Assembly: GCF_000526375.1 (NCBI RefSeq)
Contig: NZ_JAFY01000001.1
Coordinates: forward strand, 62,001 to 126,000
DNA: 64,000 nucleotides
Origin: Aminiphilus circumscriptus DSM 16581
Lineage (GTDB): Bacteria > Synergistota > Synergistia > Synergistales > Aminiphilaceae
Direction of reading: 5' to 3'
The position numbers were made by a program, and so were the translations under genes. Numbering within the stretch: the first letter of the stretch is position 1; each line of letters opens with the position of its first letter. Positions 1-64,000 of the stretch are shown here, one piece after another. Under the pieces are notes generated by a model, which saw only the letters and a list, made by a program, of their open reading frames with translations, was not told the DNA's origin and searched no databases.

Positions 1-759
1 CGAGTGGGCGTTGGTGGCGCTCCACATGAGTTCCGCCCGGGCGGCGTAGTCGTCGGGCTTCGCCAGCGCCCGGGGGAGGTTGGCGAGGATGGTCTTCATG
101 GTGCCCTCGCAGAGCCGGTCCGTGAGTTCCACGTCGCGGTCGTTGGTGAAGTAGCGCTCCAGCACGTGGGCCAGCATGTCCATGGCGCCGTAGCGCGTCT
201 GGTCCGCGGGGAGGGAGAAGGTGAGTTCCGGGTTGAGCAGGGCGAAGCGGGGGCGGAGGATCGTGCCCTTGCAGCTCCGCTTGTACCACCCCTTCTCGTT
301 GGTCACCACCGAGGTGGGGCTCGTCTCGCTTCCCGCGGCGGGAATGGTGAGCACCACTCCCACGGGCAGGGCCCTTTCGGGAACGGCCGTCTCGTCGTAG
401 AAGTTCCACACGGGGCCGTCGTAGGGGACGCCGAGGGCGATGCCCTTCGCGGAGTCGATGACGCTGCCGCCCCCCACGGCGAGGATCAGGTCCACACCCT
501 CCCGGCGGCAGAGGGCGATGCCCTCCTCCACCAGGGAGAGCCGGGGATTGGGCTGCACTCCTCCGAGTTCGACCGCCGCGAGCCCCGCCTCTTCGAGCGA
601 GCCCCGGATGCGGTCCAGAAGGCCGCTTCGTTTGACGCTGCCGCCGCCGTAGTGGAGCAGCACTTTTTTCGCGAGGTGCGCCGCCTCGGCTCCGGCGGCG
701 AGTTCCGCGCCGCGGCCGAAGACGATTTTCGTGGGATTTTCGTAGGTGAAGTCTCTCAT
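1..759 (-). CDS. Iron-containing alcohol dehydrogenase, YqhD/BDH-like (3' part beyond window)
   Basis: This is the N-terminal 253 residues of a group III Fe-dependent alcohol dehydrogenase, a cytosolic NAD(P)H-linked aldehyde/alcohol oxidoreductase. It starts MRDFTYENPTKIVFGRGAE, typical of YqhD/butanol dehydrogenases. It carries the nucleotide-binding loop GGGSVIDSAKGIA and the metal-ligand stretch MDMLAHVLERYF, whose Asp and His are the expected first two ligands. The frame runs out of the window at WSATNAHS, so roughly the last 130 residues and the remaining His ligands are not visible. The ATG at 757-759 follows a GGAGA-type ribosome site. The substrate cannot be read from sequence; butanal or short aldehydes are usual for the family. 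Confidence 0.93.
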   Translation of the reverse strand, partial: MRDFTYENPTKIVFGRGAELAAGAEAAHLAKKVLLHYGGGSVKRSGLLDRIRGSLEEAGLAAVELGGVQPNPRLSLVEEGIALCRREGVDLILAVGGGSVIDSAKGIALGVPYDGPVWNFYDETAVPERALPVGVVLTIPAAGSETSPTSVVTNEKGWYKRSCKGTILRPRFALLNPELTFSLPADQTRYGAMDMLAHVLERYFTNDRDVELTDRLCEGTMKTILANLPRALAKPDDYAARAELMWSATNAHS

Positions 760-1011
760 GGTGTCTCCTCTCCCAGCATAGAGTCGTTGTGCTTCCTCCG
801 GTATGACGTGGTCCCGGAAAGAACGTGTTCTAACGTGCTCTCAAGAGGTGCGCCTCTTCGCAGGCAACACACACTCTTTCGGATCGTCGCCGGTCCGTGT
901 ACGGTGCATCATGGGCAAAAGATTTCCCCGAAGGGGCGGCCTTGCATTTGCATGCACAGGCATTTCCGACGACGGCGGAATATCGTCGGAGCGGGCACGT
1001 CCCTCCGTCTC

Positions 1012-3315
1012 TTACGGCTTTGGCGCGGAGACGACCTTGAAGGGCTTTCCCGGCGCGGCCCAGACGGCCAGATAGGCGCCGCCCTCGGGGAGGGCGAGTT
1101 CCGCCGCGCCCCATCCCTCGCCGACGCAGACGAAGTGCGCGTCCCAGAGAACCCACCGCAGGTCCGCCTCGGGGGAGCCTTCAATGGCCACCGTGCCGCT
1201 CTCGGGGGGAAGGAAGAGCCACCGGATGTCGTCGCCGCCGCCCAAAAAGAGCATCTCCCCCTGTGCGGGGGCCTTGGACACGGAGTCGAGAGGGCGGAAC
1301 GTGTACCCCTGGAAGCGGAGCCACTCTTTGTCGCCCTTGGGAAGAATCTCCAGGTCGCTCAGGTCACGTCCCAAAGCGGTGGGAAGAAGCAAGTCCATGA
1401 GGGCGTGGGTGTCGTCGCCCCGGGCGGCGTTCACGTGCTGGAATCCGCCGCCGGTCACGTCGCTCTGCACGAAGAGATGCCCGTCGAGCCCCTCCACGGC
1501 GTGGAGGCGGAGCCGCGGGTCCGGTCCCGACGGCCACAGCAGGGATGCCGCCGGTTCGTCCGCGGCGAGCCAGGCCGTGTCCAGGCGTGCCTTCCAGGCC
1601 GGGGAGAGGGGCGCTCCGGGGACGAGGCGCTGCATGATGGGCATGGCGTCTGTGTAATGTCCGTGGCCGAAGGGCATCTCCGCCGCGATGTAGTCCCTGC
1701 CGTCGCCCCGGACGAAGAAATATTCGGGATAGCGGGCGCCCTTGTTTCCGGAGTAGCGTCCGTTCTCCCGGTAGTGCAGTCCCTCCGCAGCGGATTCCCA
1801 GGCATCGCCGCTGCGGACGCGCAGGTCCAGTCCGCCCTTTGCGTCGGCCTGAAGGAAGTAGAGTTTCTCGTGGTTGGCGAAGAAGCCCGAGTATCTCTCG
1901 ATGTCCTCCGGGGCGGGCGTCGCCTCGGGGAGCAGATCCGGCGAGAGCGGGGCCGGAAGGGCTGCGAGGGTTCCCCGGTCCACCAGCGCCGCAAGAAGGG
2001 CCAGCTCCGCCAGGGCGGCGAGGTTCACGCCGGCGCTGTTGGCGCTGAGCACCGCCACGCCGAGATTCGCCTCGGGGAGCACGATCAGTTGGGAGAAATA
2101 GTAGGCGGTGCCGCCGTTCTTCGCAAGGGCGGCATGTCCCAGGACACCCAGTCCGGGCTGCGCCACCGAATCCCATCCCAGACCATAGCGGACGACCTTG
2201 GTGTCCACGAGGCGGAAGCTCCCCTCGGTACGGTCTTTCGCCGTGGCCGCGACGGATTCCTCGGAGAGGATGCGCACGTCTCCCCAGGCGCCGCCGCCGG
2301 CGATCATGGCGAGGAAGTTCGCCAGGTCCCCCGCGGTGGAGCGGATGCCGCCGCTCGCGCAGGGATTGGTGTATTCCAGGGGAAGAAGGTCTCCGTCGTC
2401 GGGATATCCCTTGGCATAGCTTCCCTCGGGAAGCGGCTCCAGGGGAAAGCTGCTGTGCGTCATGCCCAGGGGAGCAAAGACCTCCCGGGCCACGTACTCC
2501 GGATAGGGAACGCCCGTCACGGCCCGAAGGACATGCTCGAAGAGGGTGAAACCGTCGTTGCAGTACACGTGCATGTACCCCGGGGCGTGCTTGAGGCGGC
2601 TCTGTTCCAGCGAGGCCCGCACGTCCGCCGGATAGGAGGGGCGGGGGCGGGAGGTGAAGCCGCCCCGGTAGGTGGAGCCGGGGAAGCCCGAGGAATGGTC
2701 CAGGAGCATGCCCACCGTGAGATCCTTGGCCTCGGGGGAGCGCATGGCGAAGTCCGGCAGGTAGTCCGTCACGGGACGGTCGAGGTCGAGTTTGCCCTCC
2801 TCCACGAGCTTCATCGCGGCGGCGGCGGCGAAGACCTTGCTCTCCGAGCCGATGCCGAAGATGGTATCCGGCGCGGCGGGCCGCCCTGTTTCGCGGTCGG
2901 CGATGCCGAAGGCGAGTTCCCAGGCGGTTTTGCCGTCCGCCATGAGCGCCACGGTGAGGGACATGCGGGGATGCTCGGCGAGCGCCTCTCGGGCGAAGCG
3001 CGTCACCTCCGCCTTGGAGAAGGCGTAGGGCTCCGCCGGAGCGGTTTCCTGCGAGAGGGCGTCCTCGGCTGCCTGGGGCGCGGGGATGGCGGCGGGTTCT
3101 TCCGGTGCGGGTGGTGTCTCGGGTGCCCGCAGCACCACGGAGAGGACCGCCCAGAAGAGGAGCATCACCACCGGAAAGAGCATCACTGGGTGTCCCGTCC
3201 GCGCCCGCGCCGGAGCCTGGGGCGGTGCCGCCTTCTTCGGAGGGGTGTTCTTGCCGTTTCCGCCCCCGCCGTTCTTGTTGCCGCCGGTGCTGTTTTTGCG
3301 CTGTTTCGTGTCCAT
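1012..3315 (-). CDS. Membrane-anchored serine hydrolase, class C beta-lactamase/PBP-like family
   Basis: A 767-residue protein of the beta-lactamase-related serine hydrolase family (DD-peptidase, esterase or peptidase activities). Residues 1-43 are a Gly/Asn/Lys/Pro-rich cytoplasmic segment, about 45-62 one transmembrane helix, and 63-95 a Pro/Ala-rich linker, so the enzyme should face outward. The catalytic domain has S157-E-S-K160 (SxxK), Y251-C-N253 (YxN) and a KNG triad in the place of KTG/HxG. About 300 further residues follow the core and probably form an accessory beta domain. It is longer than typical family members (about 400 residues). It stands alone in its own transcription unit. 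A role in peptidoglycan or peptide metabolism is likely, but the substrate is unknown. Confidence 0.9.
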   Translation of the reverse strand: MDTKQRKNSTGGNKNGGGGNGKNTPPKKAAPPQAPARARTGHPVMLFPVVMLLFWAVLSVVLRAPETPPAPEEPAAIPAPQAAEDALSQETAPAEPYAFSKAEVTRFAREALAEHPRMSLTVALMADGKTAWELAFGIADRETGRPAAPDTIFGIGSESKVFAAAAAMKLVEEGKLDLDRPVTDYLPDFAMRSPEAKDLTVGMLLDHSSGFPGSTYRGGFTSRPRPSYPADVRASLEQSRLKHAPGYMHVYCNDGFTLFEHVLRAVTGVPYPEYVAREVFAPLGMTHSSFPLEPLPEGSYAKGYPDDGDLLPLEYTNPCASGGIRSTAGDLANFLAMIAGGGAWGDVRILSEESVAATAKDRTEGSFRLVDTKVVRYGLGWDSVAQPGLGVLGHAALAKNGGTAYYFSQLIVLPEANLGVAVLSANSAGVNLAALAELALLAALVDRGTLAALPAPLSPDLLPEATPAPEDIERYSGFFANHEKLYFLQADAKGGLDLRVRSGDAWESAAEGLHYRENGRYSGNKGARYPEYFFVRGDGRDYIAAEMPFGHGHYTDAMPIMQRLVPGAPLSPAWKARLDTAWLAADEPAASLLWPSGPDPRLRLHAVEGLDGHLFVQSDVTGGGFQHVNAARGDDTHALMDLLLPTALGRDLSDLEILPKGDKEWLRFQGYTFRPLDSVSKAPAQGEMLFLGGGDDIRWLFLPPESGTVAIEGSPEADLRWVLWDAHFVCVGEGWGAAELALPEGGAYLAVWAAPGKPFKVVSAPKP

Positions 3316-4034
3316 GGCGAAACCTCCCTCGCAATGCGCCGGACGCGCCCTTCCGGGCGGTCGCTGCCGGAAACCGTTCTCCCGAGCTGCCTGTGTTTTT
3401 CCTGTAAACCGAGCCGAAAGAGTGCGGGGTGAAAACGAAAAAATCCCTGGGCGGATTTCGTGATGTTCCAGGGGGTTTTTCCGGAGATCGCCGCGCTGTG
3501 CCGGGACACTTCACCCGAAGCCTAGCACTGCGCCGAAAACACGTCAACGAAGCAAGCCGCCTCATGGAACCGGACAGTGTGTTCCCCCCGGAGCGGAACG
3601 CGAAAAATGTTCCCTATGACGAACAGGGGCGACGTCTTCATGCAGACGAAGAAAGCGGAGAGTTGTCCGCTTCCGGATCGACCGGTTCCTTGCCCGGGTG
3701 TCGTTTCTTCCGAGGAGAGTGATGTGCGCGCCCGGGCGCGAAGAACGCCCCCTGCGCGAGGATGGCGTGCGGGACCTGGGGCCGGAGCCGCGACCGGAAA
3801 CCGGAAGAGGATATGTCCGACTCCGGGAGGTCGGGGGCAGAGCGCGGCGTCGGGTCGGTCCTGAGAAAGCGGGTCAAATGCCGGGAAGCACCGAGGACGT
3901 GATGCGGTGTCCGGCTCGGGTCCGGAGGCGTAGCCGGCGGCGGAGAAAGCACTCCGAGATATTGAAGACACTGTGAGAGTTCGGAGGAGAGGAAGTAACT
4001 CTCATTGTGTATTCACATTTTTGTTGCAAAAGAA

Positions 4035-4043
4035 TGCTATGCT
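4035..4043 (+). promoter_or_regulatory. Candidate extended -10 promoter for the chemoreceptor gene
   Basis: TGC-TATGCT is an extended -10 match. No good -35 is seen at 17 bp (TTCACA lies at 20 bp). It would give a leader of about 465 nt that contains the purine repeats. Confidence 0.3.
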
Positions 4044-4099
4044 GACCACGGATGAAAAAGAGAGCGAGATGTTCTGTTTCCGCAGGCATTGCAGGGAAT

Positions 4100-4290
4100 G
4101 AAGAGCAGCAAGGCCGCAAGACAGACAAGGTAAAAGGCAAGGCAACAAGGTCGTAAGCAGGCAAGCAGACAGCAACAAAGCCGCAAGCAGGTAAGGTAAA
4201 AAGGCAAGGCAGGCAGGAAGGAAGGAAGGAAAGGAAGGAAGGAAGGAAGGAAGGAAAGAAAGGAAAGAAAGGAAAGAAAGGAAGAGTCTT
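4100..4290 (+). repeat. Purine-rich simple repeats (GGAA / GGAAAGAAA)
   Basis: Degenerate GGCAAGG-type units run into GGAAGGAAGG and GGAAAGAAA tandem units. They lie in the presumed leader of the chemoreceptor gene. The opposite strand would be a pyrimidine tract. Confidence 0.8.
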
Positions 4291-4513
4291 CTCCCGGCGG
4301 CCCTTTCGAAGGGGTCCTGGCCTGACGGAGGCGACGCACGCACGAAAGAGCGGGGGAGACGGAGGCGGGAAGAGCCGGAGGAGCAGGCGGCGCAAGCGGA
4401 CCTGTGCGAATCTGGGAAGGCGGGCAAAGGCGGACGAGGGTGGGGCAAGGTGGGCGCAGGAACGCCCGCGGCAGGGCGCGAAGCGCCGGAGACGAAAGAG
4501 TGGAGGACGCACC

Positions 4514-6706
4514 ATGTGGAAAGGGTTGCGGATTCGGACGAAGATACTGGTCGGAGTGTTGCCTCTCGTGGTGGCGGTGTTCGCCGCCATGATCGGCTAT
4601 GTGGCCGTGGAGGCGCGGAAACTCGCGGTTCGGGACGCCCTGGACCGGGCGGAGCAGACCGCGCTGGTCTACGCGGGGCGTTTCGGCGACACGCTGAACG
4701 ATGCCATGGGATCCGCCCGCTCCCTCGCGGCGACGCTGGCGGGCATGCGCACGGCGGGCTCTCCCTCCCGCGAGGTGGCTCTTTCGGTCATGAAGAGCCT
4801 CGCCGAGGCCACTCCGTCCTATCTGGGCGTGTGGACCGTCTGGGAGCCCGACGCCTTCGACGGAAAGGACCGGGAGTTCTCCGGCGCGCCGGGGCACGAC
4901 GCGTCGGGGCGCCTTGTCGCCTACTGGAACCGCGCTTCGGGGAGCCTCCTTCTCGAACCCTGCGTGGACTACGACAATCCCGAGGCCTGGGACTACTATA
5001 GGCGCTCCCTGGACACGGGGAAAGAGGTGATCATGGAGCCCTTTGTCTACGCGGTGGGGGGAAAAAACGTGCTTCTCGTGAGCCTCTGCGTTCCCATCGT
5101 CGTGGACGGAAAAGCCCTGGGCGTCGCGGGGGTGGATATCGCCACCGACACCATCCAGGAGATGGTGAAGAAAACCCGCATCTTCGGCAGCGGTACCCTG
5201 ACGGTCATCGCCGGAGACGGCACGCTCGCGGGGCATCCGAAGGACGAACTGGTCGGAAAGAAGATCACCGATCCGAAGATTGCCGCGCCCAACGCGGCGA
5301 CGACGCTGGCGCGCATCGCCCGGGGAGAGACGTTCACCCTGCGGGAATATTCCGCGGCGTTCGGGAGCGATGTCTTCAAGGTGCACGTTCCCCTCTCGGT
5401 GGGACGCACGGAAACGCCCTGGAGCGTGGTCGTGCTGGCGCCGGAGGCGGCGATCTTCGCGGGGGTGGACCACCTTGGGCGCGTCACCGCCGCAGGAGCC
5501 GTCCTGGGAATCGTGCTGCTCTGCGCGGTGATGTTCTTCCTCGCGGGAAGCATCGCCCGTCCTTTGAGCACCCTCACCGGGCGGATGCGCACCTTTGCCT
5601 CGGGGGATCTGACGGTGCGTTTTTCCGAGGGGAATGCCCAGGGCGGGGCGGACGAAGTGGCCCTCATGGCCCGTTCCCTGGACGAGATGGCGTCCTCGCT
5701 CGGCGCCGCCCTGGAGGACGTGCGCTCCGCCGCGGAGGATGCGGCGGGCTCCGCCGAATCTCTCGCGGCCCTGTCGGAGGAAGCCGTGGCCTCCATGGAG
5801 GAAGTGAAGAGTTCCATCGATGCCGTGGCGGATCTTTCCGGGCGAAACGCCGAAGCGCTGGCCTCGACCAACGCGGGAGTGGAGGAGATCTCCTCCGGTG
5901 CGGCGAGCGCGGCGAACGCCGCGTCGGAAGGCGCCGAGGCGGCCTCGGGAACCGCCGCGGGAAGCGAGCGGGCCGTCGCCCGGGTGGAGGGCGTCATCGA
6001 AAAAGTTCAGGCCATGGGCGAAAAGGCCGAGGAATCCTTCAAAAGCATGGATCGCGTGGCCACGTCGGTGAGTTCCATCACGCGGTTTGTCACTACCATC
6101 AAACAGATCGCGGACCAGACGAACCTGCTTGCCCTGAACGCCGCCATCGAGGCGGCCCGGGCGGGCGAGGCGGGGCGGGGATTTGCGGTGGTGGCGGAGG
6201 AAGTGCGAAAACTGGCGGAGGAATCCAATGGAGCGGCCAAGCAGGTGGAGAGCCTCATCAGCTCGCTCCAGGCGGACACGAAGCGCTCCCTGGATGTCAC
6301 CGCCGAGGCGGGAGGCATCATGAAGGAGACCGTGGCCGCGGCCGCGGAGGCGGAGAAAGAGCTGAAGCAGGCTCTCGCCGAGATCGCCCGGGTGGACGAC
6401 GTCATGCAGAACATCGCCGCGGCGGCGCAGGAGCAGGCCGCGGCGAGCGCCGAAATGGCGGAGGGCATCGACCGGGCCGCCAAGGGAACCGGAGAGATGG
6501 CCAAGAACCTGGAGTCCATCAAGGACGCGGCGGACGAGACGTCCAAGGCGGCGGAGAGTGTCGCCCGGGAGGCGTCGAGTGTCTCCGAGGGGACGGAACT
6601 CATTCGGAATCGGCTTGCCGTATTCCGCACGGGCGGGATCTCTTCCTCTTCCGCTTCCGTTCCCGCAACGTCCGGATCTCTTCGCGCGCTGCCGAAGGCG
6701 ACGTAG
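4514..6706 (+). CDS. Methyl-accepting chemotaxis protein with dCache sensor
   Basis: A 730-residue transmembrane chemoreceptor. Transmembrane helix 1 is at about residues 10-30. A dCache-type periplasmic sensor follows to about 320 and contains the signature [13 protein letters not shown] near residue 110. Transmembrane helix 2 is at about 322-347, then a HAMP segment and a long coiled-coil cytoplasmic domain. The conserved signalling hairpin ([20 protein letters not shown]) is at about 530-570 and should contact CheA/CheW. Ala/Glu-rich helices on both sides hold likely methylation sites. The ATG at 4514 follows a GAGGAC-type site. No che genes lie nearby. It is a distant paralogue of the receptor at 37230-39392, with which it shares the sensor signature. 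Confidence 0.96.
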
Positions 6707-6828
6707 CGGGCGCTCGAGAGGCACAGTGCGCCCCGGACGGGTGCCCGAGGGCGGCAGGCAGTGACTTCCGCGACATAGAGGACGCGCCCGAAAGACACGG
6801 TGCGCCCCGGAGATGGCGCACTCCGGCG

Positions 6829-6880
6829 GAGGTCTATCGGGAGCTGGCTCTATCTCCGTTGCGTTTGGCGTGACAATCCA
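6829..6880 (+). repeat. 52-bp repeat, copy 1
   Basis: GAGGTCTATCGGGAGCTGG followed by a CCGTTGCGTTT-type stretch also occurs at 10229-10280. Copy 1 abuts a family-1 element; copy 2 lies just upstream of the 10318 gene. Confidence 0.7.
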
Positions 6881-6882
6881 AG

Positions 6883-6983
6883 GGAATCTCTGAATAAGGC
6901 TGCGACAGCCCCGCAGGGCGCCTCGCAGAGCCTGATGCGACCCGAGTCAAGGGAAAGCGAAAGGTCTTTATTCAGGACTTCCC
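6883..6983 (+). repeat. Family-1 dispersed element (copy 1)
   Basis: About 100 bp. It begins GGAATCTCTGAATAAGG and ends CTTTATTCAGGACTTCC, imperfect inverted ends. The core reads GCCTGATGCGACCCGAGTCA. No coding capacity. Confidence 0.9.
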
Positions 6984-7499
6984 AAGAAGTGATGACCCAA
7001 GAAGCGACAACGGGGAGGCGCACGCCTCCCCGTTCGCACCTCTCGGCAGCACGGGTGTTGCCGCCACTCCGGTGTTTGTCTCCGAAGGCGCACCGGTGTT
7101 TTCGGTCGCCTCCGCATTGGTCCGTGCGTTTTTCCCCGCCTGCGGTACAATACGAAAAAGCTCTTTCCGCCGGAGAAAATCCGCACGGAATGTGGCACTG
7201 TCGGAAGGCCCTGGCGGTTTTGAGAAAATGTGGCGCACTGCGGCATGTGTCTACAAAACGAATGCCCCATGGCTGTCGTGACGTTTGCAACGACACATTT
7301 GGCGACCACCATTGACGGTTGCGCCGTTGGCGATCATGCCATGAACGGCCATGCCTGAAGGCCGCGCCATCGACCGGCCGTTATCCCGCCAGGGCGGTCA
7401 GCTCTCCGCCCTGAAGAGCTGAAGGCCGCGTCATGGCGTCATGGATCGACCGCACCGTTATCACATCGTATCGTATCGGCGAAAGAAGGGGAGAACTGC

Positions 7500-8258
7500 G
7501 TGGAACTCGAACTGACGCACGTGGCGGGACTTCTGGCCCTCGGGGTGGTGGCGGGATTTTTGAACACTGTCGGAGGCGGGGGATCGCTTCTGACGCTGCC
7601 GCTGTTGACCTTTATGGGAATGGATCTCGCCGTGGCGAACGCCACGAACCGGATCGGCATCTTTCTTCAGTGCGCCGCGAGCACCTGGACCTTCCGCAGT
7701 CAGGGCGTGCTCTCCCTGCGCAACGTTCTCCCCTTGGGCATTGCCGCTTCCGCGGGCTCCGCCTTGGGGGCGTTTCTGGCCATTCAGATTGACAAGCGGG
7801 CGCTGAACCTCGCCATCGGCGTGCTCATCTCCGTCATGGCGGTGCTCCTGGTGGCGAAGCCCCGCATGTGGGAGGAGCGGAAGGTCGTCACCTGGCCGAA
7901 GTGGGCGGTGTGGGCGCTCTTCGCCGCCATCGGCGTCTACGGCGGATTCATCCAGGCCGGAGTCGGGTTCTTCCTCTCCTGGGGGCTCGCGGGGGTCGCG
8001 GGGTACGACCTGGTGTCGGGAAACGGGGCGAAGAGCTTCATCGTCTTCCTCTATACCGCGGTGAGCCTGGTGCTCTTCTTCGCCGGAGGGCTGGTGAACG
8101 TTCCCGTGGGGCTCATTCTCTCCGTGGGCGGCATGGCCGGGGCCGTGCTGGGCGCCCGCTTCGCCGTGGCGAAGGGCAACACCTGGATCCGGTGGATCCT
8201 GGCGGGGATCATTTGCGTCACCGCCCTCAAGATGGTCCTGGACGCCCTTCTGCACTAG
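7500..8258 (+). CDS. TSUP (TauE/SafE) family membrane transporter
   Basis: A 252-residue polytopic inner-membrane protein of the TSUP family, which exports or imports small sulfur- or carbon-containing anions such as sulfite, sulfoacetate or taurine. It has the usual two-half architecture. The Gly-rich first half reads FLNTVGGGGSLLTLPLL and the second half has GVYGGFIQAGVGFF, the family's repeated GGF/GAGGG-like loops, with about eight hydrophobic helices. The GTG start at 7500 follows GAAGGGGAG. It converges on the TAXI binding protein gene with 17 bp between stops. Its last 55 codons are duplicated as a fragment at 9876-10041. The substrate is unknown. Confidence 0.92.
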   Translation: MELELTHVAGLLALGVVAGFLNTVGGGGSLLTLPLLTFMGMDLAVANATNRIGIFLQCAASTWTFRSQGVLSLRNVLPLGIAASAGSALGAFLAIQIDKRALNLAIGVLISVMAVLLVAKPRMWEERKVVTWPKWAVWALFAAIGVYGGFIQAGVGFFLSWGLAGVAGYDLVSGNGAKSFIVFLYTAVSLVLFFAGGLVNVPVGLILSVGGMAGAVLGARFAVAKGNTWIRWILAGIICVTALKMVLDALLH

Positions 8259-8275
8259 GCCGCGGGGAAGTGGCC

Positions 8276-9304
8276 TCAGGGCAGCAGCTCCGGGGGGATG
8301 TGCACGCCCTTTTCGGTGAAGAAGCGCACTGCTCCGGGGTGAAGCGGCGCCCCGTAAAGCCCCGCCAGAGGGTTGTCGTAGTCCACCTTGGTGAAGGCCG
8401 CGTGCTCCTTCGCCATTGCTTCTTTTCGGGCGTAGATGACCGTGAGCATGTCGTACACCACGTTCTCGGGAAGGCTTTCGTCCGCTAGAAGCGCGGACCT
8501 GACGCCCGCCACGCCGAGGGGCTCTGTCTGCCCGGGGTAGGTTCCTTCGGGAATGACCACCCGGGTGTAGAAGGGAGCCTCGGCGGCGAGTTTTGCCATG
8601 TCGTCTTCGGAAAATTCGAGAAGGGTCACCGCCGCCGGGGTCTCCAGAAGCTCCGCCACGGCTTTCGTGGGAATGCCCGCCTCGGCGTTGAAGGCGTCGA
8701 TCCGACCTTCCCGGAGCGCCTGCGCTCCCTCGTCGTAGCCGAGCCGGACGGGAACGATGTCGCTCCAGGAAAGCCCCGCGAGCGTCCGGAGGAGCACGCC
8801 GTTGGAGAACTCCGTTCCCGAGCCGGGCGGGCCGACGGCGATCCTCTTTCCCCTCAGGTCGCTCCAGGTCTTGATTTTCGCGCCGGCGCGGCAGACGAAC
8901 TGCGTCACGTCGGGCCACAGCCCCAGAACGTAGCGGAGGTTCGGAATCCGGTTCCCCTGGTAGTGCAGCGTTCCCGTGGCGGCGAACCCGGTGAGATTGG
9001 CCATGGCGATGGCCATCGCCGCGTCGCCTTTCTTCAGCAGCTCCAGGTTTTCCGCGGTGCCCCCGGAGAGCCGGGCGGACCAGCGGAAGCCCCCCTTGCC
9101 CAGGGCGGCGTTGAAGTGCGTGGCGAGGATCTCTCCCACGGGAAAATACGTTCCTCCCCTGCTGCCCGTGGCGATGGTCAGATGCCGTTCCGCCGCTCCG
9201 AAGGGCGAGACCGCCGGAAGCGCCGTGGTCACGATGATCGCCGCGGACACCGCCGCCAGAATTCCCAGGATCGTCAGGCCCGAACGAAGTCTTCCTCTGT
9301 TCAT
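8276..9304 (-). CDS. TAXI-family TRAP transporter solute-binding protein
   Basis: A 342-residue periplasmic binding protein of the TAXI class, which delivers dicarboxylates or amino acids such as glutamate to TRAP membrane subunits. A signal peptide/anchor (about 8-32, LTILGILAAVSAAIIVTTAL) is followed by LTIATGSRGGTYFPVG, the hallmark TAXI N-terminal motif. GKRIAVGPPGSGTEF marks the second half of lobe one. The ATG at 9302-9304 was preferred over one 18 codons upstream because it follows GGGAGG and directly precedes the signal peptide. No DctQM-type membrane gene is next to it; the only transporter neighbour is the convergent TSUP gene, so it either serves a distant TRAP permease or is an orphan. 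Confidence 0.92.
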   Translation of the reverse strand: MNRGRLRSGLTILGILAAVSAAIIVTTALPAVSPFGAAERHLTIATGSRGGTYFPVGEILATHFNAALGKGGFRWSARLSGGTAENLELLKKGDAAMAIAMANLTGFAATGTLHYQGNRIPNLRYVLGLWPDVTQFVCRAGAKIKTWSDLRGKRIAVGPPGSGTEFSNGVLLRTLAGLSWSDIVPVRLGYDEGAQALREGRIDAFNAEAGIPTKAVAELLETPAAVTLLEFSEDDMAKLAAEAPFYTRVVIPEGTYPGQTEPLGVAGVRSALLADESLPENVVYDMLTVIYARKEAMAKEHAAFTKVDYDNPLAGLYGAPLHPGAVRFFTEKGVHIPPELLP

Positions 9305-9579
9305 TCCCTCGTCTTGCCTCCCGTTGGTTTCGGAACGATCTTTCCTGCCGCAGGGCAACCCGTTTCCGCGGCCCCGGAGAGGTGGCCGCCGCCCCTGGTG
9401 CGCCTTCCACTGTGTTTTTTAAGGATAAGGGGCGTCCCGTTTGCGCGCAAGTGAGACTTTTGTCCCGTCTTTTCTTCATGCGTCGTCGTGCGGCAGAGGG
9501 CGGCGTTCCGCCGTGTGCGACACCCGTGCGGAGCGGGGCGGGCGCGGAGGCTGCGGAGGGGGATGTCTGTGCGGATTCT

Positions 9580-9607
9580 TTGGAAAAGCGCGCTGCTCTG
9601 CTATACT
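9580..9607 (+). promoter_or_regulatory. Strong sigma-70-like promoter in cassette copy 1
   Basis: TTGGAA, 16 bp, TATACT, with TGC directly before the -10 (extended -10). The nearest intact downstream gene is at 10318. Confidence 0.55.
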
Positions 9608-9663
9608 GATAGGAAATGGAGGAGAGCATCGCTTCGGCGCACTTGCGTAGCGCCTTTGATTCT

Positions 9664-9762
9664 GGGAAGCTCTGAACAAGACCGTTCGCTTTCCCTTGAC
9701 TCGGGTCGCATCAGGCTCTGCGAGGCACTTTCGGGGCTGACGCAGCCTTATGCAGAGGTTCC
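9664..9762 (-). repeat. Family-1 dispersed element (copy 2)
   Basis: Reverse orientation. Ends are GGGAAGCTCTGAACAAG and TTATGCAGAGGTTCC. It lies inside duplicated cassette copy 1. Confidence 0.88.
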
Positions 9763-9875
9763 TCTGATTTCGACTCTGATGCTGATTCCGGCTCCGATCC
9801 TGGCTTCAATCCTGATGCTGCCGCCGGTTCCGACTCCGACTCTGAATCCGACTTGATTCCAGCTCCGGCTCCGCC

Positions 9876-10041
9876 GGTGAACGTTCCCGTGGGGCTCATT
9901 CTCTCCGTGGGTGGCATGGCCGGGGCCGTGCTGGGCGCCCGTTTTTCCGTGGCGAAGGGCAATACCTGGATCCGGTGGATCCTGGCGGGGATCATTTGCG
10001 TCACCGCCCTCAAGATGGTCCTGGACGCCCTTGCGCGCTGA
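9876..10041 (+). pseudogene. Truncated duplicate of the TSUP gene 3' end
   Basis: 166 bp nearly identical to 8093-8258, the last 55 codons of the TSUP exporter, with the frame and a stop codon kept. Only a few substitutions are seen, mostly near the end (TGCAC-TAG replaced by GCGCGC-TGA). It has no start or ribosome site of its own and is fused to the duplicated cassette upstream. It is a recent partial duplication and probably not translated. Confidence 0.85.
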
Positions 10042-10228
10042 GACGCGGCGCGCTGCGCGGCGGGCGGTGCGGCATGCATGCAGGACCCTGATGTCCGGGG
10101 GAGGCGAAAAACGCGTTCCGTGTGTGGTCTCCCCGCGCCGCATTTTTTTCCGTTTTCGTCCTGCCCTTCTTGCTCGTGCGAAGACAGAGGCGACGTGAAA
10201 GCGGTGGGCGAGTGGTGGATGGAGCACG

Positions 10229-10280
10229 GAGGTCTATCGGGAGCTGGCCCACTTCCGTTGCGTTTCACGTGACAGTCCGA
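10229..10280 (+). repeat. 52-bp repeat, copy 2
   Basis: Matches 6829-6880. It ends about 37 bp before the 10318 start codon and may belong to its leader. Confidence 0.7.
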
Positions 10281-10317
10281 GGAGATTCGAAGAGCGAGGA
10301 CAGAAAGGGTGACGTCC

Positions 10318-10749
10318 ATGCTGGAGCAGAAGATCATCGACGCGGTGCGTCGGGAAGTGCCGAATCTCGGAGAGACCTTTGTGCGCAAGAAGGACATCTG
10401 GGAGCTGAAGGCGCTTCTTGCGGAGCGGAAGGCCTTTCTCTCCAGAAAAAAACTCTTTTTCCGCGCCGCTTTTCGGGTGGACGAGGCGGCCAGGAGCGTG
10501 CGCTACAGCGAACGTCTCGAGGAGTCGGGGAGCGGTTTTGGCGCAGGGGACGACTTCGCCGGGGTAGGGGTACGCACGTGGAAGACCTCCTCGGGAAAAG
10601 AGGGACGTACTGGGGATATCAAGGAAACGCTGCGTCTCTTCGGAGAGACCTATTCCTTCACCTTTCGCTGTGAGGCCGTGCGAGAGGTGGTGAAGCGCAT
10701 CGCCGAGGAGGAGGGGTTCTCCTTCGACTATCGGATCGGCGGCGTGTAG
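10318..10749 (+). CDS. Hypothetical protein, 143 aa
   Basis: A soluble, charged protein of 143 residues with no signal peptide or membrane helix and no family I recognise. The N-terminal third is helical and basic (KKDIWELKALLAERKAF, SRKKLFFRAAFRVDE). The middle is Gly-rich, and the C-terminus is an amphipathic segment ending EEEGFSFDYRIGGV. The ATG at 10318 is favoured over GTG 10309 because AGAAAGG sits at the right distance. A perfect 14-bp stem terminator follows. Coding is supported by the strong terminator, the ribosome site and the lack of a better frame; the function is unknown. Confidence 0.7.
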   Translation: MLEQKIIDAVRREVPNLGETFVRKKDIWELKALLAERKAFLSRKKLFFRAAFRVDEAARSVRYSERLEESGSGFGAGDDFAGVGVRTWKTSSGKEGRTGDIKETLRLFGETYSFTFRCEAVREVVKRIAEEEGFSFDYRIGGV

Positions 10750-10762
10750 CGGCGTGTAAAGG

Positions 10763-10794
10763 AAGCGAGAGGCGCATGATTGCGCCTCTCGCTT
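10763..10794. terminator. Bidirectional hairpin terminator
   Basis: A perfect 14-bp stem (AAGCGAGAGGCGCA / TGCGCCTCTCGCTT) with a TGAT loop, a T-run on the plus side and A's before it. It lies between convergent genes and can serve both. Confidence 0.85.
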
Positions 10795-10844
10795 TTCGAA
10801 AACCGCCTTTGTTGCCGACGGGCGACGCGAGAGAGAGGCGCGCC

Positions 10845-11558
10845 TCAGGCGATCTCGAAGCCCGGATGTTCCGGATCGAGGAGGTGGATCGAGGTGGTGC
10901 CGCCGCAGTGGGTGCGCACCAGGGTTGCCACGTCCTCCGCCTTGGCGAGCACGTCCGCGGCGGTCACGGGAGTCATGCCGTCCACGTTGATGGCCACCGC
11001 CCGGGTTTCGGGAGTGATCTTGCTCGTGTCGCCGTTCTTCCAGCACCAGACGCGGCAGAACACGTTGCCGTTGCCTGTGTCGTAGTAGATGACCTCCCCC
11101 GGAACGGGGTGCTCCGACTGGTCCGGCTGGCCCAGGGGAACATAGGTCTCGCTCCCGGTGGCGAAGCCCAGGCGCAGGTCTCCCGTGACGACGCCCAGGT
11201 CGTCGCCGCCGCAGGAACCCACGTAGGAAAGGCTCACGGCGTTGAAGATCGCCACGATCTTGTTCACGAAGGGGAGATCCTTTCCCGAGCGGACCCGCTT
11301 GATCAGGTTCGCGATGGAGGGGGCGTGGCGGTTCGGATTGAGCCCCATGTCGCGGAAGACCTGCATCCACGCCGCGATGTGGGGGTGGTTCTTGTAGTCC
11401 TCAAGGGTCGCGTCCTCCCGGATGCGGCGCTCCTGCTCCCGCAACAGCGCCACAAGGGCCTCGGGCTCGCCCGAATTGTCCAGATCCTTCGCCACCACCA
11501 CGGCCCGGCGAAAGCCGGGAAACCGTTCGAAGACCGCCTGTTCCACGTCGATGCGCAT
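10845..11558 (-). CDS. Stand-alone B3/B4 tRNA-binding domain protein
   Basis: A 237-residue protein of the B3/4 family, related to the editing domain of the phenylalanyl-tRNA synthetase beta subunit but occurring alone. The N-terminal half begins MRIDVEQAVFERFPGFR. The core HAPSIANLIKRVRSGKDLP and LPFVNKIVAIFNAVSLSY is characteristic, followed by GEVIYYDTGNGNVFCR. Such solo proteins are thought to act on tRNA or amino-acid adducts, possibly trans-editing; this is family knowledge, not shown here. The start at 11558 has AGGAGG nine bases upstream; a longer in-frame extension lacks one. No synthetase gene is nearby. Confidence 0.88.
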   Translation of the reverse strand: MRIDVEQAVFERFPGFRRAVVVAKDLDNSGEPEALVALLREQERRIREDATLEDYKNHPHIAAWMQVFRDMGLNPNRHAPSIANLIKRVRSGKDLPFVNKIVAIFNAVSLSYVGSCGGDDLGVVTGDLRLGFATGSETYVPLGQPDQSEHPVPGEVIYYDTGNGNVFCRVWCWKNGDTSKITPETRAVAINVDGMTPVTAADVLAKAEDVATLVRTHCGGTTSIHLLDPEHPGFEIA

Positions 11559-12390
11559 GTGTTTCCGCCTCCTGAAGGAAAATCGTCGCGACCGGGGTCG
11601 GCGAAAAGCCCGAGAGGTCGCGAGCATGTCGGCATGTAAGGTGCGTGTCGCCGGGCCTTTTCCTGGCCACCTCGGGGCGCGGATCTCAAAGAGGAGTCCG
11701 GTGCCGCGCCTCCAGTTCCGTCGTCGAAACGTGTTTCGTCAGCATTGTGTCATCGGGTTTCCGCTTCCTCCGCCTCGGGGAGTGCGCCGCCCGCCCCGTG
11801 CGTTCCTGCGGGTGACCGAAGACGCCCGGAACTCCCTTTGGGGTGGGGACAGGCATCCGACCGGCTCAGCCGGGTGGGGCGTTTCAATGCACGGAGCGGA
11901 AGAACGGGATTTTTTGGCGCCGCCGATGTCCACGCCCCGTTCCTGCCGTTGCCACCCCGGAAGGGCAATGGTGTGCGCGGCAGTTGTCTTTACCTTACCG
12001 CTCTTTTTACGGGAGGTCCAGCGCAGATTTCCCCTTGCGATCTGGAGAGAATGCTCCGGGCGGGAGTTGTGTGCGTCAAGTTGTGCAAAAAGGTTTTCAT
12101 GGTGTTTGGCGGCCGTCTGCGGCGATTAGCCACACTTTTCCAAGAGTGCCTTTTTGTGTTCGATCTGGAAAGGATGCGATGGGCGGGCGGGGAAGCGTCG
12201 GGCCGGAGACCCGGCGCAGGTTTTTCTTCTGGGTGGGGGAGAGTGTCGCCGGCGGGAGATCCGTTGCGGCATGCGCGGCATGCGCGGTTACCGGACGCGG
12301 GAGTGCGGATTCCCCTGATAAGCCGTTGCGCCATGCGGAGCATGCCCGGAATGCGCGGAATGTGCGGAGGGGGATGTCTGTGCGGATTCT

Positions 12391-12418
12391 TTGGAAAAGC
12401 GCGCTGCTCTGCTATACT
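12391..12418 (+). promoter_or_regulatory. Promoter in cassette copy 2 (for SprA-type gene)
   Basis: TTGGAA, 16 bp, TATACT with a TGC extension, identical to the copy at 9580. It is about 350 bp upstream of the next start codon. Confidence 0.55.
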
Positions 12419-12476
12419 GATAGGAAATGGAGGAGAGCATCGCCCCGGCGCACTTCCGTAGCGCCTTTGATGCTGA

Positions 12477-12573
12477 GAAGCTCTGAACAAGACCGTTCGC
12501 TTTCCCTTGACTTGGATCGCATCAGGCTCTGCGAGGCACTTTCTGGGCTGGCGCAGCCTTATGCAGAGGTTCC
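12477..12573 (-). repeat. Family-1 dispersed element (copy 3)
   Basis: Reverse orientation, inside cassette copy 2. The core is slightly diverged (CTTGGATCGCATC instead of CTCGGGTCGCATC). Confidence 0.86.
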
Positions 12574-12769
12574 TCTGATTTCGACTCTGGTGCTGATTCC
12601 GGCTTCGGCCCTGGCTTCAATCCTGATGCTGCCGCCGATTCCGACTCTGGCTCTGAATCCGACTTGTTCCGGCTCCGGCCTCGACATCAATGCCGGTTTT
12701 TGCTCCGGCTCCGAGGGGGGAGAAGCGCGCCGGAAGAGCAAGGCTTTTATGGAAGGAGGTGCCCGTGCC

Positions 12770-13288
12770 ATGGATCTGAGCGCGGCGATTCTCGCGGCGG
12801 GTGCCGCGCGGCGCCCGCAGGAACAACGGCGCAGTGCGAAGGAGGACGAGGGAACGGCGCCGCTTTCGCTGCCGGGAAGCGGAGAGAACATTCCGGAGGA
12901 ACTGGATCCCCGGATCCGTCGTTTTCGGGAGATAGAAAAGGACGTGCTCGCCCACGAGGCGGCCCATGCGGTCTCCACGGGGGGCATGGGATGGCCCGTG
13001 GTCTACCGCTACGCCACGGGGCCGGACGGGCGGCGCTACATCGTGGGAGGGCACGTGACCATCGGTGTGCCCAAGGGACGCACGCCGGAGGAGCAGCTTC
13101 GCATTCTCTCCCGGGTGATCGGCGCGGCCCTGGCGAATCCGGACCCCTCGCCGGGGGACAAGGCGGCGGCCCGCTGGGCCGCCCGGGCGGAGCTCGAGGC
13201 CCTGCGGGAGCTTCAGGCGGCCCGGCGCGACTCTCTGGAGGAACTCGACCTGGAGTCCCTGCTCCCCACCTTCGGAGCGGAACTGTAG
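12770..13288 (+). CDS. SprA-related putative metalloprotease
   Basis: A 172-residue protein matching the SprA-related family (putative zinc metallopeptidase catalytic domain). The motif H62-E-A-A-H66 (DVLAHEAAHAV) is the HExxH zinc site. It is followed by GGMGWPVVYRYATGPDGRRY and the family's GGHVTIGVPKGRTPEE. The C-terminal third is Ala/Arg/Glu-rich coiled coil. No signal peptide or membrane helix is seen, so it is probably cytosolic. The ATG at 12770 has GGAAGGAGGT nine bases upstream, which rules out the much longer open frame that extends 5'. The physiological substrate is unknown. Confidence 0.88.
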   Translation: MDLSAAILAAGAARRPQEQRRSAKEDEGTAPLSLPGSGENIPEELDPRIRRFREIEKDVLAHEAAHAVSTGGMGWPVVYRYATGPDGRRYIVGGHVTIGVPKGRTPEEQLRILSRVIGAALANPDPSPGDKAAARWAARAELEALRELQAARRDSLEELDLESLLPTFGAEL

Positions 13289-13377
13289 CCGCTTCGGTGG
13301 GTGCCTTGATCCGCGATCTCCCTGATCCACGTGCGATCGGGGTGTTCCCGTCGCCGCGATCGATTTCGGGGAGAAAC

Positions 13378-13764
13378 TCAGGGGTTTTGTGCGGGAGCAG
13401 TGTTGCCGGCGAGCCATCCGTACAGGCCTTCGATGTCGAAATCGCCACAGGCAAGACCGATGGCGACCTCAAAGAAGCTCTCGTCGTCTGCCGTGAGAGC
13501 GATGCCGTTCAGCTCGAGAAAGTAGTTGCCGGGGAACATTCCCAGACGCTTGTTTCCGTCGAGGAGCGGATGTCCTTTCTTTGATGATCTCCTGATCCTG
13601 GCGGCGGGGATGTGCAACGGATCGTCTCCGAAAAGGTAGGCAAGTCCTTCGAGATTGAGGATGTATTCAATGGGACCGAAGTTGATGACGCGGATGGGGT
13701 CTTCCCTGTATTCCGCCTGAAGGAAAGCGATGCCTTCTCAGATGTTGTCTCTCGTCAGCCACTC
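13378..13764 (-). pseudogene. Doc/Fic-family toxin remnant with in-frame stop
   Basis: This 128-codon frame has the normal length of a Doc (death-on-curing) kinase toxin, but a TGA interrupts it at codon 9 (EWLTRDNI-stop-EGIAFLQAEY). The catalytic loop is kept as GHPLLDGNKRLG, close to the Doc HPFxDGNKR motif, and is followed by NYFLELNGIALTADDESFFE, typical of the Doc C-terminus. The segment before the loop (LEGLAYLFGDDPLHIP) is shorter than usual. It overlaps the stop of the small upstream gene, as toxins overlap antitoxins. It is probably inactive; a sequencing error or an internal start at TTG 13617 are the alternatives. Confidence 0.65.
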
Positions 13765-13927
13765 AATAGTTGGCGAGGGCATCGAAGGCGGCTTTGCGGG
13801 TCTCCATGATTTTCTTTATGATGCTGCGTCTCTTCTCGGAGAGGCAGACTCTCTTGACGGATGTTCCCTCGCCGGCAATAGAGACAAGGACATCCCTGCA
13901 CTGGGGGTGTCCTTTGGTTGTTTTCAT
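13763..13927 (-). CDS. Small antitoxin-like protein, 54 aa
   Basis: A 54-residue gene beginning MKTTKGHPQCRDVLVSIAG and ending FDALANY. Its ATG has a textbook AAAGGAGG eight bases upstream, and a TATAAT promoter lies about 70 bp further up. Sequence similarity to known antitoxins (Phd, AbrB or CopG types) is not evident; its role is inferred from position, because its stop overlaps the frame of the Doc-like remnant by two bases. The central basic segment (SEKRRSIIKKIMETRKAAF) could bind DNA or the toxin. Confidence 0.6.
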   Translation of the reverse strand: MKTTKGHPQCRDVLVSIAGEGTSVKRVCLSEKRRSIIKKIMETRKAAFDALANY

Positions 13928-14547
13928 GGCTTGGCCTCCTTTTTTTCAAGAATTTCCAAGAACGGCAACGAGCGTCCGTGACACCCTTCTGTTCGAATTA
14001 TACCTTAAGAAGCGGAGCCGGAAGAACGGTGTCTCCGCCGCTCCTTGGTGCCGCCGCGCGTGCGCCCCTCGTTCCGCCTTTCCGGCGGCGAAGAGGGCTC
14101 TGTGTCGTGCTGCGCATGACGGTGCATGAGCAAAAAGGTGAAAAGAGGGGCTTTTTCGACCGCCGAGAGACGCAAAGGCGCTGCCGTTGCTTTTGACAGC
14201 TTCGATGTCGTTCTGTCATTGTGGAGTAGCATGAAAAAGAGTTAAAAGAAAAAACGCCGATGTCCGGTCGCATCGTTCCTCGGATCGTCGTTTTTTTCGA
14301 GGTGACGCTCTCTTTCCGGTTTTTCCTCTCTTTTCGGAGTGCAAACTCCATGCGTGCGGCAAGGTCGCGGCATGGGGGAACGGCAGTGACGCACGGAGCT
14401 GCCGAGGGCGAAACGGGAACCTGCGGGGAACGATTCCGCAGGGACAGGTGTGTCGTGTGCTGTCGGTGTGGAATGGAATGTGTTGCCTGGAGTGTGTCTG
14501 CGGAGCGGGTGATCCTTGTCGGGATCGCCCGGGAAGGGAGATGGGGA
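13928..14547. other. Intergenic region between divergent genes
   Basis: 620 bp with no convincing gene. It carries the leftward promoter at 13997-14026. A TTGACA near 14197 could serve the rightward CTERM gene, but no good -10 follows at 17 bp. Confidence 0.5.
13997..14026 (-). promoter_or_regulatory. Promoter of antitoxin/Doc unit
   Basis: On the minus strand TTCTTC, 18 bp, TATAAT (perfect -10 at 13997-14002). Transcription would begin about 65 bp before the 54-aa gene. Confidence 0.6.
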
Positions 14548-16341
14548 ATGCGGCGTTCGGTTCGTCCCGGTGTGCTGTGCGTTCTTTGCGGTGTCGTGGC
14601 GATGCTGTTTTTTGGCGCAGGGGCGCCGTGTGGTCCCTGTGAGGCCTCGGGGCCCCAGGGACTCGGGTCCCCCTATCTGATCGACCCCGCGAGCGGGGAC
14701 GGCAGCTTCATCGTCGTGCACAAACCCCAGGCCGGGGCCTGCCTGGCCGCCGGAGGATGGGAGGCGGTGCGCTACTTCGCGGATGGAACGCGGGACACGA
14801 GCTTCGTCTGTGCCAGCCCCGACGTGTGCCGCACCTCCGGTGGAGGCGGCGGCGGGGCTGCGGGGAGCCGGGGCCTCGGGGACGCGACACCGCCTCTTGG
14901 TTCCGCCGTGGACGGAGTACGGGGGGAATACTACCTCCTCCGCACCGACGCCATTTATCTCCACGATCTGGAGACCGGCGAATCCAACGGCAAGCTGGCG
15001 CTTCCCTCCGCGGGAGATGGATTCGCCGCGCCGCCGAAGAGCATGGCCAGTGGAGGCTCCCCTCCCGGAGGTTCACGCCTTTTCTTTGTGGTGGATGCCA
15101 ACGGTGCCGTCTGGAAATGGCAGTTCAACATCAGCGACGACGTGAACTGGACCAAGATCTCCGACAAGCCCGCAGGGACAATGACAAACCCGAAGCGGGT
15201 AGGGGGCAACGCCGCCGACACGGGGGCCAAGCCCTACCTGGTGTTCACGTCGGGTTCTTCGGGGAGCTGGGCCAGCCAGGTCTACATGCACGATGGCTCG
15301 AACTGGACCTTGAAGGGGGAGACGTCGTCCCCGTTCAACCGTTCCCTGGACGGCATCGCCGTGGGGAGCACGGGGCTCGTGTACACGACGGACACGGAGA
15401 ACAACAAGATCGTCCGCTTCGGAACGGGGGATCCGACGAGCGGAACGGTGTTCGCCGGCACGTCCACCTGGTGCGAGGGAATCACCTATCATCCCGGCTC
15501 GGGGCGGATTCTCGTGACCGGAACAGGGGACGGCAAGGTGTACCAGTACGACCTCAGCGGAAACCTCGTCTCCTGGGGAGCCGCTCCCTCCGCGACACCG
15601 TCGCCGACGGCATCTCCCACGGCATCTCCGTCGCCGACGCCGTCCGTCTCGCCCACACCGTCTTCTTCACCCTCCGCGACGCCGTCTCCCTCGGCCTCAC
15701 CGTCACCGTCGGTGTCGCCGCTGCCCACGCCGTCGGATCTTCTGGAGCCCACGCCCGTGCTGGAGGGAGGGTCCTGGGTGACGAGTCCCACGCCCATTCC
15801 CGAGGGGCTCCGCGTCCTCGAAGGGGCGCTGCCGAAGGGGTTTGTCTTTCCGCAGTGGTTCCTGTGGCTGATTCTGGGTAACACTATCGACGCCGACGGC
15901 GTGCAGGTCGTGCAGGTGGGCGAGGCGTGGGAGATACGCCTGAAAATGCTGGACGATGCAAAAGAGTTCAAGGTCGTCCTCGATTCGGAGAGGGACGAGC
16001 AGGGAGGCGTGTCCTACCGCTGGTCGCTCTTCTTCTGGAACAACGAGACGGGGCAGTGGGAGGCGGGAGTGGGTGACGAGGCGGAGAGCCCGGAGAGCCG
16101 CGGGTTCGTCGCCCGGGACACGCAGCTCGAATGGACCTTCGAGGACGGCGGTTCTTTCGACCTCGATGGCGTGCAGGATGGATTCGTCTCGCTCCGTCGG
16201 GCGTCGGTGTTGCTCGGTGCCCCCGTCGCCGCCACGGGAACACCCGAGGGTGGAGGCGGGTCGGGGTGCGGCATTTCCTCGGTCTCGCTTCCGGCGGCAC
16301 TGCTGCTGGCGCCGCTTCTGTTCCTGTTCCGGCGCTTCTGA
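14548..16341 (+). CDS. Synergist-CTERM surface protein with propeller-like region
   Basis: A 597-residue secreted protein. The signal peptide is at about 1-30 ([19 protein letters not shown]). Residues about 50-350 contain repeated segments such as [36 protein letters not shown] and [17 protein letters not shown], reminiscent of beta-propeller blades. A Ser/Pro/Thr linker of PSPTASP units follows, then a beta-rich domain ([14 protein letters not shown] to [15 protein letters not shown]). The C-terminus ([13 protein letters not shown], a hydrophobic helix, FRRF) is the Synergist-CTERM sorting signal, which presumably directs cleavage and surface anchoring. The start at 14548 follows GGGAAGGGAG and precedes the signal peptide directly; the longer open frame upstream is not needed. 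The ligand is unknown. Confidence 0.85.
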
Positions 16342-16392
16342 CGGGGAAACGCTGCCGCCGCTCCGCTCCCGGAGGAGGCGGCGGCGGGGAGG

Positions 16393-17292
16393 TTACAGGG
16401 AGCGGAGGGAGTCGCCCAGGGCGACAAAGGACGCCAGGCAGTCCGCCGCACGGGGTTCCTGAGGGGCAAACTCCACGAGGCTGAAGCCCGCCACGTGCCT
16501 CTCCCGGAAAAGCGCGCCGAGGATCGCCAGCAACTCCTCCGGGGCGAATCCTCCCGAAGTGGGGCAGAGGCAGTGGGGAAAGCGCGCCGGGTCCATGGCG
16601 TCCAGGTCCAGATGGATGTAGACCGACGAGGCCTTTGTGCCTTCGAGAAAACGCCCGATGGACTCCAGGCACGCTCCGGGCGGTGCGGGGGGAATGACCT
16701 GGATGCCCGCGGCGTGTACGTAGGCTTCCTCCGGCGGATCGAGGTCCCGGGTGCCCACAAGGGCCACCTGGTACGGTTCGAGCCAGGGCGTGCAGAGGGC
16801 CGTAAAGGCCGGATCTCCCTCGCCGAGGAGACAGCGGAGCGGCATGCCGTGAAAGGCGGCGCTCGGAGACGACTCGGGGGTGTTCAGGTCACCGTGGGCG
16901 TCGAACCAGAGCACCGCCAGGTCGCCGCCGCAGCGGGCGTTCAGATACGCCAGGGGAGCGAGTTCCACCGCGCAGTCCCCTCCGATGGTGAAGATCCGCT
17001 TCGGAGCCTCTTTCGCGAGCAGCTCCCGTGCCGTTCGCAACTGTTCCAGCAGGGCGGAGCGTCCGTGGATGCCCGCCTCCAGGCGCTGTTCTCCTCCGGT
17101 CGGAACGGGAACTTCCAGGCACGCTCCGTCTGCGAAGAATCGCTCCCGCAGTAGCAGTGCGCCCCGGTGGAGCGCCAGCGTGTCGCCCGACCCCTGCCAC
17201 TGGGGAAAAAGGAGCCGCAGCGGTTTCCGAGGGCCTCCGCTCCGCGCCGCTGCGGCTTCTGTCGTCGTTCCGTTGTGCGTCATCGCCGTCAT
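16393..17292 (-). CDS. Arginase/agmatinase-family ureohydrolase with GGDC variant
   Basis: A 299-residue cytosolic protein of the ureohydrolase superfamily (arginase, agmatinase, formiminoglutamase), enzymes with a binuclear Mn centre. It keeps DAHGD (131-135) and D229-L-D231-A-M-D234-P, which supply most metal ligands. The first ligand motif, normally GGDH, is GGDC (104-107), so Cys107 replaces the His. Cys variants occur in a subgroup of arginase-like proteins, so the chemistry may differ from classical arginase. The start at 17292 follows AGGAGG closely; the ATG at 17283 is an alternative. It is convergent with the CTERM gene and sits alone, so no pathway can be assigned. Confidence 0.88.
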   Translation of the reverse strand: MTAMTHNGTTTEAAAARSGGPRKPLRLLFPQWQGSGDTLALHRGALLLRERFFADGACLEVPVPTGGEQRLEAGIHGRSALLEQLRTARELLAKEAPKRIFTIGGDCAVELAPLAYLNARCGGDLAVLWFDAHGDLNTPESSPSAAFHGMPLRCLLGEGDPAFTALCTPWLEPYQVALVGTRDLDPPEEAYVHAAGIQVIPPAPPGACLESIGRFLEGTKASSVYIHLDLDAMDPARFPHCLCPTSGGFAPEELLAILGALFRERHVAGFSLVEFAPQEPRAADCLASFVALGDSLRSL

Positions 17293-17992
17293 GTTCCTCC
17301 TCGTCGTTCTTTCCGCATGTTTTTGCCTCTTCCCTGACCGGAAGGCCTGTCGTTTCGCTGCCTCCCGCCCCGTGCTCGTTCCCGCCTCATCCTCACCTGC
17401 GGAAAGATGTTTGTTTCCGCGGTCGTCTTCGTTCGCAGGTGGCCGGAGGGACACGCTCCACGAGGCTGAATTCCGCCACGCGTCTCCCTCGGAAAAGCGC
17501 GCCAAGGATGACCGACGGCGCCTCAGGGGCGAATCCGCCCGGTATGTGTGGAGCTAGTCTATCTCCTGGGGGAGTTCGCCTCGGGAATGATGGGCGAAGC
17601 CTCCTGGGGTGTATGGAGCTAGTCTATCCCTTCCTCCGTTGGTGTTTCAAGAAGGGAATTTTCTTTTTTCCGTCCTTTCCGGTAGACTTAAATGGTTCCG
17701 GAGTAGGCTCCTGGTGGGTGCTGAGATGTGCTTCGTGTGAGCTGAAAGTCTTTGCCCTGCCGGGCGAAGAGACGTGCCCGACCTGTGCGTGGGCTGCAGA
17801 CTCCCATGACTGTCCTGCGCATGTTTCCTCGATTGCTGCGTGGGGACGATCAAGCGGAGCCTGAGAGACTCGTGAACCGGAGGACCTGCGGACCTGAAGA
17901 GCGGAGGGGCTGCAGATCCGGGAGCCTGAAAATCCGCGAACCCGAGCCGGAAGACCGGAGGGCCTGAAGGTCCGGGACTCTGAAGGAGCAGG
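17293..17992. other. Intergenic region with short direct repeats
   Basis: 700 bp with no gene. Two copies of GGAGCTAGTCTATC lie about 65 bp apart (near 17550 and 17615). From about 17860 there are degenerate CCGGAGGGCCTGAAGG/GGGAGCCTGAAAATCC units that lead into the repetitive 5' end of the next gene. Confidence 0.55.
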
Positions 17993-20212
17993 GTGTCTGA
18001 GGATCTGAAAACCGGAAGGTTCGTAGATATGAGGACTGAAGACATGGAGCGCGAGGGACACCGGAAGAACAGGGAGCGAGAAAAAGAGAGAGGATTCGGG
18101 ATGGAGAAGAGCGACGCAATGACGAAGAGAGACGGAATGGCGAAGAGTGATGCAATGACAGAGGGAGAAGGAATGACGGAAAAGAACGGAACGATCCGCG
18201 GCGCTTCGGCGTTTGAAAATCCCGGAGACGGGCGAGGCGTGGAGGAAACGCTCCCGGAGGCTGGCCGGGCCGGGGAAGGGAAAAACGCGCCGAGCCCCCC
18301 CGTGCGGGAAGAGGGCTTCGGCGGTTTCGCCGGGTCGCTGGCGAAGGAAGTGGCGCTGCGGGTCTCCCTGTGGGCGGTGCTGCTGATGGTGGTCATCACC
18401 GGCCTGGGGTACTGGACTCTTTTTGTCGCCCGGGAGGAGCAGACGCTGGAGAACCTGGCGGACTTCGCCGCGGGGCGCGTGGAGAGTGAGCGCTTTCTCT
18501 TCGATCTCGCCCGGGATGACCTGCGCATCCTCGCGAAGGAGTTCCTCGACCTCTACCGTTCGGACGTTTCCTTCTCCGAGGAGGAATTCTGGACCTACTT
18601 TTTCCGGGACGACGCCGGGGCCGTCCGGCTCCGCCGGAAATATTTCGACGGCACGGCCCCGGCGAAGGGGCTGTTTTTCCGGGGCATTTCCGCCTTTGTG
18701 GGAAACAACCAGAAGACGCTCGACGAGGATTTCCGCCGCCGCCTGCTCCTGTCGTACTTTCTCGTCACCCGCCTTGGCCCCGCCCGGATCGATCGTTTCG
18801 CCAACCTCTACGTCTCCATGCCCGAAAACGGCATGGTCATCTACTGGCCCGAGGAGCCCTGGGGGCTCACCGCCCGGGCCGACCTGGTCATGACCGACGG
18901 CGCGGTGATCAGATCCACGCTCCAGGAGTTCAACCCCGAGCGGAAGCCCGGCTGGACCGGGCTCTACTATGATCTCACCGCGGAACACTGGATGATCACC
19001 TACCAGCTTCCCGTGGATTATGAGGGGCGGCATCTGGTTACGCCCGGCGTGGACGTCACCCTGGACGATCTCATGGAGCGCCTGGTGGCGCGGAAGATGG
19101 ACGATGCCGAGGGCGCCTACAATTTCGTGGTCACGTCGGACGGCAAGCTGGTGGCCCATCCCGACCGGCTGCACAAGGCAAAGGAAGAGGGGGGAATCCT
19201 GAGCATCGACAAGCTCGACGATCCGGACCTCGCCGCTCAGTACGCCCTCGTTTCCGCGAACGCGCCCGGAGAGGGCGAGGCGCCCCGCATCGTCCGGGAC
19301 GAGCGCCGCGATCTCTATCTCGCCGTGGCGCGCATGCCCGGGCCGGAATGGTTCTTCGTCGCCGCCTATCCCCGGGCGGAGCTGCTCGCCCGGGCCCACG
19401 AGTCGGCCCGGCTCGTCCTCGTGTTCGGCGTGCTGCTCTTTCTCGCCTTCATGATTGTGGTGACCCTGGTACTCAGGCGAAGCGTCGCCGAGCCGCTGGG
19501 TGTGCTCCGCAACGTCTCCGGGGCGCTGTCCCGGGGTGAGTACGCCGCTCTTTCGGGCGGGGCCTTCCTGGCGGTGGCGTCCGCGCGGAACGAAGTGGGG
19601 CTTCTGGGGAGAGCCTTCCGCGACATGGGCTTTGCCGTCCGGGACGCGAATCGCCTTCTGGAAGAAAAGATCGCCGCCCGCACGAGCGAGCTTGCCGCGG
19701 CGAACCTTAAGCTGGAGGAACTCAGCTTCCGAGATGGGCTGACGGGCATCTACAACCGCCGGGCCTTCGACCGGGACCTCGACGAGGCGTTCCGCCGGGC
19801 GCTGCTGGGGCAGGGGAGTTTCGCGCTCGTGCTCTGCGACGTGGACTGGTTCAAGCCGTACAACGACACCTACGGCCACGACGAAGGCGACAGGGTGCTC
19901 CGGGAGATCGCCCGGGTGATGACCGAGAACGTGGGGGCCTGCGGCGATGTCTATCGCTACGGCGGAGAGGAACTGCTGGTCATCCTCCGCGGCGCCGACG
20001 GAGACGACGCCCGGCACGCCGCGGAGCGCCTCCTTGCGGAGGTGCGCGCCCTGGGTATTCCGCATGCCGCCAGTCCCCACGGCATCGTGACCGTGAGCGC
20101 CGGTGTGGGCGTCTTCAGCCCGGAATACCAGTCTCCCGGCGAGATGGTCCGCGAGGTGGACAGCCGGATGTACCTCTCCAAGGCGGGAGGCCGCAACCGC
20201 ATCACTGCCTAG
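17993..20212 (+). CDS. Membrane diguanylate cyclase with Cache-type sensor
   Basis: A 739-residue sensor that makes cyclic di-GMP from GTP. The first ~115 residues are hydrophilic and repetitive (EKSDAMTKRDGMAKSDAM). Transmembrane helix 1 is at about 119-145, an extracytoplasmic Cache-like sensor fills 146-470, and helix 2 is at about 472-494. A HAMP-like linker and coiled coil lead to the GGDEF domain from DGLTGIYNRRAFD (581). The active site is G657-G-E-E660-L, a functional GGEEL variant, with CDVDWFKPYNDTYGHDEGD before it. No canonical RxxD inhibitory site is seen, so product inhibition may be absent. GTG 17993 follows AAGGAG; internal ATGs are possible starts. It converges with the surface protein gene, with four bases between stops. 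Confidence 0.92.
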   Translation: MSEDLKTGRFVDMRTEDMEREGHRKNREREKERGFGMEKSDAMTKRDGMAKSDAMTEGEGMTEKNGTIRGASAFENPGDGRGVEETLPEAGRAGEGKNAPSPPVREEGFGGFAGSLAKEVALRVSLWAVLLMVVITGLGYWTLFVAREEQTLENLADFAAGRVESERFLFDLARDDLRILAKEFLDLYRSDVSFSEEEFWTYFFRDDAGAVRLRRKYFDGTAPAKGLFFRGISAFVGNNQKTLDEDFRRRLLLSYFLVTRLGPARIDRFANLYVSMPENGMVIYWPEEPWGLTARADLVMTDGAVIRSTLQEFNPERKPGWTGLYYDLTAEHWMITYQLPVDYEGRHLVTPGVDVTLDDLMERLVARKMDDAEGAYNFVVTSDGKLVAHPDRLHKAKEEGGILSIDKLDDPDLAAQYALVSANAPGEGEAPRIVRDERRDLYLAVARMPGPEWFFVAAYPRAELLARAHESARLVLVFGVLLFLAFMIVVTLVLRRSVAEPLGVLRNVSGALSRGEYAALSGGAFLAVASARNEVGLLGRAFRDMGFAVRDANRLLEEKIAARTSELAAANLKLEELSFRDGLTGIYNRRAFDRDLDEAFRRALLGQGSFALVLCDVDWFKPYNDTYGHDEGDRVLREIARVMTENVGACGDVYRYGGEELLVILRGADGDDARHAAERLLAEVRALGIPHAASPHGIVTVSAGVGVFSPEYQSPGEMVREVDSRMYLSKAGGRNRITA

Positions 20213-20216
20213 AGCT

Positions 20217-23200
20217 TTAGCGCTGCAGCAGCAGGGCCAGCGGAACGACCAGAAGGAGCAGCACGGGAAGCGCGCCGCCGAAGACGCCGTTTCCGCCCCC
20301 CGTCCCGGTGTCGCATCCGCCGCCGCCACCTCCGCCCGTGCCGGTGGGCCCGCCCGTGGGCGCCTCGCCCCGGACCACTTCCACCACCGCGGCGAGATTC
20401 GGCAGAACGCGCCCCGCCTCAGGGTCGCCGTCGGTGGCCCCGCCGTCCGCAATGGCCACCCGCCAGGTCTCGGTGGTGGCGCTGCGGCGGAAGACCGACG
20501 TGCCCTCCTCCCGGGGCAGCACCGTGTACCCCGTGGGGTTGCCCTGGTCGTCGAAGGTGCGGGCCAGCAGGAACACCGTTGACGAATACCCCTCCGCCAT
20601 CGCTCCCGTGGTGACCTCCAGCAGCAGGACCAGCTCCGTGACGCCCGGATCGAGCTGGGCCAGAACGGAGAAGAAACGCACCAGGTCCAGGTTGTACTCT
20701 CCCGCCGCAATGGCATCGGGGTCGAACGCAAGCACCTGTGAGAGAAGGGCGAAAGAGGCGAGAACCTCCTCAAGTGTTCCCGGATCCGTGATCTCCACAG
20801 GCCCCGCGAGAATCGTCCCTCCCGACAGGAGCGTCAGGGTGAGCGTCACCTCCGGCAGAGGGATGTCCGGGTCCGGCGAGGGGAAGGGCGACGGCGTGGG
20901 ACCGCCCGTCGGCGTGGGCGTCGGCCCCGAGGTGGGTGTTGCCGTCGGCTCCGTCGGTGTCACCGTCGGTGCTGCTGTGGGCGTCGGTGTCGCCGTCGGT
21001 CCGGAGGTGGCGTCGAAACTGGCGGCGATGGTGTGGTCCGCCGACACACCGAGGAACGTGTAGGTCGCTACGGCGCCGGCGGAGGCGCCGTCCACGGTGA
21101 CGTCGTCCACGGCGTAGCCCGCGTCGGGGGAAATGGTGAAGATCTTGTCCGAGCCCTCATGAACCGTCACACTTCCTGCGGGAGCAATGCTGCCCCCCGG
21201 GCCCGCCGAAGCGGTAATCGTCCAGGCCCGGATGAAACTGGCGGCGATGGTGTGGTCCGCCGACACGTCAAGGAACGTGTAGGTCGTTGCAGTGCCTGCG
21301 GAGACGCCGTCCACGGTCACGTCCGCCACGGTGTAGCCCGAGTCCGGGGTGACCGTGAAGGTCTGGTCCGCGCCGGGAAGGACAAACACGTTGCCAGCGG
21401 GAGCGATGATCCCGTTCGCGTCCGCCGAGGCGACGATGGTCCATTTCCTGGCGAAGCGGGCCGTGACGTGTTTGTCCTCGCTCATGGTCACGGTGGTCAC
21501 GGGATTCGTCCCCGAGGCGTCGCCGCTCCACTCCGCAAAGTACCAGGGGTTTACGGCGTCGGCGGAGAGGGTCACCGCCGTGCCCGCCGTGTACTCCCAG
21601 GTGGTGTCCGGCGTCAGCGTCGTGCCCGCGGGGTTCCGCGACACGGTTCCGTCACCCGAGACGGTGATGGAAAGGAGCTTGCCGAAGGTGTACTCGTAGG
21701 CGCCGATGTCCACGCCCGCGCCCTGGGGGCGGGACACGCCGCGCTGGTCCGTGGCGGGGGCGCCCGTCGCCGTGCCCGCGTTGACGGCGGAGCTGGCCGC
21801 GGAAATGGCGCAGGTCTTGGTCGTTCCGCCGTTGTCCGCCGGAGCGCCGAGGTTCGGATCGGTGAGGACGTTTCCTGTGCCCGCGTAGCCCCCCTGGACC
21901 ACACTGTAGGTCACGGTGGTGGTGTGTCCTCCTCCCGTGGAGATCTCTCCGTCGGAGACGTTCCAGAGGATGCAGTTCGTGGCGGTGACGGTGCCGCCCA
22001 TGTTGTGCAGACCCTTGCCGTTCGTTGCGGCGTTGCCCGCGAGAGTGCAGTTGACGAGAGACGTGGTGGCGCCGGAACTGCAGACGCCGCCGCCCTCGCC
22101 CGCGCTGTTGTTCGCGAAGGTGCAGTTGACGAAGGAGGACGTGCGGCCGACGTTGAACACACCGCCGCCGCTGTTGGTGACACTGTTTTCCGAGAAGGTG
22201 CAGCCCGTGACGGTGGAGGTGCCGGTGCCCGCGTTGTACATGCCGCCTCCGCCGCTGCCCGCGGCGGTGTTGCCCGTGAAGGTGCAGTTTGCGACGGTGG
22301 GGGTGCTGCCCTCCGTGTTGTGCATGCCGCCGCCGGTATCCGTTGCGGTATTTCCGGAGAAGGTGCAGTTTGTGACGGTGGGACTGCTGCTGCTGTAATT
22401 GTACATACCGCCGCCGTTTGCGGCGCTGTTGTTCGAAAAGGTGCAACTGCCGATATCCGGAGTGGCGCCGCTGCCGGTGTTGTACATGCCACCGCCGGCG
22501 CCTGTCGCAGTGTTTCCGGAAAAAGTGCAGTTTTCGATGACGGGGTTGTTGCCGTTGTTGTAGAGTCCACCACCGTTGGTGCCTGCATGGTTATTCAGAA
22601 AAGAGCAATTTGTGAGATGGGGGCTGCAACCGCTGTAGTTGCGCATGCCTCCGCCGTGGGTATTCGAACTGTTGCCTGAGAAGGTGCAGTTTGTGATGGC
22701 GGGATTGCTGTTGTTGCGATTGCACATGCCGCCGCTATAATTCGCTGCATTGCCGGAAAAAACACAGTTTTCGATGGTGGGGCTGCCACCATCGTTGATC
22801 ATGCCGCCCGCGTACCCGCTTGTTCTGCTGTCTCCGGCGGTGACGGTGAATCCGTCGAGGACAGTGGTGGACGTGGTGCCGCTGCCCGTGACCACGGTTT
22901 TGCTGTTGGTGCCGACGATCTGGCCGACGGTGGAGGTGACGCCGTTCACCTTGCCCGTGTCGTCGTTCGCCAGGTCTCCCGTGAGGACCGTGACGTTGGC
23001 GCTCGGGTTTCTGTCTGCGCGGGCCGTCTCGGTGCCAAAAAAGCCACCGTAGAGGGCGACGCCGTCCTTGAGGGTGAAGGTGGCTTCTTGCTCGGTGGTG
23101 GTGACGCTTGACGGATCTGCGGGAATTACAGGGCGGTAGGCTCCCTTGGCGACCCAGAACTCGTCCCCCGCGTCGGCGCTCTGGATGGCGGCGGGGAACT

Positions 23201-23411
23201 CCGCCTCGCCGAAGGCGTTTGCCCAGCTCGATCCGTTTTTTGCTCCCGCGCCGCCCGGCGTGACGTACTTCACCGCCGCCTCGGCGGCGGAACCGGAAAG
23301 GGCGGATACCGGAAGACCGGTCATGCCGAGACCGAGAGAAAAGAGCAGCGTCAGCACGCCGCCGAGAAGTGTGAAGGCCGCCTTTTTCGGGAAGGAGGTG
23401 CTGTGGTTCAT
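20217..23411 (-). CDS. Beta-helix surface protein A, Synergist-CTERM anchored
   Basis: A 1064-residue secreted protein, most likely a surface adhesin or passenger-type protein. The signal peptide is within residues 1-45 (AAFTLLGGVLTLLFSLGLGM). Eleven beta-helix coils follow the pattern GGGMxN...NCTFSGN, the Chlamydia Pmp-type GGA[ILV]/FxxN repeat. The choice-of-anchor Q segment (TDQRGVSRPQGAGVDIGAYEY) comes next. Three divergent InlB-type/bacterial repeat domains follow (YFAEWSGDASG; FTVTPDSGYTVADVTVDG; FTISPDAGYAVDDVTVDG), then a Thr/Pro linker, a ~150-residue conserved domain and the Synergist-CTERM tail (GGGGGGGCDTG, helix, LLLQR). Its 5' end and upstream DNA match paralogue B and its 3' two-thirds match paralogue C, so it is a mosaic. 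The start at 23411 directly precedes the signal peptide; an open extension upstream is non-coding leader. Confidence 0.88.
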   Translation of the reverse strand: MNHSTSFPKKAAFTLLGGVLTLLFSLGLGMTGLPVSALSGSAAEAAVKYVTPGGAGAKNGSSWANAFGEAEFPAAIQSADAGDEFWVAKGAYRPVIPADPSSVTTTEQEATFTLKDGVALYGGFFGTETARADRNPSANVTVLTGDLANDDTGKVNGVTSTVGQIVGTNSKTVVTGSGTTSTTVLDGFTVTAGDSRTSGYAGGMINDGGSPTIENCVFSGNAANYSGGMCNRNNSNPAITNCTFSGNSSNTHGGGMRNYSGCSPHLTNCSFLNNHAGTNGGGLYNNGNNPVIENCTFSGNTATGAGGGMYNTGSGATPDIGSCTFSNNSAANGGGMYNYSSSSPTVTNCTFSGNTATDTGGGMHNTEGSTPTVANCTFTGNTAAGSGGGGMYNAGTGTSTVTGCTFSENSVTNSGGGVFNVGRTSSFVNCTFANNSAGEGGGVCSSGATTSLVNCTLAGNAATNGKGLHNMGGTVTATNCILWNVSDGEISTGGGHTTTVTYSVVQGGYAGTGNVLTDPNLGAPADNGGTTKTCAISAASSAVNAGTATGAPATDQRGVSRPQGAGVDIGAYEYTFGKLLSITVSGDGTVSRNPAGTTLTPDTTWEYTAGTAVTLSADAVNPWYFAEWSGDASGTNPVTTVTMSEDKHVTARFARKWTIVASADANGIIAPAGNVFVLPGADQTFTVTPDSGYTVADVTVDGVSAGTATTYTFLDVSADHTIAASFIRAWTITASAGPGGSIAPAGSVTVHEGSDKIFTISPDAGYAVDDVTVDGASAGAVATYTFLGVSADHTIAASFDATSGPTATPTPTAAPTVTPTEPTATPTSGPTPTPTGGPTPSPFPSPDPDIPLPEVTLTLTLLSGGTILAGPVEITDPGTLEEVLASFALLSQVLAFDPDAIAAGEYNLDLVRFFSVLAQLDPGVTELVLLLEVTTGAMAEGYSSTVFLLARTFDDQGNPTGYTVLPREEGTSVFRRSATTETWRVAIADGGATDGDPEAGRVLPNLAAVVEVVRGEAPTGGPTGTGGGGGGGCDTGTGGGNGVFGGALPVLLLLVVPLALLLQR

Positions 23412-23619
23412 GGTTTTTTCTTCCTTTCCTCTTCGTCTGGATGGCTCTTCGGGGCGCTTTCGGCTCGAAGAGCCATGCGTGCTGCAATGAAAGAACGAGC
23501 GACGATGCGAACGAACGGCTTCCTCGCTTTCGGAAATGCCCGGTGCATGACTCCCTTGTGCGGGAAAAGGCGGTTGCCCTTGTTCTATGCATAACGATGT
23601 CTCGATTGAACCAAATTGG

Positions 23620-23651
23620 AATATACACCTTGACACGCTGTCAATGTCAAG
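23620..23651 (-). promoter_or_regulatory. Shared dyad promoter of surface gene A
   Basis: Minus strand: TTGACA (-35), a 19-bp spacer, TATATT (-10 at 23620-23625). The dyad CTTGACA-N9-TGTCAAG (23629-23651) covers the -35 and most of the spacer. The same layout occurs at four other genes in this window. A long spacer with a dyad is typical of MerR-type activation (inference). The leader is about 205 nt. Confidence 0.75.
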
Positions 23652-23816
23652 GAGGAGATCAAAATTTCTGTCACATGACATTCAGGAGAATTCAAAAAGA
23701 AACGCAAAAACGGAGTGTCCGCATGGTTGAGAACAGTACGTCGTGGACACGAAGGCGAGGAAGAACGGGGAGGTGTCCGTTCGGTTTGAAAGCCGGCGGT
23801 GCAGTCGAAAAGAGTG

Positions 23817-23841
23817 GCGCCGGGACAAACCGTCCCGGCGC
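23817..23841 (-). terminator. Terminator of surface gene B
   Basis: A 10-bp stem GCGCCGGGAC/GTCCCGGCGC. On the minus strand it is followed by CACTCTTTTCG. It lies about 40 bp past the stop of gene B. Confidence 0.75.
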
Positions 23842-23878
23842 GCTTGTCTGATCGCCTGTGTGTGGTGCGGTCGCTTCT

Positions 23879-26476
23879 TTAGCGCCTCAGCAGCAGAACC
23901 GTCGGAACGACCAGAAGGAGCAGCACGGGAAGCGCGCCGCCGAAGACGCCGTTTCCGCCGCCGGCTCCGGTGTCGCATCCGCCGCCGCCACCCGAGGGAG
24001 CCGCGGTGGGCGTGGCGCCAAATCCGGCCGCGACGACCACCGCGGCGAGGTTCGGCAGAACGCGTCCCGCCTCGGGGTCGCCGTCGGTCCCGCCGCCGTC
24101 GGCGACGGTCACCCGCCAGGTCTCCGCTGCGGCGCTGCGGCGGAAGACGGAGGACCCCTCCTCGCGGGGCACCACCTCGAAGCCCGTGGGGTTTCCCTGG
24201 CCGTCGAAGGTGCGGGCCAGCAGAAAGACCGTCGCCGGATAGCCTGGGGCGGGCTCTCCCATGGAGATCTCCACGAGGAGCGTCAGCTCCGTTATGCCCG
24301 GGTCCAACTGGGCGAGCAGGGAGAAGAAGCGCACCATGTCCAGGTTGTACTGCCCCGCCGAAACGGCGTCGGGGTCGAAGCCCAGCACCTGCGCGAGCAG
24401 GGCAGGGGAGGCGAGGAGCGCCTCCGGCTCGTCCGGGTCCGTGATCTCCGTCGGTCCCGCGAGGACCGTTCCCCCCGACACGAGGGTGAGGGTGAGCGTC
24501 ACCGGCGGCAGGGGAATGTCCGGGTTGGGGGCGGGAAAGGGCGAGGGCGTTGGGCCGTCCGTGGGCGAGGGCGTCCCGGTGGGCGATGGAGGAGAGGTGG
24601 GGGCGGGAGTTCCCGTCGGTTCCGGAGCGGGCGTCGGGTTGGCGGTGAAGGTGGCGGCGATGGTGTGGTCCGCCGACACGCCGAGGAAGGTGTAGGTCGC
24701 GGCGGCGCCGGCGGAGGCGCCGTCCACGGTCACGTCGGCGATGGTATGGCCCGCGTCGGGGGTGACGGTGAAGCTCTGGTCCGCGCTGGGAAGGATGAAA
24801 ACATTGCCCGCGGGAGCGATGGCCCCTCCCGTGCCCGCCGAGGCGGTGATGGTCCATTTCCGGGCGAAGCGGGCCGTGACGCGTTTGTCCCCGCTCATGG
24901 TCACGGTGATCACGGGGTCCGTCCCCGAGATATCGCCGCTCCATGCGACGAAATACCAGGATGCGGCGGCGTCGGCGGAAAGGGCCACTCCGTCGCCCGT
25001 GTCGTAGGACCACTGGTTGCTCCACGTGCCGAAGGGAGTTCCTCCGGGCGTTTGCGTCACCGTCCCTGAGCCCTCGGTCTCCACGGCGAGGACCTGTTTC
25101 CCCGCCCAGTACTCGTAGGCGCCCATGTCGAAGCTCGCGCCCTGGGGGCGGGATGCGCCGCGCTGGTCTGCGGTGGGGGCGCCCGTAGCCGTTCCCGCGC
25201 CGAAGGCGGCGCTGTCGCCGGAGATGGCCATGGTCTCGGTGACGCCGCCGTGCCATGCCAGGGAGTCGAGCATCGGGTCGGCGGTGGTGTTCCCCGTGCC
25301 GGCCACGTCGGTGACGGAGTAGGTGACGACGGGCGACGAACCGGATACGTTGACGATCTGGCCTCCGGTGCCGCCGGTGCCCCAGAAGATGCAGTTGGTG
25401 ACTGTCGGGCTGCTGAGGGCGTTGTATATGCCGCCGCCGCTGCTGGCGGCGGCGTTTCCCGAGAAGGTGCAGTTGATGACGGTGGGGCTGCTCACGCTGT
25501 TGTATATGCCGCCGCCGTAGGAGCCGGCGGTGTTTCCCGAGAAGGTGCAGTTGGTGGCTGCCGGGCTGCTGCTGGAATTGAGCATGCCGCCGCCGTAGGT
25601 GGCGTTGTTTCCTGCGAAGGTGCAGTCGGTGACTGCCGGGCTGCTGCCGTTGTAGTTGCACATGCCGCCGCCGACGTTGGTGGTGTTTCCCGCGAAGGTA
25701 CAGTTGGTGACTGTCGGGCTGCTCCCGTTGTTGAACATGCCGCCGCCCTGGGCTCCGGCGCTGTTTCCCGAGAAGGTACAGTCGGTGACGGTCGGGCTGC
25801 TGCCGGTGTTATACATGCCGCCGCCGGCGGTGGCGGTGTTTCCCGAGAAGGTGCAGTTGGTGACGGTCGGGCTGCCGTTGCTGCTGTACATGCCGCCGCC
25901 GTTGCCTCCCGTGCCGCCGCTTCCCGCGGTGACGGTGAAACCGTCGAGCACGGTGGCTGACGTGGTGCCGCTGCCCGTGACCACGGTCCAGCTGTTGGTG
26001 CCGACGATCTGGCCGGCGCTGACGGTGACGCCGTTCACCTTGCCCGCATCGTCGTTCGCCAGGTCTCCCGTGAGGACCGTGACGTTGGTTTTCCAGTTCC
26101 GGCCGCCGCGGGTCGTCTCCGTGCCCGCGAAGCCGCCGTAGAGGGCAACGCCGTTTTTGAGGGTGAAGGTGGCGGCGGTGGCGTTCGTCACAGAGGGGCG
26201 GTAGGCTCCTGCGGCGACCCAGAACTCGTCCCCCGCGTCGGCGCTTTGGATGGCGGCGGGAAGCTCCGCCTCGCCGTAGGCGTTGTCCCAGCTCGAGCCG
26301 TCCTTCGCTCCCGCGCCGCCCGGCGTGACGTACTTCACCGCCGCCTCGGCGGCGGAACCGGAAAGGGCGGATACCGGAAGACCGGTCATGCCGAGACCGA
26401 GAGAAAAGAGCAGCGTCAGCACGCCGCCGAGAAGTGTGAAGGCCGCCTTTTTCGGGAAGGAGGTGCTGTGGTTCAT
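23879..26476 (-). CDS. Beta-helix surface protein B, Synergist-CTERM anchored
   Basis: An 865-residue paralogue of protein A with the same order: signal peptide, seven GGGMxN/NCTFSGN beta-helix coils (fewest of the four), choice-of-anchor Q segment (DQRGASRPQGASFDMGAYEY), two InlB-type repeat domains, Pro/Thr/Ser linker, the conserved pre-anchor domain and a Synergist-CTERM tail (GGGGGCDTGAGG, helix, LLLRR). The first ~65 residues and about 465 bp of upstream DNA are almost identical to those of gene A, differing by single bases. The start at 26476 precedes the signal peptide (MNHSTSFPKKAAF). It is probably exported and anchored at the envelope; a binding partner cannot be inferred. Coil number differs among the paralogues, as expected from slippage or recombination. 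Confidence 0.88.
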   Translation of the reverse strand: MNHSTSFPKKAAFTLLGGVLTLLFSLGLGMTGLPVSALSGSAAEAAVKYVTPGGAGAKDGSSWDNAYGEAELPAAIQSADAGDEFWVAAGAYRPSVTNATAATFTLKNGVALYGGFAGTETTRGGRNWKTNVTVLTGDLANDDAGKVNGVTVSAGQIVGTNSWTVVTGSGTTSATVLDGFTVTAGSGGTGGNGGGMYSSNGSPTVTNCTFSGNTATAGGGMYNTGSSPTVTDCTFSGNSAGAQGGGMFNNGSSPTVTNCTFAGNTTNVGGGMCNYNGSSPAVTDCTFAGNNATYGGGMLNSSSSPAATNCTFSGNTAGSYGGGIYNSVSSPTVINCTFSGNAAASSGGGIYNALSSPTVTNCIFWGTGGTGGQIVNVSGSSPVVTYSVTDVAGTGNTTADPMLDSLAWHGGVTETMAISGDSAAFGAGTATGAPTADQRGASRPQGASFDMGAYEYWAGKQVLAVETEGSGTVTQTPGGTPFGTWSNQWSYDTGDGVALSADAAASWYFVAWSGDISGTDPVITVTMSGDKRVTARFARKWTITASAGTGGAIAPAGNVFILPSADQSFTVTPDAGHTIADVTVDGASAGAAATYTFLGVSADHTIAATFTANPTPAPEPTGTPAPTSPPSPTGTPSPTDGPTPSPFPAPNPDIPLPPVTLTLTLVSGGTVLAGPTEITDPDEPEALLASPALLAQVLGFDPDAVSAGQYNLDMVRFFSLLAQLDPGITELTLLVEISMGEPAPGYPATVFLLARTFDGQGNPTGFEVVPREEGSSVFRRSAAAETWRVTVADGGGTDGDPEAGRVLPNLAAVVVAAGFGATPTAAPSGGGGGCDTGAGGGNGVFGGALPVLLLLVVPTVLLLRR

Positions 26477-26684
26477 GGTTTTTTCTTCCTTTCCTCTTCG
26501 TCTGGATGGCTCTTCGGGGCGCTTTCGGCTCGAAGAGCCATGCGTGCTGCAATGAAAGAACGAGCGACGATGCGAACGAACGGCTTCCTCGCTTTCGGAA
26601 ATGCCCGGTGCATGACTCCCTTGTGCGGGAAAAGGCGGTTGCCCTTGTTCTATGCATAACGATGTCTCGATTGAACCAAGTTGG

Positions 26685-26716
26685 AATATACACCTTGACA
26701 CGCTGTCAATGTCAAG
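26685..26716 (-). promoter_or_regulatory. Shared dyad promoter of surface gene B
   Basis: TTGACA, 19 bp, TATATT on the minus strand, with the CTTGACA-N9-TGTCAAG dyad at 26694-26716. Nearly identical to the promoter of gene A as part of a duplicated ~465-bp upstream region. Confidence 0.75.
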
Positions 26717-26881
26717 GAGGAGATCAAAATTTCTGTCACATGACATTCAGGAGAATTCAAAAAGAAACGCAAAAACGGAGTGTCCGCATGGTTGAGAACA
26801 GTACGTCGTGGACACGAAGGCGAGGAAGAACGGGGAGGTGTCCGTTCGGTTTGAAAGCCGGCGGCGCAGTCGAAAAAAGTG

Positions 26882-26906
26882 GCGCCGGGACAAACCGTCC
26901 CGGCGC
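26882..26906 (-). terminator. Terminator of surface gene C
   Basis: The same 10-bp GCGCCGGGAC stem as at 23817, followed on the minus strand by CACTTTTTTCG. About 40 bp past the stop of gene C. Confidence 0.75.
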
Positions 26907-26943
26907 GCTTGTCTGATCGCCTGTGTGTGGTGCGGTCGCTTCT

Positions 26944-29900
26944 TTAGCGCCTCAGCAGCAGGGCCAGCGGACCGGCCAGAAGGAGCAGCACGGGAAGCGC
27001 GCCGCCGAAGACGCCGTTTCCGCCCCCCGCTCCGATGTCGCATCCGCCGCCACCGCCACCGCCGCCGCCTGTGGGTGCCTCGCCCCGGACCACTTCCACC
27101 ACCGCGGCGAGATTCGGCAGAACGCGCCCCGCCTCGGGAGCGCCGTCGGTGGCCCCGCCGTCCGCAATGGCCACCCGCCAGGTCTCGGTGGTGGCGCTGC
27201 GGCGGAAGACCGACGTGCCCTCCTCCCGGGGCAGCACCGTGTACCCCGTGGGGTTGCCCTGGTCGTCGAAGGTGCGGGCCAGCAGGAACACCGTTGACGA
27301 ATACCCCTCCGCCATCGCTCCCGTGGTGACCTCCAGCAGCAGGACCAGCTCCGTGACGCCCGGATCGAGCTGGGCCAGAACGGAGAAGAAACGCACCAGG
27401 TCCAGGTTGTACTCTCCCGCCGCAATGGCATCGGGGTCGAACGCAAGCACCTGTGAGAGAAGGGCGAAAGAGGCGAGAACCTCCTCAAGTGTCCCCGGAT
27501 CCGTGATCTCCACAGGCCCCGCGAGAATCGTCCCTCCCGACAGGAGCGTCAGGGTGAGCGTCACCTCCGGCAGAGGGATGTCCGGGTCCGGCGAGGGGAA
27601 GGGCGACGGCGTGGGACCGCCCGTCGGCGTGGGCGTCGGCCCCGAGGTGGGTGTTGCCGTTGGCTCCGTCGGTGTCACCGTCGGTGCTGCTGTGGGCGTC
27701 GGTGTCGCCGTCGGTCCGGAGGTGGCGTCGAAACTGGCGGCGATGGTGTGGTCCGCCGACACACCGAGGAACGTGTAGGTCGCTACGGCGCCGGCGGAGG
27801 CGCCGTCCACGGTGACGTCGTCCACGGCGTAGCCCGCGTCGGGGGAAATGGTGAAGATCTTGTCCGAGCCCTCATGAACCGTCACACTTCCTGCGGGAGC
27901 AATGCTGCCCCCCGGGCCCGCCGAAGCGGTAATCGTCCAGGCCCGGATGAAACTGGCGGCGATGGTGTGGTCCGCCGACACGTCAAGGAACGTGTAGGTC
28001 GTTGCAGTGCCTGCGGAGACGCCGTCCACGGTCACGTCCGCCACGGTGTAGCCCGAGTCCGGGGTGACCGTGAAGGTCTGGTCCGCGCCGGGAAGGACAA
28101 ACACGTTGCCAGCGGGAGCGATGATCCCGTTCGCGTCCGCCGAGGCGACGATGGTCCATTTCCTGGCGAAGCGGGCCGTGACGTGTTTGTCCTCGCTCAT
28201 GGTCACGGTGGTCACGGGATTCGTCCCCGAGGCGTCGCCGCTCCACTCCGCAAAGTACCAGGGGTTTACGGCGTCGGCGGAGAGGGTCACCGCCGTGCCC
28301 GCCGTGTACTCCCAGGTGGTGTCCGGCGTCAGCGTCGTGCCCGCGGGGTTCCGCGACACGGTTCCGTCACCCGAGACGGTGATGGAAAGGAGCTTGCCGA
28401 AGGTGTACTCGTAGGCGCCGATGTCCACGCCCGCGCCCTGGGGGCGGGACACGCCGCGCTGGTCCGTGGCGGGGGCGCCCGTCGCCGTGCCCGCGTTGAC
28501 GGCGGAGCTGGCCGCGGAAATGGCGCAGGTCTTGGTCGTTCCGCCGTTGTCCGCCGGAGCGCCGAGGTTCGGATCGGTGAGGACGTTTCCTGTGCCCGCG
28601 TAGCCCCCCTGGACCACACTGTAGGTCACGGTGGTGGTGTGTCCTCCTCCCGTGGAGATCTCTCCGTCGGAGACGTTCCAGAGGATGCAGTTCGTGGCGG
28701 TGACGGTGCCGCCCATGTTGTGCAGACCCTTGCCGTTCGTTGCGGCGTTGCCCGCGAGAGTGCAGTTGACGAGAGACGTGGTGGCGCCGGAACTGCAGAC
28801 GCCGCCGCCCTCGCCCGCGCTGTTGTTCGCGAAGGTGCAGTTGACGAAGGAGGACGTGCGGCCGACGTTGAACACACCGCCGCCGCTGTTGGTGACACTG
28901 TTTTCCGAGAAGGTGCAGCCCGTGACGGTGGAGGTGCCGGTGCCCGCGTTGTACATGCCGCCTCCGCCGCTGCCCGCGGCGGTGTTGCCCGTGAAGGTGC
29001 AGTTTGCGACGGTGGGGGTGCTGCCCTCCGTGTTGTGCATGCCGCCGCCGGTGTCCGTTGCGGTATTTCCGGAGAAGGTGCAGTTTGTGACGGTGGGACT
29101 GCTGCTGCTGTAATTGCACATACCGCCGCCGTTTGCGGCGCTGTTTCCTGAAAAGGTGCAGCCTGTGACGGAAGGGCTGCCGCCGCCGTTGTAGATGCCA
29201 CCGCCGACGTCGGAGGTGGCATTGTCCGCGAAGAGACAGTCGGTGACGGAAGGGCTGCTTCCGTCATTGAACATGCCGCTGCCGCCGCCCGTCGCAGTGT
29301 TCCCGGAGAATGTGCAGCCCGTGACGGTGGGACTGCCACTGCCGTTGTACATGCCACCGCCACCGCCGCCCGCGGCGTTGTTCCCCGTGAAGGCACAGTC
29401 CGTGACGGTGGAGGTACCGGTGCCTGCGTTGTGTAGACCGCCGCCGTAGCCACCCGTCGCGGTGTTCCCGGAGAAGACGCAGCCGGTGACGGTAAGGCTG
29501 CTGGTTCCGTCGCTGCCCATACCGCCGCCGCCGAAGCCGGTCCTGTTTCCCGAGAAGGTGCAGTTCGTGACGGTGGGGTTGCCGCTGTTGTTGTACATGC
29601 CACCGCCATAATCGGCGGTGTTCCCTGCAAAGGTGCAGTTGGTGATGGTGGGGCTGCCGCCGTTGTTGCGCATGCCGCCGCCGTCTCCCGTGCCCGTGTT
29701 GCTTCCGGCGGTGACGGTGAATCCGTCGAGCACGGTGGTGTCCGTGATGCTGTTGTCCGCCGTGACCACGGTTTTGCTGTTGGTGCCCTGTATCTGGTCG
29801 GCGCTGACGGTGACGCCGTTCACCTTGCCCGCATCGTCGTTCGCCAGGTCACCCGTGAGGACCGTGACGTTGGCGCTCGGGTTCCGGCCCGTGCGGGCTG

Positions 29901-30261
29901 TCTCGGTGCCCGCGAAGCCGCCGTAGAGGGCGACGCCGTTTTTGAGGGTGAAGGTGGCGTCGGCGTCGTTTGTCACAGCGGGGCGGTAGGCTCCTGCGGC
30001 GACCCAGAACTCGTCCCCCGCAGTGGCGCTCTGGATGGCGGCGGGGAACTCCGCCTCGCCGTAGGCGTTTGCCCAGCTCGATCCGTTTTTTGCTCCCGCG
30101 CCGCCCGGCGTGACGTACTTCACCGCCGCCTCGGCGGCGGAACCGGAAAGGGCGGATACCGGAAGACCGGTCATGCCGAGACCGAGAGAAAAGAGCAGCG
30201 TCAGCACGCCGCCGAGAAGTGTGAAGGCCGCCTTTTTCGGGAAGGAGGTGCCGCAGGTCAT
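26944..30261 (-). CDS. Beta-helix surface protein C, Synergist-CTERM anchored
   Basis: A 1105-residue paralogue, the longest of the four, with thirteen GGGMxN/NCTFSGN coils. It begins MTCGTSFPKKAAF, then the signal peptide shared with A and B. From the coil carrying GGGMHNTEGSTPTVANC to the C-terminus it is almost identical to protein A (about 2 kb of DNA with a handful of substitutions), including the choice-of-anchor Q segment, three InlB-type repeats, the Thr/Pro linker and the pre-anchor domain. The tail is a ten-Gly run, CDIGAGG, helix, LLLRR. Its leader differs from those of A and B but keeps the same promoter design. Envelope localisation is inferred from the signals; the function is unknown. 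Confidence 0.88.
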   Translation of the reverse strand: MTCGTSFPKKAAFTLLGGVLTLLFSLGLGMTGLPVSALSGSAAEAAVKYVTPGGAGAKNGSSWANAYGEAEFPAAIQSATAGDEFWVAAGAYRPAVTNDADATFTLKNGVALYGGFAGTETARTGRNPSANVTVLTGDLANDDAGKVNGVTVSADQIQGTNSKTVVTADNSITDTTVLDGFTVTAGSNTGTGDGGGMRNNGGSPTITNCTFAGNTADYGGGMYNNSGNPTVTNCTFSGNRTGFGGGGMGSDGTSSLTVTGCVFSGNTATGGYGGGLHNAGTGTSTVTDCAFTGNNAAGGGGGGMYNGSGSPTVTGCTFSGNTATGGGSGMFNDGSSPSVTDCLFADNATSDVGGGIYNGGGSPSVTGCTFSGNSAANGGGMCNYSSSSPTVTNCTFSGNTATDTGGGMHNTEGSTPTVANCTFTGNTAAGSGGGGMYNAGTGTSTVTGCTFSENSVTNSGGGVFNVGRTSSFVNCTFANNSAGEGGGVCSSGATTSLVNCTLAGNAATNGKGLHNMGGTVTATNCILWNVSDGEISTGGGHTTTVTYSVVQGGYAGTGNVLTDPNLGAPADNGGTTKTCAISAASSAVNAGTATGAPATDQRGVSRPQGAGVDIGAYEYTFGKLLSITVSGDGTVSRNPAGTTLTPDTTWEYTAGTAVTLSADAVNPWYFAEWSGDASGTNPVTTVTMSEDKHVTARFARKWTIVASADANGIIAPAGNVFVLPGADQTFTVTPDSGYTVADVTVDGVSAGTATTYTFLDVSADHTIAASFIRAWTITASAGPGGSIAPAGSVTVHEGSDKIFTISPDAGYAVDDVTVDGASAGAVATYTFLGVSADHTIAASFDATSGPTATPTPTAAPTVTPTEPTATPTSGPTPTPTGGPTPSPFPSPDPDIPLPEVTLTLTLLSGGTILAGPVEITDPGTLEEVLASFALLSQVLAFDPDAIAAGEYNLDLVRFFSVLAQLDPGVTELVLLLEVTTGAMAEGYSSTVFLLARTFDDQGNPTGYTVLPREEGTSVFRRSATTETWRVAIADGGATDGAPEAGRVLPNLAAVVEVVRGEAPTGGGGGGGGGCDIGAGGGNGVFGGALPVLLLLAGPLALLLRR

Positions 30262-30464
30262 GTGGTTCGCTTCCTTTCCTCTTCATACGCACGCTTTTCG
30301 GACCGGTTCCGGCTCGAAGAGCCGTGCGTGCTGCAATGAAGAACAAATGACGACGCAAAATGGCTTTCCCGCTTTCGGCCGTGCCCGGTGCGTGGCTCCG
30401 TTGTGCGGGAAAAGGCGGCTGTCCTTGCTCCATGTATAACGATGTCTCGATTGAGGCCGGTTGG

Positions 30465-30496
30465 ACTATACACCTTGACACTGGGTGAATGTCAAG
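30465..30496 (-). promoter_or_regulatory. Shared dyad promoter of surface gene C
   Basis: TTGACA, 19 bp, TATAGT on the minus strand. The dyad arms CTTGACA and TGTCAAG (30474-30496) are kept although the 9-bp centre differs from the other copies, which argues that the arms are under selection. Confidence 0.75.
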
Positions 30497-30933
30497 ATGC
30501 CTTTTGTGTAAAGCATTCGAAAGAAATGAAAAAAGGCGGCGCAGAAGACCGTGGACACGAGGGCGAAGGTGAAGGCAAAGGCAAGAGAAGAGGAAGAGCA
30601 CGGAGGGTGTGCTTCCATATCGAGCAGGCGACGACGCTCCGGGGCGTCCACAGGACGTCCCGCGCCATTTTCATGGCCTGTACTGTCGGGTTTCCTTGAA
30701 AGGCACCTTGTCGCGGCAAGAGTTTTTCTCCGGGGGGTGCTCTTTTCGCACCCCCCGGAGTGTCGGTCACGTCGAAGGCTGATGGAGTGCTTCGCAACGA
30801 AGGCGTTTCGCAACCAAAAGTACTTCACAGCGAAGATGCTTCAAGGGCCTTTCCTGGATTTCCGAAAGTTTCCTTTTCTCCGCGCTCCTTCCACCTCTTC
30901 TTCCTCTCGTCCGAGTACGCGTGGCCGTTTCTT

Positions 30934-33900
30934 CTAGCGCTGCAGCAGCAGGGCCAGCGGAACGGCCAGAAGGAGCAGCACGGGAAGCGCGCCGCCGAAG
31001 AAGCCGTTGCCGCCGCCGGCTCCGGTGTCGCATCCGCCGCCGCCACCGCCGCCGCCTGTGGGTGCCTCGCCCCGGACCACTTCCACCACCGCGGCGAGAT
31101 TCGGCAGAACGCGCCCCGCCTCGGGAGCGCCGTCGGTGGCCCCGCCGTCCGCAATGGCCACCCGCCAGGTCTCGTCGGTGGCGCTGCGGCGGAAGACCGA
31201 CGCGTCCTCCTCGCGGGGGAGAAGCGTGAATCCCGTGGGGTTGCCCTGATCGTCAAAGGTGCGGACCAGCAGAAAGACCGTCGCCGAATAGCCCGGAGAG
31301 ACGCCCCCCATGGAAATGTCCACGAGGAGCGTCAGCTCCGTTACGCCGGGATCGAGCTGCGCCAGGATGGAGAAAAGCTCCGATGCCTCCCGGTTGTACA
31401 TTCCCGCAGCGACCGCCTCGGGGGCGAAGTCGAAGAGTGCCTCGAGCAGGGAGGGAGCGTCGAAGAGACGTGTCAGGGCTTGCGGATCGGTGATGAACAC
31501 GGGTCCCGCGATGACCGTTCCCCCCGACACGAGGGTGAGGGTGAGGGTTATCTCGGGCAGGGGAATGCTCGGGTCCGGCGAAGGAAAGGGCGACGGCGTG
31601 GGACCGCCCGTCGGTGACGGCGTCGCCGTCGGGTCCGGCGGTGTCGGCGTCGCCGTGGGTGCGGCGGTGAAGGCGGCTTCGATGGTGTGGTTCGCCGTCA
31701 CGTTGGGGAACGTGTAGGTCGTTGCGCTTCCCATGGAGACACCGTCCACGGTGACGTCCGCCACGGCGTAGCCCGCGTCCGGAGTGACCGTGAAGGTCTG
31801 GTCCGTGCCCTCCGGCACCGTCACGTTTCCCGCGGGAGCGATGGTTCCGCCGGGGCCCGCCGAGGCGGTGATGGTCCAGCCCCGGACGAAGAGGGCGGTG
31901 ACGCGCTTGTCCCCGTTCATGGTCACGGTGGTCACGGGGTTCGTCCCCGAGACGTCACCACTCCATGCCGCGAAGGACCAGGGTGCGGTGGCGGCGGCTG
32001 TCAGGGTCACCATCGTGTTTGTGTCGTAGGACCACTGGTTGCCCTGTGTGCCGAAGGCACTTCCCGGGGATGTTCGCGTCACTGTTCCGGAGCCCTCGGT
32101 CTCCACGGCGAGAATCGCCTTTCCCGCCCAGTACTCGTAGGTGCCAATGTCCACGCCCGCGCCCTGGGGGCGGAAGACGCCGCGCTGGTCCGCGGAGAGG
32201 ACGGTGACAGTGGTTCCGCCGATGGTGTGCACTCCCGTGCCCAGCCCCGCATCGAGGGCGGAGCTGCCTGCGGGGAGGGCCATCGTCTCGGTGACGCCGC
32301 CGTGCCACGCCAGGGGGCCGAGATTCGGGTCGATGGTGATGATGTCCGTGCCCACGTAGCCACCCCGGACCACGCTGTGGGTCACGGTTGCGGAGCCGGA
32401 GCCCGTCTCGGAGATTTCGTCCGCGGCGGAGGCGTTCCAGAAGATGCAATTGGCGATCGTGGGACTGCTGTCCGTGTTGGCCATGCCGGCGCCCTCGCTC
32501 GCGGTGTTTCCGGAGAAGGTGCAGTTTGTGACGACGGCGTCGCTGCTGTCGTTGACCATGCCGCCGCCGTCGCAGGTGGTGGCGCTGTTCCCCGAGAAGG
32601 TGCAGTTGGTGACGATGGGGTTGCTGCTGAGGTTGACCATCCCGGCACCGCCATAGTCGGTCGCGGTGTTTCCGGAGAAGGTGCAGTTTGTGACGACGGC
32701 GTCGCTGCTGTCGTTGACCATGCCGCCGCCACCGCTCATGGCGGTGTTTCCTGAGAAGGTGCAGTCCGTGACGGTGACGACGGTGCCGTTCATGTTGACC
32801 ATGCCGCCGCCGTCCATCTCAGAAGCGGAATTTCGTGAAAAGACGGAGCCCGTTATCGTGACGGTGCTGTCCGAGTTGATCATGCCGCCACCACTGCTCA
32901 TGGCGCTGTTTCCTGAGAAGGTGCAGTCCGTGACGGTGACGACGGTGCAGCTCAGATTGACCATGCCGCCGCCGTCAGCCACAGGAGCGGAGTTTTGCGA
33001 AAAGACACAGTCCGTGGCGGTGACGGTGCTGCTCGCGTTGACCATGCCGCCCCCGCCGTAGAAGGCGCTGTTCCCCGTGAAGATGCAGCCCGCGACGGTG
33101 ACGGTGCTGTTCATGCTGAGCATGCCGCCGCCGAGGGTTGTGGAGGTGTTTTCCTCGAAGGTGCAGTCGGTGATTTTGGGGCTGCCGCCGTCCGTGACCA
33201 TGCCGCCGCCGTAGAGGGCGCTGTTCCCTGAGAAGGTGCAGTCGGTGATGGTGGGGCTGCCTCCGTCGTTGAAGATGCCGCCGCCGTAGGCCAGGAGAGT
33301 GGTGTTTCCCGCGAAGGTGCAATTGGTGATTTTGGGGCTGCCGTCCGTGTTGACCATGCCGCCGCCCTCTCCCGCGGTGTTTCTTCCGGCGGTGACGGTG
33401 AGACCGTCGAGTACGGTGCTGTCCGTGATGCTGCTGTCCGCCGTGACCACGGTTTTGCTGTTGATGCCCCGTATCTGGCCGGCGCTGAGGGTGACGCCGT
33501 TCACTTTGCCCACATCGTCGTTCGCCAGGTCACCCGTGAGAACCGTGACGTTGGCGCTCCAGTTCCGGTCCGCGCTGGCAGTTTCGGTGCCGGAAAAGCC
33601 GCCGTAGAGCGCCACGCCCTCCACAAGCTCGAAGGTGGCGTCGGCGTCGTTTGTCACCGAGGGGCGGTAGGCGCCCTTGGCGATCCAGAACTCGTCCCCC
33701 GCCGTGGCGCCCTGAATGGCGGCGGGGAGCTCCGCCTCGCCGAAGGCGTTGCCCCAGCTCGATCCGTCCCGTGCTCCCGCGCCGCCCTGCGTGACGTACT
33801 TCACCGCCGCTTCGGCGGAAGCGGTGCGGAAAACGCTGTGCCAATCCGGTGTTCCCACCCCGAGGCAGAGAAAAAGCGCCAGAAAAATTCCCGCAGCCAC

Positions 33901-33942
33901 GAATCTCATGTTTCCATAATGTGGATCTTCGCTGTGCTGCAT
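30934..33942 (-). CDS. Beta-helix surface protein D, Synergist-CTERM anchored
   Basis: A 1002-residue paralogue, the most diverged of the four. Its N-terminus is unrelated to A-C (signal helix MRFVAAGIFLALFLCLGVG after eleven residues) but joins the shared EAAVKYVTQGGAGARDGSSW. Twelve beta-helix coils follow, many using GGGMVN, with VTVTDCTFSGN units. Then come a choice-of-anchor Q segment, two InlB-type repeats, a short Thr/Pro linker, the pre-anchor domain (ITLTLTLVSGGTVIAGPV) and the Synergist-CTERM tail (GGGGGGGGCDTGAGG, helix, LLLQR). The ATG at 33942 is chosen for GAGGGAGAG seven bases upstream; the ATG at 33909 is an alternative. It is transcribed in the same direction as A-C and from the same promoter type. 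Confidence 0.87.
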   Translation of the reverse strand: MQHSEDPHYGNMRFVAAGIFLALFLCLGVGTPDWHSVFRTASAEAAVKYVTQGGAGARDGSSWGNAFGEAELPAAIQGATAGDEFWIAKGAYRPSVTNDADATFELVEGVALYGGFSGTETASADRNWSANVTVLTGDLANDDVGKVNGVTLSAGQIRGINSKTVVTADSSITDSTVLDGLTVTAGRNTAGEGGGMVNTDGSPKITNCTFAGNTTLLAYGGGIFNDGGSPTITDCTFSGNSALYGGGMVTDGGSPKITDCTFEENTSTTLGGGMLSMNSTVTVAGCIFTGNSAFYGGGGMVNASSTVTATDCVFSQNSAPVADGGGMVNLSCTVVTVTDCTFSGNSAMSSGGGMINSDSTVTITGSVFSRNSASEMDGGGMVNMNGTVVTVTDCTFSGNTAMSGGGGMVNDSSDAVVTNCTFSGNTATDYGGAGMVNLSSNPIVTNCTFSGNSATTCDGGGMVNDSSDAVVTNCTFSGNTASEGAGMANTDSSPTIANCIFWNASAADEISETGSGSATVTHSVVRGGYVGTDIITIDPNLGPLAWHGGVTETMALPAGSSALDAGLGTGVHTIGGTTVTVLSADQRGVFRPQGAGVDIGTYEYWAGKAILAVETEGSGTVTRTSPGSAFGTQGNQWSYDTNTMVTLTAAATAPWSFAAWSGDVSGTNPVTTVTMNGDKRVTALFVRGWTITASAGPGGTIAPAGNVTVPEGTDQTFTVTPDAGYAVADVTVDGVSMGSATTYTFPNVTANHTIEAAFTAAPTATPTPPDPTATPSPTGGPTPSPFPSPDPSIPLPEITLTLTLVSGGTVIAGPVFITDPQALTRLFDAPSLLEALFDFAPEAVAAGMYNREASELFSILAQLDPGVTELTLLVDISMGGVSPGYSATVFLLVRTFDDQGNPTGFTLLPREEDASVFRRSATDETWRVAIADGGATDGAPEAGRVLPNLAAVVEVVRGEAPTGGGGGGGGCDTGAGGGNGFFGGALPVLLLLAVPLALLLQR

Positions 33943-34030
33943 GCAGTATCTCTCCCTCGTCGTCGGTTGTGTGCGGGGTGTTTGCGTGCGCACTCCGCCC
34001 GGCAGTGCGATGCACTCCATTTCTTTGGAC

Positions 34031-34062
34031 ATGCTAAACCCTGACACGCTGTCAAGGTCAAG
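34031..34062 (-). promoter_or_regulatory. Shared dyad promoter of surface gene D
   Basis: TTGACC, 19 bp, TAGCAT on the minus strand. The dyad at 34040-34062 has one mismatch in each arm. The leader is about 80 nt. Confidence 0.68.
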
Positions 34063-34074
34063 GGCTTTTCCGCG

Positions 34075-34108
34075 AAAACAGCGCCCCCGTCGTCGGACGG
34101 GGGCGCTG
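34075..34108 (-). terminator. Terminator of DUF342 gene
   Basis: A 13-bp stem CAGCGCCCCCGTC/GACGGGGGCGCTG with a GTCG loop, followed by TTTT on the minus strand. It lies about 50 bp past the DUF342 stop and directly upstream of promoter D. Confidence 0.85.
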
Positions 34109-34158
34109 CCTGAATGTGCCTGCGCGGAGGTCTTGCGCTCTTGTGGGGACTGCGGTGT

Positions 34159-35904
34159 CTACCGGTACGAACCCATGGCGATGGAGCCCGTGTCGCTGTC
34201 GAACCGGAAGGAGACGAAGCGCAGCTCGTCCTTGATCTCCCGGCGGGTGCCGCGGATCTCCACGATGACGCCCGGGTGCAGCTTCTGCTTCACCTTGATG
34301 TAGCCGCCGCCCCGTATCTTTTGTTCCATGCTGTTCCGCAGGGCGGTCCGCTCGTCCTGCAGGTGGTGCAGCTCCCGGATGGAGGCGTTGTAGTGCTGGA
34401 TGAGCAGCTCCATCTTGGTCTGGATGTCCGGGGGAAGGACGATGCGGCCGTCCTTGACGAAGCGGGTGACGCTGCGCTTCATCACCTCGGAGATTTTCGC
34501 CGCCATTTCCTGAAGTTCCCGGATGCGCGCCTCCAGTGCCTCGATTCTCGCCCGGGTGCGGAAGTCGATGCCCGTTGCAAGAAGGGTGCGGGTGCCCATG
34601 GGAGTGCCCGCAGCGACGACGTCGATCCGCTCCAGGGCCACCACGGAGCCGCCGAGGACGCCCTTGTCGGAGCCGCGCCGTCCTTCGAGAATCACGCTCT
34701 TGCCGGAGTGGACCCGGGCGTGCATGAGATGGGACTTGGCGATCACTTCTTCGTCGGCGGCAACGATGCCGCCTTCCATGAAGCGCATGGTCACCTTGCC
34801 TCCGGCGTCGATGTCGCTTGTCTCGCCCAGGATGCCCCCGTGGATGTGCACGTCCCGCCCGGCCTTGATGGAGGCGGACTCCACGTTGCCGAAGACCTCC
34901 ACGTCCACTCCGGCGCTGACGAGAAATCCCTCGCGCACGTGGCCCCGGACGATGATGCTGCCGTCGAAGAGCACGTTGCCCACGCTCAGATCCACGTCGC
35001 CGCGCACCACCACCACGGGCTTGACCAGGAGGCGGTTGCCCCGGAACATGGGCTGCCCCGTGGTGGCGGCCGTGAAGAATTTGCCGTCCTCGGAGGCGAC
35101 GCCGTCTCCCATGGTGAGGGGTGATTTGGGCGGGGCGGGGACCTCGATGACGTTGCCGAAGATGTCCCGTCCCGGTTCGCCCGGAATGGCGGGTTCAAGG
35201 ATGGCGAGCAGCTCCCCCGTCTCGACGGAGAAGATCTCTCCCTTGTCCCGGTAGTCTACCTTCGCCTCGGCGTGTTCCATGCGGGGCGGCCTGCGTCCTT
35301 CCAGGGGAAAGAGAATTTCGAGGCGCGCCTCCCGGGGAAATTGTGGGGGAATGCCCTCGGCGGCGACCACCCGGCGCTGGATCTCCCCGGTGGTGTTGCA
35401 GAGGTGCACTCCCTCGGAGAGGCTCTCCTCGGCGATCTCCTTGATGCCCATTTCCAGGAGATGGTCGCAGATGGCCGCATAATCCAGCGTTTTGCCGCCT
35501 CCCGAGGCGGGGTAGAGATCCACCAGTGCCTTGAGGCGGTCCTTGGAGACCTGCACGTCGAAGGTGGCGTCCACGGGCTTGACCGTGCCGTCGCTCTCGA
35601 CGGCGGCCACGTCCATTTCGGAGAGGAGTTTGTCGATGCCCGCCTCGAGAAACAGTTCGGCCCGGCTTTTCTCGCTCTCTCCGGCGTCGGGGGCGTTTTC
35701 GCCTGCAGGAGTGCCGGAGGCCCGGTCGAAGAGAAGGTCTGCGGGAGTTTCGGAGAACATGTCGAAGGTCGGGGAGCCCGGCGTTCCTTCACCCGCGTCT
35801 GTTTTCGCCTGTTTCGCCGGCTGTTCCGCGAACATCCCGGCGTCGTCCGTCGTTTCCCCGTCGCCGCATGTTTCCTTGTTGCGGGGTTTCAGCACGTCGT
35901 TCAT
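34159..35904 (-). CDS. DUF342 / FapA-family polymerising beta-solenoid protein
   Basis: A 581-residue DUF342 protein. The N-terminal ~110 residues are acidic and variable. A conserved domain (LYPASGGGKTLDYAAICDHLLEMG) leads to the FapA beta-solenoid (VVVRGDVDLSVGNVLFDGSIIV to GGKVTMRFMEGGIVA), rich in GDV/GNV turns. A coiled coil (ARIEALEARIRELQEMAAKI) and a C-terminal basic beta region follow. Family members are cytoplasmic and have been linked to polar or flagellar assembly and to sensing; no flagellar gene is adjacent here. The start at 35904 has AAAGGA nine bases upstream. It shares its promoter design with the four surface genes downstream, suggesting co-regulation, and has its own strong terminator. 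Confidence 0.9.
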   Translation of the reverse strand: MNDVLKPRNKETCGDGETTDDAGMFAEQPAKQAKTDAGEGTPGSPTFDMFSETPADLLFDRASGTPAGENAPDAGESEKSRAELFLEAGIDKLLSEMDVAAVESDGTVKPVDATFDVQVSKDRLKALVDLYPASGGGKTLDYAAICDHLLEMGIKEIAEESLSEGVHLCNTTGEIQRRVVAAEGIPPQFPREARLEILFPLEGRRPPRMEHAEAKVDYRDKGEIFSVETGELLAILEPAIPGEPGRDIFGNVIEVPAPPKSPLTMGDGVASEDGKFFTAATTGQPMFRGNRLLVKPVVVVRGDVDLSVGNVLFDGSIIVRGHVREGFLVSAGVDVEVFGNVESASIKAGRDVHIHGGILGETSDIDAGGKVTMRFMEGGIVAADEEVIAKSHLMHARVHSGKSVILEGRRGSDKGVLGGSVVALERIDVVAAGTPMGTRTLLATGIDFRTRARIEALEARIRELQEMAAKISEVMKRSVTRFVKDGRIVLPPDIQTKMELLIQHYNASIRELHHLQDERTALRNSMEQKIRGGGYIKVKQKLHPGVIVEIRGTRREIKDELRFVSFRFDSDTGSIAMGSYR

Positions 35905-36077
35905 GACGCATCGTCCTTTCGGGGGTTCTCTCTTGGGCGTCGTGCCGCACCGCACCGCATCGCGTCGTCGCGCTGCCTGCGCCGTTACGCTCTCCCGGGG
36001 GCATGCCGCCAGGCCTGAGAGAACGTGTCTCCGGGTTTATGGGAGAAGGGACCGGAGTCACGCCCTCCTTTCGGACA

Positions 36078-36109
36078 AGGATAAACGTTGACACGCTGTC
36101 AATGTCAAG
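36078..36109 (-). promoter_or_regulatory. Shared dyad promoter of DUF342 gene
   Basis: TTGACA, 19 bp, TATCCT on the minus strand. The dyad region at 36087-36109 has the same centre as copies A, B and D. The leader is about 165 nt. Confidence 0.72.
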
Positions 36110-37150
36110 TAGCGTCTGCGGCGGAAAAGGGGGTCGTCTTCCGGGGAAAAGATGCGACCGAAGGGAAGGAGGCTTGTCCCGGCGAAGAACATCGCCGCAT
36201 GGTGGTGTTCGCCGCTGCTCTTTCTCCCTGTTGTGGCGAAGCATCATCGACTCGTCGGCGGATTTTATCACCGCATCGTGTGTCACGTTGTTTAAAACGG
36301 TATAACACAAGATGTCCCGTATGACATGAGGCCCGAGGCTCATCTTTCGGCAATGCGGGCTCAGAGCCGGGAGTCCGCCTGTTCCGGCCCTGGAGCTTGG
36401 CCTTGTCCGGCCCCGGAAGTGTTTCTGTTTCGTCCCGGGAGGTTTCCGCCCGGCCCGGGGAACATCTCCGTCCGGGCGTTTCCCCTTCGCTCGGTTCCGT
36501 GCTCATTCCGCCCTTGGGGAGGGGGAGGGAAGAAAGGGGCGTCGCGGCAAAAGTCCCCCCAGGCGGCGAAGAATTCCCCGAAAGCTGGGGCGCCGCCGCC
36601 GCAGGTGCGACGGCGCACTCCCCGACGCGGGGAGCAGGGTCGCGAGGAATCGCCGTTCACCCTCCGTCGGCAGTTTCCACCCGGCGCCCAGATGAACGGC
36701 GTTCGGCAGCGGGGTGCCGGGTTTGCTCCGGGGCAACGCATTTCCTTTACGGACACGGAATAACACGGTCATGGAGGTTCCTCCTTCCCTGTGTTTTTTA
36801 CGAATTTCCTCGCCGGGTGTTCTCGCCCGGTGTTGTGGCAGGCCCGCATTTTCCCGGCGGGTCCTCAGGAAACGGCTGTTTTTCGTTTCGGTGCGCGTGC
36901 CGGTGTTTCTCGTGCGTCGTTTATCGTTTGTCGAGCGTCTGTGTCAGCGCAACCGTTCGTCCAACCAGGTAAGTCAAGTTATCCAAATATAAGTGTACAT
37001 CATTTTTTTGTTTTTGGCATGCTTCGTTCTCCAGGTGCTCCTGGTGAGGAGGGGGGTCGGCGGTGCGTCCTCGCCGCGCAAAAGACGCTGCCCGCGGAAG
37101 GTTTTTTGCGGGAGATCCGCCGTGCAGGGGCGATAAAAAACAGGGGCGAT
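36110..37150. other. Long intergenic region, no gene seen
   Basis: About 1 kb with only short, compositionally driven open frames. Near 36280-36310 an AT-rich stretch (GTTTAAAACGGTATAACA) and near 36965-37010 another (GTTATCCAAATATAAGTG) could hold promoters, but no gene start follows. Just before the terminator there is a tandem GGGGCGATAAAAAA repeat. Confidence 0.5.
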
Positions 37151-37187
37151 AAAAAAAGGAGGCGGGGGCGGCCACGCCCCCGCCTCG
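37151..37187 (-). terminator. Terminator of second chemoreceptor gene
   Basis: A long GC stem (GAGGCGGGGGCG / CGCCCCCGCCTC, loop GCCA) followed on the minus strand by seven T's, about 45 bp past the stop. Confidence 0.9.
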
Positions 37188-37229
37188 CTCTGTGGATGGA
37201 CTGCAATGACGTGTGTTCCGCAGGTTGCC

Positions 37230-39392
37230 TCAGCGTCGAGGCCCCGGAAGAGCCGGCGTTTTCTCGCTCAAGGAGAACCCCTCCAGGGATCTCCTGAGTT
37301 CGCTGGAAATGGAGGTGAGCTCTTGTGCTCCCGCGGCGACGCGCTGTGCTTCGTCGATGACGTCATTCATCACGGCGCTCACGGCCTTTGTCGCCGCTGT
37401 GGCCTCTCCCACCCGAAGGGCGATGTTCTGCACGGTGCTCGCGATCTCCTCGCTCGATGCGGCTTGTTCCTGCGACACCGCCGCAAGGTCCTGGGTGGCG
37501 AGGGTGATCTGCCTCAGCGAGGCGAGGATTCCTCCGATGGTTTTGCGGGTCGTCTCCGCCAGGGCGGCGGCCTCCCGGGATTCCTTGGCATTGTGCTCCA
37601 CCGCGGAGACAACCTGATCCAGATCCTTTGTGATCTCTCCGGCCAGATCGGTGATGCGCCGGGCCGCGCCGTTGGATTCCTCCGCCAATTTTCGCACCTC
37701 TTCGGCGACCACCGCAAAGCCCCGCCCCGCCTCGCCCGCCCGGGCCGCCTCGATGGCGGCGTTCAGAGCGAGCAAGTTCGTTTGGTCTGCGATCTGCGAG
37801 ATCTGGCCGACGAATCCTTGGATCTGCCGGGCTCGCTCTCCAAGGCCTCGCACGCGCTCCGCTGACGTCTTGGATTCCTCGGCCAGGCGCAGAACGCTTT
37901 GCTCCACTGCGAGGACTGCCTCGGCCCCCTCTTCACCCGCCTTGTGGGAGCGGTCTACTTCGCCGGCGATCTCCGTGCTCCGCTGAGCCGCCGCCTGGGC
38001 GCCGCTCGCCACCTCTTCCACGGAGGCGTTGATCTCCTGGGCCGCCGCGGCGAGGTTCTCCATCTGTGAAGCGACCTCGTTGCTGCGCTCCTCCGCCTTT
38101 GCGATGAGTTCCTTCACGGCCTCGGCGATGTTCGCGAAGGTCTCTGTCTCCGTTGCGAGGCGCTCCGATTCCCCCTCGATGGTCCCAATGGTTCCCCGTT
38201 GGGCGGCGATCATCTCTGCCAAGGCAACGGCCATCTCGCCGAGTTCGTCCCGGCTCGCCACGCCGAAGTCCTCGAGGCGGATGGAGAGGTCTCCCTGTTT
38301 TGCTCGCTCCGCCAGGACCGCCACGCGGCGGAGCGGCCCCACGAGACGCCGGGCGACGAACCAGACGAAGAAGACGAGAAGGAGCATACCCCCCGCCGCG
38401 AGGGAGAGGATCGTTTTGAGAAGGCCCGTCGCCCGGGCCATGACCTCCTCCTCGGCGAGGACGACGCTGAAGCTCCAGGGAATGTCCGTTCGTCCCGCCC
38501 GAACGGGCACCGTGGCCTTCAGGGTTTGTTTCTTGAGCGCCTCCGACCAGGCTTTTTCGAAGAAAGCCTCGCCGGCGCGGAGTTTGCGGAGGTACTCCTC
38601 GCCCTGGGGCGTGGTCAGCTCTCCCGTGGGCTTTCCGATCCTGGTCGTATCGGAGTGGCTCGCCACGATGCCGTTATTGGTGACGAGCCTGCCAAAGCCC
38701 GTTTCGTAAAGGCGCATCTCTTTGGTGATCTTCTGAAGGTCCTCCAGGGCGAGGTCCGCCCCCACCGCGCCGATGACTCTGCCGCCGGAGAGGACCGGCA
38801 CGACGAGGCTTGTCACGAGGACCGTTCGCCCTCCGGCGGACCGTGTAAAGGGCTCGACGATGGTCTCCCGGGCACGCTCTCGGGCCTTGAGATAGTAGTC
38901 CCCAGGGCCGGGCTGGTCGTAGCCTTCAAGGGCCCGTCGCTCCAGGGCGCCGCCGGCGCGAATCCACAGAGGAATGAAGCGTCCCGAGGCGTCGTGTCCT
39001 TCCGTGCCGGCGAACTCCCGGTCCTTGCCGTCGAAGGCGTCGGGCTCCCAGCAGCTCCAGAGGGCGAAAAGCTCGGGCGTTTCCTCGATGGTGCGCCGGA
39101 GCATGAGGTCCACGATTTCTCGCGTCGCATACCCCGCCTCCTGCAAGCCTCCGATGGCCGAGGCGAGGGCCCGAACGGTGTCGAGGGGAACCTCGAGGGC
39201 GGCCTTCATATCCGCCGCGTACTCCGTGGCTTTTGCCAGGGCAAGCGTCTCCGCGTCGCCAAGGGCGTTTTTGTGCTCCAGATAGGCCGTTGCGCCGATG
39301 AGGACCGCCGTGACCGGAAGCACCGCCAGAAGCATGAAGAGGACGAGTTTCCATTGCAAACCGAACCGCCTGTGCCGCAACGCCTTTTCCAT
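37230..39392 (-). CDS. Methyl-accepting chemotaxis protein with dCache sensor
   Basis: A 720-residue chemoreceptor. Transmembrane helix 1 is at about 15-36 ([19 protein letters not shown]). A dCache sensor carries [21 protein letters not shown], almost the same signature as the receptor at 4514-6706. Helix 2 is at about 322-348, then HAMP and a coiled coil with the signalling hairpin ([20 protein letters not shown]) at about 531-572. The rest of the sensor is diverged, so the two receptors may bind related but different ligands. The initiator ATG is preceded by a GGGGG-type site, and a promoter with an extended -10 lies about 120 bp upstream. Confidence 0.96.
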
Positions 39393-39511
39393 GAACAGCC
39401 CCCCCTGAACAGAGTTTTTCCCCCGGCGAAAACGTCAGCGCCTCCGGAGGGAGAAGAAAAAACAACGCCCGTGTTTCACAGCACCCTTGCGTCATCTCTT
39501 TTTCTAAAGAA

Positions 39512-39541
39512 AGTATAGCACGGTCCTTTTGGCTGGAGCAA
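39512..39541 (-). promoter_or_regulatory. Promoter of second chemoreceptor gene
   Basis: TTGCTC, 18 bp, TATACT (39512-39517) on the minus strand with TGC before the -10. Sigma-70-like; no sigma-28 motif seen. Confidence 0.6.
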
Positions 39542-39579
39542 GAAGTCCCGAAATCACGAGGACCCGATGCCCGCTCTTG

Positions 39580-40134
39580 TCAGGAGTGGAAGTCCCAGTC
39601 GTCGGTGTTTCCGAGGCTTTCCGCCCCCTTGGGGGGACTGGTATCTCCGTCGGTGCAGGACGGCATCAGGCCGAGCTGCACCAGGCGGATTCGCATGGCC
39701 TCCCGGGAGACGAGATAGCGCGCCGCCAGCTCCTTCACGGGCGGAACAAGGCGCCGCGGTTCCCGGACGAGAAGCAGCTTGGGCATGAGCAGTTCCGCGG
39801 CGAAGCGGTTGGCTTCGGTCTCGCGGAGCGGCGATCGCTCCAGATTCCACGCTGCCCCCGCCGCTCTGGCGGCGTGTCCCGCCAGCAGGGCGTGCCCCAG
39901 CTCGTGGGCCACGCTGAAGCGCTGTCGCTCCCGGCTCAGTGCCCCGTTCACGGTGACGAGACGCCGCCCGTCCCGGGTGCGCGGCGTGTACACAGCGTCG
40001 AAGAGCGCGCTGCCGCAGGAGACGACCCAGATCTCGACTCCGAGCGTCCGGCACACCGCGCCCACATCCACGGGCGGTTCCGGACTGCCGAGGCGCACCC
40101 AGAGCTTGCGCGCCGTCACCTCCGCCCACGTCAT
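39580..40134 (-). CDS. ImmA/IrrE-family metallopeptidase
   Basis: A 184-residue cytosolic zinc metalloprotease of the ImmA/IrrE family, which cleaves XRE-type repressors to induce mobile elements. The zinc motif H77-E-L-G-H81 sits in FSVAHELGHALLAGH. The downstream Glu ligand is in RETEANRFAAELLMP, and a C-terminal helix-turn-helix-like segment (VKELAARYLVSREAMRIRL) is typical. The ATG at 40134 opens MTWAEVTARKLW, the natural family N-terminus; longer open frame upstream is not coding. It lies 236 bp downstream of the XRE gene on the same strand, its likely substrate. Confidence 0.92.
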   Translation of the reverse strand: MTWAEVTARKLWVRLGSPEPPVDVGAVCRTLGVEIWVVSCGSALFDAVYTPRTRDGRRLVTVNGALSRERQRFSVAHELGHALLAGHAARAAGAAWNLERSPLRETEANRFAAELLMPKLLLVREPRRLVPPVKELAARYLVSREAMRIRLVQLGLMPSCTDGDTSPPKGAESLGNTDDWDFHS

Positions 40135-40369
40135 GGGGTGCCTCCGCACCGGAATGCTGGGTCCCGCCGGCAAGCCGCCGCATCGCGCCGGAGGGCGGTT
40201 TCGTCGATGCAACGTCCGCCCTCGGAGAGAGCCGGATTCTGACCATTCCGTTTTTTCGCGGTCGCCGCGTTGGACGGCATTTCCTCGAGTCCGCGGCGTT
40301 TCCCTGTGCACCCGATGCGGTGCGTTCCGTGGGGCGGCCGGTCGGGCAGCGCCGTCAGGGACGGGGACA

Positions 40370-40795
40370 TCAGAAGCTGCCCTCCGCCCGGCGGGCCTTG
40401 AGCGATGCGTCCACATAGCCGAGGGCCAGCTTGAGATGCGTCACCAGAAAATCCCAGTCTTCCTCGGTGAGTTCGTGCCGTGCCTTGGCGAGACTCCGCA
40501 GATGGAGTCCCACTTCGGGATGTTTGCGGGCCAGCTCGTCGAAGAGCGCCTCGCTCTCGCTCACCCGCCGTTCCGGCGGTGGCGCCGGGGCGATGTCCTC
40601 GTCGCCCGCGAGAAAGGAAAGCGGGCAGCCCAGCACGTTTGCCAGGGCCTTGAGCATCTCCAGGGTGAAGCGACGCTCCCCCCGCTCCATGCGGCTCACG
40701 TTCGCCTGGGTGGTGCCCAGCGCCCGGGCGAGTTCCTGCTGTCCCATTCCGGCGTTGCGCCGGGCATAGCGGATCCGTTCTCCCACTGAGGACAC
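40370..40795 (-). CDS. XRE-family transcriptional repressor (CI-like)
   Basis: A 141-residue regulator. The N-terminal helix-turn-helix (VGERIRYARRNAGMGQQELA, TTQANVSRMERGERR) is followed by a C-terminal helical region (ALFDELARKHPEVGLHLRSL, DWDFLVTHLKLALGYVDASL). The GTG at 40795 is preferred because AAAGGAGGTGA is eight bases upstream; an in-frame ATG further up lies before that site. Its promoter faces left from a region shared with a rightward promoter and operator. Together with ImmA it forms the repressor half of a prophage-like switch. Confidence 0.9.
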   Translation of the reverse strand: MSSVGERIRYARRNAGMGQQELARALGTTQANVSRMERGERRFTLEMLKALANVLGCPLSFLAGDEDIAPAPPPERRVSESEALFDELARKHPEVGLHLRSLAKARHELTEEDWDFLVTHLKLALGYVDASLKARRAEGSF

Positions 40796-40875
40796 GCGGA
40801 TCACCTCCTTTACGTCACGGCGCACCGTGCGCTGTCCATCATGCGTCTTCTTTGCGCGGCCATGTTCCTCCGTTC

Positions 40876-40903
40876 AGTATACTCTTTTTCGGCATAACGT
40901 AAA
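40876..40903 (-). promoter_or_regulatory. Leftward promoter of repressor gene
   Basis: TTTACG, 16 bp, TATACT on the minus strand. About 75 bp before the repressor start. Confidence 0.55.
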
Positions 40904-40909
40904 CATATT

Positions 40910-40938
40910 TTGTCATAGAGCATGTCTATGCGTATTGA
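40910..40938 (+). promoter_or_regulatory. Rightward promoter with dyad operator
   Basis: TTGTCA, 17 bp, TATTGA. A perfect dyad CATAGA-N5-TCTATG (40914-40930) fills the spacer, so a bound repressor would block the polymerase. Likely target of one or both XRE proteins. Confidence 0.6.
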
Positions 40939-40982
40939 AAAATGTCGAAAAGGATTATACGATGCCTCCGGAGGTGATGTCC

Positions 40983-41471
40983 ATGTCTTTCGACGACACG
41001 AAATGCCGCACCCATCTGTCCGCACTGGCCGAGAACATCCGGCGGGCCCGGATCAAAGCAGGATTGAGCCAGGTGGAACTGGCCGAAAAGTGTGCGCTCT
41101 CTCAGGGAAATCTCTCCCGCATCGAGACGGGGGAGCGCCGTCCCTCGGTGCTGCTGCTGTTCCGCATCGCCGAGGTGCTGGAACTTTCGCCGACGCGGCT
41201 TCTCGCCCGCCGGGGAAGAGAGAGGGGGTTTCCATGCCGTCGCGCCGAGGTACCCCGCGCCGGCTGCATCGCTGAAATGGAGGCGGAAGCCGGATCGGAT
41301 GCGGCAACCGCAGTGAGTGCGGCAAGCGGCGTGAATTCGCAAACCGGAACGAATGGAACAGGTGGAACAGGTGGAACAAATGGAGCGAATGGAGTGGTTC
41401 GGGCGGAGAGGGCGGACGCCGGGTGGGCATTCCGCGTGGCCTCTTCGGAACGGAGAGGAGCGCTTCCGTGA
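40983..41471 (+). CDS. XRE-family regulator (Cro-like position)
   Basis: A 162-residue protein. The N-terminal half is a clear XRE helix-turn-helix (LAENIRRARIKAGLSQVELA, LSQGNLSRIETGERRPSVLL). The C-terminal half is low complexity (SAASGVNSQTGTNGTGG, Thr/Gly/Asn repeats) with no recognised domain. Several in-frame starts exist; the ATG at 40983 has GGAGGTGA at proper spacing. It is divergent from the CI-like gene, and its stop overlaps the next start (GTGA), so translation is coupled to the replication-type genes. Its position matches a Cro-type or early regulator. Confidence 0.87.
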   Translation: MSFDDTKCRTHLSALAENIRRARIKAGLSQVELAEKCALSQGNLSRIETGERRPSVLLLFRIAEVLELSPTRLLARRGRERGFPCRRAEVPRAGCIAEMEAEAGSDAATAVSAASGVNSQTGTNGTGGTGGTNGANGVVRAERADAGWAFRVASSERRGALP

Positions 41472-42421
41472 GTGCGGCGGGTGACCGCGAAAGCGCCGGG
41501 CGGGTCGGAGAGGTGGGCGACCGGCCCGACGCGGCCCGTCAGGGCGGCTGGTTTTCCCGGGTGGGAAACGCCGTGCTGGACGACGAGACCCTCACGGCCC
41601 ACCAGAAGAGCATCTACGCGGCGCTCTGCCGTTTTGCCGACCGGGACGGGCGCTGCTACCCCTCGCTGGCCACCATCGCCGCCAAGGCGGGGTGCGCCCG
41701 AAGATCCGTCGTGGAGGGGCTGCGGGTGCTGGAAGAGCGGGGGTATGTGGTGCGCGAACCCCGCAGGGCCGGACGCTGCCGCATCAGCAATCTCTATTGG
41801 GTCTACGGAGATAAAACGGCAACCGAAAGTGAAGCCGTGATCGCACGCAGAAAGATATCCGAAAGCCAAGATGCGGCCGAAACCCCTAACGCAGGCGAGG
41901 ATGGCGCGTTCAGCCTTCCGGAGACGTTGGCGTGGACAGCCGCAGGCGGCGTCGTTCCTTTGGGCGCGGAGCCGAAAGCGGCGGAAACGTCGCCCGGGGC
42001 GGTGCGGCCCGGCGTTTCCTGCGGCGCGGCGGGAAGTGCGGAAGCGACGGCGAAGACGGAGAGGCCCCGTTTTGCGGCATTTTCGTCGCCGCTGTCGCCG
42101 CTGTCGCCGCTGCGGTGCCCCAGAGGCGGAGGAGCGCGGGAGCTGCCCCGGGTTGTGCGCGACGCGCCCTCTCCGGGGCAGGACCCGCCCGACGTCGTGC
42201 GACAGGTGCCTCACTCCGGGCGGGAGATGCCCCACCCCGGGCAGGATGTGCCCTTGGGTGGTGCGCCTGCTGCCTCCAGAACCAGACTCAGGAAACCAGA
42301 CCCAGAAACCAGACGGGGGGACCAGAGAGAGCCCCCCCGGCCCGGGGGGGAAGAGGCCTTTGCCGCCTGGGTGGCGGGCGTGGTGGACCGCATTCTTGGG
42401 GCCGGAGGAACGCGGAAATGA
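41468..42421 (+). CDS. Helix-turn-helix (HTH_36-type) phage/plasmid replication-type protein
   Basis: A 317-residue protein. Residues about 25-105 form a winged helix of the HTH_36 kind seen in phage replisome organisers and plasmid Rep proteins (VLDDETLTAHQKSIYAALCR, YPSLATIAAKAGCARRSVVE, LEERGYVVREPRRAG). The remaining two-thirds is a disordered Pro/Arg/Gly-rich region with a short C-terminal helix (EEAFAAWVAGVVDRILG). GTG 41468 overlaps the preceding stop and has GAGAGGAG eight bases upstream; its own stop overlaps the next ATG (ATGA). It probably initiates replication of, or regulates, a mobile element, in one operon with its neighbours. Confidence 0.8.
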   Translation: MSAAGDRESAGRVGEVGDRPDAARQGGWFSRVGNAVLDDETLTAHQKSIYAALCRFADRDGRCYPSLATIAAKAGCARRSVVEGLRVLEERGYVVREPRRAGRCRISNLYWVYGDKTATESEAVIARRKISESQDAAETPNAGEDGAFSLPETLAWTAAGGVVPLGAEPKAAETSPGAVRPGVSCGAAGSAEATAKTERPRFAAFSSPLSPLSPLRCPRGGGARELPRVVRDAPSPGQDPPDVVRQVPHSGREMPHPGQDVPLGGAPAASRTRLRKPDPETRRGDQREPPRPGGEEAFAAWVAGVVDRILGAGGTRK

Positions 42422-43119
42422 CTCCCGAGGACTTCCGCGAGTTCGTGACGCTTTTGGGGCGCACCGCCGAAGTGTACGGGCGCCCCCTGCCTCCGGACGG
42501 CGCGCTGACGGTGATGTTCAACGCTCTGGCGGACTGCACCCTGGAGGAGATCCGCGCCGCCCTCACGGCCCATATCCGGAGCTGCAAGTTCATGCCCCGT
42601 CCGGCGGATTTGCTGGAGCAGATCCGGGGCAGCGAGGAGGACCGGGCTCGGGCGGCGTGGCACCGGGCGCTCGCCGCCTGCCGGGGGGTGGGGACCTGGA
42701 CCTCCGTGTACTTTGACGACCCGGCGGTGCATTACGCGGTGGAGCGCTTGGGCGGATGGCCCGCTCTCGGGGCGGTGCGCGGAGAGGATCTGCCTTTCCG
42801 GGAGAAGGACTTCTGCTACTGGTACGCCCGGGCGGAACGGGCCGACCTCGCCTGGGACGCGGTGCCGCCGGTTCTCATCGGGCAGCACCACCTGCTCTCC
42901 CGGGGTGGTCTCTTTCCGCCGCCGCCCCCCGTGCCCGCGGACGAACGCACTGCGGCGGCCCTGCCCCGGGGGCCCGCCATGGCAGCGGGCGCTGGTGCGC
43001 CCCAGGGTGTTCTTTTCCGGGCGGGGGCTGCGCCGCTTCTGGGCGAGATCCTCGCCCGGGCCGGAGCGGAGGCGGCCCGGAGGGCCCTCTCGCCGGAATG
43101 CAGGCTGGTGCAGGCGTAA
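42418..43119 (+). CDS. DUF6475-like phage replication accessory protein
   Basis: A 233-residue protein whose N-terminal 75 residues (MTPEDFREFVTLLGRTAEVY, IRAALTAHIRSCKFMPRPAD, LLEQIRG) fit the DUF6475/phage replication-accessory pattern found next to HTH replication genes. The middle (YFDDPAVHYAVERLGGWPAL, FREKDFCYWYARAE) is also typical of such proteins. The C-terminus is Pro/Ala-rich. Its ATG overlaps the previous stop. It may act as a helicase-loader partner; this is inference from context. No integrase, terminase or structural gene follows, so the phage module is truncated or only domesticated. Confidence 0.7.
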   Translation: MTPEDFREFVTLLGRTAEVYGRPLPPDGALTVMFNALADCTLEEIRAALTAHIRSCKFMPRPADLLEQIRGSEEDRARAAWHRALAACRGVGTWTSVYFDDPAVHYAVERLGGWPALGAVRGEDLPFREKDFCYWYARAERADLAWDAVPPVLIGQHHLLSRGGLFPPPPPVPADERTAAALPRGPAMAAGAGAPQGVLFRAGAAPLLGEILARAGAEAARRALSPECRLVQA

Positions 43120-43266
43120 GGCGTGGAAGGCGCGGCGGACACGGAAGGTCTGGGGCGCCTCACCTCCGCGCCTCCGCAAGGGGCAGCAGGCGGTCGCTTC
43201 CGCCGCGGGGAAGGAAAACGCCACCGTGCGCGGCGATAGCGGCGCCGGAGGCAGGAGGTCGGTCGC

Positions 43267-44739
43267 TCAGGCCGCGGGGGTGTCGGCGCGGCCTGAGCGC
43301 ATTCGATCCAAAAGCGTCAGGATGTGCAGCAGGTAGAGAAGGGCGCCGCCGTTGGCGGCGAGGACGGGGCCGAGAATCCATCCGGGGATGACGCCCGAGA
43401 CGAGCATGGACGTGCCGAACAGGATGGAGAGCAGGTTCATCGTCACCTGGGTGGTGGTGAGCTTCACCAGAAGAGGCGGAACGGGGCCGGGCGCGGAGAG
43501 GTGCGCCTTCGGGGATGCGCCGGCGTCCGGAGAGGCGTCCGTTCCCGGAGAAGTCTCCGCCGCCGGGGATGTGTCGGTGCCCTGGGAAGTGCCCGTGTCC
43601 GGACCCCTGTCCGGAGAGATGCCCGTCCCCGGGGCGTGCGGCGCTCCTCGCGCCGTCAGGAGGGAAAGGCAGAGCTTGCCCAGGGTGAGCCCGCCTCCCA
43701 GGATGTTGCACACCCCCACGAGGACGGTGAGAAACGGCACGAGAACGCCCGGAACGATGCAGGAGACGATGCCCGGGGCGGCGAAGAGGAGCCCCAGGAT
43801 GATCATGAACCGCGACCTGGGAAACGCCCCGACGGGAGTGCTTCCCGCGGCGAGCATCTGGAGGGCGAAGAGCACCATCAGCAGACCGAGCTGGGCGCTT
43901 CCCGAAAAGGGAAGCAGGCCCAGGTTGACGGGGATCAAGAGCACCCCCAGAAGGACCATGAAGACCCCCGTGAGGAGCAGCAGCGCCCGGTCCGCCGGCA
44001 GCGCCCCCGGACCGCTCCGGGGAATTCCCGCCTCGGGATAGAGGCGGTAGACCTTTTCGAGGACGAAGGCGAGAAGAAAGAGCGCGCCGCCGAAGGCGAG
44101 CGCCACGAGGGCCGTCAGCGGCGTGGCGAACAGATCCTTCTTCCAGACCAGCAGCCCCAAAAGAATCGACAGCGCGTAGACCGCCCCCGCCGCGGCGACG
44201 AGGCGCCGGAGGACGCCCCCCTGTTCCAGCCAGGCGCGGCACTTTTCCCGGGAGAAGAGCATCTCCAGAAGCAAAAGGGCACCCCCCGGGCCGAGGCAGA
44301 GGGCGAGCAGCATCCGGGGCATCTCGCCGAGCAGGTCCGGAACGAAGCAGGTGACGATGCCCACGGAGGCGACGGCGATTCCCAGCGCGAGCAGCGGTTT
44401 TGTCCGGCGGGCGTCGCCGAAGGGCGTTTTCCCAAGCGTGACGATCTGCACGGCGAAGAAGAAGAGGAGCAGCCCGTACAGCCCGTTCTCGTACCAGGGG
44501 AGCGCGCCGGAGGCGGCGGAAAAGAGCAGCGCCCCCGCGAGGGTCAGGGCGAGCCCGCCTACGAGGAGGATGACCACTTCGAGGGGAAGGTCCGTCGCGT
44601 CCGAGAGCCCTCGCAGGCGCCGCAGCGACGGGAGATGTCGCAGAAGCGGCGGAGATCCCCCGGGCTGCACGAAGGAATGCGCGTTTCGTCGCTCCGGCGT
44701 CACGGCCGTCTCCTCGCCTTTCGTTCTTTCTTCCTTCAT
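43267..44739 (-). CDS. Polytopic membrane protein with internal duplication
   Basis: A 490-residue membrane protein with about a dozen hydrophobic helices and no family I recognise. Two halves share a pattern: LYGLLLFFFAVQIVTLGKTP then LGIAVASVGIVTCFVPDLLG in the first, and LGLLMVLFALQMLAAGSTP then LGLLFAAPGIVSCIVPGVL in the second, with a conserved Cys-x-Val-Pro. This points to a gene-internal duplication. A Thr/Ser/Asp/Pro-rich loop (DTGTSQGTDTSPAAETSPG) separates the last helices. The ATG at 44739 follows AGGAAG; an earlier in-frame ATG is possible. It has no operon partner and no predicted ligand. Confidence 0.8.
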   Translation of the reverse strand: MKEERTKGEETAVTPERRNAHSFVQPGGSPPLLRHLPSLRRLRGLSDATDLPLEVVILLVGGLALTLAGALLFSAASGALPWYENGLYGLLLFFFAVQIVTLGKTPFGDARRTKPLLALGIAVASVGIVTCFVPDLLGEMPRMLLALCLGPGGALLLLEMLFSREKCRAWLEQGGVLRRLVAAAGAVYALSILLGLLVWKKDLFATPLTALVALAFGGALFLLAFVLEKVYRLYPEAGIPRSGPGALPADRALLLLTGVFMVLLGVLLIPVNLGLLPFSGSAQLGLLMVLFALQMLAAGSTPVGAFPRSRFMIILGLLFAAPGIVSCIVPGVLVPFLTVLVGVCNILGGGLTLGKLCLSLLTARGAPHAPGTGISPDRGPDTGTSQGTDTSPAAETSPGTDASPDAGASPKAHLSAPGPVPPLLVKLTTTQVTMNLLSILFGTSMLVSGVIPGWILGPVLAANGGALLYLLHILTLLDRMRSGRADTPAA

Positions 44740-44812
44740 GGGTCTTCCTACCCCCTGACTCCTGTTCATGCGTCTTTTCCGCCTCGGCTTTCGCCGTTGC
44801 AAGGGCAGGCTC

Positions 44813-45631
44813 TCAGCAGTAGGTCCCCTTCGTGCGGTAGTTCTCCCGGCGCTCCGCTGCCATTTCCCGGGCGAGGCGCTGGAATTCCTCGTAGTCTTCC
44901 CGGTAGAGCCGGTCGAACTCCCGGGCTGCTTCGGGCAGGACGATCACGATGGCCTTCTTCTCTATTTCGGCGAAGATGTACTCCACCGCTTCCTCGACAC
45001 TGATGGAGTCCGGCGGAGGGGCCATCTCGCCGAAGATGGCGGTGCGGACGTTGGCGGGGCAGAAGACGCTGAAGGAGAGTCCCTCCACCTCCAGCTCGTA
45101 CTGCAGGCTCTCCGTCATGCTGATCACCGCGCTCTTGGTGGCGGCGTACACCGCCTGATAGGGAAGGGGAATGCGCCCCGCGATGGAGCCGGTGTTGACG
45201 ATGTGGCCGAATCCCTGCTCCCGCATGATCGGAATGGCCGTATAGGTGCCGTGGACGACCCCCATGAGATTCAGGTTCACCACGAAGTTCCAGATGTCGA
45301 AGGTGATCTTCTCCGTCGGCAGGGTCATGCCCATGCCCGCGTTGTTGAACACGAAATCCAGATGTCCGTCAAAGTCCTTCGCGTCCCGAACGAGAGCTTC
45401 CACCTGGTCGAGCTTGGTGACGTCCGTGTGCCGGGGGATCACTGTTCCAAGCACTGTTCCACCCAAGGCGCTCCGGAGGCGTTTTGACTCCCTGGCGAGG
45501 TTCTCGTCATTCACGTCGGCCATGAACACCGCCCGGGCTCCCCGGGCGAGCAGCGCTTCCGTGATGCCCAGGCCAAGGCCCGACGCGGCGCCCGTGACCA
45601 CCGCCACCTTGTTCTCGAAATATCCGCTCAT
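44813..45631 (-). CDS. Short-chain dehydrogenase/reductase
   Basis: A 272-residue classical SDR, an NAD(P)-dependent oxidoreductase of the cytosol. It shows T13-GAASGLG-20 (cofactor loop), N96-N-A-G99, and the catalytic set S149, Y162 and K166 (TGSIAGRIPLPYQAVYAATK). D39 after the second strand (FMADVND) favours NAD over NADP. The insert and tail (FDRLYREDYEEFQRLAREMA) give no substrate clue. The start at 45631 is preferred, with AAGGA eight bases upstream; an ATG three codons earlier is possible. It lies divergent from the repeat-rich gap and near an acetoacetate decarboxylase-family gene, which may be coincidence. Confidence 0.93.
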   Translation of the reverse strand: MSGYFENKVAVVTGAASGLGLGITEALLARGARAVFMADVNDENLARESKRLRSALGGTVLGTVIPRHTDVTKLDQVEALVRDAKDFDGHLDFVFNNAGMGMTLPTEKITFDIWNFVVNLNLMGVVHGTYTAIPIMREQGFGHIVNTGSIAGRIPLPYQAVYAATKSAVISMTESLQYELEVEGLSFSVFCPANVRTAIFGEMAPPPDSISVEEAVEYIFAEIEKKAIVIVLPEAAREFDRLYREDYEEFQRLAREMAAERRENYRTKGTYC

Positions 45632-45734
45632 GTCCCCCATCCTTTCTTGCCGGTCCGCCTCCTGTCTCTTTCCCGTTCCCCGTCTTCTGTCTCCGGTCCT
45701 TTCCTCCGCATTGTCACCCCTTCTGGCGCTTCTT

Positions 45735-46150
<416 letters not shown>

Positions 46151-46163
46151 GGAATTCCCCGCG

Positions 46164-46964
46164 TCAGGGGAGCGCTCTCGAATCGCCCACGTTGAGCTGC
46201 GCCGATCCCTTGAACATCATCGCCGTGAAGGGGCTCTTCACGGGAAGATCCGCGAGGGTGGCGATGATGGGCCACTGCAGGGGATGTTCCGCCGCGGTGA
46301 GTTTGGTCCAGGTGCAGTGTCCCTCTCCCGACCAGGCGCGGGCCATGCGCGCCTCCTGGGGATAGAGCGTGGCGTGGCTCAGGGAGGCGCCTCCTCTGCC
46401 GAGGTTGGGCAGATAGCGCCAGCCGAAATAGTTCATCTTGCTCCGGGAATTCGCCGCGGCGACCTCGCTCTCGGAAAGTGCCCGGGTACGGGTCATCTCC
46501 AGCGTGAGGAACGTGCGGCTCTCGTAGCTCGCGGCGGTGAACCAGCGATCCTCCACGCGGCGCTCGCAGGCGATGTCCGCGAAGAGCTTCGGCATGCCGT
46601 CCTCCTCGCGCCCTCCGATGATGGGGCAGGCCTTGTTCTCCCAGATGACGAACACGTACTCCCCGACGAGCCCCTCGCCGTTTCCGAGGTAGCGCACCGG
46701 CGTGGTGACCTGGATGAGCCGGTACTCACCGCCGGCCATCCACGCCACGTCCCGGGCGTTCGAGAACTGAACGTTCACCAGGGGCTCCAGCAGCTCGAAA
46801 TCCTCGGGAAGAATCGGGAGCAGCGCCTCCGGATCCGTCCGAAACTGAAGGCTGATGCCCGTCATGTCCCCGTAGACGGTGCGCACGGGATAGAAGGCAT
46901 GCCCGGAAAAATGCACCGGCATGGCGTAAACGTACTCGTCCCTGAGCCTGAAGGTGCCTCTCAT
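46164..46964 (-). CDS. Acetoacetate decarboxylase-family protein
   Basis: A 266-residue protein of the ADC family. K126 in GMPKLFADI occupies the Schiff-base lysine position, and E80 in GGEYRLIQVTTPVRY matches the conserved acidic site. HATLYPQEARMARAWSGEG and PLQWPIIATLADLPV complete the fold. Real ADC converts acetoacetate to acetone; many relatives act on other substrates (aldolase or dehydratase activity), so the exact reaction is open. The ATG at 46964 follows GGAGGCGG. It is alone on this strand; the SDR gene lies beyond the pyrimidine tract in the same direction. Confidence 0.9.
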   Translation of the reverse strand: MRGTFRLRDEYVYAMPVHFSGHAFYPVRTVYGDMTGISLQFRTDPEALLPILPEDFELLEPLVNVQFSNARDVAWMAGGEYRLIQVTTPVRYLGNGEGLVGEYVFVIWENKACPIIGGREEDGMPKLFADIACERRVEDRWFTAASYESRTFLTLEMTRTRALSESEVAAANSRSKMNYFGWRYLPNLGRGGASLSHATLYPQEARMARAWSGEGHCTWTKLTAAEHPLQWPIIATLADLPVKSPFTAMMFKGSAQLNVGDSRALP

Positions 46965-47401
46965 GGTTCCGCCTCCCGGAATGGATTTTCTGCATCATGG
47001 CATTTCTCGCGTGGATTGTCAAACCAGTACCCTGTCGCTTCGGGCGCTTTGGCTCACGGTGGCGCAGTGCATTTCCAAAGGACGGGGGAAGTGCGGTGGA
47101 GGGGGCATGTCCGCGCCGGAGCCGAGGCCGGGACTGCCTTGGACCGGGGATGGTGGGCTGTTTCTTCTCCGGGAGGCGGAGGAAACGCGTCGGAAAGAAC
47201 GAAAAAAACCGGGCAAGAACCGGGGCGGAGCCGAACCAAGGGAAGCGTCGGAAAGAAATCGGAACAGGTCACGCACCCCGGATGGCGTGCTCCGGCGGAG
47301 GTTCCTCAGGCGCTGGGTGCGCCTCTGGTGCGTGTGCATGAACACTCCGAGTTCTGAAAAATCGATGGGCAAACCTGCAAAATCCGAAGAAAAACCTGCG
47401 G

Positions 47402-47490
47402 CATCTCTGAATAAGGCTGCGTCAGTCCCGAAAGTGCTTCGCAGAGCCTGATGCGACCCGAGTCAAGGGAAAGCGAAAGGCCTTTATTCT
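47402..47490 (+). repeat. Family-1 dispersed element (copy 5)
   Basis: First of three tandem head-to-tail copies. Starts ATCTCTGAATAAGGCTGCG; ends CCTTTATTCT. Confidence 0.88.
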
Positions 47491-47591
47491 GGAAATCTCT
47501 GAATAAGGCTGCGTCAGCCCCGCAGGGCGCTTCGCAGAGCCTGATGCGACCCGAGTCAAGGGAAAGCGAAAGGTCTTTATTCAGGGCTTCC
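47491..47591 (+). repeat. Family-1 dispersed element (copy 6)
   Basis: Second tandem copy and close to consensus. Starts GGAAATCTCTGAATAAGG; ends TTTATTCAGGGCTTCC. Confidence 0.9.
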
Positions 47592-47595
47592 TCAG

Positions 47596-47695
47596 AGCTT
47601 CCTCTAAATAAGGCTGCGTCAGCCCCGAACGTGCTTCGCAGAGTCTGATGTGACCCGAGTCAAGGGAAAGCGAACGGTCTTCTTCAGCGCTTCCC
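47596..47695 (+). repeat. Family-1 dispersed element (copy 7)
   Basis: Third tandem copy. CTCTAAATAAGG replaces CTCTGAATAAGG at one end and CTTCTTCAGCGCTTCCC closes the other. Confidence 0.85.
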
Positions 47696-47973
47696 GAAGG
47701 AAAACCTGCAAAAAACTTCGGAAAAGCCGGGGAAAAGCCGGGGAAAAGCCGGAAGAAGAACTGAAAAAACGAAATGGGAATGCCTTTTAATGACATATTT
47801 ATGCGTATTGCGTGAACTGAATATGTCATTTAGGCTGAATTCGTGGAACGGAGACGGGAATTCGGCACCGCCGAAGGCCCGCTCTTCGGAGCGCTTCCGC
47901 GCCTTCCGCGAAGAAGCGCGGCACGCTCCGCACGGTTCCGACACATTTTTGCATCAGAAAGGAGGTGAAAGGC

Positions 47974-48192
47974 ATGGCGAGTTTTCTTTCCGAGGGCAGC
48001 CGGCTGATTCTCAAGGTGCAGACCGGCAGCGACGAGTGGGGCAAGCCGAAGAGCAAGACCCTCTCCTGGCGGGGCATCGACCCCGAGGCCTCCGCGGACG
48101 ACGTAGACGCCGTGGCGAACGCCCTGGCCGGGCTCTGTCTCTATCCCCGGCTGGAGGTGCAGAAGCAGGACACGGACCTGGTGACGGCCTGA
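47974..48192 (+). CDS. DUF1659 family protein
   Basis: A 72-residue protein matching DUF1659: SRLILKVQTGSDEWGKPKSK followed by a region ending ALAGLCLYPRLEVQKQDTDL. The family is small, soluble and of unknown function, and typically sits next to DUF2922 and YvrJ genes, as here. The ATG at 47974 lies after AAAGGAGGTGA, one of the strongest ribosome sites in the window. It is the first gene of the four-gene series, with about 350 bp to DUF2922. Confidence 0.85.
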   Translation: MASFLSEGSRLILKVQTGSDEWGKPKSKTLSWRGIDPEASADDVDAVANALAGLCLYPRLEVQKQDTDLVTA

Positions 48193-48548
48193 CGGATCTT
48201 CCCGTGAAGGGCCTCGCCGAAACTCCGCCGCCGTTGCCCGCTTTTTTCGCGGACGGCTCCGGGCGTTTCCGGTCCTTCTGAAATGCTTCCGTGTTTCCTT
48301 CCGAAGGCATTTCAATGTTCCGGGAGAGGCTCCGGGATGTGCCCCGCTCCAGTGCGGTTTCCAGGCTGCGGGCAGGGGGAGCGGAAACCTCGGCGCGGTC
48401 CTGCGCCGCATCGCCGAGGAACGGCGGAGGGCAGGAAAGGGAAAGAAGGAAAGAAAGAAGGAAGGAAGGAAGGAAGGAAGGAACGAGCAAGCCAAGAAAC
48501 GAACGAAGCTGACGAACGAAGCTGACGAACGAAAGGAGGTGACATTCC
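48193..48548. other. Gap between DUF1659 and DUF2922 with purine microsatellite
   Basis: 355 bp without a gene. It contains a GAAGGAAGG/AAAGAAAG run at about 48420-48482 and two copies of GCTGACGAACGAA just before the DUF2922 ribosome site. Confidence 0.6.
48420..48482 (+). repeat. Purine microsatellite (GGAA/GAAA)
   Basis: A GGAAAGAAGGAAAGAAAG run passing into GGAAGGAAGG units, like the tract at about 4215-4290. Confidence 0.85.
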
Positions 48549-48758
48549 ATGGAAACCAGAACGTTGCGCATGATCTTCGGCCTGTCCTCGGGAAAGGAGT
48601 GGGTTCTTTCCCTGTCCAATCCCCGGACGGATCTCACCGAGGGAGACGTGACGGCGGTCATGCAGGCCATCATCGACAGTGACCTGTTTCTCGTCGGGCC
48701 GGACATGATCGTCCGTGCCGAGATCGTGTCCCGGAACGTCACGGAAGTGGTGGCCTAG
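48549..48758 (+). CDS. DUF2922 family protein
   Basis: A 69-residue protein matching DUF2922: TLRMIFGLSSGKEWVLSLSN, PRTDLTEGDVTAVMQAIIDS, then a tail with IVRAEIVSRNVTEVV. The function is unknown; the family is small and beta-rich with one helix. AAAGGAGGTGA precedes the ATG at ten bases. It follows DUF1659, and both have near-identical strong ribosome sites, which suggests high expression and matched amounts of the two products. Confidence 0.87.
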   Translation: METRTLRMIFGLSSGKEWVLSLSNPRTDLTEGDVTAVMQAIIDSDLFLVGPDMIVRAEIVSRNVTEVVA

Positions 48759-48916
48759 CGGCCTGGAATCGAGCGGCCCGGAGGAGAGAGGCGTCGATGG
48801 GTTCGGGGCAATTGGCCCGGCGCCAAGGGGTTAGGGCTTAGAGTTCCTTGGTTTGTGTCGAGGGACCTGAGGTCGATGGTTTTGAGTCGATGAACGGGGA
48901 GTCCTGGCTGTTTTTA

Positions 48917-49008
48917 GGGAAACCCTGATCACCCAGAAATCGCCCTCTCTCGCTTTTCGAGTGCATCGCGTTTTTCCGGAATCGGCACGGCATGTTTCAG
49001 AGGCTCCT
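48917..49008 (+). repeat. Family-2 dispersed element (copy 1)
   Basis: About 92 bp. Starts GGGAAACCCTGATCA; ends GTTTCAGAGGCTCC. The core has CGCCCTCTCTCG and CATCGCGTTTTTCCG. It lies directly beside a family-1 element. Confidence 0.85.
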
Positions 49009-49011
49009 TAG

Positions 49012-49112
49012 GGAAGCTCTGAATAAAGGCCTTGCGCTTTTCCTTGACTCGGGTCGCGTCAGGCTCTGCGAGGCGCCCCGCAGGGCTGACGCAGCCTTAT
49101 TCAGAGGCTCCT
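49012..49112 (-). repeat. Family-1 dispersed element (copy 8)
   Basis: Full-length reverse copy, GGAAGCTCTGAATAAAGG to TTATTCAGAGGCTCC, three bases from the family-2 element. Confidence 0.9.
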
Positions 49113-49406
49113 CATATCTGAAGGCCAAAGATCTCAATGCGTTTCCTTTGAAGCGTGTGCGGGGCGGCGGGTGCTCGTGCGGCGCCAGGCATCGCCGCCC
49201 CGTCTATCTATGCGGGCCGGAGAGAAGGCCTGGAGAAAAGGTTCATGGAAGGCTCATCTGGAAGGCGTATGAAAAAAGTCCATGGAAAAGGCCCACAGGG
49301 ATAGCGTGTGGAAAAGGACCACAGGAATAGCGTCAGGAAAGACTTGCAGAAAAGACTTGTAAGAAAGCCCCGGGAACAGGGGGAGACAAGGAGGGAGGAG
49401 GCAGAC

Positions 49407-49652
49407 ATGACGGAACTTTTGCAACAGTTCGTCCAGCACGGATTTTCCGTGGTGGTGGCGGCCTATCTGTTGGTGCGCATGGAGAGCCGCCTCGACGCGC
49501 TCACCGATGCGATCCGCCGTCTGCAGGCGGTGCTCGAGACGGGGATGTTTCGCAGTGACGAGACGGCTTCGGCGGCGGTGCCCCGTGCGGGGGCCACGCT
49601 CTTTCGGGGCGAAGCCCGTTCGGGAAGGTCGGCGGGGAGGCAAAGCGCATGA
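49407..49652 (+). CDS. YvrJ family small membrane protein
   Basis: An 81-residue protein. The first 40 residues match YvrJ (MTELLQQFVQHGFSVVVAAY, LLVRMESRLDALTDAIRRLQ): one short membrane helix at about 12-24 followed by an amphipathic coil, a holin-like layout. The C-terminal 40 residues are a basic, Ala-rich extension beyond the usual ~50-residue family length. GGAGGGAGGAGG precedes the ATG. The stop overlaps the start of the glucosaminidase gene (ATGA), so the two are translated together. The family's function is not established. Confidence 0.82.
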   Translation: MTELLQQFVQHGFSVVVAAYLLVRMESRLDALTDAIRRLQAVLETGMFRSDETASAAVPRAGATLFRGEARSGRSAGRQSA

Positions 49653-50641
49653 CCTTCTCGGGCGGCTTCGTCGGCGTGCCTGTGGAAGCGCGGTCGCTTT
49701 TTCGCATGTCTCAGCAACGGGACCAGCGGAACAGTCAGAAAGGGCAGCACGAAAAGAACGCCGGTCTCGGTGTCGCGTCTCTCGTCGCCTCAGCCCGCGG
49801 GCACCTCGCTCCGGTAACGGGAGTGATGGTGACGAAGGCGACGACAACGGGAGCAACGGCGTCGGCAACGAAAGCGGCGGCGAAGGCGGTGGAAGATGCG
49901 GAAACGAAAGCGGAAACGGAGGCTGTGGTGAAGGCCCCGAGAGAGACGGTAACGAAAGCAACGGCGTCGGCAAAGACGGCGGGAGATTCGGGAACGGATC
50001 CCCGAAAGAGCGCGGAAGCGCTCTCTCGGAGAGACGACTCTCCGGAGGAGATGCCCCGCCTGGTCTTCGAGGCGGTGCGCGTCGGCAACGGCGCCCGTAC
50101 CCTTCACCGGGGGGCGCCGCTCAACGCCTTCGGCGCGGCGGTGCAGACCTGGCACGAGACCGGGGGATTCCGTTCCGCGGCGATGCGCCGCACCTGGAAT
50201 CTGGCGGGTATCAAATGCACCCGGAGCTGGGTGGCCGAGGGCGGTCTCTGTTGGAGCAGCGCCACAAAGGAATGGAGTGGCGGGGCGGAGCGGCGGGTGG
50301 AGGCGGCGTTCCGGCACTACGGATCGCTGGAGCATTTTCTGGCGGATTACTCCCGGCTCCTCGCCACGTGCTTTCCTCTTGCGGCGCGCAACGCGGACTG
50401 CTGCTGGCTCTTCTTTGCGGGGCTCTCCTGGGGCGTACCCCGCAAGGACGGCACGCGCCTCCGGTGGGCCACGGACCCAAACTATAGCGCGTCGCTCGTG
50501 CGGGCGGCCCTGATACTCGCGCCCTCCCTGCTCGGCGGCGCCTGGAAGGACATTCTGCACTGCTCCTTTTCCGCGGCCCGGAGCCGGGGCTTTCCCGACG
50601 CCGCCCTGGAGGCGCTGATCCGAGCCGCTCTCGCCGCATGA
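49649..50641 (+). CDS. GH73-type N-acetylglucosaminidase domain protein
   Basis: A 330-residue probable peptidoglycan hydrolase. Residues about 138-260 fit the glucosaminidase (GH73) domain. The catalytic Glu is E170 in QTWHETGGFRS, followed by TWNLAGIKC and a glycine/aromatic region, then RRVEAAFRHYGSLEHFLADY. The N-terminal 135 residues are low complexity, with Ala/Thr/Lys units (TKATTTGATASATKAAAKA) and no clear signal peptide, so release may need another route such as the YvrJ membrane protein. It overlaps the YvrJ stop by four bases. The order DUF1659-DUF2922-YvrJ-hydrolase suggests a joint envelope or lysis function. Confidence 0.8.
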   Translation: MTFSGGFVGVPVEARSLFRMSQQRDQRNSQKGQHEKNAGLGVASLVASARGHLAPVTGVMVTKATTTGATASATKAAAKAVEDAETKAETEAVVKAPRETVTKATASAKTAGDSGTDPRKSAEALSRRDDSPEEMPRLVFEAVRVGNGARTLHRGAPLNAFGAAVQTWHETGGFRSAAMRRTWNLAGIKCTRSWVAEGGLCWSSATKEWSGGAERRVEAAFRHYGSLEHFLADYSRLLATCFPLAARNADCCWLFFAGLSWGVPRKDGTRLRWATDPNYSASLVRAALILAPSLLGGAWKDILHCSFSAARSRGFPDAALEALIRAALAA

Positions 50642-51163
50642 CCTTCCCGAAGCGGGCGTGGAATCGGGGAATTTCGACAGATTCAGGAATCATTTCTGCG
50701 TAGTCATGATGGAATGCGAAAGTTGTGCGCGTCAGTTGTGTGCGTCAGGCCCGCGCAAAAGGGTTTTCATGGCGTTTGGCGGACATCCGCGGGAAATGGA
50801 TGTCCCCTTCGTGCGGGAATCTGGGTGTCCCTTGACGACGCGAAAGGGACCCGTTTTCCCCGGGCCCCTTCCGCGTCGCTTTTTCTGGTGTGCGGACCGA
50901 CCGGGCCCGTGTCCGTAACGCTTGGGAGAAGCCACATTGCTTCTCGGTCGGCTTTGCCCCTGTCCCTGCGTCTCTTCCTACTCCGGTTTCCTCCGGTTTC
51001 TCTCGCTTCCGCACGCCCTCTCTTTTTCTCCCCGAGGCGTTCGTTTCTCCGCCTTTTGGGGGAAAGTGTCTCCGCAGACGAGACTCAGTCTCCGACGTTG
51101 CGACATTCCTTCGCCGTCTCCTGCCGGAGGGCACGGCACTTTGCGTTGCAGTGCCTCGGCGTC
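50642..51163. other. Intergenic region between convergent genes
   Basis: 520 bp with no gene. The stretch at about 50715-50795 resembles one at 12060-12130 (GTTGTGTGCGTCAG, TTTTCATGGCGTTTGGCGG). A GGGCCC-rich hairpin-like part lies near 50850-50905. Confidence 0.5.
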
Positions 51164-51952
51164 TTATTTAAACCATTTCTCGCACAGGGCGTCCTTCTCC
51201 TGTCGCACCACCTCATCCACCAGGGCCTTGAGCGCCGGATCCACGTCTTTGGGGAGCACGACGCCGAACTCCTCGGAGGAGAACAGCTCCTCCAGCACGG
51301 CCAGGGACGCATCCTCCTTCGCCTCCGTCAGGGCGAAGGGGCTGTCGAGAAGAATCGCGTCGAGAGCGCCCGCCCGCAGGGCGTCGAGCATCTCCGGAAC
51401 GGCGGCGAAGATGAAGATCGTGCTCGATCCGAAACGCTCCCTCGCTACACTTTCGCTCGTGGTGGCCTGCTGGACGCCGAGTTTTTTCCCCGCCAGAGCG
51501 GCGGCGTCGGTGATGGGGGCCGCTTTCCGGAAGAGCACCATCTGCCCTGACGTGAAATACGGCTCTGAAAAGGTCACGTAGGCGGCGCGTTCGGGGGTGA
51601 TGGTGACACCGGAGAGAATGAGATCCACGTCGAAGGGAGGCCACCCGCCGGGGCTCCAGGCACCGCTCACGCTTCCCGCGTCACCGTCACCCCAGGGAAG
51701 CGGCACGATCTTGAGGGAGACGCCCGCCGCGGCGGCGATCTTCTCCGCCAGATCCACGTCGAAGCCCGAGGCGGTGTTGTTCTTCCACATGTGGAACCGT
51801 CCCCAATCCTCGTCCTCCAGACCGAGGTTGAGCGTTCCCCGCGCTTTGATCTCCGCCAGGGTCGCCCCAAAGGCGACGGACACCGCCAGGAGCACCGCCA
51901 CCGTACCGAGCAGCACCGCAAGAGACTTCCGCAGACTCTTTCTCCGTTTCAT
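51164..51952 (-). CDS. Amino-acid ABC transporter substrate-binding protein (family 3)
   Basis: A 262-residue periplasmic binding protein of the polar amino acid (SBP_bac_3) family. The signal peptide is at about 1-29 (LAVLLGTVAVLLAVSVAFGA). Family marks are ASGFDVDLAEKIAAAAGV, VDLILSGVTITPERAAYVTF, SEPYFTSGQMVLF and GKKLGVQQATTSE. The C-terminal half has VPEMLDALRAGALDAILLD and ends CEKWFK. The extra EDEDWGRFHMWKNN insertion near the start may shape the ligand pocket. No ABC permease or ATPase gene is adjacent. A family-1 element lies only 28 bp upstream of the start, so the promoter must be in or beyond it. Confidence 0.92.
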   Translation of the reverse strand: MKRRKSLRKSLAVLLGTVAVLLAVSVAFGATLAEIKARGTLNLGLEDEDWGRFHMWKNNTASGFDVDLAEKIAAAAGVSLKIVPLPWGDGDAGSVSGAWSPGGWPPFDVDLILSGVTITPERAAYVTFSEPYFTSGQMVLFRKAAPITDAAALAGKKLGVQQATTSESVARERFGSSTIFIFAAVPEMLDALRAGALDAILLDSPFALTEAKEDASLAVLEELFSSEEFGVVLPKDVDPALKALVDEVVRQEKDALCEKWFK

Positions 51953-51979
51953 TGTACACGCTCCTCTCGTAAGATTTTT

Positions 51980-52080
51980 GAAAGCCCTGAATAAAGACCT
52001 TTCGCTTTTCCCTTGACTCGGGTCGCATCAGGCTCTGCGAGGCGCCATGCGGGGCTGACGTAGCCTTATTCAGAGATTCC
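51980..52080 (-). repeat. Family-1 dispersed element (copy 9)
   Basis: Full-length reverse copy starting 28 bp upstream of the binding-protein gene. Ends GAAAGCCCTGAATAAAG and TTATTCAGAGATTCC. Confidence 0.9.
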
Positions 52081-52237
52081 TTTTGCATGATGCCCTTGTC
52101 GTCGCGTCAACTCGCGCCTTGCCTCGCCCGACTTTGCCTCGGGTCATCTCGTCTCATCTCATCTCATCTTGGATAAAGCCATGCCGTTTCTCGTTCCGCT
52201 CTGTTTCGTGCTTCTTCGTCTCGCCTTGTTCTATCTT

Positions 52238-52349
52238 GGGGAAACCCTGATCAAGTAGGAATCGCCCTCTCTCGATTTTCGATTACATCGCGTTTTCCCG
52301 ATGCATCGCGTTTTTCCGAGATCGGCACGGCATTTTTCAGAGGCTCCTT
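52238..52349 (+). repeat. Family-2 dispersed element (copy 2)
   Basis: About 110 bp. Starts GGGGAAACCCTGATCAAG; ends TTTTTCAGAGGCTCCTT. Contains a doubled CATCGCGTTTT motif. Confidence 0.85.
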
Positions 52350-53036
52350 GAATCAAGCCATGTCGTGCCTTGCGCCGAATCGTGTTCCGCCTTTTCTTGC
52401 CTTTTCCCGTCTCGCTCCGTGTCGTTTTCGCCGCTCAGGTCGTGACCTTTTGTTCCGTTGGCTCTCCCGACCTGTTTTGTCCCTCTCCGCCTCACCTCAT
52501 CTTGGATCAAGCCATATTGTCTTTCGTTCCGCCCCGAATCGACCACCTCGCTTTTTCTCCGCAGAAATTCCTTTTGCTCCTGTCCTGAATGTCTGTCATG
52601 CCTGCGTTCCGGTCTTTCCTGCGCTCTTTTCTTTCCTGTGTTCCTCTCATTCCGGCGGAGCACCGGTGCTGTCTGCGCCCCCGCTGGGCGTTCTCGCCCG
52701 GGAGCATTCCCGCCGCGACGTTTTTACGCATGCCGGCCGACATGGCGTCACGCTTCCTCACGGAGCATGCGACATGTTCCACCATAGTGTTTATAACAGA
52801 AGGAAGACGTCTCGAACAATGTTGGAAAAGTGACGAATCTGTGTTATGTAGATAAAAAATCGTTCCTCGGGGGAGACGGATGTGCGACGTCGGAAACCCC
52901 GTGCGGTACGGAGGAAACGAGACGGAGAGGCGGCACGGCGGAGGGTTACGGGGAGGAAATGTTCCAGGAGAGGATGCGGAGGATTTCTGGAACGTGCTCC
53001 TGAGTCCGGCGGAGGGTGACGGGGAGGAATCTTGGA
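52350..53036. other. Intergenic region, AT-richer, with CTCATCTCATCTTGGAT repeats nearby
   Basis: About 690 bp before the TolB-like gene with no gene seen. TTGGATAAAGCCATGCCG and TTGGATCAAGCCATATTG (about 52170 and 52502) are related repeats. Near 52820-52855 TTGGAA, 16 bp, TTATGT could be a promoter. At 52935-53025 a CGGCGGAGGGT/ACGGGGAGGAA unit occurs twice. Confidence 0.5.
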
Positions 53037-54284
53037 ATGGCCTGCGCGAAGAAGACGTGGATGACAAAGGCGTGGACAAAGGCGTGGATGAAGGCCTGGA
53101 GGGGAAAGAGACTCTTCGGCGGCGCCTCGGGTGGCGCGACAGGCGCCCGGGTGGGAGCGGTGAAGCCGACCGCGGCGGGTGTGCTCCTCGGCGCGACGAA
53201 AGCGCCGGGGCAGGTGGAACAGTCGGAGCGGAAAAACGCCTCCGGAGCTTTTTTCGCGGTTGTTCGGAGCGTGCATGCTGCGGTTTCGCACCGCGGCAGC
53301 CCCATCGCCGTCGCCCCTGGGGTGCTTTTCGCCCGTATCGCCCTGGGGGTGCTTGTCGCGCTCTTCGTGGCGGGTGCGGCGGGGATGGCGGGAGGCTTTT
53401 TCGCTCCGGAGGCGGCGGCCGCGGCCGCGGCAAAGGAGGCAAAGGTGGTCTTTGCCCGGGACGGAGGCGTGTGGCTCACCGACGTCGCGGGCGGCACCCC
53501 GCGGCGGCTCTGCGACGGCAACGACCCGGAGATCTCCCCCCGGGGGGACGCCGTGGCCTTTACGGACTACCGCGACGCGGGGCGGCGAATCGCCGTGTTG
53601 CGCCTGGGCGAAAAGACGGCGCAGCTCGTGGCGGGCATTCCCGGCGACAACAGCTACGGCCCCCGGTGGTCCCCCGACGGCATGCGGCTGCTCTTCAACC
53701 ACTGGCTTCCAGACGAGGCCCGGTGGGTGACGGCGGTGGTTTCCGCCTCGGGAGGCGACCTGCGGCTCGTCTCCGGCGCTGTGCGGGATGTCTATTCCCC
53801 CTTCTGGGCCGCCGATGGCGCGAGCGTCTACGCCCAGGATCTGGAGTTCCTCTACCGCTTCGACCTGCAGGGGCGAATGCTCGAAAAGCGTTCCCTGGCG
53901 GAACTTTTCGGCGATGCGGTGAGTTTTTCGAGCGCCGTGCGCTTTTCCGTCGCCCCCGACGGGTCGGCGGTGCTCTTTGACGCGGATCTTCCCGAAATGA
54001 GCCCCCTCGCGCAAAAAGTGGGCGAGCCCGTGAGCGCGGTCTTTCTCTGGCGACCGGCGAGCGGGGAGCAAGGGGCTCGCGTTTCCCCCGAGGACATGAG
54101 CGTCTTTTCCCCCGCATGGCTTCCGGACGGCTCGGGCTTTCTCGCGGCGGGGTTCTCCGCTTCGGATGTGAAGGGGAAGGGCGCCTCCCTGCGGCTTCTG
54201 GTCTCTCTCTACCGCTTTTCCCTGGACGGCGGTGCCCCGGTGCGGCTGGTGAAGGACGCCTTCTCCCCCTCCTGCGGCAAATAG
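53037..54284 (+). CDS. TolB-like WD40/PD40 beta-propeller protein
   Basis: A 415-residue protein. The N-terminal ~95 residues are basic and begin with an in-frame repeat (TWMTKAWTKAWMKAW). One membrane helix or late signal sequence is at about 100-122 (ARIALGVLVALFVAGAAG). Six or so PD40 blades follow, e.g. EAKVVFARDGGVWLTDVAGG, GDNSYGPRWSPDGMRLLFNH and VFSPAWLPDGSGFLAAGF. This resembles the propeller of TolB and of other periplasmic scaffold proteins, but the TolB N-terminal domain and the tol-pal neighbours are absent. The ATG at 53037 has GGGGAGGA eight bases upstream. It is probably anchored in the inner membrane facing the periplasm; a partner is not known. Confidence 0.85.
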   Translation: MACAKKTWMTKAWTKAWMKAWRGKRLFGGASGGATGARVGAVKPTAAGVLLGATKAPGQVEQSERKNASGAFFAVVRSVHAAVSHRGSPIAVAPGVLFARIALGVLVALFVAGAAGMAGGFFAPEAAAAAAAKEAKVVFARDGGVWLTDVAGGTPRRLCDGNDPEISPRGDAVAFTDYRDAGRRIAVLRLGEKTAQLVAGIPGDNSYGPRWSPDGMRLLFNHWLPDEARWVTAVVSASGGDLRLVSGAVRDVYSPFWAADGASVYAQDLEFLYRFDLQGRMLEKRSLAELFGDAVSFSSAVRFSVAPDGSAVLFDADLPEMSPLAQKVGEPVSAVFLWRPASGEQGARVSPEDMSVFSPAWLPDGSGFLAAGFSASDVKGKGASLRLLVSLYRFSLDGGAPVRLVKDAFSPSCGK

Positions 54285-54612
54285 GCCGCCCGAGGGCCGG
54301 GCGCGCAACGGCGCGGTCTTGCAGGGGCGACGCGGTACGGCACGATGTGGCACGACGCGGTCAAGCAAGGGTGACAGGGCGTGGTATGGAAAGTGGTATG
54401 GAAAGTGGAAAGCGCAGTGCGATTGTGATGCAATGCGAGAGGAGCTCGCCACAGCGCGGCGCGGCATAACGCAACGCGGCATGGAAACGGCGCGGCGCGG
54501 GAAGGGCACATCACAACGCGGTGCGGTACGAGACGACACGGTAAGGGTGCGGCGTGGAAGGCGCGGGACAACGCCGTATCACCCGCGCCGCACCTGTGGC
54601 GTGGCTCGTTCT
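54285..54612. other. GC-rich repetitive gap
   Basis: 330 bp with no gene. It contains degenerate repeats of GGCACGATGTGGCACGACGCGG and GCGCGGCGCGGCATAACGC, and two copies of GGTATGGAAAGT. Confidence 0.5.
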
Positions 54613-54738
54613 TTACTCCTCCCGGCGGCGCTCGGCGCGGCGGCGCGCCTTGGAGGACGCGCGCTTCACCTTCTTGCGGGCGCTCCGCTTCGTTGCCGTG
54701 TAACACCACATGTCGTGTTTCCCCTGGGGCTTTGCCAT
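54613..54738 (-). CDS. Very basic 41-residue protein
   Basis: A short gene reading MAKPQGKHDMWCYTATKRSA then RKKVKRASSKARRRAERRRE and a final Glu. Its ATG has AGGAGG at five bases, one of the clearest ribosome sites in the region, and it ends TAA. More than a third of the residues are Arg or Lys and the C-terminal half is an Arg/Ala/Lys helix, suggesting nucleic-acid or ribosome binding. The N-terminus carries Trp, Cys and Tyr near each other (DMWCYT). I do not recognise a family. It begins about 30 bp from a family-2 element, which lies upstream of it. Confidence 0.6.
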   Translation of the reverse strand: MAKPQGKHDMWCYTATKRSARKKVKRASSKARRRAERRREE

Positions 54739-54768
54739 GTTCTCCTCCTGTACGTTCTCTTTTCTTGT

Positions 54769-54877
54769 GGGAACCCTGATCAAGTAGGAATCGTCCTCTC
54801 TCGATTTTCGATTGCATCGCGTTTTCCCGATGCATCGCGTTTTCCGAGATCAGCACGGCATTTTTCAGAGGCTCCTT
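54769..54877 (+). repeat. Family-2 dispersed element (copy 3)
   Basis: About 109 bp. Starts GGGAACCCTGATCAAG; ends TTTTTCAGAGGCTCCTT. Closely matches copy 2. Confidence 0.85.
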
Positions 54878-54942
54878 GTCTCGTTGCCTCGTGGTCCTCT
54901 CGTGTTCTCGTGCCGTGTCCCTCCCGTGTTCGTTGGGCGCCG

Positions 54943-55206
54943 CTAGAGTAGGCCCGCGGGAATGGCGTACACGTCCTCCGCCAGGGGAAGAAAGTGCTCG
55001 GCGAAACACACCACACCGCCGGTACCGACGGGGACACCCGTTTTCCGCAGCGCCGCAAAGGACCGGAACGCATCTCTTTTCGGCGAGGCGGTCTTCTTGA
55101 ACTCCACGGGAAAGAGCGTGCCGTCCTGTTCGAGGAGAAGGTCGATCTCCACCTGATCCCTGTCGCGATAGTAGAACATCGTGGCGGTTTTCCCCGCGTG
55201 CCGGAC
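54943..55206 (-). pseudogene. C-terminal remnant of a DUF4143-type ATPase
   Basis: About 88 codons. HAGKTATMFYYRDRDQVEID, LLLEQDGTLFPVEFKKTASP and a tail ending AIPAGLL match the C-terminal nuclease-like/DUF4143 part of AAA-type ATP-binding proteins (about 400 residues when intact). The ATPase half is absent: upstream, the frame meets the stop codon of the next gene. An internal ATG at 55179 could start translation but has no ribosome site. Probably a leftover of a deleted gene. Confidence 0.75.
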
Positions 55207-55212
55207 GTGTCG

Positions 55213-56424
55213 TCACCACACCTGGGGATTTTCGGGATCCGCGTCCACGGGGTCGGCGTAGCCGTCTCCGTCCGTGTCCGGGTTCAGCTCACTGTTGTAG
55301 TTGGGAATGGTGAACCGCGCCGAGTAGATCATGGGGTCGAAGATCTGCCGGGCCGACGCGACCAGCTCCGCCTCGGGACAGCTTTCGAGAAAGAGCTGGT
55401 ACGACGTGTAGAGCGGGCTCCGGGCGAGGATCGTGATCTGGATGAAGGTGAGCATTTTCCCCGCGCTGCCGTGCATCCAGCGGATGAAGGCCGCGTCCAT
55501 GAGCCCCCCGTCCCCGGCGAGCCCCAGGGAGGCGAAGGGGTTCTTCTGCTCCCGGGCAAGCAGCACCGGCGACGCGCCGCCCACGAGCTTCTGGAAGACG
55601 AAGGCCCGCAAATCGTCCGTGGAGAGGCCGCCCTGCACCTGGGCCATCTGGGCGAAGACGAAGTGCGTCAATCCCCGAGGGTCGGATACCCAGAGAAACT
55701 GGGGATTGGCGTCCCGGACCGACCACTGGGGCGGGTACTGTATGTACCAGTCGCCCCCGGTGTAGAGGGGCCAGCCGGGAATCTGCCCGTGGGCCTTCTC
55801 CGTCGATGCGCTCCGCCAGACCGCGAAGAAGTTCCGGATGTACGCCTCGTTCTCCGGCGAGAGCGGATCGTGCACGCTCCCCTGGGCCGCGGCGGCGGGC
55901 GCGACGAAAAACAGTGCCGCGGCGGAACGGAGCGGCGCCGGCAGCGCCGGGGCCTGAACCAAAGCCTGAGCCGTGGCTGAAATCGGAACCTGAACCGGAG
56001 TGGAACGCGCGGAAATCGGCGCTCCGAGCGACGCCAGGGTCAGAATGACGAGGAGAACCGGGAGGACGGTTGCGGCGGTGCGGAAGCGTCGGTGTGGCGA
56101 CGGAGCGGCTCCGTGCCGGAGCGCATCGCCCTTGTCACGGCGGCCCCTGCATGGAAAGGTCGTTCGTGGCCCCCTGTCAAAAGAAGCCGCTTCCGAACTC
56201 CCCTTCGTTTCCGGCGAAGCCGTCCCCGACAGCCCCCTCGTTTTCAGCGAAGCCGCTTCCGGAAGCCCCCTCGTTTCCGGCGAAGCCGTCTCCGAACGCC
56301 TCCCCGTTTTCAGCGAATCTGCTCCTGACAGCCCCCGCGTTGCCGGCGAAGCTGCTTGCGGAAGTCGCCGGGAAATTTCCTCCGAACCTCCCCGTGGAAC
56401 TCTGATGCGCCGCTCCGTTGCCAT
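55213..56424 (-). CDS. Membrane-anchored protein with repetitive N-terminus and DxDGDG tail
   Basis: A 403-residue protein I cannot name. Residues about 20-90 are a degenerate repeat of units such as SPETRGLPEAASLKTRGLSG. A membrane helix follows at about 118-140 (AATVLPVLLVILTLASLGA). The ectodomain carries LYTGGDWYIQYPPQWSVRDA, SDPRGLTHFVFAQMAQVQGG and the short linker LSTDDLRAFVFQKLVGG, suggesting a lipid- or protein-binding fold of the PsbP-like kind (weak). The C-terminus NPDTDGDGYADPVDADPENP is a calcium-binding thrombospondin-3-like or dockerin-like loop. The ATG at 56424 follows AGAGGAG; the longer open frame upstream is non-coding. It probably sits in the envelope facing outward. Confidence 0.72.
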   Translation of the reverse strand: MATERRIRVPRGGSEEISRRLPQAASPATRGLSGADSLKTGRRSETASPETRGLPEAASLKTRGLSGTASPETKGSSEAASFDRGPRTTFPCRGRRDKGDALRHGAAPSPHRRFRTAATVLPVLLVILTLASLGAPISARSTPVQVPISATAQALVQAPALPAPLRSAAALFFVAPAAAAQGSVHDPLSPENEAYIRNFFAVWRSASTEKAHGQIPGWPLYTGGDWYIQYPPQWSVRDANPQFLWVSDPRGLTHFVFAQMAQVQGGLSTDDLRAFVFQKLVGGASPVLLAREQKNPFASLGLAGDGGLMDAAFIRWMHGSAGKMLTFIQITILARSPLYTSYQLFLESCPEAELVASARQIFDPMIYSARFTIPNYNSELNPDTDGDGYADPVDADPENPQVW

Positions 56425-57136
56425 GACGCTCAGCTCCTCTCTCCGTGTCCCTGTGTGCGGGATCATGCCCTGCGCTCCTCGCCGGATGTCGCTTGCGTGA
56501 TTTCCCTGTCCCGTGTGCGCATGCCTTCGGGTCGGCCACCGGCGCAAGCCGAGAGCAGCCCCGATGCCCTGTCCTTGTCCCTGTGTCTGCCTTCGAGGAT
56601 CTCTCCGCGCGTCGCTCTTCAGGGGCAGTGTACGCCCTTCGGAAAGTCCAGGGAAGGGGGGAGCGGAGCAATACAAAAGAACACCGCCGAGCAACAACGC
56701 GAAAGACCAATGCAAAGAGCAATGCAAAGAGCAATGCAAAGCGAGACGAGGCAGAAAAAGAGCGTGACGGAGCGGCATGAAAAAGCAGTGCAGCTGGTCG
56801 ACGTGAAAGAGCAGGAAAAAAGGCAACGCAAAGGAGCGATGCACGACACAAGGCGGAGGCATGTCGCGAGATACCGTGGAATGGTTTTCGCAACCGCGAC
56901 GACGCGGCCGGGGAAATGACCAGCCCCCGAAGTGAGTGTCACGAGGTGAGCCCTGGTGACCAGTCCCCGAAGTGAGTGTCACGAGGTGAGGAAGGAGCGT
57001 CGGCGGGCCGGTTGTCCGGGCCGGGAGAATGAGCGAATATGGGAAGATGATGGCATCCGGGAAGAATTCTTGATGCTTTGATGCTGAACCGGGTATATGT
57101 ATGACCGGATAAGACAAGATCCAGAAAAAATCATGA
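56425..57136. other. Intergenic region with direct repeats
   Basis: About 710 bp without a gene. Three tandem copies of CAATGCAAAGAG lie at about 56710-56745, and a 34-bp direct repeat at 56917-56990. An AT-richer stretch (GGGTATATGTATGACCGG) precedes the ATPase remnant. Confidence 0.55.
56917..56990 (+). repeat. Two 34-bp direct repeats
   Basis: TGACCAGCCCCCGAAGTGAG continuing TGTCACGAGGTGAG at 56917-56950 is repeated at 56957-56990 with one base changed. Each contains the small dyad GTGA-GTG-TCAC. Confidence 0.85.
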
Positions 57137-57367
57137 CCGGGAGTACCCATAACCAGGACCGGCCGGGAGGTCGATTTCATCGTCCCGGTGCGCGGCCGGC
57201 CGCGCTTGTTGGTCCAGGTGTGCGAGTCTCTGGCGGACCCGCAGGCGCGGAAACGGGAGCCTGTGGCTTTGAGTGAGGCCATGACCGAGCTGGGGCTTAC
57301 CGCCGGAACCATCGCCGTGGTCCCGGCACGGCGGTTCCTCCCTGACCTGTCGGAATCCACGGAATAG
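57137..57367 (+). pseudogene. C-terminal remnant of a second ATPase (DUF4143-type)
   Basis: The frame reads GREVDFIVPVRGRPRLLVQV then CESLADPQARKREPVALSEA and MTELGLTAGTIAVV, which matches the C-terminal portion of AAA-type ATPases carrying DUF4143-like nuclease folds (EVDFxV, QVCESLADPxTRxRE). There is no start codon or ATPase domain; the frame opens after a TGA at 57134. It is a different subfamily from the remnant at 54943. Confidence 0.7.
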
Positions 57368-57398
57368 CTGCTCGGTTGCATGTGACAAGTACTGAAAA

Positions 57399-57653
57399 AT
57401 GCTCCGCCGATTCCGGAAAAACGGCATGCGACCCGCGATCCGCCGGGTCATGATCGGCGGGGCCCCCTTTCTCATGGGAGAGCTGGAGGAGGCGTTGCGG
57501 GTGCGCGGACTGGTGCCCCTGTATGCCTTCAGCGAACGCGTCTCCCTGGACGAGATGCAGCCCGACGGCAGCGTGCGCCGCACCCTCGTCTTCCGCCATC
57601 GCGGGTTCGTGGAGACCGGACGCACTTCTCCGCCTTCCTCGCCAGGGGCGTGA
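57399..57653 (+). CDS. Conserved hypothetical protein, possibly N-terminally truncated
   Basis: An 84-residue frame. The segment RRVMIGGAPFLMGELEEALR and VRGLVPLYAFSERVSLDEMQ, then PDGSVRRTLVFRHRGFVE, looks like a genuine conserved protein with alternating strands and helices (GGAPFLM; YAFSER; QPDGSVRR). Similar small proteins are seen in anaerobes, but their function is unknown to me. No ribosome site precedes ATG 57399 or the in-frame ATG at 57426. The gene follows an ATPase remnant by 30 bp and may have lost its own N-terminus. It ends 12 bp from the convergent DUF1848 gene. Confidence 0.5.
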   Translation: MLRRFRKNGMRPAIRRVMIGGAPFLMGELEEALRVRGLVPLYAFSERVSLDEMQPDGSVRRTLVFRHRGFVETGRTSPPSSPGA

Positions 57654-57665
57654 CACGCCGCCCCC

Positions 57666-58720
57666 TCACCCCCCCAGGCAGTCCTGTCCCGGGGCGAGCG
57701 CCCGCAGGCGCGCCCGCGCCGCCTCGGGCGAGGCGGTGGCGTAGCAGTAGACGCACCCCGCCGGGCAGGTGCCGTAGGCACCGATATCCTTGCTTGGAAT
57801 GCAGCGGCAGGCGGCGCGCTGCCCCCGGTCCTTTCCTCGGTTCGGGGCCGGGGCCGCCCCGGGTGCGGATTCTCCCGGCGCACAGGCCGCGGGAAACCGC
57901 AGGGTCTGCCGCGCCGTTTCCGGCGCGCCTGCCGCCGTCGTGCCGCGCAGAAAACGGCACAGCACCGGGTCGTGTGGTGCGATGCGCCGCAGCAGGTCGC
58001 CGTCGATGCAGCGGTTGTGCCCGATGCCGTATGCCTCCAGGTCGATCCGTTCCGCGCAGGTGGCCCCCGAAGGCCCCATTTCCGGCAGAGTGCGCCGATG
58101 CCTTCGGCGAGGCGGTGCATCTCGTCCTCGGTGGGGGCGCGGAAGGGAAGGCGCGCCCGGTCGAGGGCGGCGCGCACCTTGCGGTACTCCGCCACGTCGG
58201 CGAAGCTGAAGACGAGCTGTTCCGTCGCGGGGGCGAGGGCCTCTCCCACGGCCTCCACCTTTGCGAGGAGCCGTTCCGCCGAGAGCCCGCCGCCGAGGAG
58301 GAGCGGATCGAAGCGCCAGATCACCCGCTCCCGCCCGATGCGTCGCGAAAGCCGCACAAAGGCCCCGAGCCGCTCCGCCAGGGGCGGTACCCCCGGCTCC
58401 AGTCCCTCCGCCTCGTAGTCGTTCACCGTGATCTGCACCACAAAGGGAAAACGTGCCTCCAGACGCTCCGCCGCCGCCAGAAGCGGCGCGGGATTCTTGG
58501 TCCAGAACGCGCAGGCCCGCACGTCCCGGAGCGACACGAACTGCTCCGCCCCGCCGAAGGGATTGCGCCACCGCACGTATCCCGCGTCGAGCCGCTCCAG
58601 AAACCACTCCAGGTAAAAGGCGGGAATATCCGTCGCCCGGCTCGCCGAGAGCACCAGCGGCGCGATGCCCTCCCGCACACCTTCGGGCGTCTCCACCGGT
58701 ACCTTGCGCCACGTGCCCAT
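57666..58720 (-). pseudogene. DUF1848 radical-SAM-like protein, frameshifted
   Basis: A DUF1848 gene in two frames. The first part (58720 to about 58066) starts MGTWRKVPVETPEGVREG and has LSASRATDIPAFYLEWFLER, ACAFWTKNPAPLL and ERVIWRFDPLLLGGGLSAER, all family marks. After a run of five G's (plus-strand C's 58064-58068) the homology moves to the -1 frame: ATCAERIDLEAYGIGHNRCI and then C-x-C before SKDIGAYGTCPAGCVYCYA, the Cys cluster thought to bind an Fe-S centre. One missing G would restore a protein of about 350 residues. It is either a true lesion, programmed slippage or a sequence error. Confidence 0.82.
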
Positions 58721-58831
58721 CCTCCGCCCCCCTCCCCAAACCCTTGACTCGCTGCTTTTTCAATACCCCGCGTCACGTGCCCATCCTCCGCTCCCCTTCC
58801 CTCATCCTTTCCTTTCTCGCCCTTCTCTTTT

Positions 58832-58898
58832 GGAAGTTCTGAATAAAGACCTTTCGCTTTCCCTTGACTCGGGTCGCATCAGGCTCAGCGAGGATTCC
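58832..58898 (-). repeat. Family-1 dispersed element (copy 10, truncated)
   Basis: Only the GGAAGTTCTGAATAAAG end and about 65 bp remain. The copy stops at GGCTCAGCGAGGATTCCTGAG, so the distal arm is lost. Confidence 0.82.
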
Positions 58899-59234
58899 TG
58901 AGAGGCCGGACCGCTCCGCGCCTCGTCCGGTGCCTCGTCGCTCCGTGTCCGTCGCTCTCTTGCGTCGGTCCGGGGGAGTGCCTTTCGCCCCTTTGCGGAG
59001 GGCGAGAAGAGCGCCTTGCCGAAGGCATCGCCGCGCTCCGCTGGAACGCGCCGGAGACCTGCGTCCGAAGTATACCCCTTCGCGCTTACGCGTGTCCTTC
59101 CTCCCCGCGGGGGTGCCCGCAGAAGGCAAGAAGGGAAACGGGCATGTAGAGTTTCTCTTCCGCCCTTCCGCTTCGCGGAGGCGCGGGGATGTCCGCAGAG
59201 AGCCCCTGCGACATCTTCGATTTTCCACTGTGGC

Positions 59235-59263
59235 TTGATCTTTACCGAACGGTCAACTATAAT
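59235..59263 (+). promoter_or_regulatory. Promoter and dyad operator upstream of TetR gene
   Basis: TTGATC, 17 bp, TATAAT, a near-consensus promoter. The dyad GGTCA-N7-TGACC (59251-59267) covers the -10, a plausible autoregulatory TetR operator. It is about 400 bp upstream of the start. Confidence 0.62.
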
Positions 59264-59289
59264 GACCCTCACACTGGGCAACTCTGCCG

Positions 59290-59640
59290 GGCAACGCATC
59301 GCGGAGAAGATTGCAGAGAAGTGTTTTCGAAAGAGCCTTCCGGAGGGGCGTTTGCAGAAGAAGCCTTCCAGAGAAGTGTTTCGGAGAGGCGTTTTTCAGA
59401 AGAGTATCCGGAGAAGCTTTCCGAAGGGGCGTTTGCAGAAGGAGCATCCGGAAAAGCGTTCCGGAGGAGCGTTTGCAGAAGAAACCTTCCGGAGGAGCGT
59501 TTCGTTTGTGGAAAGAGCATTCGGAGACATGGTTCGAAAAGGTTTTTTCAAAAGAGAGTTCCGGAGGAGCATGTTCAGAAGAACATGCCGGAGGAAGCAT
59601 TTCGGAAGCGCCTTTTCACGTCGTGCGTGTTTTCAGACGG
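59290..59640 (+). repeat. Degenerate minisatellite in TetR leader
   Basis: About ten imperfect units built on GCGTTTGCAGAAGAA and CTTCCGGAGGAG alternate for 350 bp between the promoter and the TetR start. A long open frame through them is repetitive (Arg/Ser/Glu/Phe) and not protein-like. Confidence 0.75.
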
Positions 59641-59661
59641 ACATCCCGGAGGAGGAGCGTC

Positions 59662-60261
59662 GTGGGACGAACGAGCGATGCACGAGAACGCCTGCTGTAT
59701 GCGGCGCTGGATCTTATCTGGACCCGGACCTACGACGCCGTGGGTGTGGAGGCCATCTGTCAGGCCGCGGAGGTCAAAAAGGGCAGCTTCTACCATTTCT
59801 TCGCCTCCAAGGAGGATCTGGCCGCCCAGGCGCTAGAGGAACACTGGGAGCACTCTCTTCCCGCCATGCGCCGCATCTTCGCCGCCGAAAAAGACCCCCT
59901 GGAGCGCCTCTTCGACTATTTCGACCAGGTCCGTCGCCTCAACGTGGAACGCCGCGCCGGAGGAGGATGCATCTGCGGCTGCCCCTACCTGCACGTGGGA
60001 GCCGAGATGGTCCAGGGAAGCGAGCGGATCACGCGCACGGTCCACCGGATCCTCGCGGGGCATTTCGCCTTTTTCCGCCAGGCGATCTCGGACGCCCGCG
60101 ACGCGGCAAAGATCGACTCCGGCGCGGATGTGGCGCTTTTGGCCCGCGCGGTCTTCGCCCTCTTCGAGGGAACGCTCGTCCTGGCGCGGGTGCACAACGA
60201 CCTTGCGTACCTGGACGACCTGATTCCCGGAACGAAGCGGATTTTGGGTGTGACGACCTAG
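59662..60261 (+). CDS. TetR/AcrR-family transcriptional regulator
   Basis: A 199-residue repressor-type regulator. The helix-turn-helix is at about 8-50 (ARERLLYAALDLIWTRTYDA, VGVEAICQAAEVKKGSFYHF, FASKEDL). The C-terminal ligand domain has CICGCPYLHVGAEM, a Cys-rich patch near residue 105 that might sense redox or thiol-reactive ligands. The GTG at 59662 with AGGAGG six bases upstream was chosen over the long repetitive extension. A family-1 element begins at its stop codon, then come a flavin reductase and a flavodoxin-like reductase in the same direction, the likely targets. An autoregulatory dyad is proposed at 59251. Confidence 0.9.
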   Translation: MGRTSDARERLLYAALDLIWTRTYDAVGVEAICQAAEVKKGSFYHFFASKEDLAAQALEEHWEHSLPAMRRIFAAEKDPLERLFDYFDQVRRLNVERRAGGGCICGCPYLHVGAEMVQGSERITRTVHRILAGHFAFFRQAISDARDAAKIDSGADVALLARAVFALFEGTLVLARVHNDLAYLDDLIPGTKRILGVTT

Positions 60262-60357
60262 GGAATCTCTGAATAAGGCTACGTCAGCCCTGAAAGTGCC
60301 TCGCGGAGCCTGATGCCGAGTCAGGGGAAAGCGAAAGATCTTTATTCAGGGCTTCCC
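60261..60357 (+). repeat. Family-1 dispersed element (copy 11)
   Basis: Starts GGGAATCTCTGAATAAGG right at the TetR stop codon; ends TTTATTCAGGGCTTCCC. The centre is slightly shortened (GATGCCGAGTCAGG). Confidence 0.9.
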
Positions 60358-60426
60358 TGGGATCTGTGACGGCTTGGGAGGTGTGACGATCCAGGCGGTG
60401 TGAGGACAGAGAGGAGGAGATGCGCG

Positions 60427-61050
60427 ATGGAGAAGAGTGACATGGGAAAGAGCGACATGGACAAGAGCCGCATGGAAAAGATCAACGTGGGAAACAATCC
60501 GTTTCTGCTGCCCCAGCCACAGGTTCTGGTGGGGGCGATGCTCGGTGACCGGGTGAACTTTCAGGCCGTGGCCTGGGTCAGCCGGGTCAACGCAAGACCG
60601 GCGTACATGGCCGTCGCCCTGGGAGACCACGCCACACGGGACGGCGTTGTCGCCAACGGAGAGTTCAGCATCAACATTCCCTCCGTGGATCTGGTGGCGG
60701 AGACGGACCTCATGGGCCTCGTGAGCGGTCGCCAGGTGGACAAATCCGCATTTTTCGAGGTGTTCTACGGTTCCCTGAGCAAGGCGCCCCTGATCCGGCA
60801 GTGCCCGGTGGCCATGGAGTGCCGCGTCGTGAAGACCGTGGAACTGCCCGCGGACCTGCTCTTCATCGGTGAGGTGATCGGCACCTGGACGGAAGAGCGC
60901 TATCTCACGAACGGTATGCCCGACGTCACGAAGGTGCGTCCTTTCGTGCTCACCATGCCGGACAATGCCTACTGGGCGGTGGGCGAGAAGGTGGGCAAGG
61001 CCTGGCACGACGGCCTGCCCCTCCGGGAACGGCTCACGTCGCTGCTCTGA
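60427..61050 (+). CDS. Flavin reductase-like (DIM6/NTAB) protein
   Basis: A 207-residue protein of the flavin reductase-like FMN-binding family, which binds FMN and reduces flavin or substrates with NAD(P)H in the cytosol. The core is QPQVLVGAMLGDRVNFQAVA, then WVSRVNARPAYMAVALGDHA and FSINIPSVDLVAETDLMGLV, the family's FMN-binding strands. The N-terminus is a short in-frame repeat (MEKSDMGKSDMDKSRMEK) with several ATGs; the first follows GAGGAGGAG. It is between TetR and a flavodoxin-like gene, probably one operon with the latter (73 bp gap). Confidence 0.9.
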   Translation: MEKSDMGKSDMDKSRMEKINVGNNPFLLPQPQVLVGAMLGDRVNFQAVAWVSRVNARPAYMAVALGDHATRDGVVANGEFSINIPSVDLVAETDLMGLVSGRQVDKSAFFEVFYGSLSKAPLIRQCPVAMECRVVKTVELPADLLFIGEVIGTWTEERYLTNGMPDVTKVRPFVLTMPDNAYWAVGEKVGKAWHDGLPLRERLTSLL

Positions 61051-61123
61051 TCCCTGGAGCGGAACAAACGAGGAGGCGCGCTCGAAGCGCGGTCAATGGT
61101 CAATGAAGGAGGCGGAGAAACAA

Positions 61124-61771
61124 ATGAAGCTGCTCGCCGTGAACGGCAGTCCGAGAAAGAACTGGAACACCGCGACGCTCCTCGGCAAGGTCTGCGAGGG
61201 GGCGGCGTCGGTGGGTGCTGAAACCGACCTGGTGCATCTCTACGATCTGGACTACAAGGGGTGCACGAGTTGTTTCGCCTGCAAGACCAAGGGAATGCCC
61301 CGGAAGGGACGGTGCGCCATGCGGGACGGCCTGACCCCGCTGCTTGATGCGGCGTGGGCGGCGGATGCCCTTGTGTTGGGCTCCCCCGTCTATCTCGGAG
61401 GAATGACCGGGGAGATGCGCTCCTTCTTCGAGCGCCTCGTGTTTCCTGCGCTGGTCTACTCCGATCCGCCCCGGTCGCTCTTTCCGAGGCGGATTCCGAC
61501 GGCCGTGCTCTACACGCTGGGGGCCACGGAAGAGCAGAGTCGCCAGGCTGGCTTTGAGACGGCCATGGAACTCTCCCGGATGCTGCTGGAGATGTTTCTC
61601 GGCAAGGCGGAGCTGCTGTGCAGCTACGACACGCTCCAGTTTTCCGACTATTCGAAGATGGACGCGGAGCGCTTCGATCCCGAGGCGAAGGCGGCGCGGC
61701 GGCGGGAGGTCTTTCCCCGGGACTGCGACAAGGCCTTCGAGCTGGGCCGCCGTCTCGTCAGCGCTCCGTGA
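61124..61771 (+). CDS. Flavodoxin-family NAD(P)H reductase / iron-sulfur flavoprotein-like
   Basis: A 215-residue FMN-binding reductase. MKLLAVNGSPRKNWNTATLL is the flavodoxin-like phosphate loop. GCTSCFACKTKG...GRCAMRD gives CX2CX2CX10C, close to the compact Cys cluster (CX2CX2CX4-7C) of iron-sulfur flavoproteins, so it may carry a 4Fe-4S cluster. DALVLGSPVYLGGMTGEMRS is the second FMN contact. It ends with a basic tail. ATG 61124 is preceded by GGCGGAG; ATG 61103 is an alternative. It probably works with the flavin reductase upstream in oxygen or xenobiotic detoxification under TetR control (inference). Confidence 0.9.
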   Translation: MKLLAVNGSPRKNWNTATLLGKVCEGAASVGAETDLVHLYDLDYKGCTSCFACKTKGMPRKGRCAMRDGLTPLLDAAWAADALVLGSPVYLGGMTGEMRSFFERLVFPALVYSDPPRSLFPRRIPTAVLYTLGATEEQSRQAGFETAMELSRMLLEMFLGKAELLCSYDTLQFSDYSKMDAERFDPEAKAARRREVFPRDCDKAFELGRRLVSAP

Positions 61772-62071
61772 AAACTGTCCCGCCCTCGCAATTCCCTGGT
61801 TTCCTCGGATTCTCTGAGGGATGAGGCCTCATCGAAGAAAAACTCGGTTTCGGTGAGGAAGATTGTTCCCTGCATCCCTCGGATTCTCTGAGGGATGAGG
61901 GACCTCTGCAAAGCGCCACGCTGACCTCAGGAGGGCGCGGCGGCGCCCCGAGGGTGAGGAGAGAAAAAACCCTCTGAAAGCAGGGCTTTCCCGAAGATCA
62001 AGAGGATTTCCGGAGACGGCGAAGGCGTGCGTCGTTCGTCGCCTTGAGTCCGAGCTTGCTCGGAAAACCCT

Positions 62072-62162
62072 GGGAACCTCTGATCAAGGAGGAATTGTCC
62101 TCTCTTGATCTCCATCGCCTCGCGTTTTTCCGGGGGTGGCGTGGCGTTTTTCAGAGGTTCCT
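62072..62162 (+). repeat. Family-2 dispersed element (copy 4)
   Basis: Starts GGGAACCTCTGATCAAGG; ends GTTTTTCAGAGGTTCC. The core is diverged (CTCTTGATCTCCATCGCC, CGCGTTTTTCCGGG). Confidence 0.75.
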
Positions 62163-62247
62163 CTGCATAAGTGGTTTTTCCTCTCTCGCGATCTCCATCG
62201 CCTCGCGTTTTTCCAAGGGCGACGTGGTGTTTTTTCAGGACTTTCCC
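62156..62247 (+). repeat. Family-2 dispersed element (copy 5)
   Basis: Shares its first bases with the end of copy 4. Starts AGGTTCCTCTGCATAAG; ends TTTTTTCAGGACTTTCCC. Confidence 0.7.
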
Positions 62248-62252
62248 GAAGC

Positions 62253-63473
62253 TCAGAGGATCTCCAGAAACGCCTCGATGCGGGTGCGCAGGTTCTCCCG
62301 GTCCGAGGGGGAGAAGTCCGTCTCGATGTGCAGGAAGGGAAGCCCCAGCGTCTCCCGCACGAAGGTCCCCACGGCGGTGGACTCGATGTTGTAGGTGTGG
62401 CAGGACTGCCAGGTGAGATCAATCACGCCCTGCACGGCAAAGTCCCTCGCCATGCGTCCCAAAAGCTCCAGGCGCCGCGTGTTGGGGCTCATGACCGAGC
62501 AGGGAATGCGCAGATATTTCTCCGCCAGGACCGTGAGCATGTCCCGGGGGTCCTCCTCGTCGGCCAGATAGTCCACGACCTTGTAACCGCCGCAGTTCTC
62601 CATGGCCACCACAGCGCCGCCGCCGTCCTCCACGAGTTCGATCACCTTGCCGGTCTCGATGCCCACGGGCACGCCCGTGAGGAGCACCCGGGGCGCGGAG
62701 GCCGGAGCGCCCCGGAATTTCCCGGAGGTGTCCGCGTCGATCTCCGCCAGAAGCTCCTCCGCCAGGGCCAGCCCCATGCCTCGCACGTCGCTGTAGGCGG
62801 TGACGGACATCACCTCCAGCAGATTCCTGCCGCTCAAGGGGGCGGGGATGCGCCGGTTCGCGTCGAAAAGGCGCTTCAGAAGGCGCATCTCCCGGTTCGT
62901 GGCCCGGGCGGCGTCGCGCAGGGCCTCCTCGGTGATGGTTCTGCCCGTGTGGGTTTCGAGGAACTGCTTCAGTCGCTCCAGCTCGCCCCGCCAGAGGGGG
63001 AGGGCGTGGGGGGCGTCGGGAAGCTGGGGAAGATCCATGATGTGCAGCGGTTTCAGGCGCCCCATGAATTCGTAGGCCTTCTTCCGCCCGTCGCAGGTGG
63101 TCTGGGCGAAGAGAATGTCGCAGAAGTGGAAGTAGGGGCAGGTGTCCGTGGCGGCCAGATCGTAGAGCGTCTTCACCACGGGGCAGAGATTGGCGGGCAG
63201 GTCCCGGCTCGCCGCCGGAAGTGGGTCCTGCTTGTAGCCGCAGAGCGCCACGGGAATGCCCCCCGCGGCGAGAACGAGTTCCCGGGGGCTGTAGGTGCAG
63301 TAGAGCCCCACCACGGGAACGCCCGCTTCCTTGGCGTCCCGCACGGCGAGGAGTTTCGCCTCCCGGAGCGCCGGAATCTTCGACAGCGCCGCGGGGGCGT
63401 GCCGTGGCGCTCCCATGGCGTGCCCTTCGTCGCCCTTGTCGCCCTTGTGCTGTGTGCGCTGGAGTGTCGTCAT
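62253..63473 (-). CDS. Double-cubane-cluster anaerobic reductase (HgdB/YjiM-like)
   Basis: A 406-residue protein of the 2-hydroxyacyl-CoA dehydratase D-component superfamily, most like the double-cubane-cluster proteins (YjiM type) that carry out low-potential reductions with an ATP-driven activator. Cys residues are at 59 (GLYCTYSPREL), 78 (CGYKQDP), 97 (NLCPVVKTLYDL), 112, 118 and 127 (TTCDGRKKAYEF), which bind the Fe-S cluster, plus ENCGGYK and TWQSCHTYN later. The ATG at 63473 overlaps the stop of the upstream permease gene (ATGA) and follows AAGGAA. No activator ATPase (HgdC/YjiL type) is seen in the window; it may lie elsewhere. The substrate is unknown. Confidence 0.92.
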   Translation of the reverse strand: MTTLQRTQHKGDKGDEGHAMGAPRHAPAALSKIPALREAKLLAVRDAKEAGVPVVGLYCTYSPRELVLAAGGIPVALCGYKQDPLPAASRDLPANLCPVVKTLYDLAATDTCPYFHFCDILFAQTTCDGRKKAYEFMGRLKPLHIMDLPQLPDAPHALPLWRGELERLKQFLETHTGRTITEEALRDAARATNREMRLLKRLFDANRRIPAPLSGRNLLEVMSVTAYSDVRGMGLALAEELLAEIDADTSGKFRGAPASAPRVLLTGVPVGIETGKVIELVEDGGGAVVAMENCGGYKVVDYLADEEDPRDMLTVLAEKYLRIPCSVMSPNTRRLELLGRMARDFAVQGVIDLTWQSCHTYNIESTAVGTFVRETLGLPFLHIETDFSPSDRENLRTRIEAFLEIL

Positions 63474-64000
63474 GCGGACATTCCTTCCTTTCTGCGATTC
63501 AGGAGGATCGCCAGGGCGATGACGCCGTAGGCGATGAAGGAGCGGCAGTATTCGCCGATGGCCGCGTTGGACAGGGTGTTCTGTCCCGCCATGGGGGAGA
63601 CCACGAAGAGCGTGTGGAAGAGCACTACCCCCAGCACGGCCTGCCCCACCGTGGCGGAGCGCAGCGTGGCGCCCCCCGCTAGGAGCGCCGCGGCGGCGAA
63701 GATATCCGACAGAAGATGCCCCGTGTAGACGTTGAGAATGCTCAGGTCCTGAATGTAAATGAGCTGCCCGCAGGCGCCGAGCACGGTGGAGAGCACCATG
63801 GCCTGAAGGCGCAACCGGTCCGGAACGATGCCGCAGAGGGCCGCCCGGTCCCGGTCGTCCGCCACGGCCCTGGCGTGGAGGCCGAAGCGGGAATGGAGCA
63901 GCCAGTGCACCGCCGCCGCGAAGAACAACACCACCACAAGCGACCCCACCGAGAAGGAGACGCCTCCCACCGTCACGTGTCCCACGTTCCGGAGAATGTG
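63470..64000 (-). CDS. ABC transporter permease (BPD_transp_2, sugar/nucleoside type), partial
   Basis: The last 176 residues of an inner-membrane permease of the RbsC/BPD_transp_2 family; the N-terminal part lies beyond the window. The EAA-like loop is FGLHARAVADDRDRAALCGI, and several helices follow (ALLAGGATLRSATVGQAVLG, LHTLFVVSPMAGQNTLSNAA), ending in NRRKEG. GTG 63985 is an in-frame start but too short for the family (about 300 residues). Its stop overlaps the reductase start by four bases, so the two are co-translated. Upstream transporter genes presumably continue the operon outside the window. Confidence 0.88.
   Translation of the reverse strand, partial: HILRNVGHVTVGGVSFSVGSLVVVLFFAAAVHWLLHSRFGLHARAVADDRDRAALCGIVPDRLRLQAMVLSTVLGACGQLIYIQDLSILNVYTGHLLSDIFAAAALLAGGATLRSATVGQAVLGVVLFHTLFVVSPMAGQNTLSNAAIGEYCRSFIAYGVIALAILLNRRKEGMSA

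Follow-up and report, generated by a model that had tools for sequence, protein, structure and literature searches.

As a rule, a MerR regulator acts on a single gene or a few genes close to its own, and two such proteins, TipAL and AlbA, are sensors of peptide antibiotics with their own class of ligand domain. EcmrR bends and under-twists a 19-bp promoter spacer, which makes the spacer usable by RNA polymerase (PMC8113463). TipAL and AlbA are described as autoregulated MerR proteins tied to peptide ligands (PMC7762955, PMC10189885). The literature searched does not describe a MerR operator preceding Nif11/NHLP–NHLM clusters, or a link between MerR and NHLM.

Here we describe promoters of this kind in Synergistota, among them five in a 64,000-nucleotide stretch of Aminiphilus circumscriptus DSM 16581 (contig NZ_JAFY01000001.1, positions 62,001 to 126,000; hereafter the window). 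The system resembles those of BmrR and EcmrR in its 19-bp spacer, in the pseudo-palindrome between −35 and −10, and in regulators that join an N-terminal MerR helix-turn-helix (HTH) to a C-terminal GyrI-like domain; the nearest solved relative is EcmrR. It differs from them in its operator arms, ACA-N3-TGT rather than CCC/GGG-type, in the number of sites, which reaches 16 per genome, and in its targets, with peptides and surface proteins in place of multidrug efflux. It also differs in the coupling of merR to a partner protein, and in one regulator that lacks GyrI. Unlike TipAL and AlbA, the regulators here usually carry a GyrI-like C-terminal domain, and the regulon appears to make and export peptides. 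We consider it very likely that the boxes are MerR-type promoters of a peptide, export and surface-protein regulon whose regulator and peptide arm are undetected in the genome of the window. In this reading the operator, its distribution, gene adjacency, domain content and the absence are taken from sequence; what we infer is that the operator is bound and the promoters activated, which ligand is involved, and how the promoters stand in A. circumscriptus.

Promoter boxes and genes in the window

The preliminary description had reported five minus-strand boxes with exactly 19 bp between −35 and −10, and all five were recovered where it had placed them (Table 1). The full pattern is expected 0.00 times by chance in the window (100 shuffles). 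The genome-wide motif search that the description had proposed, run with up to two mismatches over the window's own genome (G000; 3.22 Mb in 7 contigs, rated 99.9% complete), returned these five places only. Across the same genome the inner dyad TTGACA-N3-TGTCAA is exact at sites A, B and E alone, and site D carries one mismatch. At every site the distance between the sigma-70 −35 and −10 elements falls within the 19 to 20 bp of MerR promoters. These features support an assignment of the boxes as putative sigma-70 promoters of MerR type. The MerR reading proposed earlier is correct in kind.

Table 1. Promoter boxes and the genes behind them, in window positions.
Feature	Position (strand)	Length	Elements or product	Operator palindrome	Remark
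Site A	23620..23650 (-)		-35 TTGACA 23645-23650, 19-bp spacer, -10 TATATT 23620-23625	23627-23647	
Site B	26685..26715 (-)		identical to site A	26692-26712	
Site C	30465..30495 (-)		TTGACA / TATAGT	30472-30492	inner arm degenerate
Site D	34031..34061 (-)		TTGACC / TAGCAT	34038-34058	identical in sister genome G001
Site E	36078..36108 (-)		TTGACA / TATCCT	36085-36105	identical in sister genome G001
Gene A	20217..23411 (-)	1064 aa	beta-helix, choice-of-anchor Q, InlB-type repeats		GGGGC-hydrophobic-R C-terminal tail
Gene B	23879..26476 (-)	865 aa	choice-of-anchor Q, InlB-type repeat		tail as gene A
Gene C	26944..30261 (-)	1105 aa	beta-helix surface protein		tail as gene A
Gene D	30934..33942 (-)	about 1002 aa	beta-helix surface protein, PMP-like repeats		tail as gene A
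Gene E	34159..35904 (-)	581 aa	FapA (DUF342) N-terminal region + beta-solenoid		

By eye, the C-terminal tails of genes A to D resemble those of Synerg-CTERM proteins; the corresponding profile (TIGR04564) gave no match above cut-off in proteins A, B and D. A plus-strand ORF at 14230-16338 of the window ends in a similar GGGGSGC-hydrophobic-R tail but lacks an operator site; a tail of this type is therefore not enough to place a gene in the regulon.

Operator geometry, distribution and targets in Synergistota

A dyad CTTGACA-N9-TGTCAAG had been proposed for all five copies. The palindrome is real, but it had been misplaced, its left arm being the −35 hexamer reused; the proposed form is broken in site D and one base off in site E. 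Over 61 sites from nine genomes, pairing about box column 14 (spacer base 8) reached 7.7 of 10 pairs, as against just 5.3 of 10 about column 11, the centre that the earlier dyad implies. The palindrome thus lies near the middle of the spacer, and the higher pairing at column 14 defines the operator, as read from these alignments, as the 21-bp palindrome ACYYTSACA-CNG-TGTSARRGT, almost entirely within the 19-bp spacer.

The consensus pattern occurs at 58 sites in nine carriers among 188 Synergistota genomes, and the reversed pattern, used as a control, gave 0 matches in the same 188 genomes. When the −10 requirement was dropped, all 52 matches were already among the 58 sites; every −35 with dyad therefore has a −10 at the same distance.

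Some sites, at contig ends or with no convincing ORF, and contig C62 of G082, were left without a downstream assignment. Of the sites that could be read, most lie ahead of genes for double-glycine peptides, Nif11/NHLP leaders, tailoring or export functions, or beta-helix proteins of the Synerg-CTERM type, so the connection to surface and envelope genes suggested by the preliminary description extends beyond the window to its Synergistota relatives. The targets there also include an asparagine-synthase-like protein, a YcaO protein and an NHLM-type exporter, and further targets are a MinC-like protein, a GGDEF protein and FapA. The double-glycine peptides form a family of about 50 aa, ending GG-EGMxxG, that was found in seven of the nine carriers and in a single further genome, where the match was weak. 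Curated cut-offs were exceeded in relatives by leaders of TIGR03798 and TIGR03793 and by the exporter TIGR03796, and Synerg-CTERM (TIGR04564) scored above cut-off in the regulon proteins L058, L048 and L069. Nif11-type RiPP precursors, recognized by the TIGR03798 leader, are encoded in G001 and G055; this leader has 10 matches in the sister genome G001 and 0 in G000. Such Nif11/NHLP and NHLM export clusters occur in relatives, whereas the cluster is absent from G000.

Two observations concern individual genomes. G082 has 12 Nif11 leader matches overall, several of them in tandem near operator sites at L047 and L050 (contigs C63 and C72). In G077, the double-glycine peptide matches L066 and L064 each contain a stop codon (TGA, TAG), and these copies are possibly decayed.

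Cognate regulator, partner protein and proposed mechanism

A MerR-family gene adjoins a site in six carriers (G001, G055, G082, G083, G077 and G015). A profile of this cognate MerR exceeded 190 bits in these six of the nine carriers and in 0 of 179 noncarriers, and reached no more than 137 bits in any genome outside the six, so that its presence tracks carriage of the sites (Fisher p about 1.5e-9). The remaining carriers, G000, G023 and G079, yielded no cognate MerR; G079 is fragmentary, and G000 and G023 are near-complete. Three of the regulator proteins were scanned against Pfam. Those of L021 and L019 passed the cut-offs for both the MerR HTH (PF13411) and the GyrI-like domain (PF06445), whereas the G015 protein (L024) has the MerR domain without GyrI; GyrI therefore cannot be the sole sensor.

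Exactly the same six genomes encode a partner protein of roughly 90 aa, which has no Pfam family and is predicted to fold into three helices (mean pLDDT 79, pTM 0.47). In four genomes its stop codon and the start of merR share 4 bp, and in another the overlap is 8 bp; G001 has the two genes separated. The apparent translational coupling of partner and merR behind an operator copy, in five of the six carriers, suggests autoregulation. We speculate that the partner, present even where GyrI is lacking, is a candidate sensor or signal.

Beyond Synergistota, the promoter was sought in one genome per GTDB species, which gave 65 usable loci among the matches listed. At 49 of these 65, a MerR HTH ORF lies within 600 bp of the promoter, mostly within 50 bp, and the three non-Synergistota regulators checked among these matches all have MerR and GyrI-like domains. 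Nearly all regulators beside this operator carry RM in the recognition helix. Seven more distant MerR–GyrI homologues from Synergistota carry KA, KT or KV instead, and for four of those with a recognizable promoter the adjacent dyad is of CCC/GGG type in the same arrangement. This correlation between helix and arms supports MerR as the likely binder of the operator, and it offers a testable pairing of RM versus KA/KT with ACA/TGT versus CCC/GGG. One contig filed under a Phycisphaerales MAG and one from a Synergistales MAG (L153/L158) have identical sequences, which probably reflects a binning error.

The proposed mechanism begins with a −35 and a −10 that would be held too far apart by the 19-bp spacer carrying the 21-bp palindrome. 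In the relatives, a dimeric MerR activator with the helix SxRMLR, usually fused to GyrI, very probably binds this operator. On receiving its trigger, the activator would distort the spacer by bending and under-twisting it, in the manner of EcmrR and BmrR, and turn on the genes for double-glycine, Nif11 and NHLP peptides, for tailoring and export, and for surface proteins of the Synerg-CTERM type. Without the activator, promoters with a 19-bp spacer should be weak.

A MerR-type operator at up to 16 places per genome would bring ribosomal peptides, the machinery that exports them and a surface-protein family together in a single regulon, and it gives Synergistota, a poorly studied phylum, a computable operator. 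The regulon also provides a candidate peptide signal. We can envisage a Synergistota peptide-signalling circuit in which the signal, either the GG-EGMxxG double-glycine peptides or the AAG-ended partner, leaves through the NHLM transporter and is detected by MerR together with its coupled partner, which then induces more peptide genes and the Synerg-CTERM coat, with the lineage of the window having kept the response genes only; as a whole, we regard this scheme as rather unlikely.

Probable orphan promoters and competing explanations

The preliminary description had noted that the window holds no MerR gene, and the same is true of the whole genome: neither PF13411 nor the cognate-regulator profile detected a MerR-family gene in G000. 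Searches of G000 for a C39 exporter peptidase, a Nif11 leader, the partner and a double-glycine peptide were likewise negative, in contrast to G001, which has all four and the cognate MerR. The idea in the preliminary description that a single MerR regulator controls the five genes thus holds for the class of promoter and for the type of regulator, a merR gene lying beside sites in relatives and in other phyla, but not for resident control in a genome rated 99.9% complete. The five promoters look orphaned, by loss or by an assembly gap, and we favour loss. The window probably represents the surface-protein and FapA arm of the regulon, with promoters that, barring a regulator cluster hidden in an assembly gap, persist as remnants of low activity or without control, and would thus be a case of promoters seemingly outliving their regulator.

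The cognate MerR, partner and peptide cluster could instead lie in a gap among the 7 contigs, leaving the regulon intact. In G001 the cluster takes up one entire contig of 43.7 kb with many repeated genes for Nif11 and surface proteins, merR standing about 250 bp from the contig end; this is a type of region that breaks assemblies. G000 and G001 do not differ at sites D and E. The intergenic DNA around D and E is, however, also 92 to 99% identical between G000 and G001, so conservation of the sites is no proof of current function, and we discarded this comparison as an argument for selection on D and E. A search for synteny between the window region and the peptide cluster of G001 matched contig C60 alone and did not locate an insertion or deletion point. 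An assembly gap also has to be set against the completeness of G000, which has no trace of other sites, a Nif11 leader, a C39 peptidase, the partner or a double-glycine peptide, and against the near-complete carrier G023, which likewise keeps a site without a cognate regulator. We therefore judge an intact regulon hidden in a gap somewhat unlikely.

Two further explanations would dispense with MerR. A non-MerR repressor of A. circumscriptus might bind the dyad, which would accord with the lack of a detectable MerR gene in G000 and with a palindrome that overlaps the −35 and the spacer; elsewhere, however, the same box adjoins MerR genes, and every site retains the 19-bp spacer, for which a repressor would have no use, making this very improbable. 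Alternatively, the five boxes might be functionless, one ancestral sequence copied along with its genes. In line with copying, A and B are 100% identical across the box and 60 bp upstream, site C shares its downstream leader with both, and genes A, B and C are mosaic copies. By contrast, D and E match A at 80 to 87% inside the 31-bp box and at 13 to 36% outside it. As judged from these alignments, the five copies are not independent events: A, B and C are partly duplicates, and the flanks of D and E are unrelated. The unrelated flanks largely refute functionless copying; E, moreover, drives an unrelated gene, and the box recurs at a fixed −10 distance before unrelated genes in nine genomes, which leaves this explanation scarcely credible.

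Gene A is itself composite. Its first 0.87 kb is closest to gene B (unit A 1-868 versus B 1-844, 91% identity), and 2.3 kb of its 3′ part is 97.8% identical to gene C, which suggests recombination among the beta-helix surface genes; the mosaic of gene A and its promoter region lies within 20217-30545 of the window. Perfect GC-rich hairpins (GCGCCGGGACAAACCGTCCCGGCGC) stand between the surface genes at 23817-23841 and 26882-26906, upstream of sites A and B, and are possible terminators separating the transcription units.

Follow-up and report, generated by a model that had tools for sequence, protein, structure and literature searches.

A cassette of four genes on the forward strand of the window (the whole 64,000-nucleotide stretch analysed here) encodes proteins of the DUF1659, DUF2922, YvrJ and GH73 families, each of which scores above its Pfam cut-off. 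A sequence-only reading had proposed a candidate envelope or lysis system here. Its claims of family co-occurrence and holin likeness are supported by what follows, while the hydrolase proves usually to be an M15 peptidase rather than GH73.

Genes and layout of the cassette

The first two genes encode a DUF1659 protein of 72 aa (47974..48192, + strand; PF07872, 62 bits versus a cut-off of 24.1, E = 4.8e-17) and a DUF2922 protein of 69 aa (48549..48758, + strand; PF11148, 63 bits versus 25.5, E = 2.5e-17), and in both AAAGGAGGTGA stands a few bases 5' of the ATG. These strong and similar ribosome sites, already recognized in the first reading, suggest that the two products may be abundant and paired. 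A 648-base spacer (48759..49406), with an interspersed repeat copy at approximately 49007-49112, separates DUF2922 from the gene for the holin-like YvrJ (81 aa; 49407..49652, + strand; PF12841, 49.8 bits versus 29.5, E = 2.4e-13). The stop of this gene overlaps, in the ATGA at 49649-49652 that had been pointed out before, the start of a gene for a GH73-type peptidoglycan hydrolase (330 aa; 49649..50641, + strand; PF01832, Glucosaminidase, 30.6 bits versus 30.2, E = 5.8e-7). With gaps of 356 and 648 bases between its first three genes, containing simple and interspersed repeats, the window cassette is not a tight operon; at the position of the longer spacer the gap is short in most relatives.

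The neighbours encode a short-chain dehydrogenase, an acetoacetate decarboxylase and a solute-binding protein, together with two further ORFs to which Pfam gave no match, and, as originally observed, there are no phage structural genes among them. No known RNA family reached its gathering score in the window. Compared with a same-genus copy (L047), and with small counts throughout, dN/dS indicates purifying selection in DUF1659 (0), and is 0.07 in the YvrJ core (residues 1-45) and 0.14 in the GH73 part of the hydrolase, as against 0.89 in the YvrJ tail and 0.66 in the first 130 residues of the hydrolase.

Those 130 residues are of low complexity and precede the catalytic part. As the first reading held, the hydrolase has no clear signal peptide: no hydrophobic segment was found near its N-terminus (best 18-residue Kyte-Doolittle mean 1.07 in the first 60 residues). 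Its assignment to GH73 is marginal by score, with a candidate active-site Glu in place: E170, taken to be the catalytic Glu, falls opposite E32 in the clear GH73 lysin encoded at viral locus L226 (27% identity in an alignment of 120 columns).

Predicted structures of DUF1659 and DUF2922 (mean pLDDT 82.3 and 86.2) are both beta-beta-alpha-beta. Despite this equal order of strands and helix, a sequence relationship between the two was not supported (hhalign probability 2.8%), sequence searches gave no convincing solved relative, and Foldseek returned no match to the models at E 0.001 or better. Weak fold matches to phi29 p6, p56, T7 Gp2 and PurS recur, and lie within the range of common arrangements, including the best for DUF1659 (phi29 p6, 8pw2; Z 5.3, rmsd 2.5, 60 aligned) and that of DUF2922 to PurS (2cuw; Z 4.5, rmsd 3.1, 53 aligned).

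Distribution, lysin exchange and viral relatives

YvrJ occurs in 87 of 185 genomes of the window's phylum, at 97 listed places, usually as one chromosomal-type copy per genome. We compared 81 loci, namely the window and 80 fetched from the 97, the 16 left out being mostly weaker matches. All counts over these 81 loci, those of hydrolases and sigma genes below included, were made with HMMs grown from the loci themselves. Of the 81, 78 contain DUF2922 and 76 DUF1659, and the trio occurs in the same order in Bacillota, so that the three families do occur together, as had been claimed. Across the phylum, DUF2922 is found in 85 of the 87 genomes with YvrJ versus 45 of the 98 without it, and gene order in the cassette is alike across 11 families. 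In some genera the DUF1659/DUF2922 pair stands without YvrJ, lysin or adjacent sigma factor (8 of 11 loci); thus the pair does not need the rest of the cassette everywhere.

A wall hydrolase belongs to the cassette in 77 of the 81 loci, being absent from four, and the possibility that YvrJ and a lysin adjoin in this genome alone is thereby dismissed. The hydrolase is an M15 peptidase in 70 loci, GH108 in five and GH73 in two: three unrelated kinds swapped at one place in the cassette, with variation even within the window's own family. In Bacillota, where a small HMM panel was used, an adjacent lysin was detected in two of 29 loci of Bacilli and none of 30 of Clostridia. Individual loci nevertheless carry one: a Shouchella has Amidase_2 after YvrJ with an ATGA overlap, a Geobacillus and a Parageobacillus plasmid have a VanY-type gene immediately 3' of YvrJ, and a Paenibacillus plasmid has a GH24 gene shortly 3' of it.

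On viral contigs a YvrJ-family gene lies immediately 5' of a lysin gene in six of nine loci, the lysin being GH73, M15_3, GH24 or GH25; by context, then, relatives of YvrJ resemble phage-type holins. In one such locus (L226) YvrJ is followed by GH73 beside a phi29-type packaging protein (Podovirus_Gp16, 7.6e-20), and in another (L229) by M15_3. Among ten YvrJ proteins from viral or prophage-like sequence, five score above the Pfam cut-off, and eight of ten queries match phrog_4898, annotated 'holin', at E < 1e-3; the PHROG result for one locus (L045) was left aside, its query coordinates probably being wrong. Searched against phage records, one viral YvrJ query gave 14 matches and two other YvrJ queries none. 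Three DUF1659/DUF2922 queries found nothing among 50,697 phage records, and none of 42 pattern matches in IMG/VR was confirmed. The cassette thus resembles the lysis genes of small phages, phi29-like ones among them, in having a YvrJ-family protein and then a lysin, but differs from them in that no DUF1659/DUF2922 and no sigma factor are recognized alongside the phage genes.

The likeness of YvrJ to small holins, asserted from the outset, extends to the window protein itself, which has one short hydrophobic segment followed by a probable coil and matches phrog_4898 at 8.6e-4. The hydrophobicity of YvrJ is modest: the best 18-residue Kyte-Doolittle mean is 1.44 in the window protein, and across 81 open frames the best windows have a median of 1.58. 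The likeness does not extend to membership of the BhlA/UviB holin family (PF10960), to which an alignment of YvrJ (A9) gave an hhalign probability of 1.8% against a thin, two-sequence BhlA alignment. In those portions of the literature naming YvrJ, DUF1659 or DUF2922 that were available to us we found no proposal of a holin role for YvrJ, and none of the titles listed by a search on Synergistetes and holin concerned such a cassette.

A cassette sigma factor and an associated promoter

A sigma factor gene is present in 56 of the 81 same-phylum loci. The factor belongs to the sigma-70 family, all five proteins scanned exceeding the TIGR02937 cut-off (50.3 to 62.7 bits versus 42.9). A promoter, TTTGTA-N18-CACTCTTATA, is found in 24 of 50 loci with the sigma gene, spanning five families, and in none of 25 loci without it, the motif having been spotted by eye in the same loci that were later scored and the related genomes not being independent. 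The other 26 of the 50 fall under the motif threshold. Sites agreeing with canonical sigma-70 promoters at 11 or 12 positions of 12 occur at none of the 50 and six of the 25. Near-exact matches to the promoter (at most one mismatch) number 13 in 18 genomes, every one at the cassette, and the shared promoter stands 5' of DUF1659, where it heads the whole gene set. The window copy has neither the sigma gene nor this promoter, and may be regarded as a variant of the usual form.

Factors of the TcdR type are characterized by a -35 element TTTACA and an SRQ marker, as described in PMC4031146. An assignment of the cassette factor to this group (group 5, TcdR/UviA) was rejected: its -35-like element is TTTGTA rather than TTTACA, and at the SRQ position of six aligned regions 4.2 we find SQQ in three, TQQ in two and SRA in one. 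A Paenibacillus plasmid has the order sigma-YvrJ-HTH_16, its sigma being a single protein with a match to region 2 and a partial one to region 4. A sigma factor also governs yvrJ in B. subtilis, where the gene is named in the SigO-RsoA regulon, although that factor, as described, is split (PMC8103513).

A candidate protein-release system

Starting from the gene set and its order, the exchange of lysins, the phage parallels and the association of promoter with sigma gene, all established at the level of sequence, we propose with about even confidence that the cassette is a chromosomal protein-release system, with YvrJ and the lysin as a holin-lysin pair, a sigma switch dedicated to one operon, and the DUF pair as its probable output. 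YvrJ would form the hole by which the cytoplasmic, unsignalled hydrolase (GH73 in the window, M15 or GH108 elsewhere) reaches the peptidoglycan, and the DUF1659/DUF2922 pair would be what is released or prepared for release. The sigma factor of the usual form would read one promoter, that of its own cassette, and switch-on would thus be self-amplifying, possibly in part of the population. Weighing against the proposal are the scarcity of adjacent lysins in Bacillota, the four same-phylum loci with no lysin, the DUF pair standing alone in some genera, the modest hydrophobicity of YvrJ and its lack of a profile relation to BhlA, the dissimilar sequences and weak fold matches of the two DUF proteins, and the 26 sigma-bearing loci under the motif threshold; the absence of sigma gene and promoter from the window copy limits it further. 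A more specific version, in which the holin-lysin pair is phage-derived, its firing by the sigma factor releases the DUF pair, and some lineages retain this product alone because of its value, seems to us possible but doubtful. On that version DUF1659/DUF2922 would represent a novel sort of extracellular protein or particle, common to two phyla and some plasmids.

Release by way of holins has mostly been described for clostridial toxins, for one family of bacteriocins and for certain Gram-negative pathogens. PMC9527704 describes clostridial toxin and bacteriocin BCN5 loci that join a sigma factor, a holin and an endolysin to an unsignalled cargo. The BCN5 locus of Clostridium perfringens, with the sigma factor UviA, the BhlA-family holin UviB and an amidase, is like the cassette, as far as that account goes, in its private sigma-70 family factor, small single-helix holin-like protein, endolysin and unsignalled product, and in having both plasmid and chromosomal forms (PMC9527704). 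The cassette differs in carrying DUF1659/DUF2922 in place of a bacteriocin, in its conservation through a phylum, in its exchangeable lysin and in a YvrJ that showed no profile relation to BhlA. The same sigma, holin and endolysin logic is described for clostridial toxin release by TcdR-TcdE (PMC9527704; PMC4885068), whereas the cassette has no large toxin. Type 10 secretion, portrayed as exporting chitinases and toxins, is likewise release by the cell's own holin-like gene and wall hydrolase. The systems of this type that have been described come from Gram-negative pathogens and rely on different holins.

Holin-lysin logic and a private sigma factor would also fit a module for lysis or sacrifice without specific cargo, in which YvrJ and the hydrolase kill the producer when the sigma factor fires and the DUF proteins, whose genes head the operon with strong ribosome sites, serve as antiholin-like inhibitors or timers. 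We consider this unlikely: because the pair persists without YvrJ or lysin in those 8 of 11 loci, and without an adjacent lysin in most Bacillota, an inhibitor would have no target there, and relatives of the pair were not found in the phage records searched. Its conservation, the strongest of any unit, together with one predicted fold order and strong ribosome sites, could instead point to assembly of the pair into a filament, sheath or shell at the envelope, for which YvrJ and the hydrolase open the peptidoglycan. The pair shows, however, neither signal peptide nor repetitive surface features, and even its best fold match, to phi29 p6, is weak, leaving such a surface structure rather unlikely.

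Phages do hold YvrJ together with several lysin types, as would be expected if prophage lysis genes, remnant or domesticated, had come by chance to lie beside two unrelated housekeeping DUFs; yet one order across 11 families, the trio in Bacillota, exchange of the lysin, purifying selection and a common promoter heading the whole set make this disfavoured explanation very improbable. Matches on 78 plasmid records might suggest a toxin-antitoxin or plasmid-stability module, to which we give only a slim chance: the copy in phylum genomes, usually single, is chromosomal in type, the hydrolase follows the lysin pattern, and a PADLOC defence search left three of the four cassette proteins unmatched and reached only E 0.061 for YvrJ. 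Least credible is a sporulation-related function, suggested for DUF1659 by phenotype statistics that place it in a sporulation cluster, as reported in PMC2955703, whereas the DUF genes are widespread in the window's phylum. If that phylum is the Synergistota, spore formers are not known in it.

If the cassette is indeed a protein-release system, YvrJ, DUF1659 and DUF2922 would gain a first testable function, for which the gain and loss of sigma gene and promoter together offers a clean natural test. The cassette would then represent phylum-wide release of something other than a toxin, with exchangeable lysins and a one-promoter sigma switch, in which phage lysis parts serve ordinary bacterial purposes.

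The cassette and its exchangeable lysin

The DUF1659-DUF2922-YvrJ-lysin set is a conserved cassette in the Synergistota. Among the 185 genomes of the phylum, 87 had a YvrJ match, at 97 places, and our locus set (n = 81, from 78 genomes and 11 families) consists of the window plus 80 of these places fetched with their flanks. DUF2922 was found in 78 and DUF1659 in 76 of the 81 loci, both upstream of YvrJ and in the same orientation; of the five loci lacking DUF1659, four have YvrJ near a contig end and one (L095) is a true absence. DUF2922 occurs in 130 of the 185 genomes, i.e. in 85 of the 87 genomes that have YvrJ vs. 45 of the 98 that lack it (Fisher P 1.7e-16, relatedness not corrected for).

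In the window, the four forward-strand genes encode DUF1659 (47974-48192), DUF2922 (48549-48758), YvrJ (49407-49652) and a 330-residue GH73-domain protein (49649-50641), all over their Pfam cut-offs, the last barely. An ATGA overlap joins the YvrJ and hydrolase genes, AAAGGAGGTGA sites are present on both the DUF1659 and DUF2922 genes, and those neighbours that could be recognised are transport or metabolic genes. Comparison with the same-genus copy (L047) revealed purifying selection on DUF1659, YvrJ residues 1-45 and the catalytic part of the hydrolase, and little on the YvrJ tail and the low-complexity first 130 hydrolase residues. The spacers of this cassette contain repeats. An interspersed repeat of ~50-95 nt, in both orientations and up to 96-97% complementary, lies in intergenic gaps of the window (45910-45977, 47405-47681, 49007-49112, 51976-52081), one copy falling in the DUF2922-YvrJ gap; a purine/pyrimidine-biased tract (45727-46170) containing 13 overlapping copies of a repeat separates dehydrogenase and acetoacetate decarboxylase genes.

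The kind of lysin varies, while its position hardly changes. The gene following YvrJ was read in 23 loci, and lysins were then counted with HMMs over all 81. M15 peptidases account for 70 loci, GH108 muramidases for five and GH73 for two, the window and L047; the HMMs found no lysin in four (L040, L043, L075, L102). Family f1, to which the window belongs, contains both GH73 and GH108 lysins. Departures in order are few: in four f11 loci the M15 gene sits between DUF2922 and YvrJ, and in L049 a sigma gene is followed by the GH108 gene. Pfam searches with one example each returned Peptidase_M15_3 (1.1e-20) and Glyco_hydro_108 (3.3e-27) with a peptidoglycan-binding domain. The M15 lysins have hardly anything beyond the domain, and only two of 69 carry a hydrophobic segment (mean ≥1.6) near the start. 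Phage lysis genes typically show unrelated lysins swapping at one place next to a small membrane protein.

A sigma factor and its probable promoter

A sigma-70 family factor is encoded within the cassette in 56 of the 81 loci, and all five cassette sigma proteins scanned, one from a Bacillota plasmid, exceeded the TIGR02937 cut-off. Membership of the TcdR/UviA group was not supported by the tests made. Upstream regions of DUF1659 could be obtained from 75 loci (50 with and 25 without a sigma gene), and by eye we spotted in them the motif TTTGTA, 18 bases, CACTCTTATA. With spacings of 17-23 allowed and a threshold of ≥13 of 16, the motif was present in 24 of the 50 loci with a sigma gene and in none of the 25 without (Fisher P 9e-6), and canonical sigma-70 sites (11 or 12 of 12) in 0 of 50 vs. 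6 of 25 (P 9e-4), P values that serve only as a guide because the motif was derived from the same loci and the loci are related. Spacing was 18 in all 24, and nine of 1,500 shuffled sequences met the threshold. The 24 loci are spread over five families (f2, f5, f8, f9, f10), three of which (f5, f8, f10) include relatives with neither sigma gene nor motif.

When up to two mismatches were allowed, 18 whole genomes yielded 23 matches. The 13 that deviate by no more than one base all lie at cassettes, as does one of the 10 with two mismatches. The backward-read pattern matched 17 times in the same genomes (mismatch numbers not given), and thus the other nine loose matches do not exceed what chance would give. 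Since near-exact matches are confined to cassettes, the sigma factor seems, on this sequence evidence, to serve a single promoter. In the window genome a whole-genome search found no motif, and no cassette-type sigma gene was detected (best match to the sigma alignment 7.7e-6 vs. 1.7e-63 in a positive genome); the window cassette is therefore a variant without the switch and its site.

Two further observations concern the sigma genes. In several Clostridia and Bacilli cassettes (L274-L277, L280-L283, L290, L291), a palindrome resembling GGCCGGCC or GACCGGTCC, followed by a CTC...GAGG stretch, was seen by eye directly before the sigma gene; its appearance suggests an operator or RNA element. 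One genome (G111:C1:2309542-2312189) has two more cassette-type sigma genes, whose matches are interrupted by stops in places; they lie close to a second, weak match to YvrJ, which gives the impression of an additional cassette in decay.

YvrJ in Bacillota, plasmids and phages

Outside the phylum, YvrJ was found in 108 of 299 Bacilli, 60 of 293 Clostridia and 78 plasmid records. One YvrJ-bearing contig (L129) was assigned to a Woesearchaeota archaeon, likely through binning contamination. In the best-scoring Bacillota loci (29 Bacilli, 30 Clostridia; ~1.5 kb each side), DUF1659, DUF2922 and YvrJ occur together in 20 and 28, respectively, and a sigma gene lies nearby in 10 and 14. The sigma genes of the Clostridia loci never occur without the full trio and mostly sit immediately before DUF1659. 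Seven plasmid regions were read: YvrJ is followed by a VanY-type M15 gene in two and a GH24 lysozyme gene in one, an amidase gene lies ~1 to 2 kb away in two, and no lysin gene was found within the stretch read in two. In one Shouchella, an Amidase_2 gene and YvrJ share an ATGA overlap.

Neither the window YvrJ nor a composed YvrJ query matched any of 50,697 phage records, and phage searches for DUF1659 and DUF2922 found neither. An IMG/VR scan with a YvrJ alignment (A2) returned nine viral loci, in six of which a lysin gene comes directly after YvrJ: GH73 with SH3_5 (L226, 1.1e-38), M15_3 (L229, 6.6e-15), CHAP (L230), ELLD/Amidase_5 (L231), GH24 (L233) and GH25 (L234). L226 additionally encodes a phi29-type packaging protein (Podovirus_Gp16, 7.6e-20). 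The L228 contig stops shortly past YvrJ, and in L227 and L232 YvrJ has no adjoining lysin. Five of ten viral or prophage-like YvrJ proteins (L226-L230) passed the YvrJ Pfam cut-off, the other five falling below. Eight of ten queries, among them a Geobacillus plasmid YvrJ, matched phrog_4898, a PHROG labelled holin, at E <1e-3; the window YvrJ scored 8.6e-4 and that of L229 0.052. Membership of YvrJ in the BhlA family was not supported by the tests made. A YvrJ/phrog_4898-like protein also occurs in Microviridae phi-CA82 (HQ264138.1, 4030-4215) and in other Microviridae and small phages, where it lacks annotation or is called 'hypothetical'; it is a candidate lysis gene.

The DUF1659/DUF2922 pair and a possible release unit

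We surveyed 11 loci of genomes that have DUF2922 and either lack a YvrJ match or show a weak one; a twelfth fetched locus, L271, was chosen for its sigma genes, lacks DUF2922 and stands outside the 11. DUF1659 adjoins DUF2922 in all 11, and in eight the HMMs find no YvrJ, lysin or adjacent sigma gene, so the pair is a unit that survives alone; of the others, a sigma gene is present in L268 and a YvrJ match in L270, and L269 ends too early to judge. The control genome of Thermotoga maritima has DUF2922 and no YvrJ, a further sign that DUF2922 lives independently of YvrJ. A pair surviving alone would fit a product better than a lysis regulator. Models resting on shallow alignments (11 and 13 sequences) predict beta-beta-alpha-beta for both DUF1659 and DUF2922 (mean pLDDT 82.3 and 86.2), and a fold search with them gave no significant matches.

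PMC9527704 describes clostridial toxin and BCN5 loci as combining a sigma factor, a holin, an endolysin and a product without a signal peptide. These are the same four roles as in the cassette, which by analogy may work like them. The strongest evidence against such release is the lack of a lysin in most Bacillota, one lying nearby in two of the 29 Bacilli and none of the 30 Clostridia loci by a small HMM panel from which several lysin types are missing; the role of the DUF pair is the weakest step. The best-supported reading is that YvrJ and the lysin would form a holin-lysin release unit whose product would be the DUF1659/DUF2922 pair, and that in many relatives this unit is controlled by a private sigma switch.
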